A DNA stretch of 36,195 nt from a virus, in IMG/VR virus record IMGVR_UViG_3300032242_001248, positions 1-36,195 of that record. One strand, written 5' to 3'. Positions 1 to 36,195 of the stretch are shown here, in pieces; the stretch's first letter is position 1, and the number at the start of each line of letters is the position of its first letter. The notes beneath the pieces are model-generated. The model worked only from the letters and a program-made list of their open reading frames with translations. It ran no database searches and was not told the origin of the DNA. A program made the translations under genes and the position numbers.

Positions 1-120
1 AGTTCTTTTCTAACTGAAGTTTATGTCCCGGGAATCCACGCTGAGTTCGCAACTCAGGGCAGTGAGTAGGTGAAACTCCTATAGGGACGCCATTTAAGGC
101 ATTCATGCGAAAGCTGATGT
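1..120 (+). ncRNA. possible 3' part of a structured RNA (unidentified)
   Basis: No convincing reading frame is visible here, but the sequence folds well on paper. GTCCC at 25-29 pairs with GGGAC at 84-88. This encloses a perfect 7-bp hairpin (41-47 with 51-57) and a short hairpin (67-70 with 78-81). A GAAA-capped hairpin follows at 103-117, with a one-base bulge. The first early promoter starts only about 20 bases later. Phage tRNA clusters sometimes sit beside large ornate RNAs such as GOLLD or ROOL, so this could be the end of one, but no family signature was recognised. The element may continue beyond the left edge. Confidence 0.3.
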
Positions 121-138
121 AAGTCCAATCTAATTTGG

Positions 139-167
139 TTGACAGCAGAGCGATTTGGTGTTATAAT
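139..167 (+). promoter_or_regulatory. sigma70 early promoter 1
   Basis: TTGACA at 139-144, a 17-base spacer, and TATAAT at 162-167. The TG two bases before the -10 makes it also an extended -10 promoter. It drives the small membrane protein gene at 198. Confidence 0.9.
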
Positions 168-197
168 ATACACATACTGAAACAAAAGGAGTTTGAT

Positions 198-380
198 ATG
201 ACAGAACGAAGCGCAATGTTCCTAGTGATTACAGGTCTTGTTATGGCTATGGCGGGTGCAGGTGGTGTTGAGAACTCCATTCAAACAGTAGATCTCTTAC
301 AGTCAATAGCGGTTGCGATCGCTGGTTTGGCTGTGATGGGCTGTGGTGTTTTGGCTATCAAAGTATCACAAAACGGTTGA
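198..380 (+). CDS. small two-helix membrane protein, unknown function
   Basis: Encodes 60 residues. The ATG at 198 is chosen because AAAGGAG lies just upstream and the sigma70 promoter at 139-167 would make a transcript starting near 174. An in-frame start further upstream would lie inside the promoter. The protein is almost entirely hydrophobic, with two likely membrane segments (about residues 7-25 and 34-54) joined by a short polar stretch with one acidic residue, so it probably sits in the host inner membrane as a hairpin. The family was not recognised. Its early promoter suggests action soon after infection. The stop codon TGA is part of the -35 hexamer of the next promoter. Confidence 0.75.
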   Translation: MTERSAMFLVITGLVMAMAGAGGVENSIQTVDLLQSIAVAIAGLAVMGCGVLAIKVSQNG

Positions 381-405
381 CATCAAAGACTTTTGGTGTT
401 ATAAT
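377..405 (+). promoter_or_regulatory. sigma70 early promoter 2
   Basis: TTGACA at 377-382, 17-base spacer, TATAAT at 400-405, with TG forming an extended -10. The -35 hexamer contains the TGA stop of the preceding gene. Confidence 0.88.
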
Positions 406-466
406 TGAAACATGCTGAGAAATTGGCATATAGGCAAAAACTTTCTTAACTTTAAAAGGCAATAAA

Positions 467-820
467 ATGACTGACAAATTGTACACTGTAGCAGGTACTT
501 CTACTCTCAATGGCGAGACCAAAGCTCGCTTCGCTAACGATACTATGCGTATCAAGGTCCTGGCTAAAAACGGCCATACCGACATCATGCTCGTTGAGCT
601 CCCAAAGGAAATGACTAAGGTTGAGGCTGCTCAATTCATTAGTGGTCTCCCTGAGTTTGCGGGTGCGGTAGAGCAAGAAGCCATTGGCGAATACTTGGGC
701 AAGCACACACCTAAGGCCAAGGTTGTAGTCAAGAAGGCTGTTAAGGCTGCTGTAGTTACCAAGCCCGCAAAGGCTCCTAAGGTTACAGCACCAACAGTTG
801 ACGAAGACGCACCGTTCTAA
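467..820 (+). CDS. conserved phage early protein with basic Lys/Ala/Pro tail
   Basis: Encodes 117 residues starting at the ATG at 467. The Shine-Dalgarno is weak (AAAAGGC). Residues 1-80 look like a compact globular domain. From about residue 83 the chain becomes a low-complexity tail rich in Lys, Ala, Val and Pro, ending in an acidic Asp-Glu-Asp patch. Such tails resemble histone H1-like DNA-binding tails, so nucleic-acid binding is possible, but that is inference. The globular part resembles unnamed proteins of other T4-like phages. It has its own sigma70 promoter, and the next gene has another, so it is probably monocistronic. Confidence 0.8.
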   Translation: MTDKLYTVAGTSTLNGETKARFANDTMRIKVLAKNGHTDIMLVELPKEMTKVEAAQFISGLPEFAGAVEQEAIGEYLGKHTPKAKVVVKKAVKAAVVTKPAKAPKVTAPTVDEDAPF

Positions 821-830
821 GTGTAATAAT

Positions 831-867
831 AATAGGGGTTGACAACAGCCCCTATTGGTGTTATAAT
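831..867 (+). promoter_or_regulatory. sigma70 early promoter 3 inside an inverted repeat
   Basis: TTGACA at 839-844, 17-base spacer, TATAAT at 862-867. The -35 opens the 10-base loop (839-848) of a perfect 8-bp inverted repeat, AATAGGGG at 831-838 and CCCCTATT at 849-856. The repeat lies directly behind the preceding gene and could act as a terminator or processing hairpin for it, although no T-run follows. Confidence 0.9.
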
Positions 868-895
868 TTAGACATAACTTGATAAGGAGCGAACC

Positions 896-1024
896 ATGAT
901 CAACTTCATCGTAGGAACTATATTCGGTATCACTGTGGCCACTATCGGCTTCACGGGTGTGGCCAATGTGCTTGACAAAGGCGTCAGCGCCACGAAAGAA
1001 GCAGTCGTAACGGTAGCCAAGTAA
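896..1024 (+). CDS. 42-residue hydrophobic small protein
   Basis: The short frame runs from the ATG at 896 to the TAA at 1022-1024. Support comes from a consensus promoter and a strong ribosome-binding site of the local type (AAGGAGCGAACC before ATG). The product begins with one hydrophobic helix (about residues 3-26, rich in Ile, Val, Gly and Thr), then an amphipathic lysine-containing tail. It is probably a single-pass membrane peptide. No family was recognised. It lies 9 bases ahead of the tRNA cluster and may be co-transcribed with it. Confidence 0.72.
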   Translation: MINFIVGTIFGITVATIGFTGVANVLDKGVSATKEAVVTVAK

Positions 1025-1033
1025 ATAGGACAG

Positions 1034-1110
1034 GGGCCGTTAGCTCATTTGGTTAGAGCAGAGGACTCATAATCCTTTGGTGGAGTGTTCGAATCACTCA
1101 CGGCCCACCA
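1034..1110 (+). tRNA. tRNA with CAT anticodon (Met or Ile2)
   Basis: A complete cloverleaf. The acceptor stem is 1034-1040 with 1100-1106. The D arm has GCTC/GAGC, and the anticodon stem is GAGGA/TCCTT around loop CTCATAA, with anticodon CAT at 1068-1070. The T arm is GAGTG/CACTC with a TTCGAAT loop, and CCA is encoded at 1108-1110. The sequence cannot by itself separate elongator Met from Ile2, where the C is modified to lysidine. The T-rich stretch after the anticodon stem is shared with E. coli Ile2 tRNA. Confidence 0.93.
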
Positions 1111-1114
1111 GATC

Positions 1115-1200
1115 GCGACTGTGGTGAAATAGGTAGACACAAGAGACTTAAAATCTCTCGCCCCAAAGGCATGCCGGTTCGATTCCGGCCAGTCGCACCA
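1115..1200 (+). tRNA. tRNA-Leu (TAA)
   Basis: A class II tRNA with a perfect 7-bp acceptor stem (GCGACTG with CAGTCGC), encoded CCA, and a long variable arm (GCC/GGC stem). The anticodon stem is AGAGA/TCTCT around a loop carrying TAA at 1149-1151. The T arm is GCCGG/CCGGC. It begins 4 bases after the preceding tRNA, so the cluster is surely one transcript. Confidence 0.95.
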
Positions 1201-1202
1201 AT

Positions 1203-1279
1203 CTGCCCGTAGCTCAACTGGATAGAGCAACAGCCTTCTAAGCTGTAGGTCGGGGGTTCGAGTCCCTCCGGGCAGGCCA
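1203..1279 (+). tRNA. tRNA-Arg (TCT)
   Basis: The acceptor stem is CTGCCCG/CGGGCAG, with G discriminator and encoded CCA. The anticodon stem ACAGC/GCTGT surrounds CTTCTAA, with TCT at 1237-1239. D arm GCTC/GAGC and T arm GGGGG/CCCTC (one wobble pair). The layout matches E. coli tRNA-Arg(UCU), including the C-terminal G-CCA. It would help decode AGA/AGG codons. Confidence 0.94.
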
Positions 1280-1284
1280 AATTC

Positions 1285-1300
1285 GTTGTAAAAATACAAC
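1285..1300 (+). repeat. perfect hairpin after the tRNA cluster
   Basis: GTTGTA at 1285-1290 and TACAAC at 1295-1300 flank an AAAA loop. It lies 6 bases after the last tRNA. There is no T-run, so it is more likely a processing or stability hairpin than a factor-independent terminator. Confidence 0.5.
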
Positions 1301-1303
1301 AAA

Positions 1304-1339
1304 CTTTTGGTTGACATCTAGTCTAAAAGACAGTATAAT
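1304..1339 (+). promoter_or_regulatory. sigma70 early promoter 4 inside an inverted repeat
   Basis: TTGACA at 1311-1316, 17-base spacer, TATAAT at 1334-1339. CTTTTGG (1304-1310) pairs with CTAAAAG (1323-1329), with one G-T wobble, placing the -35 at the start of the loop. Confidence 0.88.
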
Positions 1340-1371
1340 ATACACATACACACAGCAAATAGGAGCGAACT

Positions 1372-1710
1372 ATGAAACTGCTAATCACTACACAATACAT
1401 GGAAAACTACGGTGCCCACGATTGGGACGGAGAGGGCGAGTGCCCGCAGTATTGGAAGTTCAAAGGCGGCCAGGACTACTTCCTGATGATCGATGGCTTC
1501 AACCCTAATCACGAGTTTGCGGACAAGCGCCTGCAGATGATCGTAGACAGCATCCGCGGTCAGATCGAATGGGACGATGTTGGTAGCCGTCAGTATATCG
1601 TAGGCTACGACATTGTGGCCGATGACTACCTCACTGAGTATGAACAGAGCCAGTTGGAATACGACGGCACTATCACCTACCCAACAAAGATGCTGGAGAT
1701 GCCTGTATGA
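1372..1710 (+). CDS. conserved phage hypothetical protein
   Basis: Encodes 112 residues from the ATG at 1372, preceded by AGGAGCGAAC at good spacing. The protein is acidic and rich in aromatic residues, with an early Tyr/Trp/Gly-rich stretch and a C-terminal half rich in Asp, Glu and Tyr. No catalytic motif or membrane segment is visible. The TGA overlaps the ATG of the next gene (ATGA, 1707-1710), so the two are translationally coupled and likely work together. Function is unknown. Confidence 0.8.
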   Translation: MKLLITTQYMENYGAHDWDGEGECPQYWKFKGGQDYFLMIDGFNPNHEFADKRLQMIVDSIRGQIEWDDVGSRQYIVGYDIVADDYLTEYEQSQLEYDGTITYPTKMLEMPV

Positions 1711-1940
1711 AGATCACTAACCTAACACCCGAGCAGGTGGACATGCTCAACTTCATGTGGTATGAGCTAGAGTCCTACGAAGAATTCGAACAATGGATGG
1801 AGAGCCTCAGCGGCGCCGAGCGCAAGGATGCCGAACTCCTACAGCGTCTGATCATAATGGAAAGCATGGAAGAGCACATCGAAGAGATGAAGAATTTCCC
1901 TGATGCCCGTAGGGTTTTGGTTGACATTATGAGCAAGTGA
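1707..1940 (+). CDS. small acidic helical protein, unknown
   Basis: Encodes 77 residues. The ATG overlaps the stop of the upstream gene by four bases. The chain is rich in Glu and Met and has no Gly-rich loops beyond one, suggesting an all-helical fold. The acidic, Met-rich composition resembles small phage host-takeover or DNA-mimic proteins, but no family was recognised. The last codons contain the -35 hexamer of the next early promoter (1921-1926). Confidence 0.75.
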   Translation: MKITNLTPEQVDMLNFMWYELESYEEFEQWMESLSGAERKDAELLQRLIIMESMEEHIEEMKNFPDARRVLVDIMSK

Positions 1941-1949
1941 TAGTATAAT
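1921..1949 (+). promoter_or_regulatory. sigma70 early promoter 5
   Basis: TTGACA at 1921-1926 (inside the preceding coding region), 17-base spacer, TATAAT at 1944-1949. It is followed by an AAGACTTA leader block shared with promoters 6 and 7 and close to promoter 8. Confidence 0.9.
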
Positions 1950-1979
1950 TAAGACTTAAACAACACATTGGAGCGAACC

Positions 1980-2303
1980 ATGCGTACAGTATTTCTTAAC
2001 ACAGAAGAGTCCCCAAACAAATGGGCATCAGCACAAGATGCTCAACGCCGTAACACCAACAACAAAAGCCGCTATCCACAGAGCATCCAAAATCAAGTTA
2101 CTCGTATGCTGATGATCATGGACATGGTCTATGCGGCAAAGGATGTCTACGAAGCCTACGGAAAAACGGGTGTGACCGTTAAGGTTGATCGTTGTGTAGT
2201 TAGGGATCGTAAGAACCTCAGAGCATTAGAAGCAGAGTGGGCCCTCAAAGGCTTTGTGAAAAAAGTTACCAAACAAGGCGTAAATTATCGGTTGACAGCC
2301 TGA
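1980..2303 (+). CDS. conserved hypothetical, possibly winged-helix-like
   Basis: Encodes 107 residues. The ATG at 1980 is preferred because TTGGAGCGAACC directly precedes it. A possible TTG start at 1968 would put the ribosome-binding site inside the gene. The N-terminal 40 residues are polar and Asn/Gln-rich. The rest is basic, with alternating helices and a final strand pair (about residues 85-105, Lys/Val/Tyr-rich) reminiscent of a small winged helix. This is a weak structural guess. The promoter for the next gene overlaps its last codons. Confidence 0.75.
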   Translation: MRTVFLNTEESPNKWASAQDAQRRNTNNKSRYPQSIQNQVTRMLMIMDMVYAAKDVYEAYGKTGVTVKVDRCVVRDRKNLRALEAEWALKGFVKKVTKQGVNYRLTA

Positions 2304-2320
2304 GCATTTGGCTGTATAAT
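2292..2320 (+). promoter_or_regulatory. sigma70 early promoter 6
   Basis: TTGACA at 2292-2297, 17-base spacer, TATAAT at 2315-2320. A short hairpin (CAGCC...GGCTG) lies in the spacer between the -35 and -10. The stop codon of the previous gene (2301-2303) is within the promoter. Confidence 0.9.
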
Positions 2321-2352
2321 TAAGACTTACACACACTAACAAGGAGCGAACT

Positions 2353-2679
2353 ATGTTATCAATCAAAGAAGTTAACTCAGCTATCATGTTGCAGACCTGG
2401 ACGGACATCGAGCTCCGTAGCATGATCGATGCTGTCAAATGGAACCGTAGCCGTCTAGCAGAGCGCACCAAAGCAGGCATCTGCGTAGGTGACAATGTAG
2501 AGTTCACCAGCTCAAAGACAGGACGCTTGACCCGTGGCTTTGTCACTAAGAAGGCCATCAAATACATCACAGTTGATACGGGCATGGGCCTGTGGAGAGT
2601 GCCTGCTAACATGCTCTCAAAGGTTGAATCGGACCCTATGGACGACTTCAATTATGTGGGCTCAAAGCATCATTATTGA
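2353..2679 (+). CDS. conserved phage hypothetical, possible SH3-like/KOW fold
   Basis: Encodes 108 residues from the ATG at 2353, preceded by AAGGAGCGAAC. The first 45 residues look helical and basic. The middle (about residues 46-85) reads as short beta strands around Gly-Asp and Thr-Gly turns, with the spacing of a small SH3-like or KOW barrel. Nucleic-acid binding is conceivable. No catalytic residues are seen. It is monocistronic between promoters 6 and 7. Confidence 0.75.
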   Translation: MLSIKEVNSAIMLQTWTDIELRSMIDAVKWNRSRLAERTKAGICVGDNVEFTSSKTGRLTRGFVTKKAIKYITVDTGMGLWRVPANMLSKVESDPMDDFNYVGSKHHY

Positions 2680-2686
2680 CCCTTGA

Positions 2687-2732
2687 AGCCCTAGGGTCTA
2701 TGGTTGACACTAGGGCTGTTTGACTGTATAAT
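2687..2732 (+). promoter_or_regulatory. sigma70 early promoter 7 inside an inverted repeat
   Basis: TTGACA at 2704-2709, 17-base spacer, TATAAT at 2727-2732. A perfect 8-bp inverted repeat, AGCCCTAG (2687-2694) and CTAGGGCT (2710-2717), encloses the -35. A competing 5-bp hairpin (GACCC 2678-2682 with GGGTC 2694-2698) overlaps its left arm, so two alternative structures are possible in RNA. Confidence 0.9.
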
Positions 2733-2764
2733 AAAGACTTAAACAACACATAGGAGCGAAACTT

Positions 2765-3088
2765 ATGATTACAGCAGAAATGATCCGTGCAGGTAAAACC
2801 CTAGCAGAGCAAGCAGGCCGCGCAGAGTACGCCAAATGGGGCGGGGATGGTGGTGCTTGTGGCTTTGCTTGGGTAGACGTCTACGTGGACCGTACCAACA
2901 GCAAGCAGGCCAAAGAGCTGATTGCCGCAGGCTTCCGCAAGGACTACAAACCCAAATGCCTCAGCATGTGGGATCCAGCAGGATTGCCTGTACAGAACGT
3001 GGACATCAAAGAAGCGGGTGCATACGCCTACGCTAACTATTTGACTGCCCTGGGCTTGAAGGCCTACGCAGGAAGTCGTTTGGACTAA
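2765..3088 (+). CDS. conserved phage hypothetical protein
   Basis: Encodes 107 residues starting at the ATG at 2765 after AGGAGCGAAACTT. The composition is soluble and mixed alpha/beta: an Ala-rich N-terminal helix, a Gly/Trp-rich turn near residues 25-35 (GGDGGACGF), a Val/Tyr strand, then alternating helices. Cysteines near residues 31 and 63 are not in a clear zinc pattern. The family was not recognised and no function can be assigned. Confidence 0.75.
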   Translation: MITAEMIRAGKTLAEQAGRAEYAKWGGDGGACGFAWVDVYVDRTNSKQAKELIAAGFRKDYKPKCLSMWDPAGLPVQNVDIKEAGAYAYANYLTALGLKAYAGSRLD

Positions 3089-3096
3089 CAGTAAAT

Positions 3097-3134
3097 AAAT
3101 GGGCGTTGACAACAGCGCCCATTTGTAGTATAAT
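3097..3134 (+). promoter_or_regulatory. sigma70 early promoter 8 inside an inverted repeat
   Basis: TTGACA at 3106-3111, 17-base spacer, TATAAT at 3129-3134. The -35 starts the loop of a perfect 9-bp inverted repeat, AAATGGGCG (3097-3105) and CGCCCATTT (3116-3124). The 10-base loop TTGACAACAG is identical to that of promoter 3. Confidence 0.92.
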
Positions 3135-3162
3135 AGAGACTTATTAACACACAGGAGCGTGT

Positions 3163-4044
3163 ATGACTAAAGGGTACAGAGTTTTGAGTTTAGAGACTGC
3201 ATCAGACAAAGGCACTACTAAGAGCCTAGAACAAGTGGCTGTTGAGAAGAACTTGACAGAAACAGACGACGAGATTATGACTCGTTTGGCTGAACGCTTT
3301 GACATCTTAGAAGACATGACACGTGCCGTAAAGAAGGGTGATGTTCGTGCTATGATCGTCACAGGCCCTCCGGGTGTGGGCAAGAGCTTTGGCGTGGAAA
3401 AAGTACTAAGCAAGCATGATGTGTTCGCAGACATTGCAGACGATCAGAAGCTGAAGAAGTATGAGATCGTCAAGGGTGCGATGTCAGCAATTGGCTTGTA
3501 CAGCAAGCTCTACGAGTTCAGTGACAAGAAGTCAATCCTAGTGTTCGATGACTGCGACTCAGTACTGTTAGATGACCTTAGCTTGAACATTCTCAAAGCC
3601 GCATTAGACAGCTCAAAGAAGCGTACTATCCATTGGAACACGGACAGTCGCTTGTTGCGTAGCGAAGGTGTGCCCAACTCATTCGAGTTCAAAGGCGGTG
3701 CTATCTTTATTACCAACATCAAGTTCGATCACGTTAAGAGCAAGAAGCTTAAGGATCACTTGGAAGCACTAGAGTCACGCTGTCACTATCTGGACTTGAC
3801 TATTGACACTACACGTGAGAAGCTGTTGCGTATACGACAAGTAGTCAGAGACTGTGGCATGCTGGACGACTACGATCTTAGCGATGAAGCTAAGGTAGAA
3901 GTAGTGGACTTTATTAATGCCAACGCACATCGTATGCGTGAGCTGAGCCTGCGTATGGTGCTGAAGATAGCAGACCTACGTGCTAGCATGCCGCGTAACT
4001 GGGCCCGTGTAGCAGAGCTCAGCTGTATGCGTAGCGGACGCTAA
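3163..4044 (+). CDS. AAA+ family ATPase
   Basis: Encodes 293 residues. Walker A is GPPGVGKS at about 68-75, Walker B ILVFDDCD at about 125-132, a sensor-1-like Asn follows in IFITN near 175, and an Arg near 186 (ESRC) could be the arginine finger. The C-terminal third is helical, like an AAA+ lid domain. Such proteins form ATP-driven rings that remodel proteins or DNA. The partner is unknown, and it is too short to carry a protease or helicase domain. It is the largest early gene. It has its own consensus promoter and an AGGAGCG ribosome-binding site, and it ends 55 bases before a strong terminator, so it closes the early cluster. Confidence 0.88.
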   Translation: MTKGYRVLSLETASDKGTTKSLEQVAVEKNLTETDDEIMTRLAERFDILEDMTRAVKKGDVRAMIVTGPPGVGKSFGVEKVLSKHDVFADIADDQKLKKYEIVKGAMSAIGLYSKLYEFSDKKSILVFDDCDSVLLDDLSLNILKAALDSSKKRTIHWNTDSRLLRSEGVPNSFEFKGGAIFITNIKFDHVKSKKLKDHLEALESRCHYLDLTIDTTREKLLRIRQVVRDCGMLDDYDLSDEAKVEVVDFINANAHRMRELSLRMVLKIADLRASMPRNWARVAELSCMRSGR

Positions 4045-4152
4045 CGTTAGCTGTAGACTTTAGCCTACCCGGAGGGGCGCTGTGTTGTGCTCCGGGGGGA
4101 TCCTCTAAGCCCTAAGTCCGATTCGCTCCCGGCAGCTTAGAGGATTTTTTTT
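4040..4152 (+). terminator. double hairpin with strong factor-independent terminator
   Basis: Downstream of the ATPase gene come a 12-base palindrome (GCTAACGTTAGC, 4040-4051, including the stop codon), a hairpin CCCGGAG (4068-4074)/CTCCGGG (4090-4096), and then an 11-bp perfect stem ATCCTCTAAGC (4100-4110)/GCTTAGAGGAT (4135-4145) followed by eight T (4145-4152). The second stem has an unusually long 24-base loop. That loop contains TTCGCTCC (4122-4129), the exact complement of the extended ribosome-binding site GGAGCGAA used by the early genes. Confidence 0.9.
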
Positions 4153-4358
4153 AGGTCGAGGGGTGAGAAAATAAAAAAATAATTTCTTGAGGGGTGAGGG
4201 GTATATAAATCCTTTTTTGTTGCAACGCTACAACAGCGTAGTCCCCAGTGGTTAGAAATCACCAGGCCACCGAAAAAATACCCGTATATTTAAATTTTTG
4301 CGCGAATCCTCGCACAAACTCTCTAGGACCCATTCGGGCTAGCATATATACTATACAC
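4153..4358 (+). other. gene-free stretch with repeats
   Basis: No convincing gene is present here. It holds a direct repeat GAGGGGTGAG (4158-4167 and 4189-4198), a late-promoter-like TATAAATC at 4204-4211, a small hairpin (ACGCT...AGCGT, about 4225-4239), and the first copy of a two-block element (4292-4337). The DNA is AT-rich and probably regulatory. Confidence 0.5.
4292..4337 (+). repeat. two-block upstream element, copy A
   Basis: Block 1 is AAATTTTTGCGCGAA at 4292-4306. Block 2 is ACCCATTCGG at 4328-4337, starting 36 bases after the start of block 1. Both blocks recur at exactly the same distance at 4826-4871. It lies 21 bases before the ATG at 4359. Confidence 0.75.
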
Positions 4359-4553
4359 ATGATACACTCTATTCTGCCTCGACTCATATCCTCTATTGTT
4401 AGCCTAGTGCAAGCCAGCACCTTAAGGGACCGCTACTACACAGCTCTTAATCGTATAGAAATTCTCGAAACAGCCATAGAAGATATTGGCCGTATAAATA
4501 ATCACGGTGCAAAGGACCCTCTTATCAAGGGCATAACTGACAGGATTCGCTAG
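4359..4553 (+). CDS. small helical protein, unknown
   Basis: Encodes 64 residues from the ATG at 4359. A longer frame starting at 4248 would run through the two-block element and through sequence that does not look coding, so the later start is preferred. No good Shine-Dalgarno is seen. Residues 4-20 are hydrophobic (Ile/Leu/Val/Ser) and the rest is an amphipathic helix with Arg and Glu, possibly a coiled coil. It ends one base before the next ATG, so the pair is probably coupled. Function is unknown. Confidence 0.5.
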   Translation: MIHSILPRLISSIVSLVQASTLRDRYYTALNRIEILETAIEDIGRINNHGAKDPLIKGITDRIR

Positions 4554-4554
4554 C

Positions 4555-4794
4555 ATGAACGACTTATACAATATAAGCATTACACACCCTACCAATGGGC
4601 TAGAGTATCACTACGATCCAGACCACGATTGTTTTTACCGTAGATCGCATGATTACGACACAGCCAATCGTGTATGGATGTCCAAGTATGGATGGATCAT
4701 ATGGTGCATTATACTTGCCGCTGTAACATTTTTTATATGTGTACAAACGGACCCCGAGCTTAAACTGTGGCTGCAAGGCCTACCTGCTGTATAA
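4555..4794 (+). CDS. small single-pass membrane protein, unknown
   Basis: Encodes 79 residues. The first 42 residues are polar, with many Tyr, His and Asp. A strong transmembrane helix follows at about residues 47-64 (Ile/Trp/Ala/Val/Phe), then a short tail. The topology suggests a cytoplasmic or periplasmic N-terminal domain anchored in the inner membrane. It is adjacent to and probably co-expressed with the 64-residue gene. The composition recalls small phage proteins acting at the host envelope, but the family is not recognised. Confidence 0.65.
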   Translation: MNDLYNISITHPTNGLEYHYDPDHDCFYRRSHDYDTANRVWMSKYGWIIWCIILAAVTFFICVQTDPELKLWLQGLPAV

Positions 4795-4825
4795 AGAGCC
4801 ATGGGGCCACTGTTTCTGTGAAATG

Positions 4826-4871
4826 AAATTTTTGCGCGAAATTTTTCGATAATCACGCTAGACCCATTCGG
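4826..4871 (+). repeat. two-block upstream element, copy B
   Basis: AAATTTTTGCGCGAA at 4826-4840 and ACCCATTCGG at 4862-4871, with the same 36-base offset as copy A while the intervening bases differ. It is followed by TTAAATAC, which resembles a weak late box, 26 bases before the next ribosome-binding site. Confidence 0.78.
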
Positions 4872-4907
4872 TATAGTTAAATACTTGTTACTACAAGGAG
4901 CGAAGGT

Positions 4908-5183
4908 ATGCAAGCATTAGAACGTGTTGAACTTGAAGTTACAGAAGAAGAACTAGCTGAATTAAAAGGCTGTTCTGCAGATATGGTAGGCGAGTATGTT
5001 ATAGATCGTATACACGACTATTGCGACAGTTTAGATAGTCTAAATCTAAATCCTGAGATCCTTATGGCCGCACTACTACAGGTCTACTGTGATAGAGCCT
5101 GCGACTACGGTGATCGAGCCGCTTATACAGAACAGTTGGAGTTTGCTCTAGAAGACGAGTGGGAAGAGCACAGCATACACTGA
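4908..5183 (+). CDS. acidic conserved hypothetical protein
   Basis: Encodes 91 residues starting at the ATG at 4908, preceded by AAGGAGCGAAGG. It is strongly acidic (many Glu and Asp), rich in Leu and Tyr, and predicted helical, with cysteines at about 23, 39, 63 and 67. No enzyme motif is seen. The extended ribosome-binding site is shared with the early genes, but the upstream region carries the two-block element rather than a TTGACA promoter, so its timing may differ. It is the last plus-strand gene before the convergent boundary. Confidence 0.75.
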   Translation: MQALERVELEVTEEELAELKGCSADMVGEYVIDRIHDYCDSLDSLNLNPEILMAALLQVYCDRACDYGDRAAYTEQLEFALEDEWEEHSIH

Positions 5184-5205
5184 TATAAAGACTTTTTAAA
5201 TATAG

Positions 5206-5238
5206 AAATAGGTGCGTAGATTATGCACCTATTTTTTT
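5206..5238 (+). terminator. factor-independent terminator at convergent boundary
   Basis: A perfect 10-bp stem (AAATAGGTGC 5206-5215, GCACCTATTT 5225-5234) with a 9-base loop, and a T-run at 5232-5238. It ends the plus-strand early region, facing the minus-strand structural genes. On the minus strand only a weak T-rich tail follows. Confidence 0.9.
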
Positions 5239-5246
5239 GCGTTTTA

Positions 5247-5271
5247 CCGCTCCGCGGCTTCGCCGCTACGG
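5247..5271. repeat. GC-rich palindromic hairpin
   Basis: GCGGC (5254-5258) and GCCGC (5262-5266) flank TTC, with an outer CCG/CGG pair at 5247-5249 and 5269-5271. It is strikingly GC-rich in AT-rich surroundings and sits just past the stop of the minus-strand adhesin gene. It may act as a transcript-end or mRNA-stabilising hairpin. Confidence 0.6.
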
Positions 5272-5282
5272 ACTCTGGGGCC

Positions 5283-6248
5283 TTAGATACCCGACGAATC
5301 ACTGTTATAGAAATAGTAGCCAGTGCCGTCATTGCTAAATGCACCGCCTGCATAACTCCATTGTAGTGCCTGTCCGCCCGCTCCACCGTTGTTACCAGTT
5401 ATGTATCTAATGGGATAATAGACTCCTGCTGTTAGCAAAATATTGCGGCTGTAGCTATAACTCTGTCCTCGTAGTCCGGGCTGTGCAACAATGGCATTTG
5501 AGGTAGTATAGCCCGATGCGGCAGTGGAGCCAAACCATAGATAGCCCGCATCATCTGAGCTTATGCCAAATCTATATACGCCTGTATTGGCAGGTAAAAA
5601 GTAACCTGCATAGTAATAACTGGTTGTAGTAGCTGCCAGTGTTGAGTTGATGTTACTGGTAGCACCTGTGGCGGTTGGCGCTGTAAAGAAGTTGACGTCT
5701 TCATTCCAATAGCCAGTTTGTGTATACATGTAAAGTCCAGCTACTGGATATATAGTTCCTCTAACAACAATGGCATCAATTTGAAAAGTGTCCGAAGCTG
5801 TAGTGCCAAGATCAATTCTAATGCCAGTAATAGTGTTGGCTGTCCAATCAGTTCCGCCCGCAGTTAACGATCTCATGTCTACTGTTATCCACTGAAATTG
5901 GCCGCCATACGTTGGTTCAGTCATCTGAGCATAATATGATGCGCTTTCACCGTGGCCACCAGTGGTATAAAATATCTTGCCATCCCAACCTGAGCCCGCA
6001 GTTCTTAACAGTCTAATCTGTACATAGGGATATTGACTACCGCTAAAACTAACAGTACGTCTTATGATAGGATCTATGCTAGTTGATGTAACTATAAGAT
6101 ATGTAGCACCATTAGTCAGTGTTGCTCCGGCGGCAGTCCACGAATCTGTAGTATTTGTAAAATCATAATAGAAAGGCGCTGCCGCTGTAGTTACTGCGCC
6201 ACTTCCTACTATGGCAAAATTATTTCTATGCCAAAGGGCGGGTCTCAT
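5283..6248 (-). CDS. putative tail adhesin with PA14/GLEYA-like domain
   Basis: Encodes 321 residues. The N-terminal half (about 25-165) is a beta-rich jelly-roll-like domain with the look of a carbohydrate-binding module. The second half (about 170-320) has PA14/GLEYA features: a tower of aromatic strands, the segment YRFGISSDDAGYLWFG, and LTAGVYYPIRYITGN near the end. PA14/GLEYA domains bind sugars in adhesins and glycosidases. No catalytic motif is seen. The ATG overlaps the stop of the upstream fibre gene by one base, so the protein is probably a fibre tip or attachment component made with it. Assignment rests on pattern reading only. Confidence 0.7.
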   Translation of the reverse strand: MRPALWHRNNFAIVGSGAVTTAAAPFYYDFTNTTDSWTAAGATLTNGATYLIVTSTSIDPIIRRTVSFSGSQYPYVQIRLLRTAGSGWDGKIFYTTGGHGESASYYAQMTEPTYGGQFQWITVDMRSLTAGGTDWTANTITGIRIDLGTTASDTFQIDAIVVRGTIYPVAGLYMYTQTGYWNEDVNFFTAPTATGATSNINSTLAATTTSYYYAGYFLPANTGVYRFGISSDDAGYLWFGSTAASGYTTSNAIVAQPGLRGQSYSYSRNILLTAGVYYPIRYITGNNGGAGGQALQWSYAGGAFSNDGTGYYFYNSDSSGI

Positions 6249-9049
6249 TAGGCAAATCCTGTTACTAGACTAGCGTAGTAGCTAGTACCTATATAGCTAA
6301 TGGTCAGCATGTCTATAGCATTGTTGGCTGTACTTAATGTCTTAAATCCACCGGCAAACTTCATAGTACTGGTTAGGGTGAATGGTCCACCGCTGGCTGG
6401 CTGTGTAATAATCAAGGTTATTGACTGCCCGCTTTGTGGACTTGCTAGTGCATTGAGTGTAATACTACCTGTTAGGGTAATGGTCTGTACGTTACCGTTG
6501 GCAGCATTTGGAGTAATAGTACCAGTAGTTGCTCCACTAGCATATATTGTATCACGGTTATCTGTAGAAGTTAACGTGGTAAACACACCAGTACTTGGAG
6601 TAGTAGCTCCCACTGTTCCGTTATGTGCCCCGCTGGTTGCTCCTGTAAAACTTGTAGCTGATAATGCACCTGCTCCACTTAAAGTCATTGCTACGGTTGT
6701 TCCGCCATACCATAAGAACTGTTGAGCAGTGGTTGCTACACTGCTCCACATTGTACCACTTTCAATGCCAATAGCATAGTCAACTGCGGCAGAGCCTAAA
6801 TTTGGATACAATACAATTTTTGTACCAACACTGCGAGTAGTAAATGCAGGAGACGCAACACCGCTGGCTACAAAGTCAATACGGCTGTTAGTAGCATTAC
6901 TTAGATATATAGATCCACCACCGTCTGCTGTAGTAGATTGAAAAGTTGTTGTAAATCTGTTACTGGCACTGATAGTAGTAAATGCACCAGTTGCCGCAGT
7001 GGTAGCACCTATACTCATGTTGTTGATAGTACCAGCTGTAGTTGGGTTTAATGTGATAGTACCACTTGGGCTAAAGCTCACACTGGTACTTGCTGACAGG
7101 GTAGTAAATGCACCAGTTGATGCTGTTGTACTTCCAATAGCACCGGGACTAACTAAACTTAGTGCGCCACCTAGAGTCAAGTTACCACTGCTAGTCACTG
7201 TACCCGATAAGGTAATACCACTGACTGTACCTGTACCGCCTACTGAAGTTACTGTACCGCCAGTAGCACCTGTAACTGCGGCCCACGCAAGTCCACCAGC
7301 TGTGGTATACTGTAAATATGTGGCATTTACTGATGGTGCCGCAACAAATCCAGTTGCACCTGCACCTGTTTGAACAAGAATTTGTCTTAGAGCTCCACCG
7401 GCTATGTTAGTAGCTGTTGTTGCATTGGCAACTGTGGTCCAGGTAAACGCACTACCAGTCCATGATAAGAATGTATTAGTTCCACTTGCGGCGGTGACAA
7501 ACGCACTAGTATCTGCGCCAGTTTGATAGTGAAGTTGATTGGCTACCCCGCCTGCTAGGTTAGTTGCTTTAGTGGCACTTCCTGCAAGAGTTGCGCTACC
7601 TGCGGTTAATCCGCTAGCTGTACCTGAAAAGTTTGTGCCGTCAAATGTTGGGGCCGCACCGTTGTTTACGTTTTGATCAAGTGTACGACTAGCACCCGTA
7701 ATAGTCAGTGTTCGAGTACCGTTATTAACACCAGTACCGCCGTATGTTGGACTAATAATATCAGCATTCCATGTACCAGTTGCAATAGTACCTACTGTTG
7801 TTATACTTGATGATCCTGCTAGAGGACTTGCACCAAGTGTATTATAACTAATGGTAAACGGAGCCGATCCGTTAAATGCTGTGCCGGTTGCGGCTCCAGT
7901 TCCACTATTATCAAATGTTATAATACTGTTAGTAGTACCAGCTGACGAACCAATAGGAATTTTAACCCATTTGGTACCGTCATAAATTACGTTATCGCCT
8001 ATAGCAAATGTCGTGTTGCCTAGGCCAAAGTTGACTGTTCCTGCGGCTGTACAAACAAATTCATATCCGTTGGTGTTGTAAGCACTGGATGTATTGTTCA
8101 ATGTTGGAGTATTTGTTGCCGCGGACCAACCACCCTGGAACACAATTGCACCAGTAATGTTGGCAGCAATCTGGCCGCTTCCGTTAATTTGAATAGTAAC
8201 ACCGTCAACTTTAACACCGCCTAATTGATTAGTAGTTGCTACAGCTAGTCGAATCGCACTGTCTAACATGTAAAGTCCGGAAACAGCAGAGCCTAAAACT
8301 TTAACACCACCAAGTTGTGTATTTGTAGCTGTTGCTAATCCTATGGTCCCACTAGAGTTAGTAATGCCACTAGTAGCAACTGCGGGAACGATAACACCAC
8401 CAAGAGCACTGGTAGTTGCTGCCGGTAGCGTATATAGTTGTGCTCCACTAATTACTCCAGTTGAGGAATTAATAGTAATAGTAGTACCGTCTACCTTAAC
8501 TCCGCCTTTAGTACCACCCGCGCCAGTACCTGCAGTTGGTAATACATAGGTGTTTGCACCACTGATAACACCAGTTGTAGGATTAATTGTAATAGTTGTA
8601 CCGTCAGGTCTAACACCACCTATTACACTGGTAGTTGCTATTGGTAGTGTATATTGATTGCTTCCACGTATAACTCCATTAGCGTCAATAGTGATACTAG
8701 TTCCGTCAACTTTAACGCCACCTTTAACTGTAGTCGATGCTGTGGGTAACGAATAAATTGGTATTGCACTAATTGCCGAATTTACATCTACTGTAAGGGC
8801 ATAGGGCGATAGGTCTGTTTTTTTAGCATACGATGCTAATGCTGTGGTTAAATTTGTCGCTAAGTTTGCGCTGGTAATAGCATTAGTTTGAACATAGTCC
8901 TGCGTGGCAAATTTAAAGCCACCCGGAGTTACACCGTCCATCAATCGAACAGTTTTATTAGTTACATCGTTAACTATATCACCGTTGGAATAACTTAATC
9001 TGTCTAGATCAACAGCATCATAGCCCGGTAATCTTATATGTTTGCTCAT
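6248..9049 (-). CDS. long repetitive tail fibre-like protein
   Basis: Encodes 933 residues. The start at 9049 (MSKHIRL) is preferred over one eleven codons earlier because AAGGA precedes it and a late box lies at 9073-9080. After a short globular N-terminus, residues about 95-300 hold repeated blocks of the type GGVKVDGT-I-I-N-GVISG, each separated by LPTA/ATT-like linkers. The middle and C-terminal parts are Thr/Ala/Gly/Ser-rich with repeats such as TGAFTTLSAS. The composition fits a trimeric beta-structured fibre. Together with the adhesin it should contact the host surface. No chaperone or peptidase motif is seen. Confidence 0.8.
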   Translation of the reverse strand: MSKHIRLPGYDAVDLDRLSYSNGDIVNDVTNKTVRLMDGVTPGGFKFATQDYVQTNAITSANLATNLTTALASYAKKTDLSPYALTVDVNSAISAIPIYSLPTASTTVKGGVKVDGTSITIDANGVIRGSNQYTLPIATTSVIGGVRPDGTTITINPTTGVISGANTYVLPTAGTGAGGTKGGVKVDGTTITINSSTGVISGAQLYTLPAATTSALGGVIVPAVATSGITNSSGTIGLATATNTQLGGVKVLGSAVSGLYMLDSAIRLAVATTNQLGGVKVDGVTIQINGSGQIAANITGAIVFQGGWSAATNTPTLNNTSSAYNTNGYEFVCTAAGTVNFGLGNTTFAIGDNVIYDGTKWVKIPIGSSAGTTNSIITFDNSGTGAATGTAFNGSAPFTISYNTLGASPLAGSSSITTVGTIATGTWNADIISPTYGGTGVNNGTRTLTITGASRTLDQNVNNGAAPTFDGTNFSGTASGLTAGSATLAGSATKATNLAGGVANQLHYQTGADTSAFVTAASGTNTFLSWTGSAFTWTTVANATTATNIAGGALRQILVQTGAGATGFVAAPSVNATYLQYTTAGGLAWAAVTGATGGTVTSVGGTGTVSGITLSGTVTSSGNLTLGGALSLVSPGAIGSTTASTGAFTTLSASTSVSFSPSGTITLNPTTAGTINNMSIGATTAATGAFTTISASNRFTTTFQSTTADGGGSIYLSNATNSRIDFVASGVASPAFTTRSVGTKIVLYPNLGSAAVDYAIGIESGTMWSSVATTAQQFLWYGGTTVAMTLSGAGALSATSFTGATSGAHNGTVGATTPSTGVFTTLTSTDNRDTIYASGATTGTITPNAANGNVQTITLTGSITLNALASPQSGQSITLIITQPASGGPFTLTSTMKFAGGFKTLSTANNAIDMLTISYIGTSYYASLVTGFA

Positions 9050-9072
9050 GGGTTTACATCCTTGCGTTAATG

Positions 9073-9080
9073 TATTTATC
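9073..9080 (-). promoter_or_regulatory. late promoter box GATAAATA (fibre gene)
   Basis: GATAAATA on the minus strand, 7 of 8 matches to the T4 late box TATAAATA. A second box, AATAAATA, lies at 9118-9125. Two small hairpins stand upstream (TAGTC...GACTA and ACCCA...TGGGT). Confidence 0.65.
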
Positions 9081-9127
9081 AACCCAGAACTCGTTGGGTC
9101 TAGTCTTTATAGACTAGTATTTATTGG

Positions 9128-10579
9128 TTATTCTGTACCGTCACCACCTAAGTTATTTAAGAATTGTCGCAGTTTAGTTGAATCAGTTTGTGCCCTAATT
9201 TTGGGCAACGGAGCACCCATTTGTGGATCTGCAATTTCACCAGTTTCTGCATCTACTGCGGCGGGTGCGGTATTTTGACGTTTGATGTTGTCTAGAATAG
9301 CACTGGACTTAGGACGGTAATCTCCATCACTTTGACCATCTTCTCCAGCATCTGTAATGCGAAGTGTGTCTACATCAAACTCTAGATCAATCTTCATGCC
9401 AACACCACTACTACTACGAGTTTTCATCAGTTGAATCTGATACTTGCCACGCTCACGCATAGCTCTACTGGTAAAAATACCAAACACGTTATCCGCAGTT
9501 TGAATCTTACTCAATCCACCAGAGATATGACTGTGATCAAACTCAACTTCTTCTACAGCACCACGATTCAACTGTGCGGCCGTGACGCATACCACATTCT
9601 TTTCCATGGCCAAATTACGCAATTCTTCTGACACAAACTTGTCTTTGATAAACAAGTTTTCTGCTGAAATCTTCTTTGAGATAGGCATTAGCAAGTCCAA
9701 ATAGTCTACTAATAGTATGTCTATCTTCTTGCCTGTTTTGATTTCAAACTCTTTCATGTAACTTCGAATGTCGTTAACAGTCTTGCCCGAGGGCATGTAT
9801 TTTACCTGATATGCGCCGGCTTTCTTGCCAATCATGCGAACCTTCATATCTAGATTATCTATGTCTTTAAATATCTCTTTTGTTGAGATTCCGGTGGTCA
9901 TACTATCAATACGCATAGACACCAATGGTTCTGACAGTTCTAGAGTCAGATAGATAACATTCAAGCCTCCTAGTGCAAAATTCACGCCTAGATTGGCCAA
10001 AAACAGCGATTTTCCAGCTCCAGAACCGCCTGCAAAAATATTTAATTCTCCGCGATTAAATCCGCCGAACAGCCGCTTATCTACAGTATCCCAACCTGTC
10101 TTAACCTGTCCATTTTTATCTTTAAGCCCCATTAGACGTGCTTTAGGATCAGCCCAATAGTCAGTGCCCATATCTTTTTGTAGGCCAATCTGCACGGCTT
10201 TTTTGATCAAATCTTCAACAGGACCATAGTCACCTTTTTCCAACATGTCTGCTGATTCAAGGATGGCTCGTTCAAGTCCCTTGTGCTTGACAAAGGTTTC
10301 GAACTCTGCAAGTAGCCAATCCATGTGTTCATCTTTGAGCATACCCGGATCCTTAAGATCCACATGAGTTGCCGCATTTACCATGTCAAACGTTGGTATG
10401 GCATTGTGTTCAGTTACATAGTTGTTTAGGAACTCTGCAGGTCCTTGTAGTTTGCGATCAAACAGTGAATAATCAAAAATACTTTGACAGCGTACAAATG
10501 TTGCCGCATCTGCCATCATCATTTCCAAGTATAACTTTTGGATATCGTAACCGTAATCTGTGTTTTGTCTTGTTGTCAT
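9128..10579 (-). CDS. gp41: replicative DNA helicase (T4 gp41-like)
   Basis: Encodes 483 residues, close to the 475 of T4 gp41. It is a DnaB-family hexameric helicase that unwinds the lagging-strand template at the fork. The N-terminal helical domain (1-150) precedes a RecA-like core with Walker A GGSGAGKS (about 184-191), Walker B with VDYLD near 291-295, and an SGGLSKIQTADNVF motif late in the core that fits the H4/Arg-finger region. The C-terminal tail is polar and probably disordered. It follows the primase gene by one base, forming the usual primosome pair gp61-gp41. Confidence 0.93.
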   Translation of the reverse strand: MTTRQNTDYGYDIQKLYLEMMMADAATFVRCQSIFDYSLFDRKLQGPAEFLNNYVTEHNAIPTFDMVNAATHVDLKDPGMLKDEHMDWLLAEFETFVKHKGLERAILESADMLEKGDYGPVEDLIKKAVQIGLQKDMGTDYWADPKARLMGLKDKNGQVKTGWDTVDKRLFGGFNRGELNIFAGGSGAGKSLFLANLGVNFALGGLNVIYLTLELSEPLVSMRIDSMTTGISTKEIFKDIDNLDMKVRMIGKKAGAYQVKYMPSGKTVNDIRSYMKEFEIKTGKKIDILLVDYLDLLMPISKKISAENLFIKDKFVSEELRNLAMEKNVVCVTAAQLNRGAVEEVEFDHSHISGGLSKIQTADNVFGIFTSRAMRERGKYQIQLMKTRSSSGVGMKIDLEFDVDTLRITDAGEDGQSDGDYRPKSSAILDNIKRQNTAPAAVDAETGEIADPQMGAPLPKIRAQTDSTKLRQFLNNLGGDGTE

Positions 10580-10580
10580 A

Positions 10581-11549
10581 TTAATCTGTAAACCAATGTT
10601 TCATTCGCAATCTAATCTTTAGTTCCATAGACTCTGCTGCCTGCATAATCAAGTAAGCAGTCCAAAGTTCTCCGTGTTTTCGCAAGGCATCATTTGAATC
10701 TTTAACGCCATCTGCCCAGTCTGGCATACTAACTGACCAACCTAGTTCTATAGCACGTTCTACTGTTCTTGCGCCATCTGCATCACGGTCTGGTACAACA
10801 ATAACTCGCTTGCCCAGACGATTGATCAGCATGGCCTGCTTTTCCATAATGTCTGCGCCCAGTATAGCTACACCGCCTATACTTAATGCATCTAACGGTC
10901 CTTCTGCTACTAATACTACTGGACTATCTGTATTTTGTGCATCTAAATTAAACACATAGCCTGGAGTTTGTTCACTGAGATACTTAGGCTTACCATCTGT
11001 TATCTTACGTCCTGTATAGCCTACAATGCGTCCTTCATAACGGAAGGGTATGATTAATCTATCAGGTAATTCTGGGCTCCACATCCAGTCGCCTCTAATG
11101 TCAAAGCCTCGAGTTAATATATAGTCTGCTACACCAATAACTTCTTCGGGATTCGACATTAGTGCTTGCTCAAGCGTTTGGCAATCTTTTGGTAGTTCTT
11201 TATCAGGTAGTGTAGGAAGGCTAACTGCTTCTAGTGTTTTTTGATCGCTTTCTACCTTAAGTGCTTCTAAACTTATTTTGATAATAGCATCATCTGGTGC
11301 GCCACACCATTCTAAGAACTGTTTCATCTTGCGAGTAAGATGACGTCCATTTACATAACTTGCTTTGAATCCACAGTTGAAGCAGTGATAACTTACACCG
11401 TCGCCATTTCTAATAATACCGCCACGCTGACGTGTATCTGGAGTGTTGCCATTATGGGGACAGCAGACTGCGTTAAACTTAGTCCACCCACTTGGGGTGT
11501 TTTTGCGTTTTGCCGGGAGGTACGAATAGATTGCGTCAACTATACTCAT
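10581..11549 (-). CDS. gp61: DNA primase (T4 gp61-like)
   Basis: Encodes 322 residues (T4 gp61 has 342). The N-terminal zinc-binding domain has Cys29/Cys30, His32, Cys56 and Cys59. The TOPRIM catalytic domain has its glutamate in VAEGPLD (Glu216) and the acidic motif VVPDRDADG (261-269). It synthesises RNA primers with gp41 at the replication fork. A sigma70 promoter (11558-11586) lies so close that the transcript would begin about two bases before the ATG. Confidence 0.93.
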   Translation of the reverse strand: MSIVDAIYSYLPAKRKNTPSGWTKFNAVCCPHNGNTPDTRQRGGIIRNGDGVSYHCFNCGFKASYVNGRHLTRKMKQFLEWCGAPDDAIIKISLEALKVESDQKTLEAVSLPTLPDKELPKDCQTLEQALMSNPEEVIGVADYILTRGFDIRGDWMWSPELPDRLIIPFRYEGRIVGYTGRKITDGKPKYLSEQTPGYVFNLDAQNTDSPVVLVAEGPLDALSIGGVAILGADIMEKQAMLINRLGKRVIVVPDRDADGARTVERAIELGWSVSMPDWADGVKDSNDALRKHGELWTAYLIMQAAESMELKIRLRMKHWFTD

Positions 11550-11557
11550 GTATAGCT

Positions 11558-11586
11558 ATTTTAGTTTCTTATGATGATTTTGTCAA
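11558..11586 (-). promoter_or_regulatory. sigma70 promoter for primase-helicase
   Basis: On the minus strand, TTGACA at 11581-11586, a 17-base spacer, and TAAAAT at 11558-11563. It lies in the 3' end of the upstream structural gene. The predicted start at about 11551 leaves at most two leader bases before the ATG at 11549. Confidence 0.7.
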
Positions 11587-12394
11587 GATTTCCGGTAAGA
11601 GTGTGAAAGGGCTGAACGGGCTCAATATACTTCATATATTTGAATCGAACATAGTTATACTCACCGGATACTACAACTGCATCAGTTACCGGATTCCATG
11701 TTGTAGCATTGATAGCCACAGTATCTACAAGTGTCCATTTTACATCGCCTGCATTGCTTTTGTTAGCAGTAGCATAGATCAAGACGTTACCATTAAATCC
11801 TGTGTTAGGATAGATTTCACAGGTAATAGAACGTGTAGGAGCATCTTGATAATCTTCATTTATTCTAGTGCCAAACTGTCCAATTTCACTGAAGTATGCG
11901 TTAGCATCAAACTCATAGTTGAATACTTTGAGAACATCTGTAAAGTCCGGAGCTTCATTATATCCATCCAAAAGATCACAGGTGGCAAGTAGACCAAACT
12001 GACTGTCTGCATATAGGGGATAGTCTACGGCATTCTTAGTCATTTTTGCAACTACACCTAGCTGTTGAGGATCTATCTTGGCAATCATGTCTGCAGGTAT
12101 AACTACGGACATTGTACCTACTAGATAGTTTCCGCTCATATCTTGAGCCATTGTACCTTCTACTTCAAATAGTTTTTTACGATCGTAATCAAGAAACATG
12201 GCAGTAATAGTTGCTCCTCCAACATCTTGACGGCGTTGGTCTGAATTTCTAATTTCAAACTCTAGGGTATTATCAATACCTTTGTATAACTTAATTGTTC
12301 TTGTGTACACTTGTCTAAACTCCGTGGTAAATCCCGCCATATCTGTTGTGACTGTGATCCGATTTGGTACTAAATAAAATTGAATTTTTTGCAT
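11561..12394 (-). CDS. virion structural protein, BppU-like N-terminus
   Basis: Encodes 277 residues from the ATG at 12394. An in-frame GTG five codons upstream is also possible. The region around residues 30-60 (strong LYKGIDNTLEFEIRNSD pattern) resembles the N-terminal domain of baseplate upper and tail-fibre adaptor proteins, and the rest is beta-rich with no catalytic motifs. Similar unnamed virion proteins occur in aquatic T4-like phages. A late box, CATAAATA, precedes it (12427-12434). It is odd to find a late structural gene between replication genes. The primase promoter is inside its 3' end. Confidence 0.7.
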   Translation of the reverse strand: MQKIQFYLVPNRITVTTDMAGFTTEFRQVYTRTIKLYKGIDNTLEFEIRNSDQRRQDVGGATITAMFLDYDRKKLFEVEGTMAQDMSGNYLVGTMSVVIPADMIAKIDPQQLGVVAKMTKNAVDYPLYADSQFGLLATCDLLDGYNEAPDFTDVLKVFNYEFDANAYFSEIGQFGTRINEDYQDAPTRSITCEIYPNTGFNGNVLIYATANKSNAGDVKWTLVDTVAINATTWNPVTDAVVVSGEYNYVRFKYMKYIEPVQPFHTLTGNLDKIIIRN

Positions 12395-12426
12395 TGGACT
12401 ATTTTTCACTTATGAAGGTCATACAG

Positions 12427-12434
12427 TATTTATG
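12427..12434 (-). promoter_or_regulatory. late promoter box CATAAATA
   Basis: 7 of 8 match to the T4 late box on the minus strand. The box overlaps the start codon of the divergent plus-strand gene at 12432, so late transcription would begin directly beside it. Confidence 0.5.
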
Positions 12435-12806
12435 GTAAAACTTACGGAAGAAATCAGAGAAAACTTCCCTTTTATATCGGTTGTACACTACGGCGGTATT
12501 GAATATGTTGGTGTAGTAATCAATCAAGATCAATATGTAACCAGCATCTATAACTACGAAGAATTACGAACAGAAGCTGATCGTAAAACCTTTTTAGAAT
12601 TAGGTGAAGTATGGTGGTGGGAATCAAATCGCACCATACCTATTAGCATATTCCTAAAACAAGAAATGGAAACATTTCGCTATAGTATTATGACTATGAA
12701 TACTAAAGATGTTACTGTGGTATTTGGGCCAACTGTTAACCTGCATAATATGAGCATCAAGCGTGTAAAACGCAAGATGATACAGCTAGTCCGTCCTAAG
12801 CGTTAA
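12432..12806 (+). CDS. conserved T4-like phage protein, unknown
   Basis: Encodes 124 residues. It is the only plus-strand gene in the replication block. The sequence has an SH3/Sm-like feel in the N-terminal half (IRENFPFISVVHYGGIEYVG), then a WWWES segment near residues 60-64 and a C-terminal KRVKRK basic stretch that could bind RNA or DNA. Close relatives are unnamed proteins of marine T4-like phages. AAGG lies 14 bases upstream, which is a poor ribosome-binding site. Its stop overlaps the stop of the opposite-strand DnaE-like gene by three bases. Confidence 0.8.
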   Translation: MVKLTEEIRENFPFISVVHYGGIEYVGVVINQDQYVTSIYNYEELRTEADRKTFLELGEVWWWESNRTIPISIFLKQEMETFRYSIMTMNTKDVTVVFGPTVNLHNMSIKRVKRKMIQLVRPKR

Positions 12807-13381
12807 CTAAACTCGTAGCTAATGCCTTCGCAAATTAAATTCATCTGCACAACAATAGCCACAGCATAGGCCACAGCGTGAGCCTTCTTAAAGTAGTATT
12901 CATCATCCTCGGGCATCGTCCAGATCGTCTCCATAATCGTCGTCCAACTCTCCCCAATCAAGTGTCTCTTGGCTGGCCTGATCATAGCCAAAACGGCCGC
13001 TAGTTGGAGTACACTCTTCGGCTTCGTCTGCCGTAATATGGCGCCATGACCGTTGACGTGAAATAGTAAACTGCTGAAATCGTCCTGCTCTAAAAGGTCC
13101 CATAATGGTTCAGTCTCCATTAGTTGTTTTAAATGTTCTTCGCTTCGAACACCTTCATAAACACCCACGTTTAGAAAGTCTATTTTAAAGTAACCTCTAT
13201 CTTCTGCTGTTTTATAATCTATGGTTGATAAGTTATTACGTTCGTCCTTGGGAATACTAGTAACATAAATGCCTGTATTGTGTGCCTTAACTTGCCCATT
13301 ATCTAATCTACTGGCTACTGTATGATCAAATAACTCAAGTGCTCGAGTTCTGTCACTAAAGTCAATATCGATATCAGGCAT
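12803..13381 (-). CDS. miniature DnaE-like (PolIII alpha) protein
   Basis: Encodes 192 residues. The order of motifs follows bacterial DNA polymerase III alpha. PDIDIDF (2-8) corresponds to the palm motif holding two catalytic Asp. AHNTGIYV (33-40) corresponds to the HAAGVVI-type motif. GYFKIDFL (63-70) corresponds to KFDFLGL with the third catalytic Asp (Asp68). An LFHVNGHGAIL/AAVLAMIRPAKR stretch (106-139) resembles FQLES...ALVALFRPGPM, and FKKAHAVAYA (164-173) resembles FNKSHAAAYA. The PHP, thumb, most finger and C-terminal domains are absent (E. coli DnaE has over 1100 residues). Activity is unproven. It overlaps the upstream 62-residue gene. Confidence 0.8.
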   Translation of the reverse strand: MPDIDIDFSDRTRALELFDHTVASRLDNGQVKAHNTGIYVTSIPKDERNNLSTIDYKTAEDRGYFKIDFLNVGVYEGVRSEEHLKQLMETEPLWDLLEQDDFSSLLFHVNGHGAILRQTKPKSVLQLAAVLAMIRPAKRHLIGESWTTIMETIWTMPEDDEYYFKKAHAVAYAVAIVVQMNLICEGISYEFS

Positions 13382-13562
13382 CTTTTCCGTCCCATGTGGC
13401 TATCTTTTTCCATTGCAATTTGCCGTCTGTTGTGTACGGCACATAAACTTCACCGGTCTCTTTATCTGCTAACATCCACTTGCCAGGACATTTGGTTTTA
13501 ATTGTCAGCGTCTTGGCTTTTTTTAATTCTTCTGCTGTTGTTCCATCTAGGAGTTTTCTCAT
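13374..13562 (-). CDS. small conserved protein, unknown
   Basis: Encodes 62 residues. The N-terminus is lysine-rich and helical (1-25), followed by a beta-rich part with GKWMLADKETGEVYVPY and a closing Trp/Lys stretch, like a small SH3-type or WD-like sheet. It overlaps the next gene by eight bases and the preceding gene by four (ATGA), so it is made from the same polycistronic mRNA. Function is unknown. Confidence 0.75.
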   Translation of the reverse strand: MRKLLDGTTAEELKKAKTLTIKTKCPGKWMLADKETGEVYVPYTTDGKLQWKKIATWDGKDA

Positions 13563-14296
13563 AATGATCCTTCATCTACTACCTGTTTAACTAGATTTAA
13601 ATCTGCAGGATATGTTCTAAAACGTTTAGACCAAAAGTCGGGATTCATTATTTCAAAAATAATATTTAACTGCTCATCATTAAATTTGCCTAACATACTT
13701 CGTCCGCTTTCACAGTTTAAAACTATCCACGGACTAATCTTACCATCCTTAATATCGTATACTGATCTATTTAAGCTAACATATTTAAAGTAATGATTCC
13801 ACTGACTCTTATTGTTATCTGCCCAATCCATCATAGTAGCAATGCTACGTTGTAGGGCAACTTCAGCAGGTTCTTTTTTAATTAGGTCTAGCACATATTG
13901 ATAATACAGATCTTCTCTACACCAATGATCAAGTTTAATGCCACTAGTTACTACAAAGTCAATATATCGATCCAAGTATAGGGGATTGACATTGTGCAGG
14001 AAACTGCCAAACTTTACAAATGCATTATAGTATTGACTCTTGGCAAATTCTTCATAGGTTTTCGTAGTTTTTGCCTTCTGACTTAGCTGAAAAAATCTAA
14101 TGTAAGTTTGATAGCCTAATTGAACATGTTTTTCAGATTTGGCCATATGACGTCTTTTTTGCTCGCACATATGCACAGCCAAAGTAGATTCCTTAACATA
14201 GGCACTGTTACAATATTGACATACATACGGTTTTTCTACGGCACTCAACTTAAATTTTATTCCCTTGTGTTGTTTTTCAAATACAGTTAAATTCAT
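13559..14296 (-). CDS. C2H2 zinc-finger-bearing conserved phage protein
   Basis: Encodes 245 residues. Near the N-terminus, CQYCNSAYVKESTLAVHMCEQKRRH (about 26-50) has the C-x2-C...H-x-C/H spacing of a C2H2-type zinc finger. The rest is alpha-helical, with recognisable patches (YYNAFVKFGSFL, KLDHWCREDLYYQYVLDL, SPWIVLNCESG). Relatives are common in aquatic T4-like phages but have no assigned role. The finger suggests DNA, RNA or protein binding. Overlapping ATGA junctions on both sides tie it to the DnaE-like gene cluster. Confidence 0.82.
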   Translation of the reverse strand: MNLTVFEKQHKGIKFKLSAVEKPYVCQYCNSAYVKESTLAVHMCEQKRRHMAKSEKHVQLGYQTYIRFFQLSQKAKTTKTYEEFAKSQYYNAFVKFGSFLHNVNPLYLDRYIDFVVTSGIKLDHWCREDLYYQYVLDLIKKEPAEVALQRSIATMMDWADNNKSQWNHYFKYVSLNRSVYDIKDGKISPWIVLNCESGRSMLGKFNDEQLNIIFEIMNPDFWSKRFRTYPADLNLVKQVVDEGSL

Positions 14297-14760
14297 AAGA
14301 TCTTTTTAATTTCTGCATCACTCATTCCAAGATCTCTAGCTAACTCTTTAGCCTCGGCAGTGCTCATGAGTGTTGCTTGTAATTCTAATTCGTCGTCTTT
14401 CATATGCGGATAAACTGATTCTAAAAACTTGTATATCTTGCCGTCGCCGGATTTCTTTTTGTGTCCAATCCATTCATGAAAATAAACTTTTCTTTCGTCA
14501 TTGCCGCACATGGCTAACAAGTACCATAACAGTTTAGGATGTTTACTTAGACTAAAATAGTGCTTGTTGAAGTATTCATTTGTTTTGAAAACTGCTAGTT
14601 CTTGTACATCTCTATTGCTAGTTTTAACAGAACTAGCATATCTGTTCAATAAGAAAAAACTCACCTGTTTGCGTTGTTCTTCATCAAGGTCGTTCCACAG
14701 ATCCCTAGCACCCATATCAATGGCACCAGTTAAATCTTTAATTGCTATTTTATCACTCAT
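14293..14760 (-). CDS. conserved T4-like phage protein, unknown
   Basis: Encodes 155 residues, all helical in appearance. A central KHPKLLWYLLAM segment (about 78-89) and a C-terminal TSTAEAKELARDLG-type helix pattern resemble unnamed proteins of cyanomyoviruses. The arrangement next to replication genes recalls the clamp-loader small subunit gp62, but the sequence does not convincingly match, so that name is not used. Four-base overlaps with both neighbours. Confidence 0.75.
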   Translation of the reverse strand: MSDKIAIKDLTGAIDMGARDLWNDLDEEQRKQVSFFLLNRYASSVKTSNRDVQELAVFKTNEYFNKHYFSLSKHPKLLWYLLAMCGNDERKVYFHEWIGHKKKSGDGKIYKFLESVYPHMKDDELELQATLMSTAEAKELARDLGMSDAEIKKIL

Positions 14761-15050
14761 AATGGATTATCTTTGCTAAGTCGATATATCATTATAGCAC
14801 GATCCAATGCCTTTTGTAAAGTGATATTGGTCTTTGCTTCTCGCCGAATTTCACCCCACAGTTTACTATCCATTATATGATCGTGTAACGGACGACCGTC
14901 TTGAGTACGCGGATCAAAATTAGGTTGGGTGGGATCGTAGTTCCATCCTATTGCTTGCCTTGTACTTGGATCAGTACCAAACTCTCGAGCATAGGTCACT
15001 CCGTTTGACCGTTCATAAATGTACTTTGCACCAGGTTTAAGACTGCCCAT
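14757..15050 (-). CDS. small conserved protein, unknown
   Basis: Encodes 97 residues. The start at 15050 (MGSLKPGAKYIYER) is preferred. A longer frame from 15149 would overlap the upstream gene by nearly 100 bases and has an unlikely N-terminus. The upstream stop ends two bases earlier, so reinitiation is likely since no clear Shine-Dalgarno is seen. The domain is compact, with an N-terminal strand pair, an Asp/Pro/Asn-rich middle and two C-terminal helices. Relatives are unnamed phage proteins. Confidence 0.75.
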   Translation of the reverse strand: MGSLKPGAKYIYERSNGVTYAREFGTDPSTRQAIGWNYDPTQPNFDPRTQDGRPLHDHIMDSKLWGEIRREAKTNITLQKALDRAIMIYRLSKDNPL

Positions 15051-15051
15051 A

Positions 15052-15558
15052 TTATAATAACTTATAGTGATCAATAATTTCGCTTTGGCGACTAATATCT
15101 TTACAGAAAAATGCACACATGGGTTTTTCACCTTCGTGTAACGGTACACTGAGTAATTGATTATTTTTCATTTTAGGAAAATACCATTTGACATCATTGT
15201 AGACATTTACAATTTCAATGTTTGCATATCCATGTCTAAATGCACTTATAGGATTAAAAAGAAATGCCTCAAATCCTCTATCATTTAAACTAGTCAGCGG
15301 TAACACTTCAACTTCACTACCACATTCACTATCACCTACTGCAATGCTCCAATCAACCGGCATAGTAATTTCATGTCCGCCTATATTCAAGACCATTGCC
15401 GGACTGTTAAAACTTTCTAAAAAGATTAAAGGTATAAAAAAGAAGTCAGGATTTTGTGGATCACTATTATCTAGTACGCTAAAACGTATATCGTCTTCTA
15501 ATTCATCGGGCATTTTAGACAGATCAAATGTCTTGTCGTCTAGTGTTAAAATCATCAT
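15052..15558 (-). CDS. conserved T4-like phage protein, unknown
   Basis: Encodes 168 residues after AAGGA (two adjacent ATG codons, the first taken). It looks like a beta-sandwich: PQNPDFFFIPLIFLESF, EITMPVDWSIAVGD, LPLTSLNDRGFEAFLFNP and WYFPKM are the landmarks, all seen in unnamed proteins of aquatic T4-like phages. No catalytic motif or signal peptide. It heads the overlapping run 15558-12803, which ends with the DnaE-like gene. Confidence 0.8.
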   Translation of the reverse strand: MMILTLDDKTFDLSKMPDELEDDIRFSVLDNSDPQNPDFFFIPLIFLESFNSPAMVLNIGGHEITMPVDWSIAVGDSECGSEVEVLPLTSLNDRGFEAFLFNPISAFRHGYANIEIVNVYNDVKWYFPKMKNNQLLSVPLHEGEKPMCAFFCKDISRQSEIIDHYKLL

Positions 15559-15574
15559 ATTATTATTATTTTCC

Positions 15575-16204
15575 TTATTGTTGTTCTTTTGGAACTAGTA
15601 TAGCATCAAATGCCATAACAGTCCTATGCCCAATTCCTTTCCACGGATAGACAGTATGCGGTAAGTGGCTTGGAAATACTACAACAGTTCCCGGAGTAGG
15701 TGTATATTTCCAAACATCATTCATTATAAATTTACTAATATCTTTAGTTTGCGGTAGCCTAAATAATATTTGACTGTCGCTTGGATTGCTACCTTCTTCT
15801 AACTCAGGTGCGCTAATATACATATTTCCGCTCAAGTGTCCGCCTGGATGTGTATGCATTTCCTGGTAATCGCCTTCGTATTGTCTAATGGTCCAAATAC
15901 TAACAACCTTAGGTTTACAATATTTTAATTCTTCGGTTCCGGATTGACTGGTTATAATTTCTAAATATCCTTGACAAATGGTTTCTAACCAAGAGACTAA
16001 CCAGTCAACATTTAAATCTATTTGATTGGGATAGACTTGTATTTGTTGACCGCCACGTATACTGATCAACGGATTGTTTGCATCATTTAAGTCAGGACGA
16101 CCGTGTAATGATTCTGCTAGACTATATATTTTACTAAATTCAACAGCCGGTATCTGATCAATAGCTAATATAGTTGGTTGAAAATAGGCTACTTTTAATG
16201 ACAT
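15575..16204 (-). CDS. 2OG-Fe(II) oxygenase family protein
   Basis: Encodes 209 residues with the double-stranded beta-helix signatures of the phage-type putative 2OG-Fe(II) oxygenases. MHTHPGGHLSGNMYIS supplies His117/His119, VVVFPSHLPHTVYP supplies His183, and GHRTVMAFD supplies Arg194 for 2-oxoglutarate. Such enzymes hydroxylate or modify a protein, nucleotide or metabolite using 2-oxoglutarate and oxygen. The substrate is unknown. They are frequent in aquatic T4-like phages. The start follows AAGGA at good spacing. It sits between UvsW and the overlapping unknown cluster. Confidence 0.85.
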   Translation of the reverse strand: MSLKVAYFQPTILAIDQIPAVEFSKIYSLAESLHGRPDLNDANNPLISIRGGQQIQVYPNQIDLNVDWLVSWLETICQGYLEIITSQSGTEELKYCKPKVVSIWTIRQYEGDYQEMHTHPGGHLSGNMYISAPELEEGSNPSDSQILFRLPQTKDISKFIMNDVWKYTPTPGTVVVFPSHLPHTVYPWKGIGHRTVMAFDAILVPKEQQ

Positions 16205-16217
16205 TTATTTTTCCTTA

Positions 16218-17678
16218 TTATTGCCACGTTACTTTTTCTAAAGTAAACGGATATTTTGCTTCTTTATAAAACTTTTTGCGTTCGGTAAGATGACGCTTGG
16301 CATACTTGCAAGAACTTGTTAGGTCCCAGATCTGTACGAAGTCCTTGTCTTCTGCTTTTCTAATACCTCGCCCAATCGATTGTATAACCCGGACAAAGCT
16401 CTTTCCGGGCTCCAAAAGAACCAGATTAAAAATACGGGGGATATTAAGACCCACAGCGGCCACACCGTAAGTCGCCACAATAACCTTATTAGTACTAGTT
16501 TTAATTTCATCATATTCTTCTTTACGTTCAGTTAATTTAACATCTCCACTGACAAATACTGCATCCGGAATATGATCAATGATAAACTTACCAGACTCAA
16601 TTCTATTGACTAAAATTAAGGTATTGCCGCTTTCTTTAATATTCTTACACAGATTAGAAATGTATGTCATTCTGTCACTGTCAGTTACTAGATACTTTAG
16701 TTCATCTTGGTAACTTCGAAATTCTTGTACGTCTACCATCTGCACAACGTTCACATGACACTGACTTAGCACACCTTTTTCTTGTAGTGCGTGTGCTGAA
16801 ATTCTATTGATAACAGGACCAATTGTGGCCAAAATGCTTTGAAATTCGATGTCTGCTTTAGGCACTGTACCTGTAAGTCCCCAACGAATCGGTGCATTGG
16901 CAAAGTTCATTGACAGTAGTTTTTTTAGTACTTCTGCCTTGGCTTGGTGTACCTCATCAATGATAACACAGACTACGCCATCAATAAACTCTGCCAGAGT
17001 AAGTGCGTCATTTTCTGCACCTTTTTTCTCTAAAATGTTCAAACTTTGCCATGTGCAAATAGTATGTGTTCGACCAATTTCTTTTCTATCGCCAAAGTAA
17101 ACACCAACATCTAAACCAACGTTGACATAGTCTTCTTCAGTTTGCACCACTAGACTTTTGTTAGGCACAATGACCAATGTTCGACCATAAGGTTCGCATA
17201 ATTTACTCAATGTTGCAGTAATAATAGTCTTACCTGCACCAGTTGCTAGCTCTTGCAATCCTTGTGGATGTTCCATGAATCCATTGACTGCCGCCAACTG
17301 ATAATCTCTCAATACAATCGGTTGACCTTCAATAGGATGTCCCTTAGGCCATACTTTGCCTTGATCTGCCCAATAATTTTCTGTGATCTTTTCAAACTCA
17401 AATTTGTGATTTTCTCTTAAATCTTCAACTTCAGCAACATCTACACCACACTCATCAAGGATGGGTAATATAACGTCTAAATGATTGAGATATCCGTTGC
17501 CACCAAGGCCAAAGAAGGTAGTTGTACCATCCCACCGACCAAGTTTATACTGAGGCATGTGTCTTGCATATGGCAATTCAAATTTTAACTTGTTAGAGAT
17601 TTTACGCCTAACCTCAACACTTAGGCCTTCAATTTTTATATTGACTTCATCTCTGATGATTATTTTACAACTGGGCAA
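16218..17678 (-). CDS. uvsW: UvsW-like DNA/RNA-DNA helicase
   Basis: Encodes 486 residues (T4 UvsW about 500). It is a superfamily 2 helicase that unwinds R-loops and branched DNA and shifts replication from origin- to recombination-dependent mode. Motifs: Walker A TGAGKT (146-151), DEVH (241-244), LTGTVPK motif III, and QSIGRGIRK motif VI near the C-terminus. An N-terminal domain (1-110) precedes them, as in T4. The start is a TTG at 17678 with GGGAG nine bases upstream, overlapping the end of the preceding gene by 14 bases. The TTG may limit its translation. Confidence 0.92.
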   Translation of the reverse strand: MPSCKIIIRDEVNIKIEGLSVEVRRKISNKLKFELPYARHMPQYKLGRWDGTTTFFGLGGNGYLNHLDVILPILDECGVDVAEVEDLRENHKFEFEKITENYWADQGKVWPKGHPIEGQPIVLRDYQLAAVNGFMEHPQGLQELATGAGKTIITATLSKLCEPYGRTLVIVPNKSLVVQTEEDYVNVGLDVGVYFGDRKEIGRTHTICTWQSLNILEKKGAENDALTLAEFIDGVVCVIIDEVHQAKAEVLKKLLSMNFANAPIRWGLTGTVPKADIEFQSILATIGPVINRISAHALQEKGVLSQCHVNVVQMVDVQEFRSYQDELKYLVTDSDRMTYISNLCKNIKESGNTLILVNRIESGKFIIDHIPDAVFVSGDVKLTERKEEYDEIKTSTNKVIVATYGVAAVGLNIPRIFNLVLLEPGKSFVRVIQSIGRGIRKAEDKDFVQIWDLTSSCKYAKRHLTERKKFYKEAKYPFTLEKVTWQ

Positions 17679-18912
17679 TTTGTCTTGCTCCCTTAATTTT
17701 ATTATTTCTTACTACGATTGAATTGTTATAATAATACACAGTAGACATGTCGTCTAAAAATGCTGATGTTTTTCCAAAATCGTGATTGCTTAACATTATA
17801 GCAGTATTAGGATGCCAGTCTGCTTTTAGCAAAGGTTTGGGTATTTTATTTTTTGCAATAAAAACTACCTTGGTATCTGGTCCTATATAATTATTTAAGT
17901 GGTTATCCTTGACCATTTGGTTAAACTCGTTGTAATTTTTTTGTCCATTATCAATTCTAAAAAACACAGTAATCTCACTGTTGGCAATTTTACCGGACAA
18001 TGCTGAAAAAATACTGGTAACTTGCTCTAATGCTTTATGGTCATCATCAACTAATACTAAAATTGGCCATTGATCAAGATTTTCAATAACTTCAATTAGT
18101 GTAGAAACTGGATACAGTTCGGGACTAATTCTAAATCTTGTTGACGAATTAACTAGTATATTTTTTGTCAATTCGTTAGGTGCATTTTTTCCAATTTTTT
18201 CGAGAATTTTTGAGTTTTTATGGTAGATACCACATTTTTTCAATTTGTCAATATAGCTGAGAAAGTTACTTTTTACATTTTCAGGAATTTTTGTCTCAAC
18301 ATAGTCAACACAATGTTTGTTGGCATTTCGTATGACCACTTGGTCATCCTCTAAATCCACGTATGGGACGAATTTTTCAGGATTTTCTTGGATTTTTTCA
18401 ATTTCTTTGAAAATCGTTAACAGTTGGGGTTCAATGACAAAGTCACTGTCTTGAAATTCTGAAACGATCACAGAAATATTAATTTCGTTCATTGGAAATT
18501 CTTTTACTGTTCCGTGTTCGGTTATTGTGCCTACTAATTTTTCCTGAATTTTTGGCCATTTTTCCTGAAATGACTTGGCTCTAACACCTTTTACTGAAAT
18601 TACTTTTTTATTTTCATCATCGGTTGATATAAAAATCATTTGTGAGCGATCAATTTCTCTTAGAGGCAATCTCAACGCCTTTGTAACTAAAAGCGTGTTT
18701 ACGTCAATGTTGTTTTTTTCTAAATTTGACTGGTATTTTTTGATTTTTTTCAAAGATAGCTCAAGTTGCCGATCAGTTAGTGCTAGTCCATTGGAAACCT
18801 GTCGACCTATACTTTTTATAAGATTTTTTTCGTTGTAGTCTATTCGGATATTGATAATCCGAGGTCGCACTCCGGCTAAAATTTCGATGGCATCTTCAAC
18901 AGTATGTGTCAT
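17665..18912 (-). CDS. unknown 415-residue protein in the recombination cluster
   Basis: Encodes 415 residues, rich in Lys, Ile and Asn and visibly more AT-biased than its neighbours. An N-terminal helical region (about 45-70, LTDRQLELSLKKIKKY) precedes a middle domain and a C-terminal alpha/beta part with hydrophobic strands (WPILVLVDDDHKAL near 284-297, TKVVFIAKNKI near 353-363). The latter looks like a Rossmann-type or degenerate helicase core without Walker motifs. The family is not recognised. Its sigma70 promoter would give an almost leaderless mRNA. Its position directly before uvsW suggests a recombination or replication role. Confidence 0.75.
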   Translation of the reverse strand: MTHTVEDAIEILAGVRPRIINIRIDYNEKNLIKSIGRQVSNGLALTDRQLELSLKKIKKYQSNLEKNNIDVNTLLVTKALRLPLREIDRSQMIFISTDDENKKVISVKGVRAKSFQEKWPKIQEKLVGTITEHGTVKEFPMNEINISVIVSEFQDSDFVIEPQLLTIFKEIEKIQENPEKFVPYVDLEDDQVVIRNANKHCVDYVETKIPENVKSNFLSYIDKLKKCGIYHKNSKILEKIGKNAPNELTKNILVNSSTRFRISPELYPVSTLIEVIENLDQWPILVLVDDDHKALEQVTSIFSALSGKIANSEITVFFRIDNGQKNYNEFNQMVKDNHLNNYIGPDTKVVFIAKNKIPKPLLKADWHPNTAIMLSNHDFGKTSAFLDDMSTVYYYNNSIVVRNNKIKGARQIAQL

Positions 18913-18919
18913 ACTTGTT

Positions 18920-18947
18920 ATTATACAGCATTTTTATGTAATGTCAA
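18920..18947 (-). promoter_or_regulatory. sigma70 promoter of the 415-residue gene
   Basis: Minus strand TTGACA at 18942-18947, a 16-base spacer, and TATAAT at 18920-18925. The predicted start near 18913 leaves about one base before the ATG at 18912. Confidence 0.75.
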
Positions 18948-18954
18948 GAGATTA

Positions 18955-18989
18955 AGTGAAAAAAGGTTATTATTTCTAATAACCTTTTT
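18955..18989 (-). terminator. bidirectional-looking terminator
   Basis: A perfect 12-bp stem (AAAAAGGTTATT 18960-18971, AATAACCTTTTT 18978-18989) with a 6-base loop. On the minus strand it follows the UvsY-like gene and ends in a T-run. On the plus strand it also has a T-run. Confidence 0.88.
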
Positions 18990-18991
18990 AG

Positions 18992-19444
18992 TTAGAGAGT
19001 GGCATCTTCCATGCCTGCCACTCTAAGTTTTATAATGTTGGTTATCTGCCATTGTTTCTGGTCAAGTGCTTTGGTAATACCTAACCACTTGTTGCGTAGT
19101 AGGGCAAATTCATTGATAATTTTTTCCATATCAACTACATCAGCCTCACCTTCGACATATTTTTCAACATCACGTGAACTTAGAGCACGAGCATAGCTTT
19201 CTAGATACTTTCTGAAATGACTACTTTTTAATCGACGCAATTCAATGTTTAAATATTCTAAAATTGCCTCAATTTCCTGTAACTGTGAGAATCGTTGTTC
19301 CACAACACCGGGCATACTGGCCGCAGCCTTTTCTAAATTTCCCGTTATACGGCATTCATATTTTGCGGCAACTAATTCAGCTTCAAAATATTCCACGGCG
19401 TCTGGAATGTTACTAATATCCTTAGCAACTTTGTTATACCACAC
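18992..19444 (-). CDS. uvsY: UvsY-like recombination mediator (probable)
   Basis: Encodes 150 residues (T4 UvsY 137). It starts at a GTG (19444) after AGGA. It is helical and charged, with the C-terminal segment LDQKQWQITNIIKLRVAGMED resembling the basic helix found at the end of UvsY-type proteins. UvsY loads UvsX recombinase onto gp32-coated single strands. Position supports the call, since it follows uvsX with only one small gene between. Direct similarity to T4 UvsY is weak, so the name is tentative. A strong terminator follows. Confidence 0.55.
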   Translation of the reverse strand: MWYNKVAKDISNIPDAVEYFEAELVAAKYECRITGNLEKAAASMPGVVEQRFSQLQEIEAILEYLNIELRRLKSSHFRKYLESYARALSSRDVEKYVEGEADVVDMEKIINEFALLRNKWLGITKALDQKQWQITNIIKLRVAGMEDATL

Positions 19445-19446
19445 AG

Positions 19447-19698
19447 TTATTCCTCGTCACTATCGTAATCTTCACTCTCGTAGTCGATTTCGTCTTCTCC
19501 GTCCCAGTCATCCAGATAGTATTCAATGGCCGCATCAAGGTCCTCGTCACCACCAATGGCAGCTTTGAGCACATGATCACTTACACCGTTATCCGCAAGG
19601 ATATCAATGTACTTGCTGGCAACAGTTTCGATAGCTTTCTTATCAAAAAACTCTTTCATACCTGTCCAGATATCAATAATATGGTCTTCAGTCAACAT
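19447..19698 (-). CDS. small acidic protein downstream of uvsX
   Basis: Encodes 83 residues. The ATG lies inside the end of uvsX, overlapping by 11 bases, with GGAGAG upstream. The first 60 residues are helical, and the last 25 are almost entirely Asp, Glu, Ser and Tyr. Such acidic tails can mimic DNA or contact gp32/UvsX. Function is unknown, but similar small genes follow uvsX in other T4-like phages. Confidence 0.75.
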   Translation of the reverse strand: MLTEDHIIDIWTGMKEFFDKKAIETVASKYIDILADNGVSDHVLKAAIGGDEDLDAAIEYYLDDWDGEDEIDYESEDYDSDEE

Positions 19699-20776
19699 TT
19701 TCTAAGATCTCTCCTGTGTCTTGATCAATAGTTGGTTTTAGATTTTTGTTGGCAACGGTCTGATTAAACTCAAGCATGATCTTATCCAGGCCACCCTCTT
19801 CATTACGATCCCATTCTTTACGATACATCTTAATTTCTGTACCATCTATTGAAACGTATTTAAGTCTATTGCCATCTTTTACTAGAATGCCCTTAGCCTC
19901 ACATAAATCAACCATACCACTGTATGGACTCATGCCTGTTTCATAAGGAATCTCAACTTGAACTGACTCAAAAGGTTTTGCATAGCGTGTCTTCATGATC
20001 TTACATGCGGCACGAATACCATTTACAGTTGTTGTCTTGTTACCGTCAGCATCAGTCTTCAACTTTAATTTACGCATAGCAATAACAATAGAGCTTGCAT
20101 AGATAAAGCCTTGACCACCACTGATTTTATCATCTGGATCAAACATGTCCTGGCTTGCGTATGTATGATTAGTACAAACTAATCCAACATTATAGCTACC
20201 AAACATGTTTACACAGTTACGAACAAGACTTGTAAGTGCTTTAGGTTTACGACCCATATCACCTTTCATTTCTCCTGCTTCGAACTGATTAACGTCAGTT
20301 GGAGTCAACAACATGCCCAATGAATCGATTACAAACAACACCTTAGGACGGGTTTCTTCGTCCATTAGTTTGTATTCTTTCATGAATTCACTGATAGTTT
20401 TAGCCACATCGTCAATCATGGCCATATTAAGTTTTAATAACTTATCTTCGTGGGTGTCAACCCCTAATGCGTGTAACCAAGCCTCGTCAAGAGCATTTTC
20501 ACTGTCAATTAAAACAACATAAATGCCTTGTTCTTGTGCGGCTTTGATTAGGTTACCTGAACAAATATATGATTTACCTGCACCAGATTCACCTGCAAGT
20601 ACAGTAACTTTACCTAGTGGTACACCTTTGTTAAAGTCACTGCTAATTAGATAGTTTAAGGCATAATTGCCTGTAGAGATCCAATCTGTTGGATCATTAA
20701 AACCGACTCCAAGCCCATCAATACTTTTTGTCAGAGTCTTTCTGAATTTCGAAAGGTCAAATGCTTTCGTAGCCAT
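19688..20776 (-). CDS. uvsX: UvsX RecA-like recombinase
   Basis: Encodes 362 residues (T4 UvsX 391). It forms filaments on single-stranded DNA and catalyses strand exchange for recombination-dependent replication and repair. Walker A is AGESGAGKS (61-69), and the Walker B aspartate is in VLFVIDS (Asp151). The loop CTNHTY and the DNA-binding loop around KISGGQGFIYASS are RecA/UvsX-like. AAGGAG precedes the ATG. It lies directly after gene 32, whose product it displaces. Confidence 0.95.
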   Translation of the reverse strand: MATKAFDLSKFRKTLTKSIDGLGVGFNDPTDWISTGNYALNYLISSDFNKGVPLGKVTVLAGESGAGKSYICSGNLIKAAQEQGIYVVLIDSENALDEAWLHALGVDTHEDKLLKLNMAMIDDVAKTISEFMKEYKLMDEETRPKVLFVIDSLGMLLTPTDVNQFEAGEMKGDMGRKPKALTSLVRNCVNMFGSYNVGLVCTNHTYASQDMFDPDDKISGGQGFIYASSIVIAMRKLKLKTDADGNKTTTVNGIRAACKIMKTRYAKPFESVQVEIPYETGMSPYSGMVDLCEAKGILVKDGNRLKYVSIDGTEIKMYRKEWDRNEEGGLDKIMLEFNQTVANKNLKPTIDQDTGEILENVD

Positions 20777-20802
20777 ACGTTCTCCTTGTGTTTGTAGTTA
20801 TG

Positions 20803-20824
20803 AGAAGGAGCCGAAGCTCCTTCT
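20803..20824 (-). repeat. C(UUCG)G hairpin between gene 32 and uvsX
   Basis: On the minus strand, the 9-bp stem AGAAGGAGC/GCTCCTTCT is closed by the stable TTCG tetraloop. It lies just after gene 32, the same setting in which C(UUCG)G hairpins occur in T4. There is no T-run, so it is more likely an mRNA-stabilising hairpin than a terminator. Confidence 0.85.
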
Positions 20825-20832
20825 ATATGTGA

Positions 20833-21804
20833 TTACTGCTTTTGACGATTACGAATCATCGCAAGGATGTCTTCTGCACGACCACTTCCACTTGCTGGAG
20901 CGGTTTCTGCTTTTGGAGCAGATTGTACAGGAGCACTAACGCGAGGTGCTGGCTCATCTGGATCGATGTTATCGATTACAGAACTAGCGGCTTTGTTTGG
21001 ATCACCGGTTACTTGCCCCATACCTGCTGGACGGAAATATTGTCCCCATGCATCTTTGTCAAACGGCTCACCGTCAACTGATGCTTGGAACATTTCCTTG
21101 ATAACCTTAAGCTCAACATCGCCAGGCTTCTTAGGCAGGAAGTCGTTTAAATTAAACAAACCATGTGCCTTAACTGAGTCAAGTTCTGCATCAGTTAATG
21201 GACGCTCACGACGGCTCCACTTACTTGTAGAGTAGTCTGCGTATCCACCTTTGCTTGTCTTAACAAGTTTAAAGTCTACGCCACGTGCAAAGTCTGTTGG
21301 CAATTCTTCCAACTCTGGATCAACCAATGCTGATTTGATCAACTGGAAAATCTGAGGTCCGATGATAAATCTACGAACTGGATTCTCTGGGTGTCCATCT
21401 TCCTTCAAGCCGTCTTCAACAACAAAACCTTGGAAAATGTAACTACGCTTCTTCCAATACTTACGACCCATGTCTTCTAAAGACTTGTCTTTGAACCAAC
21501 CGCGAACTTCGCTAAGGATTGGACATGTTTCGCCGTACATTTCCATACAAGGCACTTGAACTTGTACTGGACGTGAGTCAGTTTCACCTTTGATTCCTGC
21601 AAATGGCAGTTTAATCATTAGGCGTTCTGCCCAGAAAAATGTATTATCGGAATTGCCGTCTGGTAAAAATCTTACTGTAGATTCCTTGCCCTGCTCGAGG
21701 TTCCAGAACGGATAGATTGCGTTGTCTCCAACGGGGCGATCACCGCCGCTTGATTTTGTTTCTTGTGCCTGAAGTTTTGCACGAATTTCTGCTAATGTGG
21801 CCAT
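20833..21804 (-). CDS. gp32: gp32-like single-stranded DNA-binding protein
   Basis: Encodes 323 residues (T4 gp32 301). An OB-fold core (about 25-245) binds single-stranded DNA and coordinates replication, recombination and repair proteins. A disordered Pro/Ala/Ser-rich linker precedes a short C-terminal helix that likely contacts partners. T4 gp32 holds a zinc ion with one His and three Cys. Here the corresponding region shows only C-x7-C (Cys86, Cys94) and no third Cys, so zinc binding may be lost or changed. AGGAG lies upstream. It heads the gp32-uvsX-uvsY run. Confidence 0.92.
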   Translation of the reverse strand: MATLAEIRAKLQAQETKSSGGDRPVGDNAIYPFWNLEQGKESTVRFLPDGNSDNTFFWAERLMIKLPFAGIKGETDSRPVQVQVPCMEMYGETCPILSEVRGWFKDKSLEDMGRKYWKKRSYIFQGFVVEDGLKEDGHPENPVRRFIIGPQIFQLIKSALVDPELEELPTDFARGVDFKLVKTSKGGYADYSTSKWSRRERPLTDAELDSVKAHGLFNLNDFLPKKPGDVELKVIKEMFQASVDGEPFDKDAWGQYFRPAGMGQVTGDPNKAASSVIDNIDPDEPAPRVSAPVQSAPKAETAPASGSGRAEDILAMIRNRQKQ

Positions 21805-21870
21805 AATGTTTCTCCTATTGTTATGCCTATGTAATGCTTTTTTGCCTATATTTGTTTCACACCATGTAAA

Positions 21871-21904
21871 ACAAAAAGTGCATACATGTTATTGTACGCA
21901 CTTT
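21871..21904 (-). terminator. terminator before gene 32
   Basis: Stem AAAGTGCATAC (21875-21885)/GTACGCACTTT (21894-21904), 8-base loop, one wobble. On the minus strand it is followed by TTTTTGTTTT. It ends the 566-residue gene and separates it from gene 32. Confidence 0.88.
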
Positions 21905-21956
21905 TATTTAGTATTGCAACTTCAAACCACTGTTAAATGTGGTCAGTTTTACCGTT

Positions 21957-23657
21957 TCAATATTTTACTAGTTCTCTAATACGAGCCAGCGAGTCTATTG
22001 CGTTTTCTCCAAACTGGACATTATCGTTGTTTGTAAATTCTGTATCAGCTAACCGTTGTGGCAATGTACCGTTTGCAATAATAAAATCTAATTCTTGATC
22101 AGTTGGATTTTGTTGTTCTAGATCGTGAGCCAAATCTTGCATTGAATCATTGTCCCATATGTCATTGCCATGTAATGCGGCAATAGCATCTAACACTTTG
22201 TCAAAATTAACTGGGGCGGCTTCCTGTATCGCAGGAGTAGCCATTCCTTGATTCTTAGCACTTAGTTTTTCAACTACGTAGTTAGCAAACTGTCCAGCTT
22301 GTTCACCAAACTTCTTTTCGCAAGCAATCTTAACACCTTCTTCACCACGTGGGAATGTTCCAGTTTGTCCATCATACATCGACTGGATAAATTCAACAAC
22401 TTCTTTAGGAATAGACTGCTTGGCTAAATGTTTGGCACGGCTGTGACCAGAGTGTACTGCACCGCTCTTGTCTTTTACATCGCCTTGGGCTTTTGTATAC
22501 GGACCATCAAATGGAGGTTCTTCTTCAGAACTCTTTTCGTGATCTAATGCGCCAATCTCATCAATCTGAGTTTCAAACTCTTGGAACATGCTGTGCTCTG
22601 ATACTTCTTCTTCATCATCACACTCACATGGATCTTTATGGCATACTGAACATTCTTCTGCGGCTTCGGCAACTAGGTCTTCATAACCTAACTCACCTTC
22701 ACGCTTTTCGCTTACTAATTTATAGATGTATGGAAATACACCTTTTAGTTCTTCGTTGAATGTACGAATAGTCAGTGCATCTACCCAACTGTTAATCATG
22801 TCTTCTGGAACTACTTGTGTTTCTGTTGGGGCAAATGATTCACGGAAACTTTCATAATGAGCTTGCTTTTGTAGACTAGCAACTTCGTGTTTGACTGCTT
22901 CAATACGTTCCATAACGCGTTCGCTGATGTCGCCCATAGCTTCTGCCATAACACCACTGCGCTGTGTATACTGTTTGAACTGACGTAGTTTGCTTAGTTC
23001 TTCGCTCAATCCACTAATATGATTGCCAATGCCGTCATATGGATTGCCGCCGTTAGCCACGTGAACAGCCATTGCGCGAGCACCATTCAAATGCTTTGCA
23101 GGATAACGGAAACGCTCTCCTGATGAGCTTTCAATATAGATGCTTTCGATACGCTGTGTACGACCAGCTGGGTTAGCATAGTTAACTGGTGCGCTGTGCT
23201 TGACAATAATCTTTGCCTCGCCCACGTCTTGGTAACTGGTCTTGCTTGTACCAAATAGTTTTGATTCACTCATGTTTTCTTCTCCGTTCCTTTGTGCTAG
23301 ATAAGCATAATCTCTTTTTTCTAAATTTGATTTGGCAATATCGCGTGTGTCAAACTTTAATAAATTCTTTCTTGCAAACTGTCTTAACTCTTTTAGGAAG
23401 TCAAACCATTCATCTGTTACTTCTTCTGTGTGTGCATCTAACATAGATTCATCATAAATCACAGTCAGTGCATCGTCATCAATTTGAAGGTTAACACGGC
23501 CTAACTCGTCACCTTGAACCTTATAACTCACATCAAAGAATCTAGCTGTTTCTGGGTCTGTAGTTAGAGTACCGTCTTCGGCACCCATTTTTACATTAGA
23601 GAAGCGGCTACGAACTTTGTTAAAAAGGTCAGTTGATATAGTTGTCAAGTCTTTCAT
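21957..23657 (-). CDS. large conserved phage protein, unknown
   Basis: Encodes 566 residues. The start MKDLTTISTDLF at 23657 is preferred. A longer frame to 23711 would overlap the terminase gene, and an AATAAATA late box sits five bases before this ATG. The N-terminal 130 residues look like a globular alpha/beta domain. The middle is helical (about 200-320). A short CSVCHKDPCEC cluster (about 337-347) could bind metal, then comes an acidic low-complexity stretch and a helical C-terminus. Similar unnamed proteins occur in aquatic T4-like phages, possibly internal virion proteins. Confidence 0.7.
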   Translation of the reverse strand: MKDLTTISTDLFNKVRSRFSNVKMGAEDGTLTTDPETARFFDVSYKVQGDELGRVNLQIDDDALTVIYDESMLDAHTEEVTDEWFDFLKELRQFARKNLLKFDTRDIAKSNLEKRDYAYLAQRNGEENMSESKLFGTSKTSYQDVGEAKIIVKHSAPVNYANPAGRTQRIESIYIESSSGERFRYPAKHLNGARAMAVHVANGGNPYDGIGNHISGLSEELSKLRQFKQYTQRSGVMAEAMGDISERVMERIEAVKHEVASLQKQAHYESFRESFAPTETQVVPEDMINSWVDALTIRTFNEELKGVFPYIYKLVSEKREGELGYEDLVAEAAEECSVCHKDPCECDDEEEVSEHSMFQEFETQIDEIGALDHEKSSEEEPPFDGPYTKAQGDVKDKSGAVHSGHSRAKHLAKQSIPKEVVEFIQSMYDGQTGTFPRGEEGVKIACEKKFGEQAGQFANYVVEKLSAKNQGMATPAIQEAAPVNFDKVLDAIAALHGNDIWDNDSMQDLAHDLEQQNPTDQELDFIIANGTLPQRLADTEFTNNDNVQFGENAIDSLARIRELVKY

Positions 23658-23662
23658 AGTTG

Positions 23663-23670
23663 TATTTATT
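23663..23670 (-). promoter_or_regulatory. late promoter box AATAAATA (leaderless position)
   Basis: Minus-strand AATAAATA, with 5 bases (CAACT) before the ATG at 23657. With T4 late spacing the transcript would start exactly at that ATG. The box overlaps the TAA stop of the terminase gene. Confidence 0.6.
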
Positions 23671-25264
23671 AGAAACTGCTGGAAACGAATATAGGCATGG
23701 GTGGTTCCCAATCTTCAAAGTTTTCATCTAAACTGTTAGACATTACCTCAAAAACCCTGGTATCCCAGTCGGCTAGTACTGCACTCATACGTACTGCTAG
23801 TAACATTGCGCTGACTAAGTCATCAGTTTCGCCTACTTTTGCTTTAAAAGTGATGCCGTTGGCAATAAACGCTTTAAGTTCTGATATTAAAGGCTTGCTA
23901 TTAATTTTCATCTTGTTTGTTTCGATCAAGTGCTTTAAACGGCTACAAATTGCAATTTTACTGCGGTGTGTAGTATTAAATCCTTTGCGGAATTTACGTA
24001 CATGCCCTTTACGTATAGGCTCTGAAGTAAATAGTCCTGGTATATTTTCTTCGCCCACATTCTTAACAACTATCAAGGCAGCTTCTCCAAGAGTGTTATT
24101 TTCAACACTCCAATAGATATTAGATCCGTTCATTTTTGGACAGCATTCAGCAATGTATTTGTTAATGTCCATTAGGATTTTAATCTGCCCTTCAACTGCT
24201 GTAGTATTGTGTTGCCATTCAGCAACTTGTATCATTGAGGGTAATTCTATAACTTGTATGGCCGCATAGTTACCGCCTGTACCTAATGCAGGATCTAATG
24301 CCACTGCATATATCATATCATCAATTGGTCGTTTGTACCAACGCACCTGTCCCATTTTAAGTATGGGCTCCTTGCCTTCCATTCCTGCAAGACATAACGA
24401 ATTAATCAGTGTTTCGTCATAGACCAAGAACTCACAGCCGTATTCGCGACGGAAACGTTCTTCTCCAATACGACCCAGTTCTACTTGTTTCCATGCTTCG
24501 TCACGGTCAGGATGTTCATTCCATTCTGCACGAAATCCGTGGAATCCATTAATACCCACATCACTTTCATTTCCGTGTTCGTCAAATTTCTTTTGGCTTT
24601 CCTTCCAAATATTAGCAAATGTATCTTCGTCACTGTTAGGTGTACTTGTAATAATTGCTCGTCCACCAGTTGCTAGTGTTGGCGATATCGAAGTCCAAAA
24701 CTCTTCTGCAATGTTTGGCTGTACAAATGCAAACTCGTCACAGTATAGTAGGGATATTGACATACCGCGACCAGTATTGCCGGTAGTAGTTGCTGATACA
24801 ATTCTTGAGCCGTTATCAAATTCAATACTCCCTTTATTATAGTTTGTTACACCACAACGTATGTGATCAGGACAATCTTCGTATGCATAACGAATACGTT
24901 GCATAATTTCTTGTGCGCCTGTGTATTTGTGTGCGGCCACTAGAACTGTTTGATCAGGATGAAACATAGCATACCATAACAAATAACCTGCGGCACATGT
25001 TGTCTTACCACTTTGACGTGGTAGCATGTTGATATTGAATCGATGGTCGTGATAGCTATGTAATAATCTTACTTGATAGTCAAACGGATCAAATAGTAGT
25101 TTCCCTTTAACAGGATGTTGTATATAGAAAAAGTTACGAGCAAAATGTGTGTAACCATCTTTAGGATCGGCACAGAGCATGAGATCCTGAATTTGCTTTT
25201 CAGTAAATGTTTCTTGCCTGTTGGCTTTCTTAATTAAGACGCCGTCTAGTGATTTGCTTGCCAT
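23669..25264 (-). CDS. gp17: terminase large subunit (T4 gp17-like)
   Basis: Encodes 531 residues. The DNA-packaging motor's ATPase holds the Walker A-type PRQSGKTT (82-89) and Walker B LLYCDE (172-177). The nuclease domain keeps Asp324 (VALDPALG), Glu388 (WSVENN) and Asp481/482 (GETDDLVSAM), matching the three catalytic acids of T4 gp17. It translocates DNA into the prohead and cuts concatemers. There is no Shine-Dalgarno before the ATG. Instead a weak late box sits five bases upstream. Confidence 0.95.
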   Translation of the reverse strand: MASKSLDGVLIKKANRQETFTEKQIQDLMLCADPKDGYTHFARNFFYIQHPVKGKLLFDPFDYQVRLLHSYHDHRFNINMLPRQSGKTTCAAGYLLWYAMFHPDQTVLVAAHKYTGAQEIMQRIRYAYEDCPDHIRCGVTNYNKGSIEFDNGSRIVSATTTGNTGRGMSISLLYCDEFAFVQPNIAEEFWTSISPTLATGGRAIITSTPNSDEDTFANIWKESQKKFDEHGNESDVGINGFHGFRAEWNEHPDRDEAWKQVELGRIGEERFRREYGCEFLVYDETLINSLCLAGMEGKEPILKMGQVRWYKRPIDDMIYAVALDPALGTGGNYAAIQVIELPSMIQVAEWQHNTTAVEGQIKILMDINKYIAECCPKMNGSNIYWSVENNTLGEAALIVVKNVGEENIPGLFTSEPIRKGHVRKFRKGFNTTHRSKIAICSRLKHLIETNKMKINSKPLISELKAFIANGITFKAKVGETDDLVSAMLLAVRMSAVLADWDTRVFEVMSNSLDENFEDWEPPMPIFVSSSF

Positions 25265-25269
25265 ATGAT

Positions 25270-25277
25270 TATTTAAC
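25270..25277 (-). promoter_or_regulatory. weak late box GTTAAATA before terminase
   Basis: 6 of 8 match to TATAAATA. It is followed by ATCAT and then the ATG at 25264. The five-base gap equals that at 23657 and 29726. Confidence 0.4.
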
Positions 25278-25278
25278 G

Positions 25279-25306
25279 AAAAAAATAGACCCCGGAGGGT
25301 CTATTT
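25279..25306 (-). terminator. terminator between the disordered-protein gene and terminase
   Basis: Ten-bp stem AAATAGACCC (25283-25292)/GGGTCTATTT (25297-25306) with a 4-base loop. On the minus strand it is followed by a T-run (TTTTTTTC). It ends the 341-residue gene, so the terminase gene needs its own promoter or read-through. Confidence 0.9.
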
Positions 25307-25341
25307 GGCACCAATTATGCAAGGTGCTAACTGCCGACGAA

Positions 25342-26367
25342 TTACTCAGCACCCTTACCGCTGTAGTTCTTACCAGCTGTGTGCTTAATGCCTGTTTTTG
25401 TCTTTTCAATAGTACCGCCTGTACTAGATTTCTTTTTCTCGCCTGCCTTCATTCCAGCTGTGCCTTGTGCATCTTTCTTTGCGCTGTCAACTGTTGGGAA
25501 GCCTTCTTTCATCTTTTTATCAGCAACTGCCTTCTTAAAAGGTTCTTTCTTATTGCCATCTTTGTCCATGTCTAAGAAGTCTGGTTTAGCCTTTGCTTCT
25601 TTGATTTCTCTATAACGTGCATCTAGTTGTCTACGGATGCTTTCCATTGGATTGCCGCCGCCATTCTTTTTAGGAGCCTCGTCACCTTTGCTGGCCAAGT
25701 CATCGCCTGTTGGAGTAACTGTGTTTACATCACCATATTTTTCATCTGGTTTTGTAGTTGCATCGCCAAACCCACCGTCTTGATTTTCATCAGCTAGTGT
25801 ATCTGCCATGCCACGTACTTCATCTGCTACTTTGTTCATTTCATCTTTAGGAGCGGCATCTTTGCTGCCAACTGGAGATTTTTCACCAGCTTCATCGCCA
25901 CCTTTTTCTGCGCTAGGGCCTGCATCTTTCTCAGGTGCTTTAGGAGCCATTGCAATACCAGCTTTCTTAACTAATGCGTCTAATGGATCCATACCACCTT
26001 CTGGTTCACCACCGAAGCCTGGCTCATCTAATGTTAGAGCTGGCATATCCATAGCGCCACCTGGTACACCCATTGGTGCTGGAGGAGCCATAGTTGGCAT
26101 TGGAGCATGTGGCATCATTGGAGAACCCACTGGTCCTGCTGCCAATGGACTGTCTGCTTTGTGCATTAGGTCTAACAAGCTCTTGATCTGATCAATGCCT
26201 TGAGCATTTAAGTTGACGCTCATTGACACTGGAGGAGCAGATGGAATACTATTCATTGGTGGCATCATATCGCACTCTACCATAGAAGATTCTGTTACTG
26301 GCTTTTTACCCTGATCTATATCTCTGATACGACCAAATAGTTTGTTAAAGTCTAAATCTGATTTCAT
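25342..26367 (-). CDS. low-complexity Pro/Met/Gly-rich phage protein
   Basis: Encodes 341 residues preceded by AAAGGA. Residues 30-130 are a Pro/Met/Ala/Gly-rich disordered stretch. The middle is acidic and Lys-rich. The C-terminal third carries the motif KPDFLDMDKDGNKKEPFKKA, widespread in structural or DNA-associated proteins of aquatic T4-like phages, and ends in a basic tail. It is adjacent to the small-terminase and terminase genes, so a scaffolding or packaging-accessory role is conceivable, but no function is assigned. A strong terminator follows. Confidence 0.75.
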   Translation of the reverse strand: MKSDLDFNKLFGRIRDIDQGKKPVTESSMVECDMMPPMNSIPSAPPVSMSVNLNAQGIDQIKSLLDLMHKADSPLAAGPVGSPMMPHAPMPTMAPPAPMGVPGGAMDMPALTLDEPGFGGEPEGGMDPLDALVKKAGIAMAPKAPEKDAGPSAEKGGDEAGEKSPVGSKDAAPKDEMNKVADEVRGMADTLADENQDGGFGDATTKPDEKYGDVNTVTPTGDDLASKGDEAPKKNGGGNPMESIRRQLDARYREIKEAKAKPDFLDMDKDGNKKEPFKKAVADKKMKEGFPTVDSAKKDAQGTAGMKAGEKKKSSTGGTIEKTKTGIKHTAGKNYSGKGAE

Positions 26368-26368
26368 A

Positions 26369-26947
26369 TTATTTTCCTTTTACCGGTGATGGTATTGTAT
26401 TTTGTTTAGAACCCACCGGGCTAATACCTACACTAGCTTCGGGCATTGGAGATTCTTTTTCTTTAGGTTGTCCTGCACATAAGTCTTTAGAATCTCTTGC
26501 AAGATCTTTTAAGAAACTGCTAATATGCTTTTGTCCCACTAGATCTTGTGCTGTTTTGTCAACTTCAGATTCTTGTGGCTCTCCTAATACTGGAGTCATC
26601 TTTTCATTCATTTCTGCTTCATACTGTTCGCTTGGTTCATTAGCAGTTTTAACAACCACTTCACAACCGCAAACTTGTTTGATGTAAGCTTCTAAAACTT
26701 GAGGAGTTGTTGGATAGTGACACTCAAAATCAAACACAGTAACGTGTGAGTTCTTTAAATTTGGAAAATCTAAAGGAACATCTTGAATAGGTGTACGCTT
26801 GCCTTTGCCTAGTTTAACAACAGCAAACTTTTCCATTGCTGAATTTAATTCAGAAGAAAAATCTTCAGATAAGTCTCCTGCGACTTTGATCTTAAATTCA
26901 TAAGTCTTTTTGCTTTCTGTTAGATATTCTGTAAATGATTTCATCAT
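26369..26947 (-). CDS. conserved phage protein, unknown
   Basis: Encodes 192 residues. The start at 26947 (MMKSFTEYL) is preferred because GGGGACC lies before it. An in-frame GTG at 26956 is possible and lies exactly where late transcription would start. An N-terminal alpha/beta domain (about 10-100, KTYEFKIKVAGDL and HVTVFDFECHYPTTP) is followed by a disordered tail rich in Pro, Glu and Lys. It lies two bases ahead of the low-complexity gene and just after the small terminase gene. Function is unknown. Confidence 0.75.
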   Translation of the reverse strand: MMKSFTEYLTESKKTYEFKIKVAGDLSEDFSSELNSAMEKFAVVKLGKGKRTPIQDVPLDFPNLKNSHVTVFDFECHYPTTPQVLEAYIKQVCGCEVVVKTANEPSEQYEAEMNEKMTPVLGEPQESEVDKTAQDLVGQKHISSFLKDLARDSKDLCAGQPKEKESPMPEASVGISPVGSKQNTIPSPVKGK

Positions 26948-26961
26948 GGTCCCCACTGTAG

Positions 26962-26969
26962 TATTTATT
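26962..26969 (-). promoter_or_regulatory. late promoter box AATAAATA
   Basis: 7 of 8 match to TATAAATA on the minus strand, overlapping the TAA stop of the small terminase gene. Confidence 0.65.
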
Positions 26970-27468
26970 TCATTTGCTTTAATTTTTCCAGCAGGCTGTT
27001 ACGATCAGTTATCAGCATACCTTCACCGGCTACCATTGTATCTTCGCCCTGTGGCTTGGCATCCTGGTCAAGTTTAGCCTTTTTAATCTGTAATTCTATC
27101 ATTTTTAGCTTTTTATCGATTTTAGCTGACTTTGCATCGATAGCATTTTTTAGTGCAGATTGTGCTACTTCAAAAATCCTGCTGGAGTAGCGAGCTTCTA
27201 CGTTCATGCCCAAATCCATTAAATCATCATATGCATCAGTGGCACGTTGAGCTAGAGAGTCAAACTCTGCATCGCTAGCATCTCCTAAACCTTTAACACT
27301 AGGTAATGCTGTGGCTATTTTGTCAATTTCTGCAATATCTCTAAAGAAATTATCTGCGGGCATTTTACTGCGAGCTTCTTCTATTTCAGCTCGGCTTGCA
27401 CTTGCAGATTTTCTAGCAATATCTTTGCTTTCTGGTAAGTTTAATAATTCTTCAAGTTTCTTTGTCAT
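26965..27468 (-). CDS. gp16: terminase small subunit (T4 gp16-like)
   Basis: Encodes 167 residues, close to T4 gp16 (164). It is nearly all-helical, with a central coiled-coil-like segment (about 115-145, alternating Ile/Leu and Lys). This is typical of the small terminase ring that recognises DNA and regulates the large-subunit ATPase. Context is strong: between gp4 and the large terminase region. Sequence identity cannot be measured here, so the call leans on length, helices and position. Confidence 0.65.
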   Translation of the reverse strand: MTKKLEELLNLPESKDIARKSASASRAEIEEARSKMPADNFFRDIAEIDKIATALPSVKGLGDASDAEFDSLAQRATDAYDDLMDLGMNVEARYSSRIFEVAQSALKNAIDAKSAKIDKKLKMIELQIKKAKLDQDAKPQGEDTMVAGEGMLITDRNSLLEKLKQMK

Positions 27469-27476
27469 ATGAATAC

Positions 27477-27911
27477 TTATCGTTTTCCATTATGAAAAAT
27501 ATCATTTTCTGAGACAACTCTAAAGAATACGCCTGTTTGTTTAGCCCATGCTCTTGCGGCTTCCCACTTGGCCATATTCAGTACCGCGTGTGCTTGGCTG
27601 TGTTTACTGCGCCCTGCTTCTTTGAGGCTTGTTTGTTTTAGGGGTTTTACTTCAATAATTTCAGCATGAGCTTTGCCGTTTTTGTCAACATAGTTGATAA
27701 AGAAATCTGGGACATATACTGTTTGTTTACCGGTAAAGGGATTGCGATAGGGAATTTTGATTGCTTCACTAGACCAATTTTGAACAGCAGGATTATTGTC
27801 ACAAAACTGCATGAAGGCCCATTCCCATGAGCTACGATATGTTGGAGTTTTATTTCCTATATACTTGGCTGGGTTCTTGGGTATAAACTTTCCCTGTACA
27901 AACTGCTTCAT
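27477..27911 (-). CDS. gp4: head completion nuclease (T4 gp4-like)
   Basis: Encodes 144 residues (T4 gp4 about 150). It has the TnsA-like PD-(D/E)xK layout: YRSSWEW with Glu30, PDFF with Asp69, and EVKP with Glu87 and Lys89. In T4, gp4 completes filled heads and protects DNA ends before tail joining. The ATG overlaps the preceding stop by four bases. The N-terminal KFIPKNPAKYIG is shared with homologues in aquatic T4-like phages. Confidence 0.85.
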   Translation of the reverse strand: MKQFVQGKFIPKNPAKYIGNKTPTYRSSWEWAFMQFCDNNPAVQNWSSEAIKIPYRNPFTGKQTVYVPDFFINYVDKNGKAHAEIIEVKPLKQTSLKEAGRSKHSQAHAVLNMAKWEAARAWAKQTGVFFRVVSENDIFHNGKR

Positions 27912-28282
27912 ACTACAATATTTCTTTTCTCAAGTAAATCAGTTGTGTCGGTTCTTTTGTATCCTAGTGTGGATATTTTTTGTCTATTGTAGTTAAGCAC
28001 TTGTGCAATCACCGCTGATATTTTAATGTCTTCTAACTTGCCCAATGTATCTAATAGAGTGAATACATTGACATTGTCTATTTTAGCCTGTTGCAATAAG
28101 ATGATGGCTGTTGAGTTACTGGCCAACTCGTCAAACCCACGTTTGCTAAAAAATCCAACCACTGCATCTATTTCAGCCGCTGGAAAAACCACTGGCTCAA
28201 TAAAATATGTGTCAAAAAAGTGTTTGACTTGATCACTTGAGTCTGCGTTAATAATATTTAAGGGTAGGTTAGACGTTGCCAT
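27908..28282 (-). CDS. conserved small virion-associated protein, unknown
   Basis: Encodes 124 residues, mostly helical, with the recognisable FFDTYFIEPVVFPAAEIDAVVGFFSKRGF segment at about 22-50 and LLDTLGKLEDI near 76-86. Unnamed homologues stand next to gp4/tail genes in aquatic T4-like phages, suggesting a head-tail assembly role. It overlaps the tail-tube-like gene by 14 bases and gp4 by four. Confidence 0.75.
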   Translation of the reverse strand: MATSNLPLNIINADSSDQVKHFFDTYFIEPVVFPAAEIDAVVGFFSKRGFDELASNSTAIILLQQAKIDNVNVFTLLDTLGKLEDIKISAVIAQVLNYNRQKISTLGYKRTDTTDLLEKRNIVV

Positions 28283-29726
28283 TTATCACCTGTGATTTAA
28301 TTAATTGATACTGACTTTGTACTTCAGGAGCACCATTGATTACTTTGTCCAATGTGCTAGCTTCAAATTGTGCTCGAGCATTTGCACTTAGAGCATTCCA
28401 TCTAGTGTTTATTTCAGTAAGATTTCCTGCACCAATTGACTTGCCAAATACTGCTGTTCTAGCTAGAGATGTTAATGATCCGGGACGAGCATCAAAGAAT
28501 GATTTTACTTTATCGGGCGGTAATGGTCCAAGACCTTGTGTGATCTGTGTTTGATTTGCCGCGGTAAAATCGCCTTGACCTGTACCGCCACTCTTTGGAA
28601 ATAACACATTAGCAACACCACTGACATTAACCCCTGTTGCTGAGGTTAGTGCTCCTGTTAACAAATTAAATCCTTCTTGACGAATACCTTCAGATGTTAA
28701 TTTTTTAGAATTATTAACTATGGCCGCGCCTTTGATCAATGTTCCTAATAGTGCGCCTGCACTGCTAAATGCACTTCCACTGGCAATAGCACCGGCTATG
28801 TCAACTGCACCGCCTAAGATACCGCCTTGACCGAATAGGCCAACTTTGCCGCCACCTAGTAGTGATAACGGACTTGGTGATTTGTCATAAAACTCTTTGG
28901 CAAATCCATCCGGGTTTCCGGTGCTTACTTGTCCTTGTCCGTAGATCACAGCTTCGTACATGATGCTCATTTTATTTGCAGAAGTGTCTTGTCCGTTGCT
29001 GTTGTCCAGGCTTTCGTGTTGCCATCCAGTGATAATAGGATTGACTAGAGTGAAACTTTGATACTGTTGTTTGCTTAATTGGAATATTTGTATGGTGCTA
29101 AAAAATGGCACTGATTGATCTCTGTCGAGACCGTATCTATAACTCTTAAAACCACCATCGGGATCTAAACGTCGATATCCCGGGGGTACTGCTGACGAAC
29201 TTGATCCAGCAGTGTCAGACGATCCGCCAAACAACTTTGTTATACCTGGAACTACAGTATTAGCCAATGATGAGAAAAATCCTGTTGCACCTCCACCACC
29301 TGCGCCTCCACCACCATGACTTGAGTCTGCATAATAGTATCCATAATACAGACTCCATAGTGCGGTAGTGACACCAAGGTTGTCATCGTGAAAGGCAATG
29401 TTAATTGGTTCGTACTCTAGTTTAGTCTGTGTTGCTCGTTTTCTATTATACTGTTGTGCAACGTCAACTTGAATTTTAAATTTAGGCAAGTCAATAGATT
29501 TAACCAATAGTCCAACAGTTCTTTGATGTTGTTCTTTAAAATTTGTGCCAGCTAATGGTACATCATTAAAGTTAAACACTACATGATATAAGAATTTTGT
29601 TTTAGGTGCAAGTCTAAACGCACTAGTATTATATAATCTAGCCGCGTGGGCAAAATCGCCAAGATTACCTTTTGGGTGTCCAAGGCCATTACCTAAGTTG
29701 TCTAAAAAACCGTCTAATATACTCAT
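28269..29726 (-). CDS. tail-tube-fold structural protein (gp19/gp54-like)
   Basis: Encodes 485 residues. The N-terminal 150 residues (FLYHVVFNFN, SIDLPKFKIQVDVAQQYNRKR, INIAFHDDNLG) and a later block (about 225-285, STIQIFQLSKQQYQSFTLVNP and WQHESLDNS) together look like a tail-tube fold split by a Gly/Ser-rich insertion near 150-190. The C-terminal 200 residues are Gly/Ala/Ser-rich and partly hydrophobic. It may join the tube to the baseplate, as T4 gp54 does. The promoter box lies five bases before the ATG, with no Shine-Dalgarno. Confidence 0.65.
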   Translation of the reverse strand: MSILDGFLDNLGNGLGHPKGNLGDFAHAARLYNTSAFRLAPKTKFLYHVVFNFNDVPLAGTNFKEQHQRTVGLLVKSIDLPKFKIQVDVAQQYNRKRATQTKLEYEPINIAFHDDNLGVTTALWSLYYGYYYADSSHGGGGAGGGGATGFFSSLANTVVPGITKLFGGSSDTAGSSSSAVPPGYRRLDPDGGFKSYRYGLDRDQSVPFFSTIQIFQLSKQQYQSFTLVNPIITGWQHESLDNSNGQDTSANKMSIMYEAVIYGQGQVSTGNPDGFAKEFYDKSPSPLSLLGGGKVGLFGQGGILGGAVDIAGAIASGSAFSSAGALLGTLIKGAAIVNNSKKLTSEGIRQEGFNLLTGALTSATGVNVSGVANVLFPKSGGTGQGDFTAANQTQITQGLGPLPPDKVKSFFDARPGSLTSLARTAVFGKSIGAGNLTEINTRWNALSANARAQFEASTLDKVINGAPEVQSQYQLIKSQVINGNV

Positions 29727-29731
29727 AGTAA

Positions 29732-29739
29732 TATTTATC
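29732..29739 (-). promoter_or_regulatory. late promoter box GATAAATA (leaderless position)
   Basis: Minus-strand GATAAATA, then TTACT, then the ATG at 29726. T4-type late spacing would start the transcript at the A of ATG. Confidence 0.65.
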
Positions 29740-29760
29740 GATTAGGATAAAGTGGAGAGA

Positions 29761-29790
29761 TAATAAAAAAGGACACCGAAGTGTCCTTTT
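29761..29790 (-). terminator. terminator with C(UUCG)G loop after tail-tube gene
   Basis: A perfect 10-bp stem (AAAAGGACAC 29767-29776, GTGTCCTTTT 29781-29790) is closed on the minus strand by TTCG and followed by TTTTTTATTA. It is a classic terminator placed 20 bases after the gp19 gene. Confidence 0.93.
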
Positions 29791-29812
29791 AAGCTCCCGG
29801 AATCAGTAGGGT

Positions 29813-30436
29813 TTAAGCACCACCAGTTACGAATGTGCCTAGGCTACGTCCGACTGCTGTTCCAACGCCTGTTCCTACTGGGCTTTGGATAGCATTATCA
29901 TAACGAATAGCCAACTGGATAGTTACTGGTTCGTTATTTGCGTATGCTAGAGTTTGATAGTTTGCGTTCTTTACATAGCAACCATAGATTTCCCATGTTT
30001 CGAGAACGTTAGCTGTGTTAGCACCGTTACCACCGTCTAGAATCTCAATTCTAGTTGTGAATTTGTAATCGATACCAGAAGCCGCAGAACTTTGCTCATA
30101 GAAGTCAAATTGTTTCTGTAGTTGTTCGCCAACAAGCTTCTGCACTTGACCTGTAACGTCATCACGTAAGTTAATAGTGATATCATTCCATGTATGCTTG
30201 CCTGCTAGACGTACTGTTGAGTTATAAACATGAATGTCTACATCAGCAAAATCCAATGTTGGTCTTGTGATATCGACAACTTGCTTGGTTAGCTCAGTTG
30301 TTGGTGTTGATACGCCAAAGTTTTCTAGTGATACTCTAAAACGATATTGCAGTTTAGGCATCAACAAGCCTTGTGTGCTTGCTGATTGATCACTTACTAA
30401 GGGTACTGTTAGTTTGCTTAATGTTGAAATAGACAT
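29813..30436 (-). CDS. gp19: tail tube protein (T4 gp19-like)
   Basis: Encodes 207 residues (T4 gp19 163). It forms the inner tube of the contractile tail. Typical beta-rich features: MPKLQYRFRVSLENFG, VDITRPTLDFADVDIHVYNS, NDITINLRDDV and ETWEIYGCYVKNANYQTLAYANNEPVTIQLAIRYDNA. GGGAG precedes the ATG, and a late box precedes that. It follows the sheath gene, as in T4. A strong terminator ends it, consistent with high expression. Confidence 0.9.
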   Translation of the reverse strand: MSISTLSKLTVPLVSDQSASTQGLLMPKLQYRFRVSLENFGVSTPTTELTKQVVDITRPTLDFADVDIHVYNSTVRLAGKHTWNDITINLRDDVTGQVQKLVGEQLQKQFDFYEQSSAASGIDYKFTTRIEILDGGNGANTANVLETWEIYGCYVKNANYQTLAYANNEPVTIQLAIRYDNAIQSPVGTGVGTAVGRSLGTFVTGGA

Positions 30437-30455
30437 TTGTTGTCTCCCTTATTTG

Positions 30456-30463
30456 TATTTATT
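30456..30463 (-). promoter_or_regulatory. late promoter box AATAAATA (tail tube)
   Basis: 7 of 8 match to TATAAATA, overlapping the stop of the sheath gene. The leader would be about 14 bases with a GGGAG ribosome-binding site. Confidence 0.65.
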
Positions 30464-33368
30464 ATTTGCCTAACCCTGCAATCTCACCAGTGTTCTTCAA
30501 GCGGATTGGAATGTAAATAAATTCCACTGCTTTTACTGGCTCAATAGCAATGTCTACGTGTAGTTCGCTACGATCAATTCTATTAGGTGTATTGTTACTG
30601 TCGTCACAAACAACCAAGAAGTCGTATAGAGCACGTTGACCAACTAATTCTAACAATAGGCTTTCAACCTGTTGTTTAACTTCGTCACGTGTAATCTTAT
30701 CGTTAGGTTCAAAGATATAAGGCTTAGCTAACTTGTTCAACTGATTACGTAGGAAAATTACCAAACGTGCTACGTTGATACGATCTAAAGCACTTGCGCC
30801 TTTAGCACGAGTCTTTTGACCAAAGTTAACTAGACCTGCACCTGTAAAGTATGTAATTGGGTTGACTTTTACATTATACAATGTGTCACGTTGTCCGTCG
30901 TTCAATGCCACTGATTTGAATTCGCCTTCCATTGTAACGTAACCAACTGCTGTTGCGTTAGTAACGTTGCCGCGACGTGTACCTGCTGGAGCAAACCATG
31001 GGTAGCTAACTTGATCGCTTAGAGCAATAGTGCGTAGAATCATGTGGCTTGGAGGAACAACAATGTTACGACCAAAGTTGTCACTTGCATAACCCCATGG
31101 ATAGAACACACCTAGGTATTCGTCAAAGCTGACTAGTCCCATGTCGTTGTCTTCTAATGCGCCCATTAAGTTAGTGCCCCAGTTGTTTAGATTAGTAGCA
31201 CTTGGATCTAATCTAGCTGGTGTATCTCCAACAACAAATGCTGTTAGTCCGCGATCGTAGTTTAGGTTAACTAGTTCGCCAATTAGCTCAGGATATCCTG
31301 GGCAAGCTAACAGGTTAAAGCTATTACGCTCTGTGTCGCGTAGCTGTTCGTTGGTGTTAACCACGTGTTGTAGGCTTTGAATGATAACCTTGCGCTGTGC
31401 GTGACGTCCAAATGAGCCGCTGCCGTCTGATTGGTTTCCGCTTGCAGTAACCCAACGATCTGGATAATACCCAGTCATTGTTTCGCCATCGCCTGCACCA
31501 TAACGTCTGTTAATTGCAGTTTGATCAATATAGTTACGAACATAACGCTTAACATTGAATCCGCTACGGCGAGTATTCCATAGCAACATGCCTTCTGGAT
31601 ATTCTGCAGGATCTGGACAGTCAAAATCAACAAAGTCATATTCTAGTAGTGTAACGATTGAGTCAGGATTGACATCATCGCCTGCACCGCTCCAACGAGC
31701 ATCTGCAAACTTGATACCATTTTCTGTTGTTTGATCAGTTACATCAATTAGATCCCAACGTTTGAAGCTGTTGTTCCAACGCTTTAGTACTGGATAGTTT
31801 TCTAGGTCAGTTGTATCAACCCATAGATCAAGATCAGCTGGATCAACTGGAGGTGTTGGGCTAACTGTAGGACCATTTGGGTTGGTGTCGCTTGTAGGAC
31901 CATAATTTAAATAACCCACCCATTTTGTACCATCATTGATCATGATATCAACTTCATCTACTACAGAACTGTACCATAGTTTACCATCTGCTGTTTTAGT
32001 AGTTGGTGCAGTATTGCTGATGAAATACATCATGCCCACTGGTAGATTGCTCCATGATGTTGTTGTATCTCTATATTTTACTACAAACTGTGCTTCTGGC
32101 TGATCGTTATATTCTACATACACTGAATTAACTTTGATGCCTGCACCAGTATATATTTTATCTCCTGCAGGATCTGCAGGATTTACTAGAGTAAAGTGCA
32201 ATGGATCTAATGCTTGATTAGCCGCTTGATCGTCTGCAAATACAGGAGCACTTAGTTGTTCCCATAGCTTGGTTGCACCATTGTATAACTTAACACGCCA
32301 TCTTGCACCAGCATTTGGCTCAGTAGTTTTAATCCATACAGAACCTGTTGGACGATCTTCTAAAGAAGCCTTAAATTGTGGAACTTGTGTGTGCTTGCTG
32401 ATCTGTAGCTTAGGTGCCTTGTGTTGTGTAGCACTAATACCAAGTGCTGTTAACAAATTACCGCCATTTTGACTAATTGTTAAACTGCTAGTGCTTGCAC
32501 TGACTGTGAAAATTTCTAGCTTGCCAGCTGAATTTTTTCTAGCGCCAAACGGACCTTCTGCATTATTGATATCAGTAACTAGTCCGTCAACTGTAGTGCC
32601 GGCTGTTTCAATTACTGTGCCATTAATGGTAAGAGTAGTTGTTGGTAGACCAGTTGTTTGGCCACTAGTTTGGCTGATGGTAGGCCAAGCTCTTACCCAT
32701 TGATCTGATCCGACTATTACCCATGCGCCTTCACCTTCTGGAGGATGACCGTTGGCATCATATGCGCTCTTGTAATAAACATTAATTACTTCGCCGTCTG
32801 GAGCTACTGCATATGTACCTGCGGCATGTCCATCTGTAGCGTGTGCGGCGATTCCGTCTAAAAATACTAGGGGAACTTGATTTTTAAATGCTTGCCCACC
32901 AGCTACTGCTGAACGTCCGTCCCATTGGAAAACACCGTATGTTGAGCTAGCAGTATCTAACCAGAAAGTACCGTCTTCTGGTGCTCCGCCTGGAGCGTCT
33001 GCTTTTGCTGATAATTCGTTTAGATCAATGTCTGCACGAACAACTAGTGCGGAGTTACTGACTCCTAAGAATGAATATGCGGCTTGTAGGCCATATTCGT
33101 TTAGTTCACCAGCATGGATAGGATTGTTATTTGTGTCAACCTTAAACACTGGATCGCCGAATGTTTCAGCGAGTTCACGCTGACTTGTGATTGTATATAC
33201 TGTACCTGCTTTCGAAGCTGTAGTTCCTAATGCTGTTCCTGATCCAGATGATGGGATCTTGTTTGCACCTGTTGCCACAACAAATAGTGGACGGGTGCCT
33301 GGTTCAGCGGCTGTGTAAAAACTTTCGTCGATTACAGAAACCTGTACGCCTGGTGATGTTAAAGCCAT
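30462..33368 (-). CDS. gp18: contractile tail sheath protein (T4 gp18-like), enlarged
   Basis: Encodes 968 residues, against 659 in T4 gp18. The N-terminus (SPGVQVSVIDESFY) and C-terminal part (from about 650: NVARLVIFLRNQLNKLAKPYIFEPND, FIYIPIRLKNTGEIAGLGK) are sheath-like. About residues 120-560 form a long insertion with several short repeated units ending in WDG/WNG/W-type motifs and Pro-rich linkers (PPEGEGAWVIVG, RPTGSVWIKT, TADGKLWYSS, DPADLDLWVDTTD). They look like surface-exposed beta domains. AAGGAG precedes the ATG. The gene is followed by gp19, the standard order. Confidence 0.92.
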   Translation of the reverse strand: MALTSPGVQVSVIDESFYTAAEPGTRPLFVVATGANKIPSSGSGTALGTTASKAGTVYTITSQRELAETFGDPVFKVDTNNNPIHAGELNEYGLQAAYSFLGVSNSALVVRADIDLNELSAKADAPGGAPEDGTFWLDTASSTYGVFQWDGRSAVAGGQAFKNQVPLVFLDGIAAHATDGHAAGTYAVAPDGEVINVYYKSAYDANGHPPEGEGAWVIVGSDQWVRAWPTISQTSGQTTGLPTTTLTINGTVIETAGTTVDGLVTDINNAEGPFGARKNSAGKLEIFTVSASTSSLTISQNGGNLLTALGISATQHKAPKLQISKHTQVPQFKASLEDRPTGSVWIKTTEPNAGARWRVKLYNGATKLWEQLSAPVFADDQAANQALDPLHFTLVNPADPAGDKIYTGAGIKVNSVYVEYNDQPEAQFVVKYRDTTTSWSNLPVGMMYFISNTAPTTKTADGKLWYSSVVDEVDIMINDGTKWVGYLNYGPTSDTNPNGPTVSPTPPVDPADLDLWVDTTDLENYPVLKRWNNSFKRWDLIDVTDQTTENGIKFADARWSGAGDDVNPDSIVTLLEYDFVDFDCPDPAEYPEGMLLWNTRRSGFNVKRYVRNYIDQTAINRRYGAGDGETMTGYYPDRWVTASGNQSDGSGSFGRHAQRKVIIQSLQHVVNTNEQLRDTERNSFNLLACPGYPELIGELVNLNYDRGLTAFVVGDTPARLDPSATNLNNWGTNLMGALEDNDMGLVSFDEYLGVFYPWGYASDNFGRNIVVPPSHMILRTIALSDQVSYPWFAPAGTRRGNVTNATAVGYVTMEGEFKSVALNDGQRDTLYNVKVNPITYFTGAGLVNFGQKTRAKGASALDRINVARLVIFLRNQLNKLAKPYIFEPNDKITRDEVKQQVESLLLELVGQRALYDFLVVCDDSNNTPNRIDRSELHVDIAIEPVKAVEFIYIPIRLKNTGEIAGLGK

Positions 33369-33394
33369 TTTTATGGTCTCCTTCTTACTGTTAA

Positions 33395-33402
33395 TATTTA
33401 GC
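33395..33402 (-). promoter_or_regulatory. late-box-like GCTAAATA upstream of sheath gene
   Basis: 6 of 8 match to TATAAATA on the minus strand, followed by a normal leader with AAGGAG before the ATG at 33368. Confidence 0.45.
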
Positions 33403-33459
33403 AGGTATTTGGTAAAACAGCTACTTATAAGTCAGAGAAAAGGGCAGAAAAAGGGCTAG

Positions 33460-33467
33460 TATAAATA
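33460..33467 (+). promoter_or_regulatory. perfect T4-type late box TATAAATA
   Basis: An exact TATAAATA on the plus strand ending four bases before the ATG at 33472, predicting a transcript that begins at or within a base of the start codon. Confidence 0.6.
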
Positions 33468-33471
33468 TAAG

Positions 33472-33807
33472 ATGCGACCACTATGCAATATTTGTAAAGA
33501 ACGTCCTTGTGCAGTCAACTACTACAAGGAGAAGAAGCCGTTCTATCGGAGCAAGTGTGATGGGTGTGCTAGAGGCACAACACCTAGCCAACCACGTTGG
33601 TATCAGCTAGGCTATCGTAAGAAAGATACTTGTGAGAAGTGTGGCTACAAGAGCCGACACGTTGAACAGTTTAATGTCTTTCATATAGACGGCGATCTAA
33701 ACAACTGCCGTCCTATTAATCTTAAAACAATATGTGCAAACTGTCAGCGAGTTCTACACAAAGAGGGTGTTAAGTGGCGGCAGGGAGACTTGGTACCAGA
33801 TTTTTAA
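33472..33807 (+). CDS. zinc-binding HNH-like protein
   Basis: Encodes 111 residues with three CxxC pairs: Cys5/Cys8 with Cys29/Cys32, and Cys54/Cys57 with Cys88/Cys91. Between them, HIDGDLNNCRPINLKTICANC (from His71) fits the H-x-x-G...N...N-L pattern of HNH/endonuclease VII-type zinc folds. It may be a small DNA nuclease or a structural zinc protein. Similar genes are widespread in aquatic T4-like phages. It is on the opposite strand to its neighbours and overlaps the kinase gene's 3' end by 38 bases. No Shine-Dalgarno. Confidence 0.82.
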   Translation: MRPLCNICKERPCAVNYYKEKKPFYRSKCDGCARGTTPSQPRWYQLGYRKKDTCEKCGYKSRHVEQFNVFHIDGDLNNCRPINLKTICANCQRVLHKEGVKWRQGDLVPDF

Positions 33808-34417
33808 CCTGCAAGTATAAGTCGTCTATGGTAGCATTATTATCTAGAATATGATCAAACTTAGTGCCAACCCATGCTGTTTCGCTAGCATGGATTCCTA
33901 GTGCTTGCATACGCACCTTAGCAGTCATATAGTTCATACAGCGATCACCGGCATTCATATCTGCGGCATCATTATACCATGCAGGTTCTGCACCACGTAC
34001 TACACGGACTACTATTCCACCTGCAGATTTAATCGAACTGATCTCATTAGGAAAACGGCAATCTGAGATTACAATATCATCCTTACTAGTACGGAGTTTA
34101 TTTTCTAGGCTAGCAATCCAGATATCATCGTGAAATGCCTTTCGACACACTTCAGTGCCCCAGTATTGTAGCACCCAACGTGGAGTAAGATGCGGCATGT
34201 TCAAGCGTTCTGCCCACCAGGGATCTACTTGTTCGCGCCATTCACGGGCTGTTTTAGTACGGCCCTCTAGCATGGTTCTATCCCAGCCAAATACTGCTGA
34301 CACAGCATCTTTCAAACTGTTGGCAAATGATTCTCGTCGAAAACCGTGAAAGTTAGTAAGATAATCAGCAACAGTATCCTTGCCAGAACCAATAAAACCG
34401 CACACACCTATAATCAT
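33770..34417 (-). CDS. gp1: deoxynucleoside monophosphate kinase (T4 gp1-like)
   Basis: Encodes 215 residues (T4 gp1 241). P-loop GFIGSGKDT (about 7-15) at the N-terminus, followed by helix and substrate-binding segments (FANSLKDAVSAVFGW, PRWVLQYWGTEVCR, IVISDCRFPNE) typical of phage dNMP kinases. These phosphorylate dGMP, dTMP and hydroxymethyl-dCMP for phage DNA synthesis. The substrate here is unknown. It has a sigma70 promoter and AGGAG, so it is likely transcribed early, unlike its late neighbours. Confidence 0.85.
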   Translation of the reverse strand: MIIGVCGFIGSGKDTVADYLTNFHGFRRESFANSLKDAVSAVFGWDRTMLEGRTKTAREWREQVDPWWAERLNMPHLTPRWVLQYWGTEVCRKAFHDDIWIASLENKLRTSKDDIVISDCRFPNEISSIKSAGGIVVRVVRGAEPAWYNDAADMNAGDRCMNYMTAKVRMQALGIHASETAWVGTKFDHILDNNATIDDLYLQVKNLVPSLPAAT

Positions 34418-34438
34418 AGCGTCTCCTAAAGTAACGCT

Positions 34439-34467
34439 AGTATATAACAGTTTTATTACAAGGTCAA
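34439..34467 (-). promoter_or_regulatory. sigma70 promoter of the dNMP kinase gene
   Basis: Minus-strand TTGACC (34462-34467), 17-base spacer, TATACT (34439-34444), giving a leader of about 15 bases with AGGAG before the ATG at 34417. Confidence 0.75.
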
Positions 34468-34474
34468 ATAATTT

Positions 34475-35248
34475 TTAGCCAATAATGAATGTGTAGCCGC
34501 GGCCGCCCGCTACCTGTTGCATCAGGTCAGTTTCGAGCTTTTCAATCTCAGCCGTACCTTCACCTTTGATTGCTGTACCGTTTAGACTAGTGCCACCCTG
34601 TGGACCTGCTATTTGGGCAAACTTTTCACGAGCATTACCTAGCATGATCTTGCAGTTGGCCAGTGTGTAGTCTTTGACCCATTGTGCGGCATAGACATCG
34701 TTTAGAATACCAATGTCAGGGCGATAGTTGTAGCAGTATAATAGCAGTTCTTCGTCACTAGTGCGTGGACGCTGTAGAACTGTTAGTTTGTGTGTTTGTG
34801 CATGCCATTTGAACTCGATAAATGCACCAAACATTTTGCCCAACATTTCTTGATACTGTGCAAACAGTTCATAGGTTAATAGGCCACCCATGTTACTGCT
34901 GGCTAACAAATAGGTGTTGGTATAGGCCAAGTTAAATGGTTCAAAAATAGTTCCGCCCTGTCCCGAACCTGTACGTGATCCAACTGAGCGTCTAAAAATA
35001 CTGCGAACTTCCACAACTTCTTTGGGCAATATATAGGTGTTCTGATCTGCTATCGTTGTTAAAAACATATAGCTTTCTTCTACGGAACTGTCGCCGCGTT
35101 GACGATATTTTGCCAGGGCTCGTTGTAGAGCTGTTTCGTAGTGTATAGGGTCAAGCTCAACATCAACCATGCCGTCGCCCAACATGGCTTTACAATAAGT
35201 GTAAACTTCTGTACGTGCTTGCTGTAGTTCGTTAATTTCTTGTGGCAT
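34475..35248 (-). CDS. gp13: neck protein (T4 gp13-like)
   Basis: Encodes 257 residues (T4 gp13 309). Collinear landmarks: VDVELDPIHYETALQRALAKY near the N-terminus (T4 has VELTPDQIYDCIQRALELY), a LPKEVVEVRSIFRR strand/turn, an aromatic middle (ELFAQYQEMLGKMFGAFIEFKW), and QWVKDYTLANCKIMLGNAR leading to a Gly-rich tail ending FIIG (T4 ILVG). gp13 joins the head to the tail. It is followed by the kinase gene rather than gp14. A GATAAATA late box precedes it. Confidence 0.78.
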   Translation of the reverse strand: MPQEINELQQARTEVYTYCKAMLGDGMVDVELDPIHYETALQRALAKYRQRGDSSVEESYMFLTTIADQNTYILPKEVVEVRSIFRRSVGSRTGSGQGGTIFEPFNLAYTNTYLLASSNMGGLLTYELFAQYQEMLGKMFGAFIEFKWHAQTHKLTVLQRPRTSDEELLLYCYNYRPDIGILNDVYAAQWVKDYTLANCKIMLGNAREKFAQIAGPQGGTSLNGTAIKGEGTAEIEKLETDLMQQVAGGRGYTFIIG

Positions 35249-35264
35249 AAGAGTCTCTTTAGTA

Positions 35265-35272
35265 TATTTATC
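35265..35272 (-). promoter_or_regulatory. late promoter box GATAAATA (neck gene)
   Basis: 7 of 8 match to TATAAATA on the minus strand in the 26-base gap after the LamG gene, with an AGAGA ribosome-binding site before the ATG at 35248. Confidence 0.65.
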
Positions 35273-35274
35273 GC

Positions 35275-36036
35275 TTAGGCTAATCCAAATCTAGTATGTT
35301 CTGCGGCATAATTATTTGTAATATCTGCTTGACTTAATGCTCTATCGTAAACACGTAATACACTAAGTTTACCGCCCCAAGCATTATTTGTCTCATTATC
35401 CCAACGACTCATCAAGTTATATCCAACAACGTTTGCTGTTCCAACTGGGCTGTCAGTGGTAGCATTTATTAAAGTTTGATTTACATATAGTTCAAGAGTA
35501 GCACCGTCATAGGTTCCAACTACATGGTACCATGCTCCGGGTGTTAGAGAATATGTTCCGGTTGTAGCATGAAATCCTGCTCGATAATAGTAAGTTTGTA
35601 AAACACTACCATCAGTACCAGCGGCATTGCCTAGTCCAAGATTAATATCTCCGCCCGCATAACGCTCTGTAAATATGCTACAACCGGAACCTGTGTTAGT
35701 TCCATCATAGTAATGCCACGCTTCAATGGTCCAAGCAGATAGTGTTCCCAATGTTGAACTTGAGTATGCGTGATCACCGCCGCTAGGATTAAACTGTAAA
35801 TATCCACCATTGTTGCTACTGTAAGTGATACTTGTTCCAGCAAGGTTAAACACCATAGAGCCTACTGTATCAGTCCACAACGAGCCGCTACCAGGATAAC
35901 TTGCAGGATCGCCAGCATCTAAGTAAAGTTGTAGTCCGCTGGTAATAATAGTAGGTACTGGCAACACTGGCACTTTAAGCGTAACGCCTGCTCCTATAGT
36001 TGATCCTGGTCCTATGGTTAATATTGTAGCACTCAC
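35275..36036 (-). CDS. LamG/concanavalin-like domain virion protein
   Basis: Encodes 253 residues. The start is a GTG at 36036 with GGAG six bases upstream, one base after the stop of the preceding gene. After an N-terminal linker (1-30), residues about 35-250 form a LamG/concanavalin A-like fold: LQLYLDAGDPASYPGSG, SAWTIEAWHYYDG, GAWYHVVGTYDGATLELYVNQTLI and LSVLRVYDRALSQADI are classic landmarks. Such domains bind sugars. It is probably displayed on the virion to aid host or surface attachment. Confidence 0.82.
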   Translation of the reverse strand: MSATILTIGPGSTIGAGVTLKVPVLPVPTIITSGLQLYLDAGDPASYPGSGSLWTDTVGSMVFNLAGTSITYSSNNGGYLQFNPSGGDHAYSSSTLGTLSAWTIEAWHYYDGTNTGSGCSIFTERYAGGDINLGLGNAAGTDGSVLQTYYYRAGFHATTGTYSLTPGAWYHVVGTYDGATLELYVNQTLINATTDSPVGTANVVGYNLMSRWDNETNNAWGGKLSVLRVYDRALSQADITNNYAAEHTRFGLA

Positions 36037-36037
36037 T

Positions 36038-36195
36038 TTATGCTCCAGTGCCGCCGTTTAATGCTTTAACTACTGCGGCCAATCTATCTATGGCTTCCTG
36101 CATTGTTGTAGGTGCTGTACCGTTCCAATCGCTGGCTGTTGCTGGTGTATATGTGATAGTTCCACCTTCTGGTAATAATAATTGTCCTACTGAAG
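36038..36195 (-). CDS. C-terminal fragment of a virion/tail protein (partial)
   Basis: A minus-strand frame runs in from the right edge and stops at TAA (36038-36040). The visible 51 residues read as a Gly/Thr-rich linker followed by a helix (TTMQEAIDRLAAVVKALNGG), the kind of short oligomerising end found on phage tail or fibre proteins. It lies one base ahead of the LamG gene, so the two are co-transcribed. The rest is outside the window. Confidence 0.7.
   Translation of the reverse strand, partial: SVGQLLLPEGGTITYTPATASDWNGTAPTTMQEAIDRLAAVVKALNGGTGA

Follow-up and report, generated by a model that had tools for sequence, protein, structure and literature searches.

We propose that a 192-aa open reading frame of an uncultured virus most probably encodes the C-terminal subunit of a minimal C-family DNA polymerase core, made up of two chains and found in T4-related jumbo phages; the assembly of the two chains, their catalysis and their role in the infected cell are what we infer from the comparisons described below. 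The gene lies in a 36,195-nt stretch of DNA (IMG/VR record IMGVR_UViG_3300032242_001248, hereafter the window), and we refer to its product as the C-half and to the predicted partner chain as the N-half. The proposal is backed by homology, the fold of each half, the complementarity of the halves, their co-occurrence, residue conservation, purifying selection and synteny.

The C-half and its relation to bacterial DnaE

As shown in Table 1, the C-half is encoded on the minus strand; the plus strand of the same interval is full of stops and holds no open frame. The earlier note on this DNA had described the protein as DnaE-like, with five motifs in the order of PolIII alpha, and we found all five and aligned them in order with residues 400–765 of E. 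coli DnaE. In the hhalign comparison, residues 161–175 of the C-half paired with DnaE 753–767. The search against PHROG assigned the window protein to phrog_11778, named ‘DNA polymerase’ (1.3e-65), and phrog_405, a 1190-aa phage PolIII-alpha family, also matched it (5e-8). The single window sequence gave weak matches to Pfam (E 0.05 and 0.2, with the match to PF07733 at profile positions 101–114) and none in a phmmer search against the PDB. A profile of ten divergent members, compared with PDB sequences, placed M. tuberculosis DnaE1 in the top two positions (E 0.0004 and 0.0012), the best match consisting of four collinear pieces. We found relatives of the C-half in 63 phage records, and at least 556 stretches of IMG/VR contain one. 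We concluded that the ORF is a real, conserved fragment of the C-family (DnaE/PolIIIα) and that the resemblance goes beyond chance; the case for homology to DnaE rests on family profiles and fold, the single-sequence E-values being weak.

Table 1. Positions in the window of the C-half gene, its motifs and the neighboring genes.
Feature	Position	Strand	Description
C-half of split minimal C-family DNA polymerase	12803..13381	-	192 aa, ATG start; second palm segment, reduced thumb region, compacted fingers
PDIDIDF, residues 2–8	13358..13378	-	E. coli DnaE PDFDVDF (400–406); D3, D5 = D401, D403
HNTGIYV, residues 34–40	13262..13282	-	E. coli DnaE HAGGVVI (511–517); H34 invariant
KIDFL, residues 66–70	13172..13186	-	E. 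coli DnaE KFDFL (553–557); D68 = D555
IRPAK, residues 134–138	12968..12982	-	E. coli DnaE fingers FRPGP (638-); I134, R135, P136, K138 invariant
FKKAHAVAYA, residues 164–173	12863..12892	-	E. coli DnaE fingers FNKSHSAAYA (756–765); F164, K165, H168, Y172 invariant
Convergent antisense gene, 124 aa, phrog_11637	12432..12806	+	overlaps C-half 3′ end by 4 bp; invariant WWWESNR core
62-aa ORF	13374..13562	-	overlaps C-half by 8 bp; resembles last 53 residues of phrog_4098
245-aa protein, one N-terminal C2H2-type zinc-finger motif, phrog_11058	13559..14296	-	next to C-half in 80/80 loci
155-aa protein, phrog_11758	14293..14760	-	present in 78/80 loci
gp61-like primase (Toprim)	10581..11549	-	phrog_47 DNA primase, 5e-37; same orientation in 65 loci
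gp41-like replicative helicase	9128..10579	-	phrog_19, 1.3e-63
UvsW-like helicase, other side of cluster	16218..17678	-	phrog_16, 3e-79; 60 loci

The 192 residues consist wholly of palm and fingers segments. Neither a PHP nor an (HhH)2 domain is present, the two domains that make up the conserved DnaE/PolC core together with the polymerase part; little of the thumb remains, and we identified no clamp-binding element in the chain. The GRGS motif, which binds the triphosphate, is likewise absent: the chain starts at the catalytic PDIDIDF and therefore comes without the first palm half that bears GRGS. The view that this is a self-contained protein of one-sixth the length of PolIII alpha was not supported, since the missing palm half is supplied by a distant second gene.

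Next to the motif alignments stands the predicted structure. The AlphaFold2 model of the C-half, computed from a 67-sequence alignment, had a mean pLDDT of 80.9 and a pTM of 0.66. Foldseek comparison of the model with 350,542 PDB chains gave PolIIIα structures for all of the nine best matches, with E-values of 0.19–1.3 and a probability of up to 0.96. The comparison of fold with DnaE had been suggested in the earlier note, and the predicted structure indeed matched PolIII-alpha first, not an unrelated fold. By VIA-align the model superposed on M. tuberculosis DnaE1 with Z 9.0 (3.1 Å over 118 residues), unrelated chains in this comparison reaching down to Z 2.5, and residues 68–190 superposed on the fingers of E. 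coli DnaE (557–781). The fingers were mostly predicted at a pLDDT of 86–97, while the block means of the palm part (residues 1–40) were 52–67; low confidence in the palm is expected if it requires a partner chain.

Residue conservation was determined in two alignments, one of 67 sequences with relatives 62–84% identical to the window protein and one of ten divergent members down to 38% identity, from phages of Klebsiella, Cronobacter, Pseudomonas, Agrobacterium and Sinorhizobium. The three catalytic aspartates that had been reported as apparently present are indeed there: D3, D5 and D68 (E. coli D401, D403 and D555) are invariant, with no loss in any of the relatives aligned. Also invariant in both alignments are D7, H34, K66, R135, P136, K138, K165, H168 and Y172. 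The median dN/dS of the C-half over 117 pairs was 0.106, indicative of strong purifying selection.

The proposed partner chain and active site

When five jumbo phages carrying the C-half were searched with phrog_405, a second small ORF of ~170 aa was found in each of them. This N-half belongs to a family matched by phrog_11127 (9.4e-43 for the member compared), and PF07733 was matched by 10 out of 10 members scanned, the best at 4.7e-12 over profile positions 12–94. On E. coli DnaE, hhalign placed the N-half at residues 319–393. Its AlphaFold2 model reached a pLDDT of 90.3, ranks 1–18 of the Foldseek search were all occupied by C-family polymerases, and VIA aligned the model with E. coli DnaE 271–393 at Z up to 12.3. 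GRGS (G136, R137, G138 and S139) is invariant in 56 N-half sequences. The N-half of phage GAP32 ends in ...WGLGRGSSVSSYCLYLIGLHLVDSIKYDLDVNEFLKW-stop, which corresponds to the DnaE segment directly before PDFDVDF. Since the N-half ends before the point at which the C-half starts (PF07733 position 101, DnaE residue 400), the halves are complementary, do not overlap and meet at ~393/400. In a joint alignment of the split halves with 17 DnaE-like polymerases, all core motifs lined up. At two of the N-half loci (L116, L117), we noted by eye an adjoining small gene together with apparent co-chaperonin-like (gp31/GroES type) and MazG-like genes.

Based on these comparisons, we propose that the N-half would supply the first palm segment with GRGS, the motif by which palms of the PolIII-alpha/Pol-beta type hold the triphosphate of the incoming nucleotide, and the C-half the three metal-binding aspartates D3, D5 and D68 as well as the fingers for template and nucleotide. 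Non-covalent association of the two chains would then create a single Pol-beta-like nucleotidyltransferase site, which would add nucleotides to a DNA end. The PHP domain, the full thumb, the clamp-binding (HhH)2 domain, the OB domain and the tau-binding domain are all absent, so that the enzyme would depend on other phage proteins for processivity and targeting. These are probably encoded nearby, the candidates being UvsW, the zinc-finger protein, gp61, gp41 and gp32. While the family-B polymerase acts as the main replicase, such an enzyme may fill gaps, carry out short-patch, repair or recombination-coupled synthesis, or bypass lesions. The presence of a family-B polymerase in these phages, asserted in the earlier note, was borne out, as PF00136 was detected in all nine related records searched (5/5 isolated phages and 4/4 contigs).

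A complex with the same C-family site might instead carry out a non-templated reaction, namely the tailing of ends, the nucleotidylation of a protein or a small molecule, or regulatory binding of NTPs. Many members of the Pol-beta superfamily are nucleotidyltransferases other than polymerases, the split form lacks the thumb as well as every processivity domain, and a full family-B polymerase is already at hand, all of which would suit this reading. Yet the fingers specific to the C-family are kept and form the best-predicted part of the C-half model, their residues RP.K and K..H..Y are invariant, and the genes sit with replication genes, so we regard a non-templated function as unlikely.

Both halves were found in 60 of the 61 C-half-bearing phage records compared, the exception being a 109-kb partial record; these records are related and so phylogenetically non-independent, and the hypergeometric figure for the association overstates their independence. 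We also searched IMG/VR contigs that encode close relatives of the C-half: both halves were present in the four longest (4/4, 210–365 kb), and the N-half was absent from the five shorter ones (98–150 kb), as may happen with fragments. An HMM search did not find the N-half in the 36-kb window; the window being a fragment, its missing N-half cannot decide whether the partner is present. Relatives of the C-half also occurred in 3 of about 85,000 bacterial metagenome-assembled genomes (L284, L285 and L286, with the labels Pelagibacter, Verrucomicrobia and Rickettsiales), probably phage contigs binned with bacteria.

One point against the two-chain model is the position of the genes, which lie far apart, an unusual arrangement for obligate subunits. 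The distance between the halves along the genome was 14 kb at its shortest, with a median of 34 kb and a maximum of 224 kb. We observed neither fused nor adjacent halves: the N-half was absent from 80 C-half loci and the C-half from 94 N-half loci. An alternative is that the mature enzyme is a single chain, its gene being broken by a split intein or only apparently, by a sequencing or assembly artefact. Split inteins are known to break cyanobacterial DnaE as well as the family-B polymerase of the relative MIJ3 (PMC6892783), and these are the precedents for the first of the two explanations. Neither of the frames leaves room for an intein, however, because in the window only 6 residues are open upstream of the C-half methionine and the aligned N-half sequences stop within 0–2 residues of EFL; an artefact is countered by the recurrence of the same architecture in many independent genomes. 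We therefore consider a single mature chain highly improbable.

Two further explanations had been raised in the earlier note, that the protein mimics or poisons the host replicase and that it is a repurposed relic. A fragment that replaces DnaE in the host holoenzyme or competes with it would be expected to resemble part of host DnaE, as the C-half does, and would make sense in phages that use their own family-B polymerase. Particular regions of DnaE contact beta, tau and epsilon, and the C-half lacks them; moreover, a decoy should not need to keep its catalytic residues invariant, the C-half is accompanied by a second conserved half, and it belongs to a divergent phage clade rather than to host-like DnaE. 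Decay of a captured full-length dnaE would account for the shortness of the protein and its missing domains, but not for the dN/dS value given above, the invariant catalytic residues or the finding of relatives in hundreds of contigs at a nearly constant length, with both halves retained together. A conserved partner half, catalytic residues invariant in both halves and a dN/dS of about 0.1 are not what a mimic, poison or relic would lead one to predict. We judge a decoy very improbable and a decaying relic hardly credible. The third proposal, a minimal nucleotidyltransferase with a multi-protein function, pointed in the right direction, although not as a stand-alone enzyme, the partner half being encoded by a distant gene. 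The former interpretation is partly supported; instead of a mini-DnaE that stands alone, we read the protein as the C-terminal half of an already predicted two-gene minimal Pol III.

Genes surrounding the C-half

The loci of 80 relatives were compared for the genes next to the C-half. The convergent phrog_11637 gene adjoined it in 75/80 loci, always on the opposite strand, and its 124-aa product had no credible match in the PDB (best E 0.035). The 62-aa ORF was recognized in only 23/80 loci; phrog_4098, which it resembles only over the last 53 residues, is a 559-aa family. In the 245-aa zinc-finger protein the remaining ~190 aa are strongly conserved, and PDB zinc-finger matches were confined to the finger itself; it is a candidate partner or targeting factor for the C-half. 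The overlap of the C-half with this gene, mentioned in the earlier note, was not confirmed: the zinc-finger gene overlaps the 62-aa ORF, and it is with the latter and with the phrog_11637 gene that the C-half overlaps. The 155-aa neighbor was considered as a clamp-loader small subunit (gp62), and was dropped as a candidate for that subunit after a PDB profile search gave nothing credible.

Homologues of gp61, gp41 and UvsW share the strand of the C-half in most of the loci that are long enough. The order of the cluster is also annotated in RaK2, GAP32, PA5oct-like and Vibrio phages, and part of it in Phosso and Atu_ph07. The conserved neighbors thus place the C-half in a replication/recombination cluster. 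The window, a fragment of a T4-related phage, also encodes UvsX, UvsY, a gp32-like SSB, a terminase and a tail sheath. Elsewhere in the window, a 90-aa ORF (1045–1317, minus strand) is mostly antisense of three tRNA genes (Met, Leu and Arg, 1034–1279) and is a typical spurious ORF.

Comparison with known polymerases

With bacterial DnaE and PolC the split phage form shares the two-piece palm, the motifs of the fingers, the three aspartates and the predicted fold of each half. It differs from them in size and number of chains (about 360 aa in two chains vs. ~1000–1400 aa in one), and in that it has no PHP domain, a reduced thumb and no (HhH)2/clamp-binding, OB or tau-binding domain. If active, the enzyme would, to our knowledge, be the smallest C-family polymerase by far (about 360 aa vs. 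~1000 or more). Its activity would also mean that nucleotide binding and metal binding in a single active site are divided between separate gene products, and that T4-related jumbo phages run two replicase families at once. With an active pair, the contribution of the additional domains of the bacterial replicase could be studied in a simple setting.

Other phage C-family polymerases are divided as well. In mycobacteriophage MrMiyagi, genes 83 and 84 encode such a polymerase in two polypeptides (L290 2412–5602, 600 + 463 aa), an independent split. Unlike the halves described here, these genes are adjacent and overlapping and the enzyme is of full size; gp83 carries both GRGS and PDxDxD, and the polymerase is divided between palm and fingers, past the third aspartate. 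In Staphylococcus phage S-CoN_Ph11, a C-family-like polymerase is annotated as three consecutive CDSs of 262, 661 and 148 aa (L296 993–4287). Neither matches the present arrangement, the first having a different break and the second three neighboring CDSs.

In a phylogenetic tree, nine concatenated split pairs grouped in a single clade (100/100), which sits on a very long branch and falls outside the DnaE-like sequences sampled. The tree was built on few alignable columns (262), is unrooted, includes no chromosomal PolC and has poorly supported deeper nodes; its message is limited to the split forms sampled being one lineage. Iyer et al. (PMC7824862) suggested that the form is ancestral. That the two-chain enzyme is the surviving core of the ancestral bacterial replicase, predating the fusion of palm, fingers, PHP and clamp-binding domains into DnaE/PolC, seems to us quite doubtful; the tree speaks neither for nor against it.

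The split arrangement itself is already known as a prediction. Iyer et al. (2021; PMC7824862) predicted, without experiment, a split minimal Pol III of group 2.2 jumbo phages, and suggested that it makes one strand or serves in repair and that it resembles the ancestral enzyme. Individual annotations had captured parts of the system: the CBB genome paper noted only a truncated α-like N-half and the Atu_ph07 genome paper an α subunit, while PHROG 11778 (C-half) and 11127 (N-half) are both named ‘DNA polymerase’ and are not marked as complementary halves. In the open-access literature, our search found no later experimental work on the split Pol III. The system of Iyer et al. likewise has distant genes for an N-terminal NTP-binding and a C-terminal Mg2+/DNA-template-binding protein, both stand-alone, a family-B polymerase in addition and no further Pol III domains. 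Within that system the window protein corresponds to the C-terminal component, and nothing essential differs. The window adds a member from an uncultured phage, and our analysis the fold matches of the separate halves, residue conservation, co-occurrence counts and synteny. As the two-chain idea has already been published, the value of these results lies in its direct testability in laboratory phages of E. coli, such as relatives of 121Q or PBECO4.
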